From Polytrichum commune (Eukaryota > Streptophyta > Polytrichopsida > Polytrichales > Polytrichaceae): a stretch of 64,000 bases of DNA. The position numbers and the translations under genes were made by a program. Under the pieces are notes generated by a model. The model ran no database searches and had not been told where the DNA came from. It worked only from the letters and a program-made list of their open reading frames with translations. Positions within the stretch are counted from its first letter, which is position 1. The number at the start of each line of letters is the position of its first letter. Positions 1-64,000 of the stretch are shown in pieces. The stretch lies in the NCBI GenBank assembly GCA_950295325.1, contig OX485807.1:16211001-16275000 (forward strand). The letters are read 5' to 3'.

Positions 1-210
1 AAAATTGTAGGAATTGTGTGTGTTTATTATTGTGTTACCTACCTTTGGTGGTACAAACCAATGAAATCGATATAACTATAGTCACCAAGATACATTATTT
101 TCATGGTATGCCTATCTTTCCCATAATATAACCTAGACGGACTTTGTTTCCAATGGCTATCATGGAATGTGTAGTAAACACCTATTTCTTTATAGTGTCA
201 ATTCATTCTA

Positions 211-790
211 GGGCCGGTTTACACCATGGACCATGAAGTCGGACCATGAAAGATGGCCTTTCTCTATGCTCTAACTTGATGGTCTAACTTCCATGGTCCA
301 ATTTCTTAAAAAATCCATTTACAAAGCCTTTGAGCCCCTCACTATGTGTAAACTGAATGTGGGCCAAGAGGAATGACCATGCACCAAAAAATGAATGTGC
401 TAATTTTTTCAATGTATGTCCCAAAAGGGTAGTTTGGGGGAAATAAATAAATAAATCAAGTTTGACCATTCTCTTGTCTTCTATTGTCTTCATTTTCTCT
501 TCTCGGGAAAAAATCATTCAAAATTTGTTATAACATATTTTCTCTGCCATGGGCTCTTTCCTTTTTCTATTGGAGCACATTTTTTGTCCCTCCCACCGCA
601 AAACCCGTTGGACCTTTTTAGCGAATAATGTAGGCTTTAACATATCTCTTTTGGGGGCCTCAAACTCCATGGTCACTTTGACATTTTTTCTTTGATGTAA
701 ACCGAAGTGATCTTGGGACGAGTTCAACAACCAATCACAAATTTTACAGGACCTTGGGACGACTTCATGGTCCATGGTTTAAACAACCCC
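211..790. mobile_element. Harbinger/Tourist-like MITE
   Basis: The ends are inverted copies. The left end starts GGGCCGGTTTACACCATGG; the right end, read inverted, starts GGGGTTGTTTAAACCATGG. Both continue with ACCATGAAGTCG. The flanking triplets are CTA on the left and TTA on the right, a loose fit to the TWA duplication of PIF/Harbinger elements. No transposase is encoded, and the ORFs inside are short and unrelated to known proteins. About 580 bp. Confidence 0.6.
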
Positions 791-3312
791 TTAGCAAGCA
801 TAACAACATGCGTTTTGACATTCCTAGGTAGAGACGACCGGAAGACACCCCTTCATGGATTATACTTCGACATTTGAGAGAGCCTCGGTAGTTTAGCAAA
901 TGGAGTTTCTTAGACTAATTAGTTAAAAATTGCAAGGTGTGATGTTCTAAAATCTATCACCTCGTTTGCATAAAGTTCAACACAAATTATATCAATGTAA
1001 CAAAATTATTTTCTTTAGTCAGTCATTCATAGCATTGTTGTAGCGAACAAATGGCATGATAACATCTCCCATGAGATCCATATTAATTACCATTATTGTG
1101 ACTCTATCTTCTTAGAGGTGGTAACTCACATATTCTTTGAATGAATGATTGCCCAACATGTATGGTGATATAATGCTAATGTTGTTAAGATTGAATCAAC
1201 GCTTCAATCTAGATTGGAAAGAGTTGTCATTACCTATATCATAATGATCTTCATCATTCTCGTAATATATTGTCATGTTATGCGTAATGATGCATGCATA
1301 CACGATGTCTACTTTGGAGAGGTATATTTGCAAGTACACTTTTGAGAAGTTGTAGAGTTGTATTTATTATGGAATTATAAATCTTAATAACTTTGAATAT
1401 AACAACTTCATTTTGGATATATTTCCTCATTTTGTAAACAATACTTGTCGTGACAACTTCCATTAATACATAATCTATTTTCATTAGTATTTGCATGTAT
1501 GAATAATCCTTATTAGATGACTTATGGTAAATATCATCATATCCTTAATCCCCAGTGATATTAAATATTGCATGGTTAACCTACAACCGGTGATCACAAA
1601 TAAATTATAAGTAATTGATTTATTGTTGTCTTTGTTTGGATACGATTACTGCAATGCAACTAGACAACGTTTTTCATGTCTTGTGCATGCAATCAATGAT
1701 TTTGAATATCCATGTCACTCCCACTCTTCATATAGAGTGATTTGCTTTATAATGTCATTGCCAGTTGACTTGTGTGTGTATTGTGCCTCAAAACACCTTT
1801 GGATAGTCATGCACCACCATAGTAGATTCCCAAACAATATTGGATGTCATGCAACCAAAATCCCATTATGCCTTTGTAGGTGTATCAAATAACATTACGT
1901 GCGTTGTTGTTGTTGTCTTTTGGAATGAAAATCAACCAATTGTACTTACACAATTCGTTTTTTGTTCAAAATAACCATTTGCATAACACATAGCATTGTG
2001 AGAGAGAAAAGTAATGTGTTTGCACATGCGGTATAGCTTGTGAAAATTGTTTGAATCAAAAGACACATATCTCGTAATATTAAAATTGTAAAACAAATCG
2101 TTGTAAATTAATGCAAATCTATATATTTTTTGGTTTTTTGTATGGTGGGCCATTGCCCCTATGTACGAGCCCATCAACTGAAGAATGTACTTGAACACAA
2201 ATTGGTTTCTTATCCTTATCATCCTCAAGAAATGATATTGAGCAATGTTGGATGGTGGGTACGTATGACACTCCAAACCATAAAGTAGAATTGAATGAAC
2301 GTTTTTTGAATATTTTTGTGTTGGTAACATGTCACGCATTTCTTTTTACATAACAAGTACAATTATCATACAATTCACATTTATGTTAACTTAAAAAATA
2401 AACTTCTAAAACTCAAAGGCGTATGTGGGAATTCGTGGGGCTTGTAGCCTAACATTGTTTGTTTTGTTTTAAGGGCCCAATATACATGCTTAGTCTCATT
2501 TGGCTCTATTTCAAGTGCTTTGTTGAATATGTTGGACCGAGTCTTTATAAGCAAGCGCCACATGGAAATACCTTAAACCCTGGGCCGTGAAATGAATCCA
2601 CATATATGATGTTGCCATCCATTCATGACCAACATCGTCACGAAACTTAATTTCAGGGGCAGTGCATAAGAACGCCTTGACAACCTCGCAGGAATGGGTG
2701 GAGGTCATTGTTTGAGCCCGGCCCAACCCAAGCCACTTGCGAATAACGTTTCAATAATAATTGCTGGACAACAACAAAATAAATGTTGGGACTGCCCACT
2801 AAGCCGAGATATTCCCATTCAACCCCTTTGTCGATACCTAGTGTGGAATGGACGCTATTTTGCCCCACATCCTTTGACTCCCAACATGTCTTCATTGAAC
2901 TAGCCAACGGACCAAGGGTCCCACAATGAGCATTTGTTTTTGTTTATCTACTTGGCCTCCATTTGGGGGTGGGGTCCGGGGTTTCTCCCCACCATCGTGG
3001 TGATCCCTTTTCTTAGCAATTTAAAAAGTATTAAAAAGTTGCAAGTAGATAGGGCCCTTGAACTTTGACCCATGCACATACTTATAACTCCATTCATTCA
3101 TGGTACTTGGTAGATAGCTCTTGCCCTCCTAATAAACACATCTAGTCTACTTCCTTTTACATCCTATCTCAACTTTAATTCGACGGAGACGTTTTGCATG
3201 ATGATACTAGAGTGTACAATTGGAGGGAACACATTCATATATTATATGACGCCGAAGCAGTAAAAAAATAAAAACAAAACCTTACAGCGGCCGGCCAAGT
3301 ACTGTAAGTAGT
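791..3312. other. AT-rich stretch without a recognisable gene
   Basis: Only short ORFs occur here. The longest, on the minus strand at 1932-2339 and 2511-2907, overlap in different frames and match no family I know. The patch 2600-2900 has somewhat higher GC and could be a decayed coding fragment, but no motif supports that. Confidence 0.5.
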
Positions 3313-3466
3313 TTAGTCTAGTACCCATCTTCTCAGTGTAGGGCCAAAACTAGCTTATTAGTTCCACACCCACATCAGCATTTTCAGAGGTCGCAACCAA
3401 CCACTTCGTGACACGTGGCACCCTCTTTTCAAAGAAAGAAACCAATCCTTGTGCTGGAAACTAAGG
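3313..3466 (+). repeat. Direct repeat, left copy, flanking a TIR element
   Basis: This 154-bp segment recurs at 3996-4148 in the same orientation with roughly 90 percent identity. Both copies hold a CACGTG G-box core (GACACGTGGC here, GACACGTGTC in the other). The ends are not TG...CA, so it is not an obvious LTR. Confidence 0.7.
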
Positions 3467-3995
3467 TAATGCCCCCTCCCCACTTGAATTTAGCTAAGCC
3501 TAAAAGGTGGTTCAAAAAACACGGCCTTCACACCATCGACATTATCTAGTGCCGAGCCTAGTTAGCAAATGATGTGGCATGGTTTAAGAGTGGAGGTTTT
3601 AAGCCTCAAGCATTGACCCTCCCATCGGTACCTAGACTTGAGGCAAGATTGTAGGACCTTTAAAAGTGTCACCTCCCGCCCTTTTGATTGGTTGTTTTTA
3701 GTCTTTAGCTATGAGGGCACAAGAAGCTCCATTAACAAAAACCGATGGTAAAATAGATGAGTAGTAAGGCATTTGGGGATGGGACAAAAACTATCCAACA
3801 TTTCATTGCTTGATAGATAAAAACCATGAACATATGTGAAAGCTACTTAATTAAAACCTACTTGAAAATCTCTGGAGCAAGTTCTTATAGGTGCATTGGG
3901 GTAGCCGGATGCCTTTGCTATAACCGAGGGAGCTTTACCCGGTTTTTAGGAAATACTTCGGTTATTTGGTAAAGTCAAGTGGGGAGGAGGCATTA
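3467..3995. mobile_element. TIR element between direct repeats
   Basis: The ends are TAATGCCCCCTCCCCACTTG and the inverted GTGGGGAGGAGGCATTA. The element is about 530 bp with no coding capacity. A separate right terminus of the same family lies at 50374-50447: both read aaccgagggagctttaccc, then ggtaaagtc, then a GTGGGGAGG end. It lies exactly between the two 154-bp direct repeats. Confidence 0.6.
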
Positions 3996-4148
3996 GTCTA
4001 GTACCCATCTTCCCAGTGTAGGGCCAAAACGAGCTTAGTAGTTTCACGCCACATCAACATTTTCAGAGGTTGCAACCAACCACTGCGTGACACGTGTCAC
4101 CCTCTTCTCAAAGAAAACAACCAATCCTTGTGTGCTGGACACTAAGGT
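3996..4148 (+). repeat. Direct repeat, right copy
   Basis: Second copy of the segment at 3313-3466. It carries a perfect G-box palindrome, ACACGTGT. Differences are scattered single-base changes and small indels. Confidence 0.7.
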
Positions 4149-5227
4149 TAGCAAGTCAGGTACTTAAATTTGCAGGACGTACCTGGCGAGGACTCGTCAT
4201 GTACGTTTTGTGAACAAAACAATAAAGAGAGGCAGCGAAACTGGACATGTTATCATTGATTTTGAACAACACTTTTTCAAGGATTTTGCAGAGAAACCCA
4301 ATTGCTTATTCATTCATTGTTCACAAACTTGAATGCCCTCTCACTGCAACCCTGCCCCTTTAAAATCTCTGGTTATTTGGCAGACACGGGACGACTTTAA
4401 TTAGAATTCCGTGTTTTAGTCGGTTGCAAGATCTAGACGTCATTTTAACTACGGCCATCACGAGCTCGTGTTCACAACACTTACAAGTTACCGTTGGGGA
4501 GGGTGAAAACGTTGATTCTTATGTAGAGTCCAATGGTTATTGAATCATGTAGATTCGACGATGTAATCAAACGTTAGAGACACCAAGTTCACTGACGGAA
4601 GTTGTTTTTAGCATGAATTGACGATAAGAAGTTCTAGGGTCATGTATTTTTTGCACTTCTGATGGGTAGGGTTGGGAAACGAAATCCGGTGAGGGCTGCA
4701 ACCATGCGGGTGACGTTTTGTGGGACCCACCATGGACGAGGGTGAAAGTGCAGGGTGATGTTGTATCATCTGGGTGTGTATGTTTCTATCCAACATGATC
4801 CCTAAATCGGGGTTGGAAACCCTGATTTATTCCAGTGAGACCTTGTTGATAGGATTTAATTAGCAACAATTCTTTCGTATCCCCTTGGTAGGTTTCGTGA
4901 ACCAAAATCCCAACTATGTGGGAGTAAAAGCCCCAGTTTCTTGTCACTATACTATGATAACTACACTTTTCTTAAGAATCTAACCACGTTTATTGTTATC
5001 AGTGTACAATGAATTATATTGTTGGGGTGCTTGATAATAATAAGAATGGTTTTAAAGCATCTTGACGTGTAGTTCTTGAAAAACATATACAAAAGCTATG
5101 ATTCTCATAGGTATGTCCAAAACTACCCTAACTCTCTTGTATATTTTAGGCAATAATTTACAAGAGCTACTTTTGTGTAAGGATCATAATTATGTGTGTG
5201 TACATCTATCTTTCTCTCTCTATCAAT

Positions 5228-5246
5228 ATGTATATATGTATATATG

Positions 5247-5279
<33 letters not shown>

Positions 5280-5311
5280 AGATATGCCACGTGTATATAT
5301 ATATATATTAG
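5228..5311. repeat. TATG/TG/TA microsatellite
   Basis: Runs of tatatatg, then a (TG)n tract of about ten units, then further TA repeats after a short interruption. Confidence 0.9.
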
Positions 5312-7427
5312 AATGAGATTGAGATTTAGTATGCCACATACTTTTTGTGTGTCATGACTCATGACATGTTACTTCTCAAACTATTTAAAATCGATGTGGT
5401 GTCTTGTTACAAATTATTTGAGCCTCTTGACACATTAAATATTTTCATGAAAACATCTCCATATCTATGAAGGATTGGTTCACCTCACGTGAATGTAGTA
5501 TCAAGTGAGCAGTTAAACAATATGGCATTTGTGCGTCCATGTTAGGAGATCTACAGTGACATGCATGCAATTAGGTTGCCCTGCACCAATTTATTGACAT
5601 TCCACTATAATGTGAATATTTATTATGACGGTAACAAAATACACAAATTTTAAAATCTTAGTTTTTCTTTTTAAACAAACTACACGACTTAGTTTTGCTA
5701 TACAACTGATTAAACAATATTATAAGTGTTAGTGATCTATTTTTGACCCATGTAATTTGCATGGTTAAAAAAGAAACCAATTCGTAAAGGCACCCTAATT
5801 GTACATATACATGTGTAATATAAAAACCCGTCCCTATAGGTTTGTGGTTGATTTTTCTTAACCTAATTCTACTACACTAATTCAAGGACTCTTCTGAAAA
5901 GTATGGGAACAAACTAGGTTAAAAAGAAATGTCCTAGCTATAAGGAGTTTCCAACGTTTTCACCTTCGATATACATGGGTGTTACATGTCCTTAGACAAA
6001 TAGGAATTTAGGGACGGTTTTAAAGTCAATGGAATAGAAAGGTAGAGCATTTACCAAACCTATGACACTTATGATGGTAAAAGGGGAGAAAAATGAGAGA
6101 GAAACATCAACATTTGTTGCTAAGAAGACTCAACCGATCATGGTCAATACGTTTAATTGTCATGAAATAATTTGATGGTAATTCGCCTTCAAATTTATTG
6201 ATGTCAAGGCCCTTGATGGAGATCACGTGGATAGCAAGCTCGCAAATTGGGAGAGATTGGTCTTATGTGGGCTTCCTCCGATTGAGCTATAACTTTATAA
6301 TTTCAAAGAGCATGTGGGGGCTTTTCGGATATTGTTTTGTGGTTTACCATCTACTACCCACGTGTGTTTCAATTCTAAAAAAGTTTAATAAACCCAAGTG
6401 GATTGTCTATGTTCATGTCAATTTATAATATAAAATTACTTTGTTGTTTTTGTAATGTGTATTTTTATTGTTTCATGAATTGGGCGGCACTAAGCCCCTT
6501 TTATATTGGGAATACCCATATTTTCAGTTGGCTCAGGTTGTTGACCATAGAATTTAGAGGGAGCTTCTACTGGCATTTATCTTTGTTGATGAAGGTATGA
6601 CCGGCTCCGACAAGGTGTACACCTACAAAGTGACTTATCTACCAGACACATAGGTCTTTAAACACTATGGGTAGGCCTACACTACACTCGAGTGTAGGAT
6701 CTCGGTGATTAACGCTGGAAATCTAAAAATCATTATTTATTTATAGATTGGGCTTTCCCTTGGCAACTAATTTTTTTTAGCCCTCAAATTGGCAATGAAG
6801 CAACAATTAGGTGCTTCGTAATGTTATGGATCCCTTAAAATTTTGGTGTTGCTTTTGTCCTATACAACTATACACATTCTTAATTGGGATAAACTTTAGA
6901 CCGAAAAGTTAAAAAGTAAAGTTGTTGGTGTTGGTTTATAAATCACATAGGGACCACTTACGGCATGTGGCAATTGCAAATGATCCATAGCCTAGGTTAA
7001 TAACCTTGGGTTTGGGTTTACACATGGTTTTACAGATGGTCTTTGAGCAACCGTACCCGTTTCCAAATAAGTCTCCACACTACCAAAATATTCTTAGAAA
7101 ATGTGTGACTGAGTGGCACATGCAGAAGGGCCACTAGCCTCGCTAACACTAGGCCCCCCCCAATTGCACTCCACTCTATTGGTCTCAGTCTTGGCATCCT
7201 CCTGAGTACTCTTCATGTGGAATCCACACATGTTCAAAAACACCAATTTCACAAATTCATTTTGGCCTTGACAATTTTGGCCTTCAGTGTCTCGGGAGGT
7301 TTGGAAGCAGAAATTATAACCTCCACAAGATCGACACTGCTCAAAGTATTTTGCATATCACCTACGAATTCTCCAACATCGCATCATCGATCCAAAACCA
7401 CTCACAGATAGAACCAAACCAAATGTA

Positions 7428-7615
7428 AATCCAATTTCTCCAAATGCAATGTGATCAGTCGCTATGAATATTCATCGCAACACAGTCTCTCGAAATCGGT
7501 GGGTATCCTCAAAGTGCAACGTGATCAGTCGAAATTGCAAGACGCTCTCTTGAAACTCCAATCCGGTCTCTTGAAGTTGGTGGGTTTCCTTGAAATGCAA
7601 TCGTATCTGTCGACA
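7428..7615 (+). repeat. Degenerate short tandem repeat
   Basis: Units share the pattern TCTC(T/G)AA..GGTGGGT.TCCT, then AATGCAA.GTGATCAGTCG. About three units are visible, each around 60-85 bp. No known family. Confidence 0.45.
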
Positions 7616-8162
7616 CATTCAATCTTTCAAAGGAACAGGCACCGAGGATCCTCACCTGGAGCAGATCGATCAAAACCGACGAGATGATCGGATCAGTCAA
7701 AGGATGCGCATGTGCATCATCTGTAACTCAAGACAATCAAAACCGAATCAACAGCTTGTGCTGATCTTGGAAGTCCCATCATATAGACATATAATTGTCT
7801 GTTGAAGTGTGCCTGCTACTGAATTCTATGTAGAAGTTGTGCATTTCATGTTCGCAATTGCCTGCATTGTGTGTCAGCTATGGAACTACATATATTGTCC
7901 ATGTAATTGAAGCTCATGGTGCAATGTGTGAACTAAATCCGTAAGTGCTCGTTAATGTTGCGACCTGGTCCAGGATCATGAACATGATCTCACTTTAGGT
8001 CATTTCAATACATGTATTGAGGGTTTGAGTCTTTCGAATGCCAACTTCGTTTTGCAGGCTTTCAAATGATGATGATGATGATGAAGAAAGTGGTTAAAAG
8101 TTCGGCTGCATTCTCTGGTTTGCAAGTTTTTTTGGTTGGGTTTTTAGACGTTACAGGCATAT

Positions 8163-8556
8163 GAGTCTTGGGCAATTGTCTTGCGTCACCGGAAAATTTG
8201 TAAATGCACCATAGTGGTAGGTCTGCATATTTCTCTCACCGACGCATGACGATTGTCTAGAATATGTTTGTTGGTAGTGTTAATTCTTTGTCCTCTAGAT
8301 CGTGGTGTGGCTGGAGATGTCCTTAATGTTGTGTATTCTTCACGGGCGGTCATTCAAGTTTGTGTCATAAACTTTTTATTTAGTGTGGTTGCTAGATTTT
8401 GCCTCTTGTTGTTTTAGGAATGCTAGACTTTTGTCGCCACTATCAATGTAAGAGTCCTAGGCAATTGTCACGTGTAGGTGAAAGAAATATGCAAATCTAC
8501 CACTCTGGTAGATGTGTGGATTTTCCAGTGACATAGGACAATTTTTTGATGGCTTA
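8163..8556. repeat. Two copies of a small palindromic repeat
   Basis: The copies are at about 8163-8273 and 8448-8556. Each starts near GAGTC(T/C)T(A/G)GGCAATTGTC and ends with an inverted GACAATTGTC-like motif. Both contain a central run resembling CTACCA..TGGTAG. They look like small MITE remnants. Confidence 0.4.
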
Positions 8557-9534
8557 GGTCAAATCCCCAAGATTTGTATGCTCGTCATTGCAAACTTCAA
8601 AAAGTAATCACATAAAAAAAGACGCTCATAAATGTTTTTGAGTTGGAAAGGTGATATTTCTCTAATTTTATCTTGTGTTTTTTTAAAAAAAATCTTATGA
8701 TTCAACATTAAGTTTGGTACTTTTTCCACCTTAATAAAATGCTCTGGTGTTGCCTAGAACATACCACAACCCAACATATTTGTTGTATTCTCCCATAACA
8801 TGACACATGCACAATTGAAAACATCCTTGAATGTTTTGTGATTTTGTATATTCACATCATTATAGATACATCTCCCCAAAAGTATTTCGACTCATGTCAA
8901 GAATACCCTAAAGCAAGTGATTCCAAATGGATTGTTTCAGGCTTTCACCCCCTTGAATATTGAGGGGTTTAATGAGAAAACTAGATTCCTTATGTTCACA
9001 TGGTAAATCAAAATAAATAAATAAAGTATGAAAAAGGCACACCAAGTGGCCATCAAAAACCTCGCATACATAGTTCTAAACAAACTAAAACTAGACAACA
9101 AACAACCCTAGGTGCCCCCCCCCTTCCCACACGTAGAAATAAAAGATGTTTGAAATTCAAAGCCCACCTACCGCAAAGATATGCAGGACATCCTATCACG
9201 TACCAAGTGGACTCGCAGTAGATGAATACTATAGGGCGAATACAAGCGGGATTCAAGCACTCAAATCAATCTCTCAACTACTCTACTTGAATGATATTCT
9301 ATGAACTCAACACATAGTACCATCATTTGGTATTTGAGAGAATGCCAGAAGTGTCTTTATTATATTCACCCTATAGTATCGGTTGGATAACTGGTAAACA
9401 ATCGGATCCACAATGTTTCTCTATGTTTCACCATCCCCCTGGTAGGTGTGGCACAAACTTTCCCTTAAAAGTCAAGCTGCTAGAATGACATGGAAGTCAA
9501 ACTGAAATGTCTTTCTTGAGCCATTTTTCAGTCT

Positions 9535-9636
9535 TAAATCGACAATACTCCATAGAATATTTCCCTCACATTCCATAGAATATTGTCAGTCCCACAAAAC
9601 ATTGTTATGGATCGGAAAAATGTTATGATAATGTTT
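9535..9636. mobile_element. Arm of a hairpin MITE family (partial copy)
   Basis: It matches the right arms of the hairpin elements at 52599-52744 and 58743-58908. It contains CATAGAATATTGTCAGTC followed by ACATTGTTATGGATC and an AATGTTATG end. The left arm is degraded. Confidence 0.5.
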
Positions 9637-9976
9637 ATGTATTCTATCTATTATGAAAACTCGTGTCGTAATTATGTCACGACCCTTCACTGAAATCACT
9701 GTGTTAACTTCTTGTCTTCTTAATTGGTTAGTTGGATAGTTGGATAATTGGTTGGATAATTGGATAATTAGGTCATGATCGGCTAAACCGATGCATGTAC
9801 TTCTTAAGGATTTATTAGGATCGTGATAACTACTGTTGTAAAGTACTAATGAACACTATAAATATCTCATTAGGATCACAGTGCCAAGATTGCCTTATTC
9901 AATGTGATGCTGGAATCTAAGAAGTTAGAACTTTGAAGAGCTCATTGAAGCAAATAACTTAAGTTAACCCGATTGA

Positions 9977-10370
9977 GGGCCATTAACACACGTGACCGGT
10001 GACCATGAGGAAAAATGAGTTATAATTCATGATTTATTGATGACATGGTCGTCGGTGTGAAGATCATGTCTAAGAGAAACCCACGTCATTTTTTACAAGT
10101 CTTCGTCATGTGTCCTAGTGTAAAGCGGATTTAGATCGGGATATAGTGTTTTAAAAAATAAAAATAAAAGTACTAATGATAAATTCTAAATGACTAGAAG
10201 GACATTACGGTATGGTCTGCGTCCCCTTTACGCCATGTCCAGTGACCAATGTTGTTAAAAAGTGATGTGGATTTCTCTCGGTCATGGTCTTCAAACAACT
10301 GACCATGACCATGAGAAATCCTAAATCATTTTTCTCCTCACGGCTCTTGGTCATGTGTGTACAATGGCCC
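9977..10370. mobile_element. Harbinger/Tourist-like MITE
   Basis: The left end is GGGCCATTAACACACGTGAC; the right end, read inverted, is GGGCCATTGTACACACATGA. Both continue with a GTGACCA/GTGAGGA-type subterminal region and AAAAATGA. The flanks are TGA and TAA. 394 bp, non-coding. Related to the GGGCC-ended elements at 15431-19368. Confidence 0.6.
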
Positions 10371-10959
10371 TAAAGTGCTGTAGTAAGTTTTTGGTTTCAC
10401 TTTAAACAACAAAACCCATGGAACAACGTCTCCAGGAAGACTGAGCTAGTGTCTATAAGGGTTAATGTCACATTGGATTAAGGTTTATAACAACAATATG
10501 GGGTCTTCTTCACTCTTCTACTCTCTTCAACATTAATTTATCCCATTATTTCTCTTCCTTATTAGTTCATTCGTGTTGGTTCTGTAGTGAGTGTTGTCTG
10601 TCCTATCTTTCAGGTAGGTGCTATCACTCTAAGGTTCGACCTATTTCTGTCGTGAATTTCATAAATTGGGACTATTGTCTTTGAGTAACCGGTCAATATT
10701 CAGCCAATGGATTTTTCATCCTATTGGGGTTAGTATCCTTTGGTTTCCACAAAACAACAATGCAACATCTTCAAGTCAATTCACATAATCTCATTTAATG
10801 CAATTGGTTCATTTATCATCTTATTTGCATTAATCTTCAATTAACAACTTATCTCATTCATGAACCATCTTCCATTCCAATCCGGTCTGCAATCTCTGCA
10901 CACTTCAAGATAGAATAATCACACTGGACTATATTCCATATTGGCTTAAGCCTTGATTA
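10371..10959. other. No recognisable feature
   Basis: AT-rich DNA with no ORF over 60 codons and no repeat that I could match elsewhere in the window. Confidence 0.5.
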
Positions 10960-12235
10960 ACCACGTATTATTCATGCCAATAACCTAGGTAATCTCAATC
11001 GTTCATCTTTCAACTCATTATCTCAACCTCACACAGTCATCTCACATGCTAAGTAATGATGAGGGTATCACTTCCAGCCCATACTTCTTCTACTTTTTAG
11101 GTTGGGCGCGTCTACAATCACATCATTAAACTACGCTCACCCTAATCTAAGTACTCTCTCTCTGCCTCTCTCTCTTCTTCTTCTCTCGCTCTTCCTTCCT
11201 CACAGGTTGTTCATTCTCTCTACTGACTATAGTCCTTCTCGGCTTTTGGTAGTAGCGCGAGGTCTCTCCCTCTAACCTTATCTCTCTCTCTCTTCACTTT
11301 GCCTCTGAGCGGGCGTGCTTATCCTTACAGGTTCTTAGTAACACCCATTAGGCAACTCTTCCCACATTACACTCCCATATTCACTCTCAGGTAACGTTCT
11401 GATGGACTATAGCCCTATTGCTCCTACAACATTCCATTCTTCCTCTCAGTGATTCATTCTCCCTCACCTTGCTTCCTCAGACTTCCTTAGGTTCAGACAT
11501 TCCTCCGTTACTGGGTCTTCTCACATTCCAAGATACTTCCATTCATGTTCGCTCCATAAGGTTACTTACTCCTCAAATATCACTCACATCTGTTTGTCAG
11601 ACGATTCATTTCACATACAATCACATTCTTACATTCTATCTCTCTCATTGCAACCTCAATCTCTCGCTTACATTCTTACTCACTCCAATCATTCTTTGCA
11701 CATTCTGACATTGCTCTCATACACTTGCATACTCCACAAAATAACTTACTTACTTTCAAATTGATTCCAGTATTAAAACTTCACTCTATCACAAAGTTGA
11801 AGCTAAGTTTTTCACTCAGCATTTGGCCGGTTCTACATATCCTTCGCTTATCAGCAACTACCCTAGACTATAGCCTGAAAACACTCGTTGAAAATGGCCT
11901 CCTTCCTTCCCCGGACTATAGTCCTTTATCAGCCTCCTCTCTCAGGCGGTTACAACTCCTTCCCGAGGTCATTCGGTTTCTAAAACGACTATAGAAGTTC
12001 TTTCATCTGACTATAGTCCAATATTTCCATTTGTTCCTCCGAAAACTTGGCTCAAAAAGCCTCTATTCAGACTATAGCCCAAAAATCTGCTCTACATATA
12101 GCCTCTAAGGTAGACGGTGCTAAATCCACCACTTTAAGCTTTGAGCATACATTAACTCTCAAAACCAAGTCAGTGACTCAATACATCAATTTTCACACAC
12201 AATGCCAGGCGAATAAAAAAAAAAAAAAAAAAACC
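10960..12235 (+). other. Pyrimidine-rich tract with repeated GACTATAG motif and terminal poly(A)
   Basis: The + strand is strongly C/T/A-biased with few G. GACTATAG occurs at 11225, 11405, 11866, 11914, 11987, 12009 and 12070, usually followed by YCC, so several copies form the palindrome GGACTATAGTCC. The tract stops at a poly(A) run of about 18-19 (12217-12235) preceded by AATAAA, as expected of a retroposed RNA 3' end. The three ORFs here (11418-12253) are low-complexity and probably not real. Confidence 0.4.
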
Positions 12236-12388
12236 TTCACTTATGTAAGTTAATAGTCATAGTCCAGTACATCATTTCCAACGTCTCATGTCTATTGCGG
12301 AACTTCGCATTTTATAACCTACATCTACCTATAGATCAATAATTTGTCCACTCTCCTTTAGAAGCTATAACAACTTGGATGTGATGGG

Positions 12389-13353
12389 TCATGCTATGAT
12401 AGAACTTTTGACACTGGTTAGGTGTGATGGAATGGAAAGAAGCTTGCGCATGCTCCCATAATTGAAGCAATCATTGGTAAGTGTTGAAGACTCATTTAAT
12501 TTCCATTTCACAAGTGCCCGCACATGCACAATTGGATTTAGGTTAGGTGATTCAGGAGGCCAAGTAAGTACATCAAAATTTGCATTGACAACCACTGCTT
12601 CACTAATTTTGTAGTATGTTTAGGATCATTATCATGCTGAAATATGACATGAAAAGGGTTGAAATAGTACCTTTCAATTGTCCTCAAGACTCCATCTTGA
12701 AAAATGCTAAGATATAGAGTTTGTGTCATCTTCCCCTCTACCTTGCACATGGAACCCATGCCACGGGAAGTCATACAACCCCACACAAAAATTGCACCAC
12801 CTTCATGTTTAACTGTCTAACTCACTTGATGAGCTTGTAATTGAGATTCTCCATTTTTCATCCAACACCAAGCGTGACCATCAAACTAAAATGATCAATC
12901 TTAGTCTCATCACTAAAAATCACCCTATACCAATCATGGATAGTCTAATCTTGATGACATTGAACAAATTCCAACCTGCAGCGCACATTCTTGGTTGTGA
13001 GCAACAATTTTTTTTTGCTTCTCTAACAACCCAATACATGCTTCATGAAGTGCACGCCTCACTATTTTGGTGTTCTCTACCACATTCAAGTGCTCACTCA
13101 AAGCATTCCTCACGTCTACAATATTATCTAGTCCACCAATTGTGGTGGCTCTTACACACGCTCGTCTTTGAGCAGGGGAGATGTTTTTTAGGCGCCCTCC
13201 TCTTGCAGGCGCCACATGAGAAACACACTCTCTACGAATCCTAGAGCATGCAGATTGAGAGATACCCAACAACTTTGACACTTCACATGTACTAAGCCCA
13301 TCCTGCAACATGGCTATAGCATTCAACCTCTTCTCCTTTGTTAATGCTCTCAT
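12389..13353 (-). pseudogene. Tc1-type transposase, DD34E-like, decayed
   Basis: This is a broken DDE transposase of the Tc1/mariner superfamily. It reads from an ATG at 13353; the open frame extends a few codons upstream but only with TTG. Two helix-turn-helix regions come first: residues 5-45 around EVSKLLGISQSACSRI, then a GGRLKNISPAQR linker and a second helix set. The frame stops at 12934. Just beyond it the first catalytic Asp is readable in FSDETKI (codon 12909-12911). The second lies in HDNDPKHT (12631-12633). After a 1-base deletion near 12590 comes WPPESPNLNPI, where the expected third acidic residue is Val (GTG, 12527-12529). Allowing for the deletion, 34 residues separate it from Asp2, the Tc1 spacing rather than the DD39D usual for plant mariners. 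The Glu-to-Val and Trp-to-Arg changes, stops and frameshifts make it inactive. Terminal repeats were not identified. Confidence 0.85.
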
Positions 13354-14028
13354 GCGCAAAGAAAATCTTCACAACTATAAGAGAAAATGTCCTAAGAGGC
13401 CATAGTACTAACCAAAAGTGAGAAGAAGAACCCTAGGCGATGTTGTGAACTTAGTCTTGCAATTGAAGGTGAGTGATGAAAACAATTAAAAAACACGGTT
13501 AATAAACCCAACTTCATTCAAAATGCAATTTCTCTCTCGTTGCTATAGAACTCAAGCTGAACTTTGAAAGGATGATAGCCAACTTGGTTGTGCATCTTAC
13601 ATAATTTACAATGTGGCAAAAAGATTAATACTCTTCCAAATATGGCTTCACAAAATTGATTTTTTTGATGATTGACTCAGTTTTGAGAATTAGTGTAGAT
13701 GCTATTATTTTATTTGTAATTTTCAATGGTTGTCGCTAGCAATTGATAGGGGGCTCCAATACACCAAAGTATGTTTTATGTGTGTATGGTGATCAAAGCA
13801 TGTGTTGGGAGGATACTTTGCTCAAGGGATTCATTTTCACATAATTCAAAATGCAATTATGATATATTTGAAAGTGAGTCTTCTTTGACCTAGTGAGCGA
13901 CCACCATGTTCAACACAATAGGCACTTTAGGAAGGGCATGGTCTTCCCACTATTTTTCTTCCACTATATTTTTTTTCTAAATATGTTCGTGTAGATCTAA
14001 AATCTATTATGATAGTAGATCATGAAAG

Positions 14029-14571
14029 CTACACCGTTTATGGGATTTAGTGTCACATGCCTAATAGTGTCACTTACCCTATTTTGAGGCATATGCTAGG
14101 TTACACTAATGATCAACAAATTTTGTCACTAGTGTCACCTTGTGACACTTGGCGTTCAAGTGTGCTTACTAATATTGGCATGAGTATGTTCCATGATGTT
14201 ATGAGGTGTGTGCCTATGTTACACATTGGGCTTCAAGTTGACTAAAGTGTACACAAATGACACTTGGTATTAGGATGCTCAAAAGTATTTTCCTCTTGCA
14301 TATTCACTTATAAACACATGACATGTGCCATTAGTACGCTCGATAATATTTCCCCCTCTCATACTATAATGTGAAACTATCATCTCAAGCGTCCCACCAT
14401 ACTATGATAAATATCAAATTATAAATAAATTTCCACTTTAAAAAGTTACTTATGTTGACGAATAGTATCATATTCGCAATTAGCGGATGTGACACTTTGA
14501 GACCTCTAGGCATCTGGTTTAGGCCCTTTGCAAATAGTGCACGTGACACTAAACACCATAAAATCTTGTAG
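14029..14571. mobile_element. TIR MITE, CTACACCG family
   Basis: The left end is CTACACCGTTTATGGGATTT followed by AGTGTCAC. The right end is the inverted copy GTGACACTAAACACCATAAA then CTTGTAG. The same termini occur at 43904-44140 and 51492-51698. 543 bp, non-coding. The CACTACA-like end recalls CACTA elements, but no transposase or clear duplication was seen. Confidence 0.55.
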
Positions 14572-15430
14572 TGGAACTTGTACTCATATCAATCACATGT
14601 TGGTGTGTTTTACATTATTTATCAAAACTGAAGGTCTGAGTGAGGTAGTTACAAGTTGAAATTAAAACACCTTGAATTCGTAGCCCTAGCTTTGGAGAAA
14701 CGTATATCAATGCACTTTCACTCACACAAAGACACATATATGGGCATCTTACAAATAGGTACGCAAGAGACACATCTCTTAGACACATATTTCCTACTAA
14801 ATATGTAAGATGCGCATCTCATACACATATATGCCTTCCAAGTATGTGTAACTTAGGTCTACATAAATCGTGTAAGATACACATCTTGGTTGTTCCTTGA
14901 TACTTCTTAGACACTATGCAATCGGAGGAAAGTTCTCAATTGAAACGCAACCATTCTTTCAAACAAATCATCAAACATCACTTGCACACACATAGCATTG
15001 TTAACTCTTAGAATGCCCAAGAGGCACACTATGGGCTTTGGTGATGCATTTTTCATGCCATTTATCTACACAATCACATATTTAGTCTAACCTTATGGAC
15101 TACGGCCCTTACTCAAACTCACACATGGAATGCAAGGTTCGAAACTATGAGGATGTTTTATGGCAGCATATGCATGCTCTACTAATAAGAAACTTGAAAA
15201 AATTTCCTAGACAAAACATTGACCAACATGTTGGCTCATACATGTGAGTGTGCACATGTCATGCACACATTAGAATTCAACACATGTGTAGAGATTTTAT
15301 TTTAAGATAGAGAAATTACGTGAGAAGATTAACAATCCGACGATAGAACACAAGAGTGGAGCTTGATGTTTTTCGAGTCAAAGTATATATCTTTCAATTT
15401 TTTTGGAAGTGAAAGCCATAGACGGCCTTA
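14572..15430. other. No recognisable gene
   Basis: AT-rich DNA with no meaningful ORF. A short local repetition of the motif ACACATAT..CATCT occurs at 14700-14890. Confidence 0.5.
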
Positions 15431-16402
15431 GGGCCACTTCACACATGAGCCAAGAGCCGTGACCATGAAATTGTGAGAGCCCAAAAGAAAGTGTCCAAAG
15501 GCCGTCCCAAGACACCTTCAAAATTATGTAGTACGGTCACAGATCTTCAAGTGTATGAAATCATATGTGACCGGGCCCTCAATCAAATGTTGTTTCAATG
15601 CATTTCTATTCATGCGGATCCTCATACATGATAAAATAGAATAAATCAACAGTGGTGAGCGTTCGGAGTGCCATGGTCTCCCGGTTTTGTGTTAGGTGTA
15701 CCTCCAAGAGGTGGTTGTTGAAAATAGTCCAAGTGACCATGAAACATGATCCATTCGATGCCATGTAGGAATCCCTATAGACTTTACATCCATCTTGCAT
15801 TCCATTTCTTCATTGTCCCTCAAACCTAATGTGGAGCGAACTTGGACCGGCTCCGTTTTTTCCACCAATGAGAGTGCTCAAAGTGTAATGGTCATGGGCA
15901 CTCAAGGCCACTTCACACATGAGACTAAGAGTCCGTGTTTAGTACACTTCAAGCACTCTATAGTAGAAAAGGTGGAGCCGGTCCAAGATTGCTTCATACT
16001 ACGCTTGAGGAACCAATGGAGTAAGTGATTGCAAGATGCATGTAAAATCTACATGGATTCCTCCACGGCATTGAATGGATCATGTTTCATGGTCACTTGG
16101 ACTATTTTCAAAAACCACCTCTTGGAGGTAGGCCTAACACAAAACTGGGAGATCATGGCACTTTGAATGCTCACCACCGTTCACTTGTTCTATTTTATTA
16201 TGTGTGAGGACCCGCATGAATAGAAATTTATTGAAATAGCATTTGGTTGAGGTCCCAGTCACAGAAGACTTCACACTACACTTGAGGGTCCGTGATCACA
16301 CTACATTGTTTTGGAGGTGTGTTGGGACGGCCTTTGGACACTTTTTGTTTGGGCTCTCACAATTTTAGGGTCACAACGCTTGGCTTGTGTGTGAAGTGGC
16401 CC
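15431..16402. mobile_element. Head-to-head dimer of a GGGCCACTTC Harbinger-like MITE
   Basis: Outer ends are GGGCCACTTCACACATGAGC and its inverse. The left half (15431 to about 15899) is an inverted copy of the unit at 18861-19368, and the right half (about 15902-16402) is a direct copy. A terminus-like GGCCACTTCACACATGAG sits at the joint near 15905. Outer flanks are TTA and TAA. The ORFs inside mirror one another and are shadows of the repeat. Confidence 0.7.
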
Positions 16403-16405
16403 TAA

Positions 16406-17296
16406 GGGCCACTTCACACTATAGCCGAAGGTTGAGAGGCCGTCGATTTCCGCCAATCATGTTACAAGAAACCGAGAATTCGGCCTCTCGACCCCACACC
16501 AAGGCCAAAAGTCCAAAGGTTGTCGCAATTTAAAATGCTTGCTTTTTGACAAAGGCGACATACTCTCGAAGGAAGTTTGGGTCGGATGGGAATGGAAACC
16601 CAAGCTATGGTCGAGAGGCCGTTGGTTTATTTTCATTAAAAAATCAACCATCGATAAGATCTTGGCCGTTAGATTGGAGGGGCTGTTTTGGGCAAGGAAT
16701 AAAGTGGGATGCTCCTTTGGGTTTGGATTTTGGGCTTAGCCTTTGGAGGCTTCACACTATGCCCAGTTGAAGGCTCCAATTCTTATATTTTATTGGCTAA
16801 ACAAATAAATAATAAACAAATACTAAAAATATAATAATTAAAACCACATTAGTATATATCGGCAACGGGCACAATTCCCCCTGCCACGAGAAAGACGGAC
16901 TGCTAGATGACATAAACATCACACTCCCAATACTTACGCAAACACACTCACTAGTATCTAAAACACCAAGAGTTAAAACCCTGCACCAAACAAATCCAAG
17001 ACTAACGAGTCCTTATTGGGTACTGGTTCTATCTGTTATTGGTTACTTGTGACTATAGTGTCTACTCTCGAAAGGGGGAAGTAGTTCTATACCTCTATTC
17101 CTTTGCCCAGTGGGCTTAGGTCTAGGGGTGGAACGAACAGACACTTCATTCACGTCAGCCTCCTAACGGAGACCGAAGTTTCTCTTCTCTTCTTTTTTAT
17201 TGGCTATTTTCAGCCCATATCTTTGGACTCTCAACAAAGTTTGGCCATTCAATCCCACAACCTCTTGACTTGGATAGGCATAGTGTGAAACGGCCC
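16406..17296. mobile_element. Related GGGCC-ended TIR element
   Basis: The left end is GGGCCACTTCACACTATAGC; the right end, inverted, is GGGCCGTTTCACACTATGCC. It abuts the preceding dimer, with only TAA between them. About 890 bp with no transposase motif. Repeated GAGAGGCCG motifs occur in the left portion. An internal TTCACACTATGCC at 16750 suggests a nested or rearranged copy. Confidence 0.5.
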
Positions 17297-17320
17297 ACAG
17301 TCTCGTGTGTGAAAAGGCCC

Positions 17321-18860
17321 TTATTAGGGAGCCATTGTCTTTCAATTGCAAGTATAAGTGGGCTCCCTATATATATATAATCCGTCCTTTGTTGAACCAG
17401 GAACCCCATGTGCTAATATGGTGGCTGCACATGGATGTTATTTATAGAATGCACATATTCATATACGATGGAATTAAAAAAATTAAAAATAATGTGGCGT
17501 TCTCAAAACAACCTCACTCGGTTCTTCAAGTGCCCCTGCAAATGCTACACTAAATACGATACTTAGAGTCATCAATTCTAATTGTCTCCCTCAATACTAC
17601 TTGTAAACCGGGGTGAAGTGTCGCCAACACTCAACGTTAACCCCACATTATTTGTCGTCCCTTGTAACCTTTTTGGGGGGATTATAGATAGACAGCGTTG
17701 CAAATACTGTCACTTAACAAATACTGTCACTTAACAAAGTGAACTTTCATCCAAAGTGCTTGAAGTGTAGTAGTGGTCACGGGCTCTCAGTCTCATGTGT
17801 GAAGTGGCCCTAAGAAGCTTAGAAAACCTTATTATTATTACTATTATTAGTTGACATCTCATGACAAAAAAAATGTTTTAAAATTCTCGGAACAGGTAAA
17901 AGATACGTATGGTTATGAATCGTGCCAAATCTCGGTCAAAATACCAGGTACAGAAAAACTAGATTTGGGAAGAGGGAAAAAAATAATTCAACTCTCTACT
18001 CTCATATTTAGGTGCTCCTCCTTATGTGATTGAAGAGACCCGAAACCTCGACTATTAATGGGTCCCAAATCGGACAAAAACGGTAAAATTGCAGGCTAGG
18101 CAATCCACGGACACATGGTTTCGAGTGTCAACCATGTACGAATGGTAACTCATAGTCCGCCAAAGCCACGCAACTTGAAGGCCCGGGCCAATGAGGGACG
18201 AGATCGAGATGTGATAATAGTACTAAGCTTCCATGCAACCAACTGTAAGTAAAAGTACACTATTAAATATGGTATTTATTGTCATATGGTTTATTTTTAT
18301 GCCAATATGGTAACTTTTCGGATGACACTTCGTATTAAAAAAGTGAGCGAGTATTGCCACGGATGATGGATGAGTTCATCCGTTGGCCAAACCCTTACCT
18401 TCTCTTGTCACCACCTTGTGATGAAATATTGTCATGGGTGATTGAAATTTGGATGAAAATAGCACTTGGTAAGTGACAGTGATTGCAACGCTGTATATCT
18501 ATAATCCCCCCAAAAGTTTACAAGGAACGAGAGTTAATGTGGGGTTAACATTGAGTGTTGGCGACACTTCACCCCGGTTTACAAGTAGTATTGAGGGAGA
18601 CAATTAGAATTGGTGACTCTAAGTATCGTATTTAGTGTAGCATTTGCAGGGGCACTTGAACAACCGAGTGAGGTTGTTTTGAGAACGCCACATTTTAATT
18701 TTTTTAATTCCATCGTATATGAACATGCGCATTCTATAAATAACATCCATGTGCAGCCACCATATTAGCACATGGGGTTCCTGGTTTAACAAAGGACGGA
18801 TTATATATATAGAGAGAGCTTACTTATACTCACAATCGAAAGTCAATGGCTCCCTAATAA
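17321..18860. repeat. Long inverted repeat (foldback), arms about 400 bp
   Basis: The arm 17321-17740 is repeated inverted at about 18470-18860, with well over 90 percent identity over most of its length. The outer ends are TTATTAGGGAGCCATTG and the inverse. The symmetry extends about 20 bp further out on both sides into termini of the GGGCCACTTC family. The arms contain CTACACTAAATACGATACTT, a motif shared with the CTACACT elements elsewhere. The ~730-bp centre is unrelated AT-rich DNA that includes another GGGCC terminus at 17771-17810. Confidence 0.8.
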
Positions 18861-19368
18861 GGGCCACTTCACACATGAGACTGAGAGCCTGTGACCATTA
18901 CACTTCAAGCACTCTCATTGGTGGAAAAGGCGGAGCCGGTCCAAGTTCGCTTCACACTACGCTTGAGGGACCGATGGAGTAGGTGAATGCAAGATGGATG
19001 TAAAGTCTACATGGATTCCTATGTGGTATCAAATGGATCATGTTTCAAGGTCACTTGGATTGTTTTCAAAAACCATCTCTTAGAGGTAGGTCTAACACAA
19101 AACTGGGAGACCCTGGCACTCCGATCCGAACGCTCACCACCGTTGATGTATTCTATTTTATCATGTGTGAGGACCCGCACGAATAGAAATGCATTGAAAT
19201 AGCATTTGGTTGAGGACCTGGTCACATATGACTTCACACTACACTTGAGGATCCGTGACCACACTACATGATTTTGGAGGTGTGTGTGTTGGGACGGCCT
19301 TTGGACACTTTCTATGGGGCTCTCACAATTTCATGGTCACGGCTCTTGGCTCGTGTGTGAAGTGGCCC
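18861..19368 (+). mobile_element. Harbinger-like MITE, monomer copy
   Basis: The ends are GGGCCACTTCACACATGAGA and the inverted GGGCCACTTCACACACGAGC. It is 508 bp, flanked by TAA and TTA. It is co-linear with the right half of the dimer at 15902-16402, so this is probably the basic unit of the family. No coding capacity. Confidence 0.7.
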
Positions 19369-19462
19369 TTAGCTACATAAAAACATCTTTATTTTATTTT
19401 TCTAATATTGTAAGAACTCAAAATTTATGCAGAGGAAGATTCTTTGTTTGAGAAAACAACTA

Positions 19463-19918
19463 CTGCTCTCCCTCTTTAGTATGACACGTTTGGGAAACAC
19501 AAAAAGTCGTATTATCGAGCTGCCGTCTTCTCATCAACATGACAAATGGCGTAAAGTTGTTGTATTATTGAGGGAATATGAAAATATAAATAATATGAGC
19601 TTAAAAACATATACAACGAGTTTAAGCAATATAGATGTTTAAACTAATTGCCATTAAGTTCCCAATGATAAGTGATGTTCCCAAGTAGTTCCAAAGTGAA
19701 AATGGCTGTATTTTAGATGTACATAACATAGTAGAAAGGAATTTTAGCATTAACTACCTCTTTAATATGACAAAATGGAGAATCTAAATGTCGCATTATC
19801 GAGTGTCGTAATCGTATAAAAGAGGGAATTTTGAACTAAGAAGTTTGGTCTTACAAAAATGTGTCCGTAATATTGAGGGTGTCGTATAAACGAGTGTCAT
19901 ATTAATGAGGTTAGACTG
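19463..19918. mobile_element. Pogo/Emigrant-like MITE, copy 1
   Basis: It is flanked by TA on both sides (19461-62, 19919-20). The right end, inverted, begins CAGTCTAACCTCATTAATAT, which resembles the CAGTAAAACCTC-type ends of plant pogo-like (Lemi1/Emigrant) elements. The left end reads CTGCTCTCCCTCTTTAGTAT then GACAC. Internal motifs such as TCGTATTATCGAG recur. The second copy is at 47973-48662. Confidence 0.6.
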
Positions 19919-21522
19919 TATAGGCTCCAGTAAAACTGGGACCAACTCTTGAACTTAAAAGAATCACGCCTGTGGTATGATTATAGTCACCCAGAATTTT
20001 TTTTTGGTTTGGCAAATCTCATAAGTATGTGTCATATATACCATGTGTAAATGCTAGTATATGTGAAGTTTGACCCAATACTGGGTTGACTCAATGGCCA
20101 ATATATCTAACGCTTTTTCCATCAAGAAGAGATTGTGCACATCATTGAAGAACTTTATCAAATGATTTGTTGGACAAGATGACATATTCTGACTGAGGTA
20201 TATGTGTTTGAATGTGTGAAACTTTGGGTGGAGAGCATAAACTTTTCCCAAGGGAGTTAACGCAAAGAAAGATCTTTCAAGATTGCTTACTTGCTTCATA
20301 GTATTATTAAGCAATGTGCATTTGTTCATGTGGGCCCTAAGAACATAACCATGAAATACCCAAACCCAGTGCAAGTACAAACTTAATATGAGTCTTCTTG
20401 TACTAGGTTGGGGCATCCCATGGTTATGTTCTCAAGGCACACATGAAGGAACATAACCATGGGATGTCCCAACCTAGTACAAGGAGACTCAATGATGTTT
20501 ATGTTCTTGTTTGTTTGCTCATACTGAATTGTCACTATACATGTAGCTAAGCCTCCAAATTCTTGCAAGTTGCACGGGTAGGTCACTTAGTGCATTTTAA
20601 AAACGACGTGCGGCATAATATAGAGAGGATTAAAATCATTTGAAATAAAAATTATAAAGGAATTCCAAATAATGAAGGGGCCATTAAATGTAGACAATCC
20701 CATTATAAGTAAGTTAGATGGACATAAAATGTGGGCCATTATTTTTTTGTAAAATTAATATAGGGGCTGAAGATAAGGATCCTAGAAGGTATGTTTAGTA
20801 TGTTTGCTATGGTCTCCTATGTGTTTTCTTCATAACTTTGTTTGCAATGATATTACTGTTTGCACCCTTCTTTGTTTCCATGGTTTCCCTTAACACTCGT
20901 CAATGCGTTAGGAAGTAGATTAGCTTTTATTACTTAAAAGGAATATAGAGTACAAAAAATTGCAGTGACTTGGACAATATAAGTAATGGAAGGGTGCAAA
21001 CAAATGGGTCATTTTTGAAATTTAAGTAATTATAGGGAGGCTTTAATTCAACCCTTGAAGGTAAATAGCCCCAAAACAAAAAAACCCCCAGCCGCACGTG
21101 GTGCACAAAAATGCCTTAGAGTGACCTACCCGTGGCAAGTTGGTTGCTCTCGTTCCCCCTAATTATGTCTTCATAACTTGCAAAGGAAGGAAATCATAGG
21201 CCTGATTATGCATAGACAATCAATTGTTGCGTTCCGAGCCAACCGGTCTGGAATGATTGCTTCCGCTTGTTCAAATTGAATCATCACTTACATCATCAAC
21301 AATGATATCCATAACGTTACTCAATGTGCAGTTCTCATTCCATGGACCCTCAGAACATAACGATGGGATGCTCGAAACGTCGCGCATGGAGACTCAAATT
21401 CAGACTCAACTCCCAACATCCAACCATTATATTAAGAAGACCCACATCGGCGAGTAATGTTGTGTCTAAACACCTACCCAACTGTATCAAAAAACAAGAC
21501 TATCATATCTAGGTACTTGGAC
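19919..21522. other. No recognisable gene; hairpin and short duplicated fragment
   Basis: The minus-strand ORF at 20054-20416 shares a segment (FFNDVHNLFL type) with one at 23706-23945 (FFHIVHNLFP). The two regions are therefore diverged copies of one sequence, of unknown function. The rest is AT-rich without motifs, apart from the hairpin at 20390-20490 described separately. Confidence 0.4.
20390..20490 (+). repeat. Near-perfect 43-bp stem-loop
   Basis: The arm 20390-20432 pairs with 20448-20490 around a loop of about 15 nt. Of 43 positions, 40 are Watson-Crick. The two internal differences become G-U wobbles in a + strand RNA. The stem has no bulge. It could be a miRNA-like or siRNA-producing foldback, or the residue of a small palindromic MITE. 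A third, diverged copy of one arm lies just upstream near 20341. Confidence 0.6.
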
Positions 21523-21610
21523 ATAACATTATTCAGATCCATAACAATGTTATGTGGGAAAGACAATATTCTACAGAATATTCCCTGATATTCCCCACAT
21601 TCAGTCTGAA
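21523..21610. mobile_element. Hairpin MITE family, single-arm copy
   Basis: It starts CATAACATTATTCAGATCCA then TAACAATGTTATGTGGGA, followed by AATATTCTACAGAATATTCC. It matches the left arms at 52599 and 58743; the right arm is missing. Confidence 0.6.
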
Positions 21611-24600
21611 AAATATAAAATAATAATATAATCTTTGCATAACCGATTCATCACTTGGGTCAATACTATTCGACTACCATATTGATACTAGACTAATTTT
21701 GTCTAGATTTGAAGTCTATTGCTTGGTATTGTTATGTAGACCTGAATGATATCAAAAAGACGAAAAATCCTCAAATACCCATGACCTACTGGTAGTACCA
21801 AAAATTGCGAAAAAACCATCGTCATACATAACCTTCACATCGTCCTACACTGGAGAATCATAACTTCACAATACGTTTTCAATGGCTGTTCGTGACATTA
21901 AAACACGAGCTTCGGAAATGGACATTCCAACCGTTGATTTGGTGAGATACTTTATGTTGAACGGACTCGTATTTTGACGATGATTAACGTTGTCTAATAT
22001 TTCAAGGTGGAGGCTGCTTCCAAACTGTTTGGAAATTTGGAACTTCTGTAGGAGGAGAGAACTTTGAGAGATTGGGGGAAGGCAGAGTTTCATCTCTCCA
22101 TGTCTGTATCTAATGCAGTCTTGACGGTGGGAGAAATCTAGCATTCTACATGCTAAAATTGCGACGAACATCACGATGTTCACCTGTCACATTGATGCTA
22201 ACAAAAATATATGTTATGAGTAGGTGAACAACAACCCAAAAAGTTTATGGAATGTACTGGAGATGTGACGCACAGACGAACGACAAACTAAATGAAAATC
22301 ACTTTGAACGATGCATAACATTTCTGGGTTCCATCTACCACTGACCCTCGTTCATAAAAAGAATTTAAAGAGTTCGACCACGGATCAGGAGTAAACATGT
22401 TTTGGATTATAATAACAACGATGGCTTCGATCTCAGTGTCGCACCAAGATTCTTATGGAGCACGGCATCTTTTATTATTATTCAAAACGGACGAGAGAGG
22501 ATAAGGTTTTAGTGATATTTACGTGTCGTCTGACTTGCTTACTTTGTGAATACTTGTACCGAGAGCATCAAAGGGAATAAAGCGACAATGTCTACAAGAA
22601 CGAAATGACATGCCGTTGTATTCCAAAGCTTGCCATTATCAATTCCAGCAAATACTGTTGGAAATGGAAAACATCCTCCACAAATGTTGCAACCCTAGTG
22701 GAGACCAACGGCATTATAATTTGGTGCACAGATTTGACGAGGTTCATAGTGATTTCGGCAATTGTCTTTGTCTGTGCGAGGTATATGAAAATCATGAATG
22801 TGATTGTGGCCTCCATAACGTCCGTCCACAATTATATATGTATACTGTGTCCAAAGAAAGGTGAGGACTACCTACAGACATGAGTGCCAGTGCTTCTTGA
22901 TGGGGAAAGAAATCTGCAAAAAAATCGTTGCAAAATATTTCTTCCGATCTCTAACATCAGTGGGAAGGATGGGTCCAGTTGAACTAGTACGAGTCGAGTG
23001 TATCATCAACAGGCCAAGGTTCATAACATTGGGTACGGGAGCTCTTTACTTTGAGTATAGGCACGAATGGAGTTATAAAATGACATGAATGGCTCGTGAG
23101 TTGCTTTTCCAAGGTGGAGCTTTAAGTCAGTGAGAAATGACTCATTATTCTTGCGATTGAAGCCCACAAATGAACAAATGAAGATGCATGTTTGCAAAAG
23201 AGATTGGACTACGTCTTCAAATTTTATCGATTGTTCCACATTCAATAGTGAATATAATTGTTGGGAGGATTTATGTATGCAGTTGAAAGAATCGACAACA
23301 AGCACTTCTGAGAACCATAACTAAATCATGGCAGGTCTGATTTTTCAAACCAGTGTATGTTGATGCTTCATTGTTGATTTGCTAATACACTAGAAGTTTT
23401 GTTGTGTGAATCTAATTGGCAGAAGTTGGAGGACATGAAAATCGACCGGAATAACAACCACGTATCATAACAGTGTTAAGTTGGCTTATGAAAGTTGGCA
23501 CTGTTTGGAAGGTTGAGCTTCACATATCATGGTTAAATTCATCCACATTTGTGTGTGCTGCAAGATTCAACAGAAACAAAGGGATAAAAAAATCTGAACT
23601 TATTCATGACACTTGTCCTGAAGAGGAGAAACCTTTTGTGGCCTACGCATTGAAAGTCAAATTTTGATATGTAAATTTTGAGCAAGATGTATGATCATAT
23701 AATGGTCATCGGGTGGATTTGACCAAGGGAGTTGGGTCCACATAATGGCCATTGCGTAGGATTATTTCCTTTGGGAAGAGATTATGCACAATATGGAAGA
23801 ACTTAGTAAACAATTTATTTAACAATTCAACATAAGTTGAATAAAGTGGGTGTTTTTGAAAAACTTCGGACCACAGAGGGCACAATATCCTTTCAATGGA
23901 ATCTATGTTCTTCAAGCCTTTCATGAGAATCTTCGGCAAAAACAAGTGAGCGTGTTTTTCACATGACTTATCTGATTATGTATGCTAATCCTGTGTAAAA
24001 AGGCGGAGCCCGAGAATGTCAAATGAAAGGAGGACTTGTAAAGAATGAGCTTCTAAGAGACGCCGATATTTTTGTTTTGATATCATAGATATTGCTCAGA
24101 TTCAAGGTAAATTGGTAGAGACATGATTGGAATTAATGAAAGTTTGTCATATGAAATTTTTGATTGGTTCTTGATTTACGTCCCGCTTGTCCACAAATAT
24201 TGCAAAAACCTATTGCAACAACAACAACAACAAATCAAGAACAAGATGATCGATGGAGAAGCTATTGGATATTTGTTTATGAGATCCAACCAATGTTTGC
24301 CAGCACTACTACGAGCATCAATTTGGGCATCCACGTACATAGCCATCACGACGAGAAATTTTGTAAGCTAGTAATTTGATATCGTATGCTGATATTATTT
24401 AACATTCTCTTCAAAATTGCGCCCCTCTCAACACTAGAACATTTTAAGGCTGACAAGCAATATTTGAGTACAATGTCATGTGAGTTACTAATTATGCATT
24501 GCCCTCCTGCTAACATAAGCGTGAGGGTTAGGTGCTTGCAACTGATGTCTCTGCTTGACCTTTAACCCCTAATCAAATGCTTTTGGAGCTCGATTTGGGC

Positions 24601-25185
24601 TTCTCATGTCATATTTTAAAATTGTATAAACGTGAATATACATTGTGATGTGATTTTTTCGGTAAATAGCAATAGCTTGTTATCATGAAAGGTTGCACTT
24701 CTTGACACCCACTCAAAGTAATTTAAAAAGAATTTCATGAAGATTTCATATCTTCTAATACAAAGCACACCTACGCAATCAATTGGATAGGAGACTGGTA
24801 AAAGTGTTTAGGGATTGATTTTTACGCAAAGTGCATTCATGGACACCCATCAAAACCTCCACCAGCGTTGTCTTTTACTCCTCTTTATACCACCCCCCTT
24901 CCCAATGGATTTCGCTCAAGGCGAGGTCATTTGAGATCAAGGAGGAAAATAAAAAGAAACCAATAAAGTCAAATCCCCATTGCTCTTATCAGCCTCAAGG
25001 CAAAGATGCGACATGTCATGTAACCGACCACACTTGTCATTAAAATTTTCATTTCAATATCATAGTTCGTTTCATTCCACGCCTTCCTTTTGTACTTTGT
25101 GGGGATGTGTATACGGATTGTATTTCGGCCTCATCGTGGACCACTTTTGGATTTAAAAAAAATTGTGGGTTTAACGTTCACTCAT
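21611..25185. other. AT-rich stretch with short unrecognised ORFs
   Basis: Overlapping short ORFs on both strands around 21866-22183, 22592-23324 and 24123-24379 give no recognisable domain. 22592-22864 is open in three frames, suggesting an old coding sequence. One frame has a Cys-rich run (residues CLCLCEVYENHECDCG), but I cannot name it. 23706-23945 is a diverged copy of 20054-20260. Confidence 0.35.
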
Positions 25186-25560
25186 TGGCTATGTTCAGAC
25201 TTTATTGTGATTTGACATGCTAGCGGGAGTAGTATCTCCTACACGCCTTGGTTCATTCTAATTGAGGGTGGAGTCATTCTAATCGGAGTCCACTAGACTC
25301 ATTCACAGGTTTCTAATGCCATTTTCGAAGTCATTTGATAAAAAACCGGTTGTGTTTGGACTATCGAATAGTTCAATCATCGGCTATGTATCGATTTGAT
25401 CATGACTTGACATGCTAATTAGGAGTAATACATTTCAAATACGCCTTGATTCATTCGAATCGATGGCCGGTTCATTCTAATAGGAGTCCACTCAACTAAT
25501 ACGGAGACTCCGATACCATCTCCGAAGCCAAACGATCTTAAAAACTTAGTTATTTTTGCG
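25186..25560 (+). repeat. Diverged tandem duplication, unit about 185 bp
   Basis: Two units start near 25186 and 25379. Each reads GGCTATGT, then GACATGCTA, ACGCCTTG(G/A)TTCATTC, TTCATTCTAAT.GGAGTCCAC, and ends with CATTTTCGAAG or CATCTCCGAAG. Identity is about 70 percent. Confidence 0.5.
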
Positions 25561-25676
25561 ACCACGAACCATTCGCCGCACTTTCACCTTGCTAATGGAC
25601 GAGTTTACGTAGACATCACGAACTCCTAACCCACCTCGCCTAAGCTCATACAAAACTCGTGTTTATTCCCGGTACC

Positions 25677-26105
25677 ATGTCGAAAGGCAACCAAACACCT
25701 ACTGCACAATCACCGAGAGGAGAGGAGAGTGGACGATGGAAGTGCGACAACACCACGACATCCACGTCATATCCAAGTTGCATGATCGATACAGTCATGA
25801 ACAAAAACAGAAGGCTGACGTGGACGAAACGCATTGGAACTCCATGGATAGGAGGAAAAGAAAAGAAAGACTCAGATAAAAACCCAACAAAAAAAAAAAC
25901 ACACAAGCTGGAGCAGATACTGGAAGTCGATGATCTCCCCAGTCACTTGGATGAGCGATCGGTTATGAATCTTCTCCAAATCACTCCGGCACATGAATCG
26001 GGGGGAGAATCGAGAGATGATCGTGGTACTACACCACCACCACCACCACTACCACCACCAAGTCGTCGCCCAAGTGCAAGGATCGGACTGAACCAAAAGA
26101 TCTAG
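25677..26105 (+). CDS. Possible small basic, proline-tailed protein (doubtful)
   Basis: This ORF runs 142 codons from an ATG at 25677 (context ggtaccATG). An upstream GTG at 25659 would add six codons. The product is Lys/Arg/Thr/Ser-rich without hydrophobic segments. It has a short acidic part (EQILEVDDLPSHLDERSV) and a Pro-rich stretch encoded by an ACC microsatellite at 26031-26060. I recognise no family. The region is richer in GC than its surroundings, which favours a genuine but lineage-specific gene or exon. It could equally be chance, since the opposite strand is also partly open. Confidence 0.2.
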   Translation: MSKGNQTPTAQSPRGEESGRWKCDNTTTSTSYPSCMIDTVMNKNRRLTWTKRIGTPWIGGKEKKDSDKNPTKKKTHKLEQILEVDDLPSHLDERSVMNLLQITPAHESGGESRDDRGTTPPPPPLPPPSRRPSARIGLNQKI

Positions 26106-26538
26106 TCGCAAGCGAACGAACCAGTGGCCAATGGAAGCTGAAGCTTTAGGAAGGAGTACCATCATAGAAGCTAAGCTAGGAGCTGTGCACATGGTTGAAG
26201 GAAGTTGGGCCATGGCCAAGTTGATTTGCAGAGAGCTAGTACTATACAAAGCTGGCCTTTGTTCCAGGCCCAGGGTGTGATTTTGATGATCTGACGGGCC
26301 TGTAACTGTTCTTTTTTCTTTTTTTCTTTTTTCCTTTCCTCGTACCAGGCGAAGCACCCACCACCGTGGATGCATTTATTGATCGACTGGGAAATATCTC
26401 GCACACCAAACGTACCTTCCCTTTCCGTCCAACATAAAAGGCCTGAACTAATTTGCAGGCCGGAGGTTGGTTTGGGGCTGGTTTTTGAGTGAGTCGATGT
26501 GACGTTGGGATTAGTCTCAAACGTTTCGAGGTAGACTG

Positions 26539-26938
26539 AGGTAGAAATACCATAACCCGTGAAACTTAGATGATTCGCATTGAAGATCTGGTGTGACAAT
26601 CATGAGAGAATTTCCCAAGATAGACGAGAAGGATTCATGAAGAATGCAAGTTGTTTCATATTTTTTGGCCCTATACAGAATATGCTATAATTTTTCAAAG
26701 TGGAAAGTTGTCAATTCTCCTTACACTGAACACAGTAATCCGCATTTCCATACATAACATCACCTAAATCGGCTATCTCACGAGTATATTAACACTTGAC
26801 TCCCATTGGCTACACTAAGTGTACACGCATTGAAGTTGCCGCCGAGCCATGATCAGTTTTAGAAATGGCACTTCACCATGATGACGGCGATCTAGTGCAC
26901 GGCTAGAGGGTTGTTAACCGCTTGTGGTATTTCTACCT
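26539..26938 (+). mobile_element. TA-flanked MITE, copy A
   Basis: The ends are AGGTAGAAATACCATAACCC and the inverted AGGTAGAAATACCACAAGCG. It is 400 bp, with TA after the right end and TG (probably mutated TA) before the left. It is the same orientation as copy B (45852-46276) and opposite to copy C (50789-51209). Non-coding. A TA duplication points to a Tc1/mariner-type mobiliser. Confidence 0.75.
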
Positions 26939-28929
26939 TAATCCTTGGTAGTCACTTGAGATGAGTCAGCTAACTATGTATATAAGGGGGGGGGGTCGAG
27001 TTTTCATGTTGGATGGATGTGAGAGGTTATGTTTGTGTGCATAACATTATTCAACTGCTATAAGCTATTCCAATTTCTACTAATATCAACACACCGTTTC
27101 ACTCAAGTTTTTCAGCTTGAATATGCCAGTGTGGTGCTCTGATACAAGAATCATCAAAGTAGACTTTTGAATAGAATATGACTTATTCCCGGCGCCATCC
27201 ATCGTACTAACTGAGCTGAATTAATGTTATGTTCGTACTAATTGATGGCAGGATTAAGGTTCACCTCGAGTTTACTCAATTGAAGTGCATCTTATCCGCC
27301 ACATGATTACACTACACTTTCAGTTGTTAAGGTGAGGTAATGCGGTCTTATTAGACCCCTTATCTTAAGATATTAAACACAAGATTAGTACGAGACAATG
27401 AGCAGATCCAAGTTGAGATAATATTCATTTTCCTCAAAACCCTCCGAGCTCGTGTGCCTGAACATCTTACCTTCATAATTATCAAAGTGAACACTCCTTC
27501 ATAAACACATGTTTTCGGCCTTGGAATCCATCGTAACCTCACGCCACTCAACTACGATTTTCCCAATTAAGATAAGCAACCGTATTCGGCCCACTTTACT
27601 TTGAGTCCACGTGCTTGGATCAGTGCTTGGATGTGTGGACCCACAACCCCAGCTGGAATAGTGTACAATGGCTTGATGAAGGAAAGTGTCCGGCAAATCG
27701 CCCAGTACCACTTTCAAAACAAACGACACCAAATTCAAGGTACTTCGGAGAGTGTTGTTTTGCCAAAAGATATTGAACTCCGATCACGACTCATGCGACT
27801 TGCCGGCAAGCGGTCGTTGTTGAGAAAATTCGTTCGGGGTCGGTGAGACGTAAAGATCTTTCCGTATGTGGCCCTATTGTGGGCGCTTCCAACTTCACAC
27901 ACAATTTTGACAGTTGGATCGAATCCATAATTGTCTCATCCATAATTGTCTCATCCAGTTGGCGGTTGTAAAGAATCATATCACCAGGAGGAAACTTGTG
28001 TATTCACCGACCGTCCGTTGCGTGCTGTTCATTTGTACCTAATGGCGAGAAAATGCATGTTTTAAATCATTTTGGTTGTCAACTGGAGGTTTTTGGGTGT
28101 TTATTCTCCCAATCCTGTAATTGAAAAGCCTCCGGTTGATCAATCGAAAAGACTTCTTTATGCATTTTCTTGCCGTGAGTTGCAATGGATAAGTTGCAAC
28201 AAGTGGTTGGATTAGACAAGTTTTATCCTAGTGTGTAGACTGTCCTTTCAAAATTATAGATATGGAGTTCAATTGCAAACTCATAGGAGGTCAATGTGAA
28301 GATTCCCTTTCTTTTTGAGCGATTGCATAGACCCTTCAAAATGAGGGTAATGATTCAACCAAGAATGGTTGATAGATCTTGAGCGCATAGTCCAATCTCA
28401 TTGTGACATGTGTCTTTTTGGCATTCAGTCTCAAGTAGAGGACGTGCCATATACTACTCAAATGTAGATGTTTAATTAAGAAGAGTGACCACACATGGCC
28501 CACACACCTTATAACTTGTTACCTTAATCTTTTTTGTTTCGGTAGCCGATCGACGCAAAAATATGCATGGAAGAACATGAATGAACATGAAATTGACAAT
28601 CTCAATTCAATGTTAGAGCAATTCAAAACTCCAAATACTAGCCCACACTAAGAACATGTGGTGGTGTAGATATTGGTTAGATGTGGCTAGAGCTTCGCGG
28701 TGTCTAGGCTCAGGTGGGTGGCCCTAGTGGTCTTCAAAAACCACTTGAAAAAAAAGGTAAGGTGTTTCTTATTCCTTGGAGCTAAGAAAAGAAAAGAAAA
28801 AGTAACGCCCGCACATTGTACCGGCATGAATGCGAGCCCGTTGTCCAAATGCTAAGCACGGCGGGCCGTGTTGTAGCATGGGGAGTTATGCCTCCGTTAG
28901 GAGGTGGGCTCTGAAAAAAAGAGAAAGAG
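26939..28929. other. Unrecognised region with diverged duplicated blocks
   Basis: No clear gene. Block 27376-27500 resembles 49155-49300, and block 27840-28515 resembles 46290-46565. Both retain motifs such as CAATCTCATTG and AAGAGTGACCACA. Short ORFs on both strands (27360-27979) are partly shared with the copies, which suggests old coding DNA, but no domain can be named. A 13-bp direct repeat (CCATAATTGTCTC) stands in tandem at 27928. Confidence 0.4.
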
Positions 28930-28975
28930 AAAGTATAGTGTAAGGAGGCTAGTGTAAGGAGTGGGGGGAGAATAT

Positions 28976-29638
28976 TTAGGGGGGTGCTACGGGGTTTTGT
29001 TTGTTATCGAGTTTTCTTTTATTTAATACGAGGTATGTGAGATATTTGATGGCATTTTGATGTATGTTTTTCATGAGGATTTTGATATTGGATTTTGGGA
29101 TTTTGAGGTCTTCTAATTTTTTGATGGAGTGTTCGTGTATGGCACCTCTAACTCCTGTTGTGATGGTTATAAGAGGGTTTGTTTTCCATCCCTTGCTTTG
29201 TATAGTGCTGATCAATGGGTCGTATTTGGCATGTTTGTGTGTTATGGCTTGTTCTGGGAATCTGTCGTGACAGTATGTGAATTCAATGAATTGGATGGTT
29301 CGTGCGTGGGATGGTAGCATGGGTGTTGGGGTGTGGTTAGGGGCTCCTATGATACATAGAATGTCGGGTCTTAGTCTAGCGTGGCACTGACAACCGGTTT
29401 GTGGGCATAGGCATTCAATGAGCCATTCGGGGACTGTTTGTTCTTGCTTGTTGTTGTTGATATTACCTGCATTTGTTAGTGTGTAATATCTGGTGTGTTT
29501 GTTGGCTTGGAGTGTTTGGGTGATGAGATGTACTGCCTTGTTGTGGCGTGCTATTCTTAGGCCCTTTAAGTATGGGTGTTCGCACTTTGAGAGTAGGTGT
29601 GGCCATGTGTCCCTTTCATTTTTGCGGCATAATGTACA
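28976..29638 (-). other. ORF2 C-terminus: CCHC finger and REL-like endonuclease
   Basis: A C-x2-C-x9-H-x4-C finger (CTLC...HLLSKC) lies at 29582-29638. About 70 residues further on comes LRPDILCI (29371 onward), then IQFIEFTYCHD and KHAKYDPLI. RPD, a later (D/E)xT and K..KY is the pattern of the PD-(D/E)xK restriction-like endonuclease of R2-type and Dualen elements. The match is motif-level only, and the usual ExK lysine is Thr at the nearest position. The last part (GW..NPLITITTGVRGAI) continues the conserved block. This segment has no internal stop. Confidence 0.6.
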
Positions 29639-29939
29639 GTTTGGGTTTTGAAATTTGAGGGGCCAGAAAATATTCTTTCTATGGTTACCCATGTATTGGG
29701 CATATCGAAATTTTAAAGTTTGGGTGATTTGGGCGTCTGTTATTTTATTGTTTTTCCAAAAGTGGTTGGAGAGTTTGTGGTTTATTTGGTCGTTGGAGAG
29801 CCATTTGTCTACATATGGGTGTTTATGTTGGGCCAACCTAATTTCTTGTTTTTCGTGTGTTTTTGTGATGAATGTGTGCAAGTTTTGGATTGCCCCATTT
29901 CGTGTGGCTGTGGGACAACTTGTTAGCCAATATGGTGTA

Positions 29940-30403
29940 GCGTGTGCGATGTGTATATGGGGTGTGGGAGTGGGTTTTTCTATATTTGTGCCTTCGTTGG
30001 CTAGCGCATCGGCTATTTCATTTCCTTTGATGCCCGTGTGGGCACGTACTTTATGTATATGTACTAGGTGTGGTGTTAGGTAAATTTGGTGTATTATGGC
30101 GGCTATGAGGATTTTGTCCGGGTGGTGGTGTTGTGAGGTTGGGTGTTGTATATGATTACTAAGTAGATATATGCTATTAAGGCTATCTGTAAAGATGTGT
30201 GTTTCAACTTTTGTGACTTGAATGGTTTTGACTGCTATGAGTATAGCATTTAATTATGCTCTAAGTATGTTTTGATATCCTGGTAGTCGTTCTGCTATAC
30301 GGATGTTTGTGTTGGGGCTATATACTCCTGAACATGCGATGTCACCCTCTATTTGACCTTCGGAGTTCTTAGTTGGTGGAATAAATGAGCCGTCTGTGTA
30401 CAT
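29940..30403 (-). other. ORF2 RNase H domain, stop at the catalytic Glu position
   Basis: The sequence reads YTDGSF (first catalytic Asp, near 30394), then NILRA-stop-LNAI, then IFTDSLNSI (third acidic residue), and RAHTGIKGNEIADALAN with the His and final Asp. In RNase H the second catalytic residue is the Glu of the A-E-L-x-A motif. That exact codon is TAA here (30254-30256). The domain is in frame with the C-terminal segment ending at 28976. Confidence 0.8.
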
Positions 30404-30656
30404 GCATTGTTGTGGATGGAATTTGGGGGGGGGGGTGTTGGTGGTAGTATTTAATGGGGAGGTTTGATTGGGGGATTGTTGGTGGGGGAGGGATGTTTTT
30501 TATGGGGGCGTTTTTCCATATGTTCGAGAATTTGATGTGGTAATTTGGCGTTGTGGGTTTGATTGGGAATGTGTCTATGGGTGCGTTGATGGTATGTTCT
30601 AGTACTTGTGCGAGGTCTTGTGGGGTTTTTAGGCTTGGTGTGAGGTTGGCATGGTT

Positions 30657-31298
30657 ATGTATACATAGTATTGTTGTGAGCGAGGGTTCTACGTATTGGT
30701 AATATTTTGGCCATTCCGGCGTAGGGTTATATAGTATGGTATGCGGAGGGATGGTTGCGAGGGTATGTATGTCTCCACTTGTGGTAAGTGGGATTTGTTG
30801 TGTGGTCCAGTCGTTATGGTTGATTATGAGTATGGTGATCGTGTTTGAGTCTTCTTTGGCCGCCATTCTAGCCCAGTGGATGGCTTCAATGGTTGTTTTA
30901 TGGTCTGTGGGGTAGGCTAGACCAATGCCTTTCCATCTAGATATTTGTGCGTGTCCTAGGGAGCCGAATATTATGTCTCGGTTATGGGGTGAGTGATATT
31001 GTGTGAGTTGGGTGGGACATGTGAGTGGGGATGAGTAGTAGGAGTGCGTGATTTTGAGGGAGTTTATTAATGTTGTGATAATTGTCGGGTGCATTGTATG
31101 GTGCATGTTTTGGGGTTGTATGTTTTTTGCCTTTCTTTTGGGGAGTATGGTTATGTATCTTTGTATTAGCCAAAGTATTTCAGTTTCAAAGTTTTGTGGT
31201 GGGGGTTGGAGGGCGTTTGTAGTTTGTGAGAAGTGGTGGTAAGAGAATTGGTTCCATAGCCATTGTAGCTTTTCTGTAGTGATGGTGGCCATGTAGTT
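30657..31298 (-). other. ORF2 segment between RT and RNase H, possible methyltransferase-like domain
   Basis: About 210 conserved-looking residues run from NYMATITTEKLQWL, through YYSSPLTCPTQL, NRDIIFGSLGH and RWKGIGLAYPTDH, to AIHWARMAAKED and ILIINHNDW. From memory, algal retroelement proteins have a similar block (SPLT..., RD.vFGa, RW.G...NPEY, AvrWA) related to PCIF1/N6-adenine methyltransferases. Here the NPEY/NPPF-like position reads AYP, so the catalytic Asn would be missing. This is an inference from motif spacing, not an alignment; it could be a thumb or linker domain instead. Confidence 0.35.
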
Positions 31299-31465
31299 TC
31301 CTTTTTGGTCATGTATGTTGGCTTCGGAGTTTTGTATTTGGATGGTTGGTTGGTTTACTTGAATGTCTTTATCTGGGTTGCATTCTTGTATGGATAATTT
31401 TAGGTTGGTGATGTGAAGGGGGGGTGTATGAATTTGTTGTCTTTTGATTGTATGTGATTGAGGCA

Positions 31466-33700
31466 ATTAGCGTATGTGTGGGTGGCTAATAGTTCGGCTT
31501 GCTTTGTGTGATATTGTGTAATACATAGTATATTATATTCTAGAAATATATTATCTGGGTGTAGTAGTTCTACCTCACTTCTCCATTGTTGTGTGGTGCC
31601 TTGTGGGGCTTGCCATTGGCAAAGGTAGTTCGTCCTTATTGCTTGTGCACCCCATTTGTCTTTTTTGGTGGAGGTCTTTTCTTTTATTATTGTTTGGATT
31701 GCTTGTCCTAGGGGGGGGGGGGGATATTTACCATGACCTCACTTTGTGGTAGTGTTTGTTGTATTGGGTTTGTAGAGTTTGTGGGTGGGGGGGGGGGGAA
31801 ATATTATTGTTGCTTGTTGGAGAGCCTCTTTGATGGTTTTGGGTATGTGTTTGTATGTGGATTGAAATTCCTTCGGGGTTAGTATGGCTTTGGTAGTGGG
31901 GTTTTGGATTTGTGTTAGTGTGGTAATGCCGTATATGTATAATTTGTCTAGATATTTTTGGGTCTTGGCTTTGGATATATCCGTTAGGGTGTTATAATTT
32001 GGGTTGGTTTTCCAAGTTCTTTCTAGTGATGTTTCTTTGATGGGGAATGTTTGGCTTGTGGAGTGGACGTGGATTTCGTATTCTCTTTCAAGGAGAAAGA
32101 GTGTTCGGGCTATAGGGGAACGGACACATGCTTGTTGTTTGAATTTGGGGAGGTATCGGGCCCCACCATACTTGGCCGCTATATGTTTGGTTAGTCCTTG
32201 GTATATAATGCCTAATTGACCCGGGTCATTAAGTGCTTGGATTAGTTGTTGTCCTATGCATCGGATGTAGTCGGGTAATAGGGAGGTGACGTTAATGCCA
32301 AAACTCTCTTGTGGGAAGTGGGTGAGAATGTTGGCCGAGCTTTTAGGAATGTTGCAAATTTCTTTGGTTAATTTGCTAATGATTTTGTCTAATTTTTTAA
32401 TATCCGGTTTGGAGAATGGGACGGCGTAGTAGGCGTATACTATTCACGGTTTAATGACTGTATTCAAGATTTTGATTTTTTGTGTGAGGCTAGCCGGTGA
32501 GGTAGTTAGGAGTTGGCTTTGTTGTTTGACTTTCTTCATCGTTATTTCTTTTTGTAGGTTCCATTTGAGGGATGGTGTGAGGTTTATTCCTAAATACGTA
32601 TATGGTTCGTTTTGGGTGAGAATGGGGAAATTTTGAGAGTTGTATGTGATATGTTGTGATTGGATGTATGCTTTGAAAGTAGAGGGTTTTAGTTTAGATT
32701 TATTAGGGCATCCGGTAATGGCACATTTTGATAGGTTAAGGTCCATGTGGGACCATTTTGCGAATTTTTGGAGTTTTGTCTCTTGTGGTTGAATGTGTAG
32801 TATGTTGTCCGTTATAATAGCTAGGTCATCCGCATATGCGGTTATGGTGTATGTGGCAGAGGACGTGTTGAAATGATAATCTATGTTATCTTTCTCGAGC
32901 CATCTTAGTAGTGGTTCGAGAAAAATGATAAAAAGATATGGGCTAAGGGTGTCCCCTTGTATGGTCCCGCGGCTTATTTCCATTGGGGGCATCGTGCCAA
33001 AATGACTCCCGGTGAAGGATGTGGTGGAGTTGGTGTAAATATTGCCTACGATTTCTACCGCGTCTAATGGGTAGCCTAGGTCCTCCATTATGGCTAGGAG
33101 TCTTGCGTGGTCTATAGAGCCGAAGGCATTTCTAAAGTCTATATAAGTTAACTATATATCTTTTGTGGTTAGTCTTGCGTCTTCTAAGGTTGCTATAATC
33201 GTTTGAATTTGTCTCGAGGTATTTCGTTGTGGTCGAAAGCCTTCTTGGCTAAAATGTAGTAATCTATGTTTTTCTTCGTAGCTTGTTAGGAGTGATGTTA
33301 GTGTACTAGTATATAGTTTATAGATTGTATTAGCTAGGGATATTGGTCTATAGTTGGATATGTGGGTGGGATTGTCTTTTTTGTGTAATAAGATGGTCTT
33401 ACTATGTTTCCAATATTGCGGGATCGTTCTTTGTTTGTAGCAATGTTTGAAAAATAGGTATAGGAGGTCTTGCCATTGTATTGGTAGTGTTTTAATGATA
33501 TCATTTGGGATATTGTCTGGGCCCGGGGTTTTCGCTTTTGTTAGGCTTTTGACACAACAATCATAGACTTCTCTAGTGAATTGATTACTTATTTGTGTGT
33601 TGGGGTTGCCTCGTTTTCCTAGAATGATTACTTGATGTGAATGCCACGGGTATTTTCGTACTGCACATATGCACGTATTAGGGTGGTCCGTGGTGTCCTT
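31466..33700 (-). other. ORF2 reverse transcriptase domain and thumb
   Basis: Motifs run in order: KTPGPDNIPNDI, HKKDNP...SNYRPISLANTIYKL, SQEGFRPQRNT, then motif A in YIDFRNAFGSIDHA (near 33120), SRGTIQGDTLSPYLF, and the catalytic YADD at 32825-32836. Both catalytic Asp positions are intact. TAG at 33152 falls just before motif A and TGA at 32444 just after the fingers/palm. The frame is the same on both sides, and past 32444 it stays open to about 31790 (KPDIKKLDK..., AAKYGGARYLPKF). Confidence 0.9.
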
Positions 33701-34485
33701 ACATAGGGGGGTTTGTCTTTGGAATGAAGTTTGTTGAGTATGGTATATCTCCCTAGCTATCTCGGTGGGTTTGGTGAGGATTTGACCTTGGGGATTTTGT
33801 ATACAATCGAGTGTTTTGGTGGTTGTCGGGTGGAATATTTTTTTGTGGATGATTTTGGGTTTAGTATTAAGCAGGATTCTATATTTGTTAATGGCTGCTT
33901 TGCAATTAAGTGAGGTTTGTTTGGTTATGATTTTGTGGGCTTCTGTCTTCGTTTGTTTTCCTATGGTGGCTAGCTGTGCAATCCATGTGTGTATTTCTGT
34001 GGGATGGGGGGTAGTGGTGGAATATTGGGGTTTCGTATTAGCTGAAGGTTTGTGATATCTGAGTGGTTGTGTAGTTGTATATAGGGGTAGTGACATGCAG
34101 CTCTTATGGCTTTTCGGGTGTTGTGGTATATTTTCAGTTGGTGCTTCCATTTATTCTGTTGGGTCCTGGGGAGGAATCCTCCTTGGGGTTTTATCATATT
34201 TGGTAGTGGTGGAGTGGGGTGTGACATGCATGTCTGCTCTATGCATTGACTAAGGGAGTTGGTAATTTCTTGGAGTTTGAGTTGTGCGTCTTCCCATTGC
34301 GTGAGCGTAAGATGTTCATGTTGGAGTATTTGTGTAAGGTTTTCTATTGCTATATTTTGTTTTCCTATAAAGGTTGTTTGTAGGTTTTGAAGGTTGTTAA
34401 GGGGTATAGGGTATGTGATACGTGGGGTGTTTATGGGGGTGGTGGTTTCTTTTATGACTATTATATTGGGGGCTAGCTGTAGTTG

Positions 34486-35239
34486 GACCGGGTAGTGATC
34501 CGAGTTTTGGTTTAAGTTGGTTAACGTATGGCTATGAAGATTGGTGATATTGGGGTCGTTGGTGTAGAAGCCATCTATATGGCTAGTTGCTGTGTAGTTG
34601 TGACCTCCTTGCCTTGTGAAGTTTACTGGGTTATGGAGTACTTTGAGTCTGTTGTTTTGTATGAAGCATGCCCATTCTTGGTCATCCGTATTAGGTGGGG
34701 TTGTAGTGTTATTATTGTTTCTTCCTTGTAGTAATATATCACGGTTAAAGTCTCCGGCTAATATAATGGTGTATTTGGGGTGTTTTATTATGATATTTTG
34801 AATTTGGTTTTGGATTTCGGGTATTAGGTGCTCATCTTCTAAGTGTGATGGCATGTACATGTTTAGGATGATTAATGGTGTTAGTGGTTTGTTGTTGATT
34901 ATTATGGCTTGTAGGTAGGGTGAGATTGAGCTTGGGGTTGGTATTTTGGTGATGTTTTCGTTTGTGTATATTGCTATGGGTATCATGACGAGGATGCCAC
35001 CTCTAGTTTTATGTGGGGCCCGCATATTTATTATGTTTTTGTGGTGTGGTGTTGGAGTTGTTGTATTTAATTTTGTATTCGTTTAGTTGGCAGTCTATGT
35101 ATGATGTGGATTGTGTTTTTGGGATTTTGGTTTCTTGGATGAGTATAATATGGGGATTGTTGTGTAGTGTTTGGGTGAGGTCTTGGATACCGGGTAGGCT
35201 AGAGTTAATACATCCGGTGTTCCAAGTGATTATTTTCAA
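34486..35239 (-). other. ORF2 APE endonuclease domain
   Basis: It starts with KIITWNTGCINS (Asn site), followed by IILIQETKIP (catalytic Glu), then after a frameshift at 35010-35025 TRGGILVMIP, AGDFNRD (34744-34755), HIDGFYTND and NSDHYPVQL (34486-34503). These are the conserved motifs of the exonuclease III/APE fold, and every catalytic residue is present. There is no ATG at 35239 (TTG), consistent with an internal domain of a longer ORF2. Confidence 0.9.
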
Positions 35240-35859
35240 GGTTTGAGTGGTTGGGTTGTTTTGCCTATTGTGGGTGTGTGGGGTATCATAGTTAGGTCTA
35301 TGTGTGTTAGGTTGGTATCCTGTTATTTTTTGGGTGCATTTAGTTAGTTATTGTATTATTTTGTTTGGGAGGTGGTGTATTTCATTTTGTAGGGTTGCTG
35401 CGGTTATGGGTACTCCCTTAGCGATTTTGTCGTTGATGATGGAGTAAGCTTGTGGTATAGTGGTTATTGTTGAAGTATGTATGTTAGTTTTGTGGGATGT
35501 GTGTGGGTGCGTATTAATTGGCATTTTTTGTAGTCGTCTTAGGATGGTCAAGTATCTTGGGTCAAGTTTGTTAGTCATTTTTTTATTACATATTTGTGGT
35601 AGTGGGCTATATGTTATGATAAGGGCATATATTTGGTGGTGGGTGGGGTAGTTTGAGAGGAGTGAGGAGTGGTTTTTTAGGTGTGTTAATTTTTGGGAGT
35701 CGGGGGTGTTTTGGGGGTTGGGGGTGTTGTTGTTTAGGTGGGTTCAAATAGCTTTTCAAGGTGGGCGTATTGAGGTTTGAGTTATAGGGTTTTTGGTATA
35801 AAGTATTGTTTTTGTCTTTGTGTGAATTCTTTGGGAAGGTTTTTGAGGATGGTTGAGAT

Positions 35860-35919
35860 CGGCCCTGGGTTTAGTTCAATGTCTCCGTGTAAGAGTATGA
35901 GTGTAGAGTTATTCCAAGT
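35860..35919 (-). other. 2A-like ribosome-skipping peptide
   Basis: The frame reads STLILLHGDIELNPGP, matching the 2A consensus D(V/I)ExNPG|P exactly, with the leucine-rich upstream part typical of 2A-like motifs in LINE ORF2 proteins. Skipping would occur between Gly and the final Pro (35860-35862). It lies about 280 codons into ORF2, upstream of the APE domain, so it would release the hydrophobic leader from the enzyme portion. Confidence 0.85.
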
Positions 35920-36705
35920 GTAGTATGCTATGGTTTTAATTTTTGGTTTTTTGTGGTGAGTGTGTGTTATGTAGTAGATATTGCCTATATATATTGATAT
36001 ATTGATGGGGATGATTGTGTGGGTTGTGTTGTTGTGGTTTGTGTATGGATTGTTGTTTATGTGGTATTGGTGGTTATATGTGTGTGAGGTAGTCTTTCTA
36101 TGGTTACATTGGTGGGTGTTGTCTATATGTGGTGTATATATTGTGGTGTTGTGTGGTCTATGGGAGTAATGGAGATTATAGATGTATGCGGTGGGTATCA
36201 TAAGTAACACCATGGGGGTGTTATTTATTGGTCTATTATTTATTTTGTTAGTTGGCTTGGGGGGAAGTATGTTGTTTTGTGGTTGTGTGGGGGTGGGTAT
36301 GTGGGTATGTGGGTATGTGGGTATGTGGGTGAGGAGTGTATATGTGATGCATAGTAGTATTAGTGTGTATTTTGAGGGGTTTCTTTTGTGTAGTTTTAGT
36401 GTGATTTTTGTGTGAGGGTTGATGTGTGTGAGGTAGACGTAGGCCATGTATATGAGAAACAATATTTTCTCTTTATTAGGTAAGAAAAACACAATACAAC
36501 ATATAAGGGAGAGGGTCCATTGATGATATCCTATGTGGCTACTATCCATTAAGATTGTTGGGTCCTTGATGGTGTATTCTTGGGTTGCCGTGGAAGCCCG
36601 GAGGAGCTTGGAGTGGGAGTGGGGAAGCGGTCGTATTGAGGCCGTGCGGTATCGGAGGTGGGGTGGTCCTTTGAAAAATTTCCGGTGCGGCGTTGGAGAG
36701 GCCAT
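35863..36705 (-). other. ORF2 leader: hydrophobic, possibly membrane-spanning
   Basis: This segment of 281 open codons has several hydrophobic stretches, such as WTLSLICCIVFFLP, ILFLIYMAYVYL, YTLILLCITYTLL and PMVLLMIPTAYIYNL, separated by His/Asn/Thr/Pro-rich linkers. It contains no stop, although the rest of ORF2 is broken. No homologous family is recognised. Because it ends at the 2A motif, it may be made as a separate polypeptide. Confidence 0.5.
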
Positions 36706-36715
36706 TCACTATGCC

Positions 36716-38934
36716 TTACATCCGCAAGTTGGATTGTTGAAATTCGTGGGCAATCGTGCCGAAGAGCGCTTGAAGGTTGGCGGTGTGATGTGTGATTGTG
36801 GCCGTAGTTGCCTCGAAACGGCGATCCGTGTGGTTGTTGATGGTGGTGGTGAGTGTGCCAAACTTTTCTTCCAACTTGTCTTCGAGCTCCTTCATTGTTT
36901 TGGTGAGGTATTTTTCGGTGAGGGGCGGGTTGGAGCTCGTGGCGTTGCTCATAGCTTGAATTTTATCGGCTATCGCCTCTCTTACGGGTGTTTGGGCCAA
37001 TCGGATCGCCGTCTTATTGGGGTCCGTGCCGTCTATGCTCCCGCGGTGTGGGATGAAGTCTACACGACGTCCGAGAATGTAGGTGGATTTGCGGAGCCAC
37101 TCCGTGTAAACCGCAGCGTTGAGGCATTGGATATGACACCAACCCGCTTGCTTGTCGGTGTGGGGTTGGTTGTTGTTGCCAAAGCTAATGCCGACTATGT
37201 TGTCCGCGCCAAATGTTTGCTTGATGACCCTTGTGATGGTAGTTTGTGTCTCACGTTGAGGGAGGTTGTTGGCGACGAGTGTGGTACTTATGCGGAGTTC
37301 CGATGGGTTGCTAGCTCCTCGGTCGCAGGTAATGCTAACTTGTAACTTCTCATGGTTGTAGGTGAGTCCATCTTTGAGCACGGTGTCCCTAGCCTCCTCC
37401 GTGGTGAGAGTGAGAAAAACATAGTTTTTACCTACCTCCGGTTTGGTAAAGCTCATGAATTCATGTTGTTTCCCTATGTAGTAGCTCTCATGTACTAATT
37501 TTTCAAAAATATTGAATGCACTCTCATGACGGAGGGTTTCTCCTTTGAGATGGAGACGAAGATTGCTAGCCTTTGTGACTAATTCGTATCATTTTTCTAC
37601 CTTGCCTATTACTTTCTCACCATCCTCCATTTCCATGACAAATGTCCGGTTGCCTCTAAGTAGTGTTATGCCATCTCTCTTTAGGTGTAATAAGTGCATC
37701 TTTATGAAGCCCGCCCAGTTCTTGGTGACGGCATTGGTTCCTATATCAAGAGGGTTGGAGTATGTGTTACCAAGGGGGATGTCCATTTGTTGAAGCCTCT
37801 CCAAGCATGCCCTCTTTGCCTCTTGCCGATTGATGCCTTTGAAGCCGTGATCGAAGCGTATGGTAATGTTGAATCCTTCGGAGAGGCCGGTGGTTGGGTC
37901 GATCTTCTCTTGTCGATCGTGGGATTTGGGTGAAGTGGAGGTGGTGCCCCGGGACCGCATCCGGCCGTTCGCTTGGGTAGTACATTTGAGGTACTCGGGG
38001 GACAGCTCTCCTTAGGGTGCGGAAGTCGAGTATCTCCCTTGAGGGGGTTCCGTTCTTGGAAAACTCTTCATTGGTGCGTGACTCACTTATAATTTCGGCC
38101 CCTCTATGTAGCGCCATGGCCTCATGAATAGGGAATCCTAGCCACATGTGCGAGACGATGTCAATGCTCGGAATTGCCACCTTGCTTCGTGTGCTTTGTT
38201 GCTTACTAGTGCTGGAGTTGAATGTGTGTTCGCCCATCTCACTCTTTCTCCTCTTGGCGCTTTGTGTGTCCGTAGTTTTGGCATTGTGTATGGATGTCGG
38301 GGGGTCCTATCGGCTAAATTGATGGCTTCTAGACGTGACATCGGTTTGGCGGCTTGATTGGGAGTGGCCGCGTACTCATCCCTTGATGTTGAAATTTGAA
38401 GTGAGCTCCCTCCATGCTCGGGGGAGACGTTTTCTAATTGCATGTCGATGTCGTAGTCTTGAGATGGGGGGGCCTTCTCCTTCATATGGATTGGTTGGCT
38501 TGTTTGTTGGTCATTGGTCTTCTCCTCTTTGTCTTCACTGTAGCTTTCTATGAGGGCTCTCCGTCGGGTCCCGCTTCTTGTCTTCATACCTTCGGCTCCC
38601 CTAGTCCCGGCTCCCATTGGGCCTTCCAGTTTGCTGCCGTTGCCGCTAGCCGTTCGCCTGTCGTCCTTCCCTCGGCCCCGGCGCTCCAGCACTCGACCCC
38701 TCCCCTGCCGCCTCTTTCGATGCCTTCGCTCATGCCTTCGAAGTCGTCGCTCCGTCCATTGCCGATGTTGGTCACCATGTCTGCGCTCCTGCCGTCCTGC
38801 TTGTCTCGGTTGCCTGTGCCTCTGTGCCTCCGTTGCAGTCCAGTGTTGGTGCTTGGTCCTCCTCTCAGTCTGGTCTCAGATTCTAGTCCGGCGCTCTCTG
38901 CTAGGAATTTGTGAGGTTCTGTGGTGGTAGCCAT
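36716..38934 (-). pseudogene. LINE ORF1, RRM-type, interrupted
   Basis: Most likely start is the ATG at 38934 (MATTTEPHKFLAESAG), in the exact Kozak context GCCACCATGG. The coding frame then shifts near 38690, 38140-38240 and 37960, and is stopped by TGA at 37589; from there it is open to the TAA at 36716-36718. In the last 246 codons, STTLVANNLP...VIKQTFGADNIVGISFG...WCHIQCLNAAVY looks like an RRM. A second RRM-like stretch precedes it (NYVFLTLTTEEARDTV). The C-terminus (KTMKELEDKLEEKFG onward) is a probable coiled coil. This matches RRM-type LINE ORF1 proteins, which bind the element RNA as multimers. The N-terminal half is Ser/Thr/charged and probably disordered. Confidence 0.7.
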
Positions 38935-39680
38935 GGTGGCTTGGGGTGCTGTGTGGTAGAGATGGGTGTGAGAGTGTGTGGGGAGTGAAGGTATTTGAGT
39001 GTGTGGGTGGGGTGTTGTAGGTAAGTGGCGGCTTGTTGTTTTTGGGCATGTGGGTTGGCTTGTGTGGTGGAGTTTGAGAGTTTCGGCGTTCTTGGATCTT
39101 TGTGTTGTATTTTCAGCTCTGATGGATCTTGGTGGGGTGTATTTTGGCTTAGTTTGGGGAGTTGTGTGCTTTGTGTAAGGTGGGTTTTTTGTTGGGTGGG
39201 CAGATTTTGGGCTTGTGGGTGGCGGGGGTGTGTGGGTGATGGCATTGTGTGTGTGTCTTGTGTGTTTTTTAGCGGTTCTCTGACAAGGGAGTTGCTGGGC
39301 CGTTTCTATATGGAGGAGCAAGGAGCTCCGATGTGGTTTTTTTGGAGGTGAGTTTATAGATAGTTTGTTTCTTGTATTTTGGTGATTTTTGGTGAAGGTG
39401 AATGTGTGGTGGGTGCAAGTGGTTTTGCTTACCTTTGTGTGTGTGGGTTTGTGTTGTGTGGGTGGTGGTGATGGCATTGGTGCGCGTGGAGTACCTTCCA
39501 ATCTTGGAGATGGCTCTTGGTGGAGGCTTGAGGGTGGAGTTGTGAGGATTGATAGTGAGGGTTTTGTTGCCCTTGTAGTGGAGGGATGGCATCTTGGTGG
39601 TGGCATTGAGTGGTGGAAGTAGTTTGATGGGTAGATTTGTGAGGATAGTACTCGGGGAGTTCACTACGATAATATTAGAA
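38935..39680 (-). promoter_or_regulatory. LINE 5' leader / internal promoter region
   Basis: The A/C-rich, G-poor sense strand continues upstream of the ORF1 start for about 750 bp and then ends abruptly near 39650-39680. The long ORFs in this part (39269-39718, 38584-39606) are low-complexity Thr/Pro/His sequences, a by-product of the base bias. LINEs carry their promoter in this position, but no specific element was identified. Confidence 0.45.
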
Positions 39681-40912
39681 AACAACGTGCGGGAAAATAT
39701 AGGGTAATTTATATTCACAAAAGGAAAAACTTAGAATTTTCTTAGAAGTAATATAGGTGAGTATGTATGATAAATCTGTATTATAAATAATATAGGCTTG
39801 ATACAAATAACGCATATTTTTAATTTTTTTGTAAAAATATACCGTAGGATTTAAGGATCCTAGGTTTTCTTTGAAATAGGGTGTCCTTTGTGTTCAGAGG
39901 CGAGAAGATTTTGGATGAAAAACTATGTCGATTCAGTTGAAAAAATGGAATGAAAGATTGATGAGGGCGGATGACGGATTAGGGTTTAGGAAAAATTGGG
40001 GGAGAACGTTGATGGAGGATTAGGTTTTGAGAGTTTTTTTTCACCGTTCTAAGAGGTGGGGTTTGCGGTTCAGTGTTGGCGAGAGTTTTTTCTTCGACTC
40101 TGTTGACAATTTGAGAGGTGGGGTTTGTAGGCGGCGTGTGCAGGTCATTCTCTCTCTCTACTTTGAGTGGAGGTCGAATCTTCATAACGACCACACAAGT
40201 CCAGCTTTGGAACTCGTGCTTGCATGTAAGTCCCATTTCACTCCCAAGTCCTGAGTCCAGACCGTTGGTTGCCATCCGTTTAGGGTTCCCAAAGTTTTCT
40301 TCACGGCTAGTCAGCAGAGCTTTCTTCTCACGTTGTTTTTTTTTAATGATTTTTTGATTTTTTGAGAGGGATTTGGAGTTGATCTACACGGCAATATGAT
40401 ATTTTTGGAGAATTTTGTTAGAGTTATCTGTCAACTCAAAATGTCGTGGCTGCCATGGTGCATGATCGATCTCCGTGAACATCTGGTTGCATTAATGCCC
40501 TTACAGACGTAGGGAATAAACTTCTACATTATTGCATGGACCCTATTTTTGCTTGCTTTGTTGTTGGTGTTTTAATTGTTTTTTTACACTCAGTCCGTTG
40601 TGTTTAATTATGCATGTAATTTGATTGAGGAACATGGGCTGATTTTGTTGTTTGAAACTGTTTATGAACACTCTTAATGTAAAACCTTGCTGTGCCTTGG
40701 ATTTTGGTGACTTAGTACTTTGAATGCTCTTAAACCCTTTGGAGCAAAATCAAATAATTATAATGAACATACCTAGCTTAAAATTAGAGCTTCATCAAAT
40801 TTAAAAGTAATTATAGGGTCATTTAAAAAACAAGAAATTACCAAATTATATAATAATATGGTACAAAAAATTAAGGATGGATAATTAAATACCCCTTGAA
40901 TAAATACCCTTG
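39681..40912. other. No recognisable gene
   Basis: AT-rich in the outer parts. 39979-40357 has overlapping ORFs on both strands of about 75-98 codons without motifs. Confidence 0.45.
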
Positions 40913-41675
40913 TCACGCATGTGTATACATATATACATGTCTAGTGAACTCCCCGAAGGATAGTATTGGTGAGTGGATATTGTGAGTTTGTGAGTAGCAA
41001 CCTCTTGATGGATAGATTGTGGGAGGTATCTTTGGTGGGTGATATCTTGGTGAGTAGATGATGAGGGTGAGCTTTGGTGGATTTGCATTGTGGTGTGTGC
41101 AAGCACACAAGAGAATGGTGCTTATTAGCACCCATATTGTAAGTAAGGGTGAAACCCTAGAGTTGTTGATGCATGTGGGTGTTGGCGCTCCTCTTTCTTC
41201 TACACCTCCTAGATCTAGATCTGGCCGTCTTGCCTCCTCGCTCTTGAGCCCAGCTTCTTGATGCCCTTTTGTTGTGTCGATCGTCTCCTTGCTAGCGCTT
41301 GAGGTTAGGCTTGGTGCTGGTTTTGCTTGTCGATCTGCTGCTCCTTCCGGAGCTTTCTGTTTCAGGTCTCCGGTGGGGACTTCGACTTCGGCATTGACAG
41401 GTCCTCCTTCTGTTGCCTTCGCTCTCCTCTCGTTCTCTGTTGCTGGGTACTGGCTTGTCTTCGGCAGCTTCTGTTCGGATCTCCCTCTTGGTCTTCGTTG
41501 TGACTGTCTTCTCTCCTTGGTGCTCATCTTCCTCGCCGGCCTCCTTCACTTCTAATTCCTTACTCCACCCCAAACACGTATCCTTGGAGCTAACAATCAT
41601 AATATTCTTAGTTCTAAGAAACGGTTCAAGAAATATGAAGTTTGTGGAAATAATTAAGAGAGGATGGGTGATCAA
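40913..41675 (-). other. GC-rich patch with charged ORFs, unknown
   Basis: Two overlapping minus-strand ORFs (40913-41527, 41292-41675) encode hydrophilic Glu/Lys/Arg/Ser-rich sequence. From 41160 to 41560 GC content is clearly above the flanks. The lower part (40940-41100) is A/C-biased on the minus strand, like the LINE. It may be a 5' fragment of another retroelement, or an exon; nothing identifies it. The + strand is open too, so strand assignment is uncertain. Confidence 0.3.
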
Positions 41676-42490
41676 AGAAAGTAGCTGAAAAAACGGTAAG
41701 TTTAAGTTAGTATTGGACTATGCCTAGGAGCAAATGGATGAAATATTTTGGTTGTTACATGTGTTGTTGTATATCCGAAGAAAAGAAGTAATAGTAGCGT
41801 GCACTACCTCAAAACTTGACCTAGGAGGACTTTAGCATGCTCTCTTAACTTGCACCGTTAGATGTTGGTCATGCCAAGTTTGCGTAAGGTTAAGGTTTTG
41901 ATCCTATTGTCTAGTCAATTGTTGTCTTGGCAATTGTGTTCTCTTAGCTTTTCTTGTATTGTAAGCATTTCCATGCCATGCATTTCCTTGCACCAGTCGC
42001 AAAAACAAAGACATGGAAAAATATTATAATTACCAGAGGGTGGAATAGATATGTGTGTGTGTGTGTGTGTATACACTTACCTGTAGATCGAAGAACAAGG
42101 GAAAAGGTAGATAATTATATAATATAAGGGTCATGGAGTTTTACAAAAGCAACTCTTCTTAGTTCCCCTTTAGTAACCAGGTTTTTTGCACATGGTTCCT
42201 CAGTGTGATGGGTCAAGATCATCCATTGGGAAGGCGAAAAGACAAATAAACCATTTTGTAGCTTTAAATTCTTAAGTTTCATAAACAATTTGACTCTCAA
42301 AACGCATGGAGGATCTCATGGTAATGTAGTGGGACCCAGATGGAGTGGCCACTATATTTTACCACCAAAATTGGAGTATCCACCATAAGAAAGGATTCAC
42401 AACTAACTTGCACAATATAGAACTAAAAGCCATGGAAATTGGAAACATAAAGAACATGGTGGGAGGGTTTTGAACATTCATGCACTATTA
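41676..42490. other. No recognisable gene; GT microsatellite
   Basis: A (GT)n tract of about nine units lies at 42052-42070. Otherwise AT-rich, with no motif. Confidence 0.6.
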
Positions 42491-43025
42491 AGGGCCGCTT
42501 TACACTTAGAGGCCGGGCCAATTCGTTGTGTAAGAGGCTTGAAATCCTCATTTGTGATTGGTCAAAAGGCTCAAATCGGCCCCAACCCCTTTACATCTAG
42601 AGGCCGGGCCGATTTGGTGGTATGATTTTTTAAATTAAAAAATGTATGTTATGACACGGCCCGAGCTCGTTGAATTGGGTGCACCCAAAATGGAAGGCCA
42701 ATTCTTGGCCTAGAGGCCAATGTCATATTCCACTAAAAAAATCTTCTTAAATAAAGTATAATTTTTTAAAGTGAACTAGATCCATTGGATTATGTGGAAT
42801 CTAAAGGCTCTATATTAGATTATGCTACATCCGTTGGATTAGGCTAATTTTTTTGAATAAGCTTGGCTTCTTGGCCCGAGGGCCTTTACATATGGGAAAA
42901 TTGGCCCCCGGTATAATCTTATTATAATGTGTAGTAGAGGCCGGCCTCCAACCCAAAAAAGGCTGAAATTTTGTGCAATCGGCCTCAAGGGAAATTGGCC
43001 CGGCCTCTAGGTGTAAAGCGGCCCT
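42491..43025. mobile_element. Harbinger/Tourist-like MITE with matching TAA flanks
   Basis: The ends are GGGCCGCTTTACACTTAGAG and the inverted GGGCCGCTTTACACCTAGAG, followed on both sides by GCCGGGCCAAT. TAA flanks the GGGCC/GGCCC core on both sides (42489-42491 and 43025-43027), a proper TWA duplication. About 535 bp, non-coding, with several internal GGCC motifs repeated. Confidence 0.8.
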
Positions 43026-43795
43026 AAGTAACACTTAACCAAAACTAATGGTCCGTCTATACTGTTAATGTTTGAAGGGTACTGGAAGACTTTCTATTAT
43101 ATCTCCTATAAATTGTCACTTCCAAATTTATGGGCCAGCTTTTAGAGTGTGTGAAATTCAATGCGTTATTTACAGTGAGGGGTGATTTTTGGAAGTCCAA
43201 CTGCACAGTTAGAATCTATAGTTGATTTGTAATACTTTCAGGAATTTGGAGACGACAAAAGTCGTTTATGGACCTTTGGAAGCATCTCATCATGGCAACT
43301 TAAGGTAGAAAAACGGAAAACGGTGAATGACCACTACTGGTGCACTAGACTAGGAGTAGAATGATTCTTGTGTGGACCCAAAATGACTAATTGTGAAAGT
43401 GGAGGCTTGGAAAGGATGTAGTGTTAGGATGGATGCAATGGCTAGCCAGATTGGTCTTATTTCACACCATTTGGGAGCACTTTTGGGTGCCATTGAGTTA
43501 ACCGTTTTGTGTGCATTCGTATGCTGAGTAGGATATTTTGATGCTCAAATTAGGGAGAGTCTACTGTACAAGTAGGGGGTTTGAGTTACTCGCCCCTTTG
43601 ACGAAATGTAACTAAACATCTGACACAACTTGGATTTCCTCATCAGTTCCTCTACTCCGCCTCTAATAAAGATTGCACAAATTTCAAGCCACTCTTTCTG
43701 ATCGAATTAGCTTATTTTTAGCATTTTCCGTTTTTCAACCTTAGATTTCACACAAAAAACATGAAATTGTTGGTGGAGTCTAGGAAGGATTATTC

Positions 43796-43833
<38 letters not shown>

Positions 43834-43903
43834 AGTACATTACATTACCCAATCAACAATTATACAAACCATTGAAAAGAAAACTAGAAATGTACTATTG
43901 AAG
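43026..43903. other. No recognisable gene; AG microsatellite
   Basis: An (AG)n run occupies 43798-43829. No other structure was seen. Confidence 0.6.
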
Positions 43904-44140
43904 TACACCGTGTATGGTATTTAGTGTCACTTACTATTTATATTTACGTTGTGCTATAACTTTCTATTACGAATCTCATATTGTAACAACAAAATTCAAA
44001 TCGGTTGTTTTGACACCATATAACATTTAGCATCTTCACTTAGTAAGAATCAACAATAACATAGAACATTAGCAATAAAATGTTATAGCAACGTGTCAAC
44101 TCCGAATAGTAAGTGACACCAAATACCATAAATGGTGAAC
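43904..44140. mobile_element. TIR MITE, CTACACCG family
   Basis: The left end reads TACACCGTGTATGGTATTTA then GTGTCACTTACTATT; the right end is the inverse, TAGTAAGTGACACCAAATAC then CATAAATGGTG. About 237 bp, non-coding. Confidence 0.6.
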
Positions 44141-45159
44141 CGCCGACAGGTTTGGGGCAAGCTCTGAACAGTCTTAGTTCCATCTACTGTTCAGAAGTAA
44201 CTTCTCACTTTCTATTGTTTTAGGGTGGAACATAAGTTAAGCTACCCCTACCAAATAATTGGTACCTCAAGTGTATATTGCAGTAACAAAAGTGCATTCG
44301 CCATTGAAGTCGATTCATGGTAAGGTGGGTGGGCCTAATTCAGTTACTTATTGCGATCGGCCACCTATCAATATTTGACCATATTGATTGGTTTGGTGTG
44401 GCTTCAAGAACGCATACCATAAATGCATGTGTTTCTATAGAGATTGGACACATAATAACCATTCTAAATTCAATAGTCAACATAATTGGGGGACCCTACA
44501 GTATATGTAATATGCCCGTTCAATGAACACAAGAATATTTACTTCCTAAATGAATAAGAAGAAAGTAAATATCCACTTTAGTGATGAATCGGATTTGGAT
44601 TTGGATTTGGTAATCATCTTATATTAATCGCGTGTTTCGTATCCTAGGAGGAATGCAGAGCTTACAAAAAAACAAGTTTGCTTCAAACTACAAGCATGTG
44701 AGTCCAGGGACCTCACCTTGCGTCGATGAAAACCATTGCGCGTCAATGAAAATTCTAGATATCTATCACTGTAGTAGATTTGCAAGGAAAAAAGGTTCAC
44801 TGACATGAGACAACCCATGCGACCTTGGTTGGCAAAAAAAATGAGACATCTAGTAAATAGTTATAGCATTGCGTAACTCCAAATAACAAGTGACACTAAA
44901 TACCAATATATAGTGTAGTTGCGTAGGCCTCAATTGCTCCTAGCGTGAGGCCCGCCTACCCACCTTATGTCAGTGGCATTGAGAAATAAAATAAAATTCG
45001 GCTTCAAGCATGATCGAAGCGTAAGCTTTTCCTCATATTTCCCTCATGATTCGAGAGACCAAAGTGGGTCTCCACTACTTCAATATCTTGACATAAAAAA
45101 AGATTTTTTCTTTTCTTTTCTTTTCTTTTCTGGTCTCTTTTCAACTCCCACAACAAAAC
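44141..45159. other. No recognisable gene; one isolated MITE end
   Basis: A right terminus of the CTACACCG family (AAGTGACACTAAATACCA, then AGTGTAG) lies near 44888-44925 without an evident left end. A short TTTTC tandem occurs at 45105-45130. No coding signal. Confidence 0.5.
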
Positions 45160-45600
45160 AGATGCAGCCGAATCGTCCAGGCCTATGTCCATGGAGAACC
45201 GGCGATTACTTACAGATGAACCGGTTGAAGTTCATGAAGACTTCAGGAGAATCACCGGTCATTCTAGAGGAATCTATAGTAGAATATACCTCAAATGAAT
45301 AAAAGCAAAACCAGAAGATGTCAACCAGTGATCGGGCAGATTCTTGGGCATAACCGGTTGAGATCCTAGTGTTTGCAAGTCCAACCGGTTACATGTGGAC
45401 ATCCTCCGGTTTTCCTTTACTAAATGGAGTTTATCTTCTATAAATTCCTCTCAAATGATCAGTAATTTTCCTGCAGTCTTGAACTTCAACCGGTTATTTC
45501 TCAAACTCAACCGGTTCATCTGTAACTAACTGCCGGTTCTCCTCGATCATTGATGTCAAGATGTAAGTAACCGGCTGGATTGAGAATCACTACCTAGGAT
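45160..45600. repeat. Repeat packed with AACCGGTT octamers
   Basis: Exact AACCGGTT palindromes occur at 45219, 45352, 45383, 45488 and 45509, with further partial CCGGTT or ACCGGT sites between them. Parts of the same repeat recur inverted at 56465-56640 and at 60266-60390, so it is a dispersed family. In the copies most octamers have lost one or two bases. Function unknown. Confidence 0.7.
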
Positions 45601-45851
45601 CTTGACTGACTATGCCCAAAAACTAACTTCCCAGGCACTGGTCCAGACTCGATTCCTCAATTCCAATCGATCGATTATGTTGATGAAAAATCACATAATT
45701 GGTCATGCTGTCTGCATGCTTGATTTCCTCTACAGCACAAGGCAAAGGTCGAATGAATTTAATTATGTGGACAGACAGCGAGGCCGGCGTTCCGGTCACG
45801 TCCCAGTCCTGATACTAGAGTGTGTTGTAATTCAGCCTTATGATCACCGTA

Positions 45852-46276
45852 AGGTAGAAATACCGTAACCCGTGAAACTAAGGTGATTCGCATTGAAGAT
45901 CTGGTGTGACAATCACGAGATACTTTCCCAAGATAGACGAGAAGGATTCGTGAAGAATGCATGCAAGTTGTTTCATGTTTTTCTGCCCTATACAAAAAAT
46001 GCTACAATTCTTCAAAGTGGAAAGTTGTCCAACCTCCTACTCGTTCACTGGATTCTCCCTACACCGAACATGGTAATCTGCATTTCCATACAGAACATCG
46101 CCTAAATCGGTTATCTTAGGAGTACATTAGCACTTGACTCCCAATGGCTACACTAAGTGTACACGCATCGAAGTTGTCGCTAAGCCATGATCCGTTTTAG
46201 AAATGGCGCTTCACCATCATGACGGCGGTCTAGTGCACGGCTAGAGGGTGGTTAGTGGGTTATGGTATTTCTACCT
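45852..46276 (+). mobile_element. TA-flanked MITE, copy B
   Basis: The ends are AGGTAGAAATACCGTAACCC and the inverted AGGTAGAAATACCATAACCC. It is 425 bp, with TA duplicated exactly on both sides (45850-51 and 46277-78). Co-linear with copy A. Confidence 0.85.
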
Positions 46277-46278
46277 TA

Positions 46279-47477
46279 TACGAATCGCCGTCTGATATGA
46301 TGCATTTATCGAACGTATGTGGCCCTACTCCACATACAACGATTTGGACTGGGACTGCAAACTCCAAGAACTAAAGTTCAAATGCAGAGGCTCTCTCTCA
46401 ATTGGTGTTCACTATTCAACCTAGAATGATGTCTATGTTATAAGCACATAGTTCAATCTCATTGGAACACGTGTCGTTTGAGTGCCCGTTCATAACTTTG
46501 CACTTATACCACTCACATATGGGTATTGAATTAGAAAGAGTGATCACATAAGGCCCGCAAACTTCATCACGAGATGGGTCTCGTCTATTATATTTTGGAA
46601 ATCCATGACTAGGTTTCTCAGTTTAGATTGCTCGATGGATCGATAAAAACGACAATCTCGTTGCCAAAAAAACGTGGATTTCGTTTCGAGTTTGTGTAAA
46701 ATACCCCTCGTTGCCCCTGCTCTCTCCATGATTGCAATGAGGGGTATAAAACTATGGATGAGGCTAGAAAAAATTGAGGTAGGGACCTACCTAGTGGTGC
46801 ATCTATTTAAAATTTATTTTTAAATAGGCATTTTAAAATACTTGGCAAATTTTTAGGTGTATTTTATGTTTTTTTTATTATAAATTCACTACTCCAGTTA
46901 GTCTAGGCCAGTAAGGCGAATATAGACACACGCAACTTTGTCAGTTGTTCCATATTATCATATAGCATTAGTACATTCAAACTCAACAACAATGTTTGAG
47001 CCATGAGCCCTGGATGGAGAATGACAACCGTGACGTTGATGATGATGACGACATTGAACAAGACAAATTCTGCATCGGGGGCGACATGGCCACAGTCTTC
47101 GATCAATGCTTGGATGGAGAAGAGCTCAAAGAACTATTCCCTAGAAGAGGGGAATGTTTTCAACAACGATTTTCCATAAAGGACCTTGCGGATTGATGTC
47201 TTTGATGATTTTCAATAAATAAAAACATTGAAAAAAAAATTAAATGTTTTAAAATGTATTTTACAATGCCGCCTCCGACCTCTAGAATATATAAAATGCA
47301 ACAATGGACCTACCCCATCATGTGCACATTCCTTTGAGAGTCATAATCATTGAAACTAAATTGAAAGATGCATTGGACAATCAAGGCCATCAAATTAGCA
47401 TTACTTATGTTAACTAATATTTTCCTTTGGTTATTTCACCGTTTCTCGCATGCATCTGTCATAATATTGGAAACTCG
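46279..47477. other. No recognisable gene; diverged copy of 27.8-28.5 kb
   Basis: 46290-46565 resembles 27840-28515. An acidic GAT/GAC-rich run near 47034-47056 sits in a 66-codon + ORF (46996-47196) ending DQCLDGEELKELFPRRGE. It might be a relic of a coding sequence. Confidence 0.4.
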
Positions 47478-47722
47478 CTACACTAAATAGGATATTTAGT
47501 GTTTGATTATATTTAATGTTGTTACCACCTTTTATCATTGTTATTTATTTTTCCACATCCTTACTAACCCTAAATTCAAACATATAACTTCCACATATTA
47601 CCATAGTTGATATTTAGTGTTTGATTTTACATTTAATGTTACTTACTTTCATAGGGTTATTGATATTTAGTGTATGCGTTCATATTTAGTGTATCAAGCA
47701 CTAAATATCCTATTTAGTGTAG
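47478..47722. mobile_element. MITE with 24-bp perfect terminal inverted repeats
   Basis: It begins CTACACTAAATAGGATATTT AGTG and ends with the exact inverse. The TIRs are themselves nearly palindromic, since ACACTAAATA and TATTTAGTG pair. The phrase GATATTTAGTGT is repeated several more times inside. 245 bp, non-coding, probably young. Confidence 0.75.
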
Positions 47723-47972
47723 AGCTTCGCTTGAACACAATGTGTATGAAAGGAAAGGAAGACCCAAAGAGAGAGAGAGAGTCCAATGATGTGGCACCTC
47801 CATACAAATCTCTTTCTCGAAATATTTATGGGATATTGTTAATAAGGATATTGTATGTTGGAAGCAAAGGTGAAAGAGTAGAGATGAATAACAAGTATAG
47901 AGAATACAAAGAATGGCCCATAGAGCATAGTAGCAAGCAGTGCCTCAACAGCAATTCAAGTATAAAGTGATA

Positions 47973-48662
47973 CTGTTCTCCCTCTTTAGTATGACACGTT
48001 TGGGAAACACAAAAAATGTCGTATTATTGAGGTGTCGTCTTCTCATTAATATGACAAATGGCATAAAATTGTCCTACTATCGAGGGAATATAAAAACATT
48101 AGTATGAGCTTAAAAACATATACAACAAGTTTAAGCAATATAGATTGTATGAGATAATAGCTCATAACTCCAAACAAATACAAATACTCTCAAGAACTCT
48201 CAAGAACTCTTGAAATAAGAGTTCAAAGATCTATGGTGTTGCCTACCTAAGTTAGCAACTATCATCTTATCTAAATTCCCTACTAGCTTTTGAAAACTAA
48301 TAATTTCATTAACAAAATGAAAAGAGTTGTCATAAACACCTTTCGATTGTTGATACCCTAACCAAGTCCAGTCTACACTAGTAACCCGAATCATCATTAC
48401 GTTCCCAATGATAAGTAAAGTTCTCAAGTAGTTCCAAGTCAAAAATGGATGAATTTTGGATGCACATAACATGGATGAAAGGAATTTCAACATGAATTCC
48501 CTCTATAATATGACAAAATGGAGTTTCTAAATGTCATATTATCGAGTGTCTTAGTGATATGAAAGAGGGGGTTTTGAATTAAAAAGTTGGGTGGTGCAAA
48601 AATGTGTCATAATATCGAGGGTGTCGTAATATCGAGGGTGTCGTAAACACGAGGTTAGACTG
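47973..48662. mobile_element. Pogo/Emigrant-like MITE, copy 2 with insertion
   Basis: TA flanks on both sides (47971-72, 48663-64). The left end CTGTTCTCCCTCTTTAGTAT and inverted right end CAGTCTAACCTCGTGTTTAC match copy 1 at 19463-19918. It carries about 260 bp of extra sequence (roughly 48145-48400) absent from copy 1. Confidence 0.65.
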
Positions 48663-48833
48663 TAGAGCACTTCCTTTTAAATACAGCATTCTGTCATTCA
48701 ATAGCAATTGCCTGGGTTTGGCATTACTGTACTCCATGATGAGTGGTCACTCAAATGAACATGGTGAGTATAGATCCAGATTAACAAGGTGAACAAGCTA
48801 CAATTAAAAAAGGAATGAACGACTCTCCTAATT

Positions 48834-48902
48834 ATTGCTCTTATTTATAAGCATTTAGAGTCGTCGCACTCCAACAACAATCAACAATCCCTAATCACTG
48901 AG
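48834..48902 (+). repeat. Direct repeat flanking the GC-rich element (left)
   Basis: About 69 bp, from ATTGCTCTTATTTATAAGC to AATCACTGAG, repeated with three or four differences at 50474-50542 in the same orientation. Confidence 0.75.
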
Positions 48903-50373
48903 AGCATCCCCACTAGCCCGGGCATAATGGCCTCGGTGGCAGCCCCAGCACAGTGTGGGATGCCCGGCACATCCCCTGAGGCCCACTAGCCCTGGTACAT
49001 ACCGGCTTGCAGACCCGCTCCGAGGCCGACCCCCGCCCGGGATAAGCAGGCCCCGAAGCCCTGCCCGTGATTAGATGCCCTACCCGAGAATATATTTTAT
49101 GCCCGGTTTCACTGCACGAATTTTATTGCCCCGCCCGGGAATGAAATAAAACACTACACTAATACGAGATAATTAGCAGATCCAATTCGTGTGGGGACAA
49201 TAATGAACGTAATATTGATGTTTTGTATGAACAGTCAATTCTACCCTAGATGCTGCGTCCATAAATATTTTATGGAAATAATGCCACTCTAGGGTTTTTG
49301 TACACGGAATAACATACAAACGATCATACAACTTCTGAGTGTGTCCAGGATTTTTACAACCTTTTGTATTTGAATCATAAACTAACTCTAAAATCTTTGT
49401 AGATTCTATGAAGTTAAGAGCAATGACTTGTGCAATTCTAGGCTTTTTTGCATAATGTATCTCAAGCTCAACCATCTCTGCAATAAAATGAATGATTATA
49501 GACTAATAGAATGTAAGGTAGTAGAATGTAAGGCACTAAATACTTTGGATATATTTTAATAAATAAAAAATCCTCATTGTATAGTTACTTGTAAAAGCTT
49601 TTACTTTACTTTTCAATTTAAAAGTATTAAAAGTAAATGTAAAAGTGTGTATTTAAAAGTGTGACCCTAAATGTAAAAATGTCAATTTAAAAAGTAAAAG
49701 TGTGTATTAAATTAAGTAGAAAGTAAAAAACAAAGACCCCAGGTAGTGTAGCTCGGGTCCCCAGCTAGTCCAGCTAAGGTCCATAGTTCATGCTAGTAAT
49801 TCAAGTTCATAGTTCATTGATTCTCATGGTGGTGATGCTTGTTCATGCTAGTTCTCATTGCATGTCAAATGAATTTTGTAATGAACATAGGCAATCCTTA
49901 AACACAAAATAGGGTGAGCTAATTTTTTGTAATGAACATAGGGTTGAAAAAAAAATCTTATGTGAGTTATAACTATAGTAAGACATCATAATAATACACC
50001 ATATTAGGGAATTATATAATTAAACGGTGTGTTCAATTCTAACATCTAGACATAATGCCCCTACATTAAATACTTCTTCCACCTCCGGGCAGAAGTTCCT
50101 GCCCTTCTTTGTCCTCCCACCCGTTGCAACCACATCTTTTCCCCTTGCTGACATATTAGAATAAATCCAAAGAAAGGAAATATGGGCGATGGCGTTGGCG
50201 TGGGAAGCTCGGTAACCGAGGCGAAAATACCCAGCGAACTCCTCTGAAATGCCCGCCCCGGGACCCTTTTACCAGATAGCGGTGACTGATGGACGTTGGG
50301 ACTTGGCGGCCCCGGCAGCGATATACCCGGAGTGCCGTTCACTTGCCAGGTACCCAACCTAGTGGGGACGCTC
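48901..50373. mobile_element. TIR element with GC-rich subterminal regions
   Basis: The ends are AGAGCATCCCCACTAG and the inverted AGAGCGTCCCCACTAG. The first 250 bp carry many CCCGGG/GCCCGG motifs and the right 300 bp are also GC-rich, while the middle is AT-rich. A minus-strand ORF of 100 codons lies inside (49173-49475) with no known domain, but its end resembles 27360-27430. No transposase recognised. 1473 bp. Confidence 0.55.
49173..49475 (-). CDS. Unrecognised 100-codon ORF inside the GC-rich-ended element
   Basis: It starts with an ATG followed by VELEIHYAKKPRIAQVIALN and ends CPHTNWIC. The nucleotide sequence past its stop stays similar to 27376-27500, so it belongs to a sequence present at least twice in the window. 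No motif, signal peptide or membrane segment was seen. It may be a captured gene fragment or a degenerate transposon ORF. Confidence 0.25.
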   Translation of the reverse strand: MVELEIHYAKKPRIAQVIALNFIESTKILELVYDSNTKGCKNPGHTQKLYDRLYVIPCTKTLEWHYFHKIFMDAASRVELTVHTKHQYYVHYCPHTNWIC

Positions 50374-50447
50374 TAACCGAGGGAGCTTTACCCGGGTTTT
50401 GGGAAAGACTTTGGTTATTTGGTAAAGTCGGGTGGGGAGGGGGCATC
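50374..50447 (+). mobile_element. Right terminus of the TAATGCCCCCTCCCC family
   Basis: It matches 3920-3993 closely (AACCGAGGGAGCTTTACCC, then TTGGTTATTTGGTAAAGTC and GTGGGGAGGGGGCAT). Its left partner is not found nearby, so it is a solo end, interrupted or truncated by the neighbouring element. Confidence 0.6.
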
Positions 50448-50788
50448 AGTTAGTTTTGTCTTGAATATCTTCATTGCTCTTATTTATAAGCATTTAGGGT
50501 CGTCTCACTCCAACAACAATCAACAATCCCCAATCACTGAGATGCGAAATACATCAGGACACAAAACATTGGGGAGAGAGGGAATTATTGTATACGAGCG
50601 TACTTCTCATTCATCCAACGTAAATGCCCCGAAATTGTATGCAACCCAGAGGTTTTGAAAAACAACTTAGTTGATCTGACACCGGAAACAACTTTGAAGA
50701 CCCTGATCAATGTCATTTGAGATGGATCGGCAACCAACCTATTGGGGGGGGGGTAGGTTTTTATGTTGGATAGATGAGAGTTAATATA

Positions 50789-51209
50789 AGGTAGAAATAC
50801 CATAACCCGTTAACCAACCTCTAGTCTTGCACTAGACCGTCGTCATAATGGTGAAGTGCCATTTCTAAAACCGATCATGGCTCGGCGGCAACTTCAATGC
50901 GTGTACACTTAGTGTAGCCAATGGGAGTCAAGGGTTAATGTACTCGTGAGGTAACCGATTTAGGCAATGTTCTGTATGGAAATGCAGATTACCGTGTTCG
51001 GTGTAGGGAGAATCCAGTGAACGAGTAGGGGGTTAAATAACTTTCCACTTTGAAAAATTGTAGCATTTTTTGTATAGAGCAGAAAAACATGAAACAACTT
51101 GCATTCTTCATGAATCCTTCTCGTCTATCTTGGGAAATTATCTCATGATTGTCACACCAGATCGTCAATGCGAATCACCTTAGTTTCACGGGTTATGGTA
51201 TTTCTACCT
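50789..51209 (-). mobile_element. TA-flanked MITE, copy C
   Basis: The same TIRs as copies A and B (AGGTAGAAATACCATAACCC at both ends, inverted), with exact TA duplications at 50787-88 and 51210-11. 421 bp, in the opposite orientation to A and B. Confidence 0.85.
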
Positions 51210-51491
51210 TAATTTGTTGGGTTTTCTCCAAAGGCCATGCTCCAACAAAAGCTTGGTAATGACACTTCCATCGAGCATTGCAAGCCACACATCGAGTCGC
51301 ATCATTGCGAGATGGATTTCACGCAAATTTTGTTAGTCCAGGTTCCGTGCAAGTCATTGCTTGAATCAACAGCGACTGTAAACTTATCTCCCAGCTGTAT
51401 CATCAACACTCTGAGATTTTCGCGTCGAAAAAAACCATCAAAAAGTAAGAAAGAAATGAGGAGGAGGGATTCCAAAGCATATGACATCATC

Positions 51492-51698
51492 CACTACACT
51501 GGTTTATGGTATTAGTGTCACTTACTATTCGCAGTATTACACCACCAGTCTATAAATGTTTAGTCGTTTTATGTTCTATAATGTTCAGTCAACCTACTTC
51601 CGACCTTGGTTTGTAAGAAGTGAAATTTTTACCAATACGACATAGCACTGCGTAAATTTGAATAGTAAGTGACACTAAATACCGTGAACGGTGTAGTG
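51492..51698. mobile_element. TIR MITE, CTACACCG family, with CACTA end
   Basis: It starts CACTACACTGGTTTATGGTA and ends with the inverse, GTGAACGGTGTAGTG. Both ends share GTGTCACTTACTATTC. 207 bp. After the right end TAGTG is repeated twice, a small slippage or duplication. Confidence 0.65.
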
Positions 51699-51778
51699 TA
51701 GTGTAGTGTTTGAGCACCCCAAGCTAAACTTACATCTAGCATATACTACTACGGTAGGTGCATCCTATTTTGGAATAA

Positions 51779-51967
51779 CTACACTAAATATTGTACTTAG
51801 TGTGACTTATTATTTGGGCTTAAACAATGCTACATCGTTTGATGTACTTTTTTTACCAAGTAAAGATGTTCGTCTCCTATAATGTCCAAACATCCAATTT
51901 GACCTTTGCTTGCAAAAAAATGAGATACACTGTAAACAGTTATAGCATTGGGTAGTTTCAAATAGTC
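51779..51967. mobile_element. Half copy of the CTACACT family
   Basis: The left end CTACACTAAATATTGTACTT then AGTGTGACTTATTATTTG is clear. On the right only a degenerate TTTCAAATAGTCATA remains. Confidence 0.45.
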
Positions 51968-52598
51968 ATACAATGTAATAAATGATAAATGATATGTGAT
52001 AAATAAATATTTTGTGGTAGTATAATGGATACAAAGCGTATGTTACATGGTTTCCAAAAATATAAAATCTAAGTGGATGTATAGCATGACGTATGTCACA
52101 TGTGCACGCACATGGGTGCATTATAATAGGTGCGGCACGGCATTTAAGGTCCCATGTTTTCACAATAATTAGGTTATTCAAGAAGCATAACTTGATTTCC
52201 ATTAAAAAGGTGAGGCATGATATAGATGGGCAGCACAAAAAAATGCCCCTTTGGGAATGACCGGCCGATCCGGTGAAGCAAAATAGAGTTCACCAACATC
52301 AATGAAGTTTCCGCCATGACCTTGAAACATCTCTTCCATGTGGAATAGGGGAGGCCCAAATTCCAAAATATGAAAAAAGATTGTTGTCTAACATGCAAGT
52401 TGGAATGTGGCCATCCTGGCACTAGCTCACCCACTTTGGATGTTGCATGACTAGAGATATTGAACTCTGTATCTTGAGATTGCTAGAAAAATGAGGATAA
52501 ATTCATATACTATGAAAACTTTGGGCAAGGATTGAATGGCAAAAAAATATGACACCATGAAAATTTTCAATGTAAAATACAACAATTTTGGGTCCACA
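51968..52598. other. No recognisable gene
   Basis: Short minus-strand ORFs at 51966-52434 have no motif. AT-rich. Confidence 0.5.
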
Positions 52599-52744
52599 CA
52601 TAACATTATTCAGATCCTTAACAATGTTGTGTGGGACTAACAGTATTCTGTGAAATATTCCTCACATTCAAACTAAATGTGAGGAATATTTCACAAAATA
52701 TTGTTAGTCGCACACAACCTGTTATGGATCTGAATAATGTTATG
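52599..52744. mobile_element. Hairpin MITE, complete palindrome
   Basis: The left arm CATAACATTATTCAGATCCT and onward pairs with the right arm along almost the whole 146 bp, with about 90 percent identity between arms and a very short loop near 52670. Family members are at 9535, 21523 and 58743. Confidence 0.8.
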
Positions 52745-54071
52745 CACCAACAAGTCTATGAAAATCAGTTTTATTTTTCGCTCAAATGAAAGTCAATTTC
52801 CAAATTCCAAAAACGAGAGATTCGAAAAACGAGAGGCAGTCAAGCCCCCTCGTAAAACTTCAACTTATCCCCTACAATGGTCCCGGCTGTTGACTTTGTT
52901 TTCCAGGGAAAATTAGTTTACACTTCCATGTGGAAAGGGGTCTGAAATTTAGAGGTTTTTGCCAACTCCCTTGGCGCATGGAGGTGTTCTCTCAGAGATT
53001 CAGGAAGAAATTGAGATATGGTTCAAATTTTTGTGTTCGCATGGTTTGAAACCACTCCAAAAGCCTAATCCAACCAACATAAGTCGGATCACTCCTAGTA
53101 CCCAAACTCCCCAAAGCATCAGGAAGAGGTATAAGTACCTGAATACACCAGCTGGCACCCAGCAGAGAATTACATGATAAACAATGTAGATATTTCTGTG
53201 AAACAGAAGATCAATGACGTAAGGTTACAGTTTGAATTGGCAGAAAATATACATGGTGAAAATGTCAAAGACCTGGAATGGTCTTTCGGTTGCATCACAA
53301 AAAATTAGACAGGGTGTAATTGTTGACAATGCACAAGTCCGATTTGTACATCTGCAACACCATTTGCCAAGAAGTTGTTATGTATCTGAAAAATTGCTGC
53401 AATACATCATCTAGTAACTATCTTGTATATATGAGAAACAGGGCGAACATAGCTTGGAAGTGGAAGACCGAAGAAACATGGTGCAAAAAATCTCAATCAA
53501 TATGCCACGATTCGCAAATTGCAAATTGAAGGTGACAACATTAAATTCTGGTACACTTGATTCAAAAAAAAGAAAGGCATACGCTGCCACATTTTGAATT
53601 ATGTTCACGAGAAAACTATACAATGTATTACATATTGGCCATGATCCACGAGATGGGATAGTTGGCCACATTATCGTACACACCTCTCATGATACCTGAT
53701 CCTGTGACATTCACTGGAGACATCCATACCGCATCATGCTCTTGAAGGGAGCGACTGCTGTAGGTAATGCAAGGCTTCTTCTAACCTCCTCAATAATTAC
53801 ATAATTCCCTCTATTCTCTGGTCATATGTCTGCCACAGAGAAGAACAAGCACTGGCAAAAAGCTTGATTTCTACTCGGGCGTCTAGACCACTTGCCATTA
53901 TCTTTATCATACAGTCCTCCATGGCCACCATCTACCAGACAGTGCGGGATTCCAGATCCCTGCGGCATCAAGAAGTCCTTGATTTCTCCAGTCAACCCTA
54001 AACAGGAAGAATTCCATCACGAGATGAGAATGCAGAACTCGCCCGCCCGCCCGAAGAATCAATCCTCTCTA
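52745..54071. other. No confidently recognised gene; possible coding relics
   Basis: Around 53230-53690 short ORFs alternate between strands and frames without a known domain. 53700-54070 lies beyond the 3' end of the BPS1-like gene and rises in GC, so it may include its 3' UTR. Confidence 0.4.
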
Positions 54072-54172
54072 ATTGGATAAAGCAGGATCGTACACCGGAC
54101 AAAGAGCCCGCGGAGAAACCATCCACTTTTGTTGGATAAAGCAGGACAGTGCACCGTACAAAGAGCCTGGCA
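54072..54172. repeat. Two-unit tandem repeat downstream of the BPS1-like gene
   Basis: TTGGATAAAGCAGGA, then GT.CACCG, then ACAAAGAGCC occurs at 54072-54108 and again at 54133-54170, about 61 bp apart. It lies in the probable 3' UTR. Confidence 0.5.
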
Positions 54173-54237
54173 TTGTTGGGCCCAAGTTTGTCTTGCCTTG
54201 CAATTCACAGCTTCAACAATAGAGAAAATCTGGTCCT

Positions 54238-55326
54238 CTACGGTTTTGAGCAACTGAGGATGTCGAGCAACGCCAGTCGGCTCGCAATCAACATCCGGAA
54301 AAGCTCATTCACTTGAACCTCCAGAGGAGCCAAACCTAAACCAAGATCTGTAGAATGTTTCCGCAGCGCTTCAATCTCCATCTTAAGCTCCTCCAAGCTG
54401 TCGCGTGACAAAGGAAAACATTTCTCGTTCACATGGTGGTCAAGCAGATCATACAACCTTCGGACGGAAATATCCACGCTGTCGAGCTCGCGGAGAAGAG
54501 CAATCGACCCTTTGTTCTTCCTCTTGTCAGTCTCCTCCTTCACCTTCTGTTGTAAAGCATGCAGCGGTGCTGACCACTTATAATGGCTAGCCACATGGAG
54601 GTTCGCGAGCGGCCGCCTCGGTTTACACGCCAACGCAGTGACTAGCAATCCGCAAAGGAAAATTGTTGTAACTTTCGCGCCGTAGATTGCATTCAAGAAA
54701 CCGTTTCCCTTCAGAGCTTCCAACCCCTTGGGGTTGACAAGCTTCTCCCCCATGGTGCGCAACATGGAGCTGCAATTCTCCAGCTTCGATTTGGGAAACC
54801 CTTGCCTGTACTCTGTGTCCTTCTTCTTGATGGCTTCCTTGCACTCGAACAGAGCATTCCTCGCCCGCACGTACTTCCCCTCCCCAGAAGTCTCCTTGTT
54901 GTCCAAATTGTGAAGAGCTAGCTGCACAAGCATCTGGTAATGCTCGACCTCACTAATCCCCTCTCTCAAGACGTTGCACACATCCAGGAGCTTCGCACTG
55001 TCATCCAGGTATTCATCCACCCACTTGTCGTCCCGCTGGTGAGACAGCGACAACTGCGACTCAGGAATAAGGGCTTCCACATTCGCGTGCGTTGCGAGAA
55101 CCACCGACATCGCTTGGAGTAGCCAGTCGATGCTAAGGAAGCCTTTCTGCTCCCCTGCAGGCTTTAGTGTCTCCAACCTCTCCTTCAACCGACTCTCAAA
55201 CTCTTGTAGCACCGGGTGCCTCTTCGAAGATGCAATGTTCGCTGCAGTGATGCGACTCAGTGAGAAATGCGAGTGTAGCGCTGCTCCTATGCTCGAAAAG
55301 AACGTCAATCCCCCTTGGCTCGCCAT
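54238..55326 (-). CDS. BYPASS1 (BPS1)-like protein
   Basis: An intact, intronless ORF of 362 codons ending in TAG at 54238-54240. The open frame extends seven codons upstream, but only to a GTG; the ATG at 55326 sits in a good context (ggggATGG) and gives MASQGGLTFF. Family hallmarks: an N-terminal segment, then WLLQAMSVVLATHANVEALI, DDKWVDEYLDDSAKLLDVCNVLREGISEVE and LVQLALHNLD (about residues 65-142). A hydrophobic stretch IFLCGLLVTALA lies around residue 225-235. The C-terminal end APLEVQVNELFRMLIASRLALLDIL is typical. Length fits the family (about 350 residues). BPS1 proteins in Arabidopsis limit a root-derived mobile signal affecting shoot growth; biochemical function is not settled, so only family membership is claimed. 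A weak coiled coil (residues 255-330) is likely. It sits in a GC-rich island, unlike the rest of the window, consistent with an expressed gene. Confidence 0.92.
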   Translation of the reverse strand: MASQGGLTFFSSIGAALHSHFSLSRITAANIASSKRHPVLQEFESRLKERLETLKPAGEQKGFLSIDWLLQAMSVVLATHANVEALIPESQLSLSHQRDDKWVDEYLDDSAKLLDVCNVLREGISEVEHYQMLVQLALHNLDNKETSGEGKYVRARNALFECKEAIKKKDTEYRQGFPKSKLENCSSMLRTMGEKLVNPKGLEALKGNGFLNAIYGAKVTTIFLCGLLVTALACKPRRPLANLHVASHYKWSAPLHALQQKVKEETDKRKNKGSIALLRELDSVDISVRRLYDLLDHHVNEKCFPLSRDSLEELKMEIEALRKHSTDLGLGLAPLEVQVNELFRMLIASRLALLDILSCSKP

Positions 55327-56330
55327 CCCCCTACCCCTCTCAAGCACCTTTCCAAATCACCTAAAAACGCACTTCACAAGCGCGTACGTGTATGGAAGAA
55401 GAGATTCAATTGAAACTCGAAGCTGTCAAATCTAGTCCAACTCCTAATTCCAAATTAAGTAGTGACAAATATGCGTCTCGTCTCAATGTAGAAGTAATTG
55501 GAGATCGTCGAAATAGGCATCTGCCTAACGGCAAGCCCTCCCAAACACAATTCCTTATTCCTCCACAGCTAAGCACAAACGCCACAACAGCCGATCAGCA
55601 ACCCCAAGCCTGCCTCAGAAGACCAAAACACAACAAAGCCGCACTCAAAACGAAACCGCCACCGCCACCGCAACCGCAACCGCAACCGCAACACCCGTTG
55701 TCAAACCGAAAAGCGGCCGCACTCTTTACTCCACTCCACTCCACTCTCCAAACCGCGCTTCCAGACGCTTCCAGAAGCTTCTGCAACCTCCTGCTGATCC
55801 CAAATTCTCTTAACGGTCAGACCAACAGCCAAAACGAATCTCTCAAACTCAACAAGTCAGCCGGCCGAAGACTTATGAGGTCACCCGAACGATACGGAAC
55901 CCCAACAGGCGTGTGATGAGGTTACGCGGAGTGGGAAGTGCGCAACACGGGGTGTGATAAATTCTGTTCCGAAAGGGTGACTGGGTAGAGAGCGAAGACA
56001 GAGAGGAGGAGACGATCGAGGAAGGAGCCCGTCTGTCCGTCCGTCTGTCTGTCTATCTCTGTGTCTCTGTAGAAGAGGGCGTGTGACTAGGAGAGGGGAG
56101 GAGAGGAGAGAAGGGAGCCTGGCTATGGCGGCTATGGCCGAGGGGGTTTCATAGACGAAGCTGGGCGAAGAGTCTTCGACGCGGAGTAGCCTGGGTCACT
56201 CGACTGCTAGACACAGACACAGAGCATTAGTGAACTGCGTTCACACGGGGCCCAAAAATATCGGGATTCCTTGCATACGTTGGGGGTGGGGGGGGGGGCG
56301 GCCGCTAGGGCGCTCATCATAGGGCACCTA
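55327..56330 (-). promoter_or_regulatory. GC-rich 5' UTR/promoter region of the BPS1-like gene
   Basis: High GC and CpG content continue about 1 kb upstream of the start and stop near 56330. It includes a (CCGCAA)n-like repeat at 55668-55695 and a (TCTG)n run at 56036-56053, which are typical of plant leaders. The 174-codon + ORF (55392-55916) and its antisense partner are probably by-products. No clear TATA box was located on the minus strand. Confidence 0.5.
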
Positions 56331-56464
56331 GAAATACATACAGTATGATGTTGCTCCTTCTATCCCGTGGGCCCCACAAATGATCACCAATGTTATTATT
56401 GGCTAACGCGAAGGACATACTATGTATTAATAAGTTAAGCTTAAAAAACTAGCTTTATATGTCA

Positions 56465-56640
56465 ATGAACGAACGGGAGAACCGGCCGTAATGGAGTTAC
56501 TTATGAACCGGTTGAGTTGAGAAATAACCGGTCGAAAATTGAGGCTTCGGAACATTACCGGTCGAATCCATAAAGAAAACCCACCCCCAAAGATCATGTG
56601 ACCGGTTGGACTTGGTAACACTTAACTTAGGATCTCCCCG
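56465..56640. repeat. AACCGGTT repeat family, truncated inverted copy
   Basis: It aligns inverted to 45370-45545: GAGAACCGGC, then ATGAACCGGTTGAGTT, then GAGAAATAACCGGT. One exact AACCGGTT remains (56506), with four further CCGG(T/C) variants. Confidence 0.65.
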
Positions 56641-58742
56641 GACACTGAACTATATTATTGTGTTATATATTTATTTATTTATTTATTTATTTAGCATGGG
56701 AACTGCATTCTTCTATGGTGACTGTAGGTACCTGATGATGAGTCAACAATGACAGGGTCACGGGAGTCTGGGAAAGGTAGTATCAAAGTTTACTTTTTTC
56801 CCTTATTCTTTTACTTTTTCCTTTTAACTAAGAACGAGGGGAATATGTGGTATGGAGATGATGACAATAATAAAAGACAAACACTACTTTGGGCATACTA
56901 GACCGTACCCGTGGTGTTTAGTTAGGAGTGTGGGGTCGGGTCGGTAATCGGCAACAAGACGGTCCGGAAAAGTTAGTGTCACATGGTTTTTTTCCTTTTT
57001 GCGCCGAGAGCAATGAGGATATGTTGTGTTGAGATGGAATAACAACTAGGACAACGACATGTGTTTAGGGAGTTTTTAAGTGTTCCAGATGGGTTAGGTT
57101 GGTAATTGGATGAGATTCGAAAGTAATTATCCTTGTTGAAGGTCATATTTGTATGTCAATTTGACTTGCAGATGTGATATGATTGATTCCAAATTTTCAC
57201 ATCAGGATTGCATGGTAGTTTAGTTCACATCTGTACTGTTGGAATTGAGATTACATGATAGAAAGAAAAAAAATACAAGCCCCGGTGTTGGACTTGCCCG
57301 AAAATGGGATGTGAATGCTTGAGCTTTAAGGGTTAAAAGAAAACATGCATGCTATGATATAATTGAGTGTGTTTTTGACCTTGAATTGGTATTGGGTGCA
57401 GCGCACGTCAACGAGCAAGGCATCTAGCTTTGGATGTTATATGAGCCACCCAACCAATAATTTTTTTCTTTTCTCCACATGAATTGCACATGTTTATAAA
57501 ACTCCAAATAAGTACCAAAAATGTCATTTGAATCTTACATTGGGACCCTTTGATATACATCACAAAACTTACTAATCATATATGAGTTATGTTGCACATG
57601 ATGTGTAATATAGGACTCACATGCTTGTAACTTAATGTTTGGAGATGACTCAATTGCTAGGAATCATGGTTGGAAATTTGGCAAAGACTCTCATGCCCCG
57701 GCCATAGTTGACGCCAACAATGTTGCCTCTCACTAGCGTTATGGTAGACGGTCCTAATATTGCGATAATTAAGTCCCAACATAGTGGGCTTGAGGTGAGC
57801 CGTAAAATGTGCCCCTCATATGCTCGTGCTTTGAGGGGCATAGGTTTTGTTATATTTGGAAGGATATTGCCTCATTGCATCCATCCCTTGAACGCCAAAG
57901 GACCTAACTTATAGGCTGCCCACACATACTAGTGGTGGCCAACAGTTTACGGGCGAACTCCGTTCATTGCCACCAACAAATGTGGGTGAAAATTATTTCA
58001 TCGGGTACAAACTTTTCCTATGCCTAGGAAATGTTCTCTATCGTTACTCCCAAGACCCTCATAGACTACTAAACAGTAATGGGGCATTATTACATTTAAG
58101 TTCATTGTTTCTATTTGGGTTGCTCAATACTAATTGTAAACTGACTAAGTAGTATCACCAACACTAAATGAGAACCTCACATAATATTATAGGGTGAAGC
58201 ACTTAAACACACCCTAAATCCCAATATTTATCACGTTATTAACATCATATTAACAAAAATAATCAATTTATTAAAAAATTATTAGCCCATTCATTCGTAA
58301 TGACACTAAATTTTGCATATAGTGGGGATGGTATTTAATGTCACTGCAGTGACTTTTTCAATGACATTTTCTATGAATAACTTTACAAATATTGTCATTG
58401 CAACTTCCTTCCAGTTCATCCAAATGTCATGTACTAAAACAAAGTTTGGTACATTGTGCATCTTAACATTTATGTAATGTAATATTGTCACAAATGATTA
58501 AGATTATTGTGAAAAATCACTTAGTAAGCGACAATCATTGCAAACATTGTAAATCTACCATTCTTCAAAAAAATCATAAGGAATGACAAAGAATGTAAGG
58601 TCCACATTTAGTGTCGATGACACTACATGAGTGGTTTAAAATTAGTAATTGAGCAAGACGATTAGAATTGGTGACGTTAAATCCAAAATGTAGTGTAGTT
58701 TTGAAAACTTACATACTATAATAAAATAGTGATTAAAAGTAA
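56641..58742. other. AT-rich stretch without a recognisable gene
   Basis: It includes an (ATTT)n microsatellite at 56669-56692. Fragments near 58095-58330 and 58560-58700 resemble the arms of the foldback at 17321-18860 (TTAGAATTGGTGAC, AACACTAAATG), so old copies of that family are present. No coding signal. Confidence 0.45.
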
Positions 58743-58908
58743 CATAACATTATTCAAATCCATAACAGTGTTCTATGGGACTGACAGTATTCCACCCAAC
58801 ATTCTCTGATATTTCCCAGATTCAGTCTCAATGTGGGGAATAGTGGGGGATATTCCATAGAATATTGTCAGTCTTACAGAACATTGTTATGGATCTGAAT
58901 AATGTTAT
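58743..58908. mobile_element. Hairpin MITE
   Basis: The left arm CATAACATTATTCAAATCCA and the right arm TGGATCTGAATAATGTTATG are inverted copies. The inner part GGGACTGACAGTATTCC pairs with GGAATATTGTCAGTC-type sequence. 166 bp. Confidence 0.75.
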
Positions 58909-60265
58909 GAACGCACTCCCATGAATAAAAAAATCATCTTTCTTGCCCAGTTCGCCTGGTCTTGAAGTTGGGACCAGTTCACGAGTATAACATTGTTTTG
59001 TTACACCCAGTCATTGGCAAAGCTAGAAAATGCCCATAAAATGTCCCTCGCTAGTGGGAGGCAATCACTACTCACTTGCACCGTCATAAAATTTGCGCGT
59101 TCATGATTTATAACGTTACAACTACTGTCACGTGTTAGATGATTTCCATCCAACTTTCAATCATCCATGACAATATTTTCATCACATAATCCTAGGATGC
59201 AAAACACACCAGACTTTGTTTCAACAATTGACATGGATTTTATCCAAATTTCAATCATCCATGACAACTCTTGTAAACTTATTCATAAAAGTGTCATTAG
59301 GATTATTACCACGGTATTATTATAAACTGAATACCACGTGACACTAAAATACACTATTTAGTGTACTTCTTAACATTCCAAAAATGACTTGGTCCCATTC
59401 GCGCCAATGACATGACCATTTGTCAGCATCTAAACTTAGTGTGTCCGGGCCTTCATTGTAGTGGTGGTCAAGGATAGCCACTAAACTAATAAACTACTAC
59501 TAATCCTGACACTAATCTTGTATAATTAATCACTTTAATCTCCAAATTATGCAAGTTTATCTTGATACTTATTACTGCTGCTGATGAGATGACTCATATG
59601 GGAATCAAGGAATGGATATATGGCAAGTGTCATTAAGATCCATCACAATATTAGAGGGTGCCAAACTCCTTTTATATTTGATGTTCTTGGGCAGAATTTA
59701 GCCGGAGTGGATTGCTTGTTGAGCAAGTTACTTTGGTTCCTGTGTACAAGTTTGGATCGAAATGAACAAAAACGATTTTTTTTTTCAAAGTTTGTGAAGC
59801 CGAAAGGTTCATGGGACTGAAAGTGCATCAAGATGGTTTCAAACCGGTTGAGGGGCTGATCACACCGGCCAGTTCAGACATCATCCATCGGCATCTCTGG
59901 TTATAATAATGTGAAAAGTAGTGGGCCAACGTCTATTTCTAAACATAACCCCCAACAATTTCACGGCTGGAACTGGACATAAAGTTTGGTGTGATCAGGG
60001 CATGATGTCTTAGGGTTGGCAGATTGTGGTAGAGATTCATGTCAACTTGTTTGGTCCAATTGAAAGAAAGACTCGAGGCACCCCAACATTACATTCTCAA
60101 ATAGTGATGGAACTTTTCTCTAATCTACTGTACATGGAGGGGCAGTACTTTTTGTTTGTGACTGGGAGACGGTTCCGGCCACGAGAAAAAACTCCGCCCC
60201 TCCCATGTGAATTGTAGTGTGAACTATAGCTCGAGTTCGACACTTACACATGATATTAAGGGAGT
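58909..60265. other. No recognisable gene
   Basis: One further AACCGGTT lies at 59842. A CTACACT-type remnant near 59338-59365 reads GTGACACTAAAATACACTAT. ORFs are short. Confidence 0.5.
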
Positions 60266-60390
60266 TTGTAGAATATGTATATACCTCAAATTAAGAAGAA
60301 AAAAACCGAAAGATGTCAACATGTAACCAGTCAGGCTTGGAAACACCAGGATCTCAACCGATTATGCCCAAAAGTCTCCCCAGACACCAA
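60266..60390. repeat. AACCGGTT repeat family, degenerate copy
   Basis: TAGAATATG...TACCTCAAATT, GATGTCAAC, TGTAACCAGTCAGGCTTGG, then AGGATCTCAACCGATTATGC corresponds to parts of 45280-45400, partly in inverted order. The octamers have decayed (AACCAGTC, AACCGATT). Confidence 0.55.
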
Positions 60391-60599
60391 TTTCAATCTA
60401 AAGGGGAAATGGGGGGGGGGGGTGAGTGGACATTACAAAGTTTGAGGTTTGCATGCTCGGCAACATGGCATGTTGGGTGCTATTTGTTGCAATTGATGAA
60501 ACATCCATCACATTATATTTATTTATGAAATACATTTTTTTTTTAAAAAAAAAATCCTTGATTGCCCTTGCTGTATAAAACAAGAAAGCCCGTGCCCCT

Positions 60600-61195
60600 C
60601 TCATGTAGTGAACTTGAGTTTGAAGTACTTATTATACTCCTCAAGACTTGAAGCTTCCCATGCGATAATGAACTCAAGATTGAAAAATACTTATTACACT
60701 CCTCGAGATCTGGAGCTTACTTATGTGAAACCTTGTAGATGTAAACAAATGGCATGTGGAGAAATTTGATTGCGAAATCAATGAAAGCTGCAAATGTCTC
60801 AAAATTTTGAGCTTAAACACCGTGTTAAACCATGTAAACTAAAAATTATTGTAATGGACATCGACAATACCTATTTATACTAGAGATCCGGAGCTTAGCA
60901 TGTAAAAAAATCCCACATATCATCATGCAAACTTACTTAACATCATGGTGAAGAAATATGAGTGCCAAATTGGCGAAAGTTGCATATGGTGTCTTGAGAT
61001 ATGGAGCTTACCCTATAAACTAAAAATTTAATGGTGTGGAGATTGAATATACTTCAAAGTATACCTACTTGATACATGGAGCTTAATAAACTTAACTCTT
61101 GTGAATATGCAACAAAATGGCATGTGGAGAAGTGGAGAGACTATGAAAATGATGAAAATTGCAGGTGGTGTTTTGAGATCAGAAGCCTAATTTAA
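60600..61195 (+). repeat. Degenerate tandem repeat region
   Basis: Recurrent phrases are GAGATCTGGAGCTTA or GAGATATGGAGCTTA (60705, 60885, 61000, 61075), AAATGGCATGTGGAGAA, and TAAACTAAAAATT. Spacing is irregular, about 110-190 bp, suggesting an old higher-order tandem array. No ORF. Confidence 0.45.
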
Positions 61196-62153
61196 CAATA
61201 ATAATGCATAGACACTTAGCCATGTAATTGATGCAGAGTTGACCTAACCTAGGAGCAACAAAAAGGAGGGTGGAAGGAAGGGAAGATAGATACTTTGTGG
61301 GATGACGGATCCCTCATCCTTATGTAAGCATGAGAGAGAGAATTGTTGCATACAAGTGTATCCCTCGTCCATACAACATAATAAAAACTCGACCATTGAT
61401 GTATATGTGGTTGTATCATCACAAAACATTGAGTTAGTGCAATGGCTCTCTAATGAAAGAAGGCAAAGTGTCATATAAGTATACCACTCACACAAGAGGA
61501 ATTGCCAACTTCAATTGGCAATTAACACGTAATTAATGCTAGTCTTATTGTGATTATGGTCGATGGTGATTATCTCAAGTTGGTCGTCATTAAATGAGCT
61601 TCTTCGAAATTTGGGGGTGACAACTTGAGATGGCCACCATTGGCCATAAACACAAAAAGAGACAAACATTGGTTATATGTTGTCATCATCACTTCAAGTA
61701 GGCAAGCCCTCATGTGTGAGTGATATAATTTAGCAAGGGTCAAGAGATGCTCGGTTTGTTGAAATGCTCGATATTCCTTGTGGGTTACATGTGTTTCTTT
61801 GGGTAGTCATTGAATGTTTGCCCAAGTTTTGCCTCTCATGCGAGTCTTGGAGTAGAGGGCAAGAAGGAGTTGTTGCACACAAGCATACTTCTTGTCCATC
61901 CATGTTAGAAACATGTACCTTGTAGGTTAGTGGTTATTTGATCTCAACTGTGTGCATCAATTATATCATGTTCCTTGATGAGCATTCTAGCTACTTATGA
62001 CATCTAGGTAAACAATTATATTTTCATTACAAAGCTATAGCAATTATATGTAACTTCCAATGATAACCCACTCTAATAGGTAATATTGGTGTAGTAGAAA
62101 ACTTTGTCCCAAACTTCACAATTCCAAATGCATGACATGCTTAAAATTCATTT

Positions 62154-62192
<39 letters not shown>

Positions 62193-64000
62193 GTAGATAG
62201 ATAGATAGATAGATAGAATCTTCAAGCATGTTAATTGGGACCACAATTCTACAAATGGTTGCCATACATGCGGCTGCATGGATGAATGTTCAGGACAACC
62301 ATGGAGAGGGAAGGCGAACCGAGAGAGGGTAAGATGAAAACACTAATTTTCAGCCAAATCAAACCCTTAATCAATGAATCACTTTAATGAACTTAGATTG
62401 GGATGATTCAACAACCAACTACTAGTACCCCCTCGGCAGGTTATAGAAAACCACCCCGAGAACCCCACGCAAGGGGTGATGTTTCGTAAGACGCGTCGAT
62501 GAAGAGAGTGAAAACCCTAATTGTTTATGGAGAACCCAAATATTTCCATCGTTGACCAAATCGATGCCTAAATCAAGTCGAATTGGTATGTTGAGATTAA
62601 CTTAGGATAGATAGGCAATTCACTTGTAGAGAAAATCATGGCAGGTGCCGGGGAACAAAATCCCCATGCCGGCCCCTTGCTCCTACAATCTTGCGGATTT
62701 GGACTACATCCACCCTTTGAATTGGTAGCCATGCTAAAACCCTACTAAACAAAGAAAGCCTCCTTAAATCACTACGTACAAACACAACCCTTGATTGTAG
62801 GGCTGAGGTGGCCGCCACGTCATCGGTGGTGGGGTACGATACAAGGGGAGGTGTGGAAGGTGAGCCCGGGGGAGTTTATTAGTTGAACGGGTGTCATCAA
62901 TTTAACCGCCGGGGACGTTTGGAATCATGTGCCATGTGGCACGACCCCTTCGGACGAGAAAGAAAGCATGGAGAGAATGAGGCGCCATAATAAGTACACA
63001 CGATTCATGCCACCTCCATATATACTCCCCTCCCATCATGCGTCCGAGATATTTGTCCTCCTCATGTCTTTCGTAAGTCTCCCCGAGTACACATGTAAAC
63101 GCACCCTTCCTTGCTTGGCCCAAACTTCATGGTTTCGGTATTAGTTTTGGTTTTGATTGGCTTTCCCATGTGGGAAGAGACCTAGTGGTGGTTTCGAAAT
63201 TGGTCAATTTTGGTAGTCGACCAATACCAGCCACGTATGTGATGTGATTCGGAAGTGTTAGTGCCAGCAACTCGTTCTTCGAGTGGAGTCTAGTCCGGGT
63301 TGCAAGTGATTAGCTGATTTCAAGTGGTCTCTAAACATGGGCCAAAATTTGGCCTCAGTTGAACCACCAACAAGAATTAGCCATGTGTGCAAGATAGTAG
63401 AAGGGGCAAAACCAATAGTGCCATGACACGTGTCTTGATTTTGAGTGGTAAAGTGAGGTGAAACGAGCGGCTTAAACGAGCGGTTATGGCAATATGTTCA
63501 TGCCAACTTTTGGCTTCCAAAATTCACAGTGTTTTCAATTCAAGGAATAAAGTTACGGAATAAATTACAATCGTCATGTTTTCTATCTTTCTACATGGGA
63601 AAAAATTGCATTGCCTTACACTTCTCTAGACCTGGCACAAAACCTCTTAAGTGATCGGGTTACAAGTGCCTCTACTTTAGTCCTCGGCACCTTGGCACCT
63701 CAAATGCCAACATGGACCTATTGATGCCAAGTCTTCCTCCCAATTTCCAGCCCATGTGAACGGGGCCCTTGCTAAAGAACATGAGTTGAATGAAACCACC
63801 CCAACCAAATAGCACGTGTGACGTGGTTGATATCAAAAGGATCACAAGAAAATTTTAATTGTGATAAATGAAGTCAACTTTATGCTTTGGTGATACAAAC
63901 ATCAAATCCATATGTGTTGGAAACATTAGATAAAAAAAATTGATCCAAACTTGATGTCACATTTTGAACGGCTGCAACCGAGTGGAACTTTTAAAGATCC
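61196..64000. other. AT-rich stretch with microsatellite, no recognised gene
   Basis: (CA)n at 62155-62190 is followed by (GATA)n at 62195-62218. Repeats resembling GAATTGTTGCATACAAG and CTCGTCCAT occur at 61335-61380 and 61870-61905 and also at 50580-50630. A short minus ORF 62636-62818 has no identified domain. Confidence 0.45.
62155..62218. repeat. Compound microsatellite (CA)n (GATA)n
   Basis: About 18 CA units followed by five to six GATA units. Confidence 0.9.

Follow-up and report, generated by a model that had tools for sequence, protein, structure and literature searches.

A constrained 2A-like motif in the ORF2 of a LINE family of the moss Polytrichum commune, with a predicted StopGo role

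Described 2A sequences and the motif in the window

A 2A peptide should cause the ribosome to split one protein into two and is most familiar from viruses of animals; that LINEs can carry 2A sequences is already known. The 2A of the trypanosome element L1Tc was reportedly described by Heras in 2006, and 2As in LINEs of multicellular organisms, these being animal elements, are said to have been described by Odon in 2013. Such APE-type elements share with the family analyzed here a D(V/I)ExNPGP core in frame with the element proteins. Besides its land-plant host, features that may set our family apart are the combination of an APE endonuclease with a putative R2-type nuclease and a PCIF1-like domain, a long and variable leader, the presence in some ORFs of two to four motifs, and subfamilies with H, Q or K at motif position 14 (p14). 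Dualen and RandI elements resemble the family in harboring an APE, a putative CCHC/PD-(D/E)XK-like C-terminal nuclease and an RNase H (PMC4640811 and PMC3636483, in the parts available); they are likened here by domain content rather than by an RT tree, and the 2A and the PCIF1-like domain distinguish our elements from them. As in the sea urchin NLR 2A signals (PMC4981915, in part), a hydrophobic N-terminal part is predicted ahead of a separating 2A, but here the leader is longer (165–252 residues in most measured copies), belongs to a retrotransposon and is hydrophobic in some subfamilies. Finally, viral multi-2A polyproteins carry serial 2As in one frame, about 50–150 residues apart according to the available portion of PMC11512398, compared with about 33–267 residues in our family, where the carrier is a retrotransposon of the host genome and the members of an array resemble different subfamilies.

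The window, the whole stretch of 64,000 nucleotides that was analyzed, lies on contig C5 of a genome of 407.8 Mb in 64 contigs, and the family data all come from this one plant genome. The 20-residue peptide TWNNSTLILLHGDIELNPGP occupies positions 35919–35860 of the minus strand exactly and includes the 2A-like core LLHGDIELNPGP, which is in frame in the N-terminal part of the ORF2 of a LINE whose endonuclease is encoded further downstream (Table 1). The first stop downstream of the motif comes after 25 residues, and the APE, the reverse transcriptase (RT) and the later parts are scattered over several frames or interrupted by stops; the window copy is thus broken. The initial annotation had described a canonical 2A-like peptide within a plant LINE, in an otherwise broken ORF2. 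Both statements are borne out, the motif of the window being an exact match and family-wide in occurrence, and they can be refined: the motif lies on the minus strand, recurs throughout the family, is under strong constraint and sometimes occurs in arrays.

Table 1. Coordinates of the LINE copy and its parts within the window
Feature	Coordinates	Strand	Basis or remark
2A-like core LLHGDIELNPGP	35860..35895	-	Strict pattern match; break predicted between Gly and last Pro
29-residue 2A tract with upstream context PKIKTIAYYTWNNSTLILLHGDIELNPGP	35860..35946	-	Column conservation, 25 cluster representatives
AUGNNUAG junction, candidate ORF2 ATG overlapped by ORF1 stop TAG in another frame	36542..36549	-	Candidate start ATG at 36549
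ORF2 leader, starting MDSSHIGYHQWTLSLICCIVFFL, hydrophobic N-terminus, fast evolving	35887..36549	-	Identity step versus L010 near 36.05–36.3 kb
Open frame with leader and 2A, 307 codons	35782..36705	-	
APE endonuclease region, PF03372 / PF14529, two frames	33970..35347	-	
Reverse transcriptase region, PF00078, interrupted	32444..34150	-	Relative L008 best matches R2 RT structures
PCIF1-like domain PF12237	30369..31466	-	E 4e-8
RNase H end PF00075 and C-terminal region with CX2C..HX4C, RHN and RPD...EFTY	28976..30253	-	Putative R2-type endonuclease
ORF1 region, several frames	36542..38565	-	Homologous to L010 and L011
Element, minimum extent	28788..38565	-	Homology to other copies

Two further observations concern the surroundings of the motif. 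Between 28001 and 40000, the plus strand shows a GC skew of +0.30 to +0.47 and an AT skew of −0.30 to −0.36 over the element, so that the coding strand of the element is poor in G and T. Elsewhere in the window, at 54238–55356 of the minus strand, lies an open frame of 372 codons, putatively BPS1/ROH1-like, a land-plant family.

Family-wide occurrence and constraint

A degenerate DNA pattern for the strict core, D(V/I)ExNPGP, matched 273 places in the whole genome compared with 0 for the reversed control, and the wider GD(V/I)xxNPGP pattern matched 432 compared with 0, which excludes chance. The family matches are spread over C1 to C7, the seven largest of the contigs encountered, in a genome that contains LEAFY genes, and this speaks against contamination. 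The probability that the motif reflects either chance or contamination is negligible. The LEAFY loci number three; their best match is PDB chain 4bhk, while at two residues they are instead like chain 2vy1. We take these chains to be the Physcomitrium and the Arabidopsis protein, respectively, and the two positions are presumably specificity-determining. In addition, four equal-scoring 2A-region matches are located on one strand of C6 at a spacing of about 0.2 Mb (29913364, 30096257, 30293278 and 30496082) and are perhaps part of a large tandem or segmental repeat.

The family was also surveyed without use of the motif, with the APE domain of locus L008, a relative with a long open ORF2, as the query. 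At least 148 matches are present in the genome, a lower bound because scoring was limited to the best candidates. From these, 60 places were picked by hand, all with the APE start present, and 1,400 nt upstream of each was fetched; 34 are 56–98% identical to the query and 26 are 45–49% identical. A recognisable motif, defined as six or more of the eight constrained residues or an NPGP, is found upstream of the APE in 53 of the 60. At the expected place, 30 of the 60 have a canonical core, 15 an NPGP with H (seven), Q (six) or K (two) at p14, and eight a degenerate motif; of the seven scored as having none, one contains a decayed motif and the other six could not be credibly aligned with the 2A region. 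The APE-proximal motif starts 624–678 nt before the APE start. In 31 of the 53 cases motif and APE share one frame with no stop between them; in the remaining 22 a frame shift or an interruption intervenes, as decay of the copies would lead one to expect. The check proposed in the initial annotation, a search for the same motif upstream of the APE in related elements, thus finds it across this genome, and the outcome named there as refuting, its absence from such elements, is not what is seen. The reading of the window motif as a lone survivor is rejected on the same survey.

Conservation of the motif was examined in 25 representatives less than 70% alike; these had been preselected to retain seven or more of the eight core residues, any of E, H, Q and K being accepted at p14, so that the apparent invariance is inflated. 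In this set p11, p12 and p16 are invariant, p13, p17, p18 and p19 nearly so, and p15 is free, while p14 is E in 12, H in seven, Q in four and K in two. All 25 preselected sequences have G at p11 and L or I at p7. Over the seven fixed core codons, pN/pS is 0.06 for close pairs (58), 0.03 for mid pairs (284) and 0.03 for far pairs (1,211), with pS reaching 0.74. The pairs, drawn without L023, L026 and L029, are not independent, and the pN figures are understated because the count was limited to loci with at least seven of eight permissive core residues. The corresponding ratios are 0.35, 0.52 and 0.94 for the leader 20–40 codons before the motif and 0.13, 0.29 and 0.52 for the 20 codons past it.

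The frame of the motif has also been preserved. Over the 720 nt before the 2A, the 52 sampled loci with good cores contain 146 in-frame stops compared with 723 and 617 in the other two frames, and 25 of these loci have no stop in frame, compared with 0 and 0 out of frame. When the window and eight copies picked for their long frames are included, the counts become 152 compared with 843 and 744, and the stop-free loci 33, 0 and 0 of 61. This deficit of in-frame stops indicates that the leader has been kept open together with the 2A. Collectively, the stop counts, the pN/pS ratios and the 31 of 53 motifs still in frame with the APE show that the motif is held in frame and constrained at the protein level.

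The general 2A core (D/G/C/N)(V/I)ExNPGP is matched exactly in the window, and the family shows an L-rich hexamer context in which D at p12 is preceded by G at p11. The viral rules given in the available text of PMC12846837 include such a hexamer, the pairing of p11 G and p12 D, activity of H at p14 and partial activity of E14Q. The substitution pattern of the family, in which p14 tolerates H and Q and p15 is free, agrees with these viral StopGo rules residue by residue. For K at p14 we found no report of activity (H, Q or K is present at p14 in 15 of the 60 sampled places). Given these sequence features, we consider it probable that the motif serves a large plant LINE family as its 2A/StopGo recoding site, present in the window in a dead copy, and that it would detach a disposable leader from the enzyme. 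A conserved peptide that acts otherwise, for example in a protein contact or as a protease site, could look like a 2A. Such a role would account for the good conservation of p23, p24 and p28, just past the motif, and for the low pN/pS of the next 20 codons (0.13 in close pairs). However, the substitutions fit StopGo residue by residue, and the motif follows unrelated leaders and occurs in arrays, which makes a role of this other kind very improbable.

Leaders, motif arrays and the start of ORF2

The sequence upstream of the 2A has been replaced between copies that are otherwise similar. The window copy shares 92–98% identity with L010 between about 36,050 and 29,025, a figure that falls to about 65–83% upstream. 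Of the pairs formed by loci with 700 nt or more upstream, 80 show at least 85% identity past the 2A; in 58 of these, one or more 100-nt blocks located 200–700 nt upstream of it fall below 65%. Because 5′-truncated copies with unrelated flanking DNA could mimic replacement, the comparison was repeated on 33 loci with no stop in 240 leader codons. Replacement persists in these loci, with a leader block below 65% in 22 of 32 pairs that are at least 85% alike after the 2A, although here too the pairs lack independence and trace back to a small number of exchanges. For reversed leaders the background identity is 0.45, with a maximum of 0.51 (66 pairs). For some pairs of the window-like group (L010 or L039 with L041), the change falls within 100–200 nt of the 2A. 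Copies of the L005-like group remain alike over the final 300 nt ahead of the 2A and begin to differ about 300 nt upstream, so that the variable part of this group may precede the true start. Different leaders end in the same kind of L-rich GDIxxNPGP tract, and the leader differences between otherwise similar copies probably arise through recombination.

From the start to the first 2A, the leader measures 165 residues in L009, 169 in L020, 214 in L042, 221 in the window, 236 in L010, 252 in L073 and 551 in L006. A hydrophobic stretch follows the candidate start in ten loci (L006, L008–L011, L016, L020, L037, L042 and L073), with a 13-residue hydropathy maximum of 1.3–2.7. This stretch would fit dual targeting, in which skipping is deliberately incomplete and the hydrophobic N-terminus acts as a signal or anchor, so that unskipped protein would enter the endoplasmic reticulum and the product of skipping would end up in the cytosol or nucleus. 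The N-terminal 2A signal sequences of sea urchin NLR proteins provide a precedent (PMC4981915, in the portion available). The leader N-terminus, however, is weakly conserved (pN/pS of 0.76 over the first 28 codons), and the leaders of L062, L063 and L064 contain no hydrophobic stretch (19-residue maximum of 0.4–0.7). We regard dual targeting as rather unlikely; for subfamilies with a hydrophobic N-terminus it is compatible with the preferred reading, a StopGo site that separates enzyme from leader.

Two or more motifs are present in nine of the 60 sampled loci. Of the ten neighboring motif pairs in these nine loci, eight are in frame and seven have no stop between them. The most extensive array is that of L073, where a single ORF of 841 codons (466–2988, plus strand) holds four motifs, one with R replacing the G of p11, and these motifs resemble different subfamilies. 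Three motifs share an open frame in L074, and two are present in each of L009, L012 and L075. Across the family, serial motifs are spaced about 33–267 residues apart. A related arrangement is seen in L023, where two NPGP tracts lie 30 nt apart at about 743–800 of the oriented sequence (GDIQPNPGPISHITKNPGPP), perhaps two array members fused by a deletion.

Not every match to the core is active, and some 2As, viral ones among them, stop translation without going on to a detectable restart (PMC11512398, in part). The motif might therefore mostly end translation, which would limit the amount of enzyme in place of giving two products in equal measure, and arrays of two to four motifs would compound this effect. 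Against such a role, the frame stays open for roughly 2,050–2,340 codons beyond the motif in L005 and L007–L009, and the L-rich context resembles that of an efficient viral class (PMC12846837, in part); we judge it quite improbable.

The start of ORF2 was located with the N-terminal peptide of the leader, which identified nine loci. ATGNNTAG is present in eight of the nine, the exception being L021, although this is not an independent count since the searched peptide itself favors these letters. ORF1 is open up to the ATGNNTAG stop in six loci (the window, L009–L012 and L020), whereas L028 has an earlier stop and L039 too little sequence. A second scan, which required a stop at the junction, added L006, L008, L016, L037, L042 and L073; its matches in L023, L024, L063, L068 and L072 are located elsewhere. 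In the window the stop of ORF1 overlaps the start of ORF2 at AUGNNUAG (36549–36542), and in this one subfamily group the ORF2 AUG lies within a few nucleotides of the ORF1 stop. No stop–start junction was seen in the L005-like group, for which a Met that recurs about 92 residues ahead of the 2A (L005, L048, L052, L057, L058, L063 and L072) is the candidate start. Coupled termination–reinitiation is described for AUG-n-UGA sites with 2, 5, 8 or 14 nt, and the LINE SART1 is given as an example of translational coupling (PMC5972666, in the part available). As at these sites, the start codon here precedes the stop of the preceding ORF by a few nucleotides; in contrast to them, the stop is UAG and the activity is a predicted one. 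The overlap at AUGNNUAG suggests coupled reinitiation in the subfamily group of the window.

Combining these features, we infer the following course of translation. In the window's subfamily group, ORF2 would probably be started by coupled termination–reinitiation at AUGNNUAG. The ribosome would then synthesize the leader, with its hydrophobic N-terminus and, in most measurable copies, 165–252 residues to the first 2A. At NPG/P the leader would be released without formation of a peptide bond, and translation would resume to produce an APE-RT-PCIF1-like-RNase H-C-terminal protein with an N-terminal proline. The sequence of the leader would matter little, and the purpose of the 2A would be to keep the enzyme independent of whichever leader precedes it.

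Element type and implications

The element is organized as an ORF1 region followed by APE, RT, PCIF1-like domain, RNase H and, at the C terminus, a CCHC-RHN-RPD region. Measured between stops, long open ORF2 frames span 2,625 codons in L005, 2,919 in L007, at least 2,866 in L006 (where the frame reaches the end of the fetched piece), 2,422 in L008 and 2,409 in L009, the last with an early end in the C-terminal region. In L008 the RT region is short of about 50 residues and no Met precedes the 2A; an ORF2 started from the AUGNNUAG of this locus stops after 216 codons. The L005 subfamily includes three copies that are 99.2–99.3% identical over 4.6 kb and retain the 2A, which suggests that this subfamily was recently active.

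In the window and L008, an APE (PF03372/PF14529) lies upstream of a non-LTR RT (PF00078) in ORF2; L005 has no Pfam APE match, yet aligns to the APE of L008 at 48%. Compared with PDB chains, the L008 RT best matches those named R2 (E values of 6e-28, 8e-23 and 1e-22), while the R2Bm chain (7e-17) and LINE-1 chains (8e-17) score similarly. At the C terminus, the CX2C...HX4C, RHN and PD residues are invariant in the alignments, an arrangement we take to be that of R2-type endonucleases. A profile of this region matches chain 8gh6, presumably R2Bm, weakly (E values of 0.65 and 0.81) over the RHN region. In the window, the CX2C..HX4C-RHN-RPD..EFTY region spans 28976–29797 of the minus strand. This region is possibly an R2-type endonuclease, which would make the element a dual-endonuclease one.

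PCIF1 belongs to a family of cap m6Am methyltransferases. For the PCIF1-like domain, Pfam gives 150 scored matches among 698 candidates in the genome, with E values of 3e-10 in L005 and 4.7e-6, below the curated cut-off, in L008. A profile of the domain has PCIF1 as its top PDB match (E value of 0.03), and numerous LINE copies carry the domain between their RT and RNase H. Methyltransferase activity is doubtful, since what we take to be the catalytic motif, NPPF, appears to be replaced by A(H/F/Y)P in the copies. Single-sequence structure predictions of the window's C-terminal and PCIF1-like regions each gave a mean pLDDT of 36.

This domain content (APE, RT, PCIF1-like, RNase H and CCHC-RHN-RPD) makes it likely, though not proven, that the host element resembles Dualen or RandI, the elements in which an APE and such a nuclease occur together (PMC4640811 and PMC3636483, in part), more than plant L1. 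It also places plant L1 as the host element in doubt; the PDB scores by themselves do not decide the matter. The open-licence PMC literature that we searched yielded no plant LINE with a 2A and no account of natural 2A use in plants, which within these bounds upholds the initial statement that no well-described plant LINE with a 2A is known. Titles and abstracts in it pointed to no LINE with a PCIF1 domain, and titles to no Dualen in mosses; both words do occur in PMC3636483. New relative to that literature are the host, a land plant, and the Dualen-like nature of the element, together with its arrays, p14 subfamilies and variable leaders.

For a broader reading of the family we see the balance of probability as even. 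Here a Dualen-like lineage of land-plant LINEs would use StopGo as a modular joint: leaders and 5′ halves would be swapped upstream of a constrained 2A, giving rise to arrays of up to four sites per ORF; whole subfamilies would rely on the rare p14 residues H or Q; StopGo would be coupled to stop–start reinitiation; and a relative of the PCIF1 cap methyltransferase would be carried aboard. If true, this reading would represent a natural, genome-scale use of StopGo in plants. A 2026 survey reports, in its available part, no evidence that plant viruses use StopGo and notes that StopGo works in engineered plants (PMC12846837), and the hundreds of constrained copies in this plant genome suggest a native encounter of plants with StopGo. 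Together, the p14 variants and the arrays would be a ready natural panel of plant-adapted 2A sequences, and the variability of the leaders hints at a reason for selfish elements to retain a 2A, in that their enzyme would become insensitive to the translation that precedes it.
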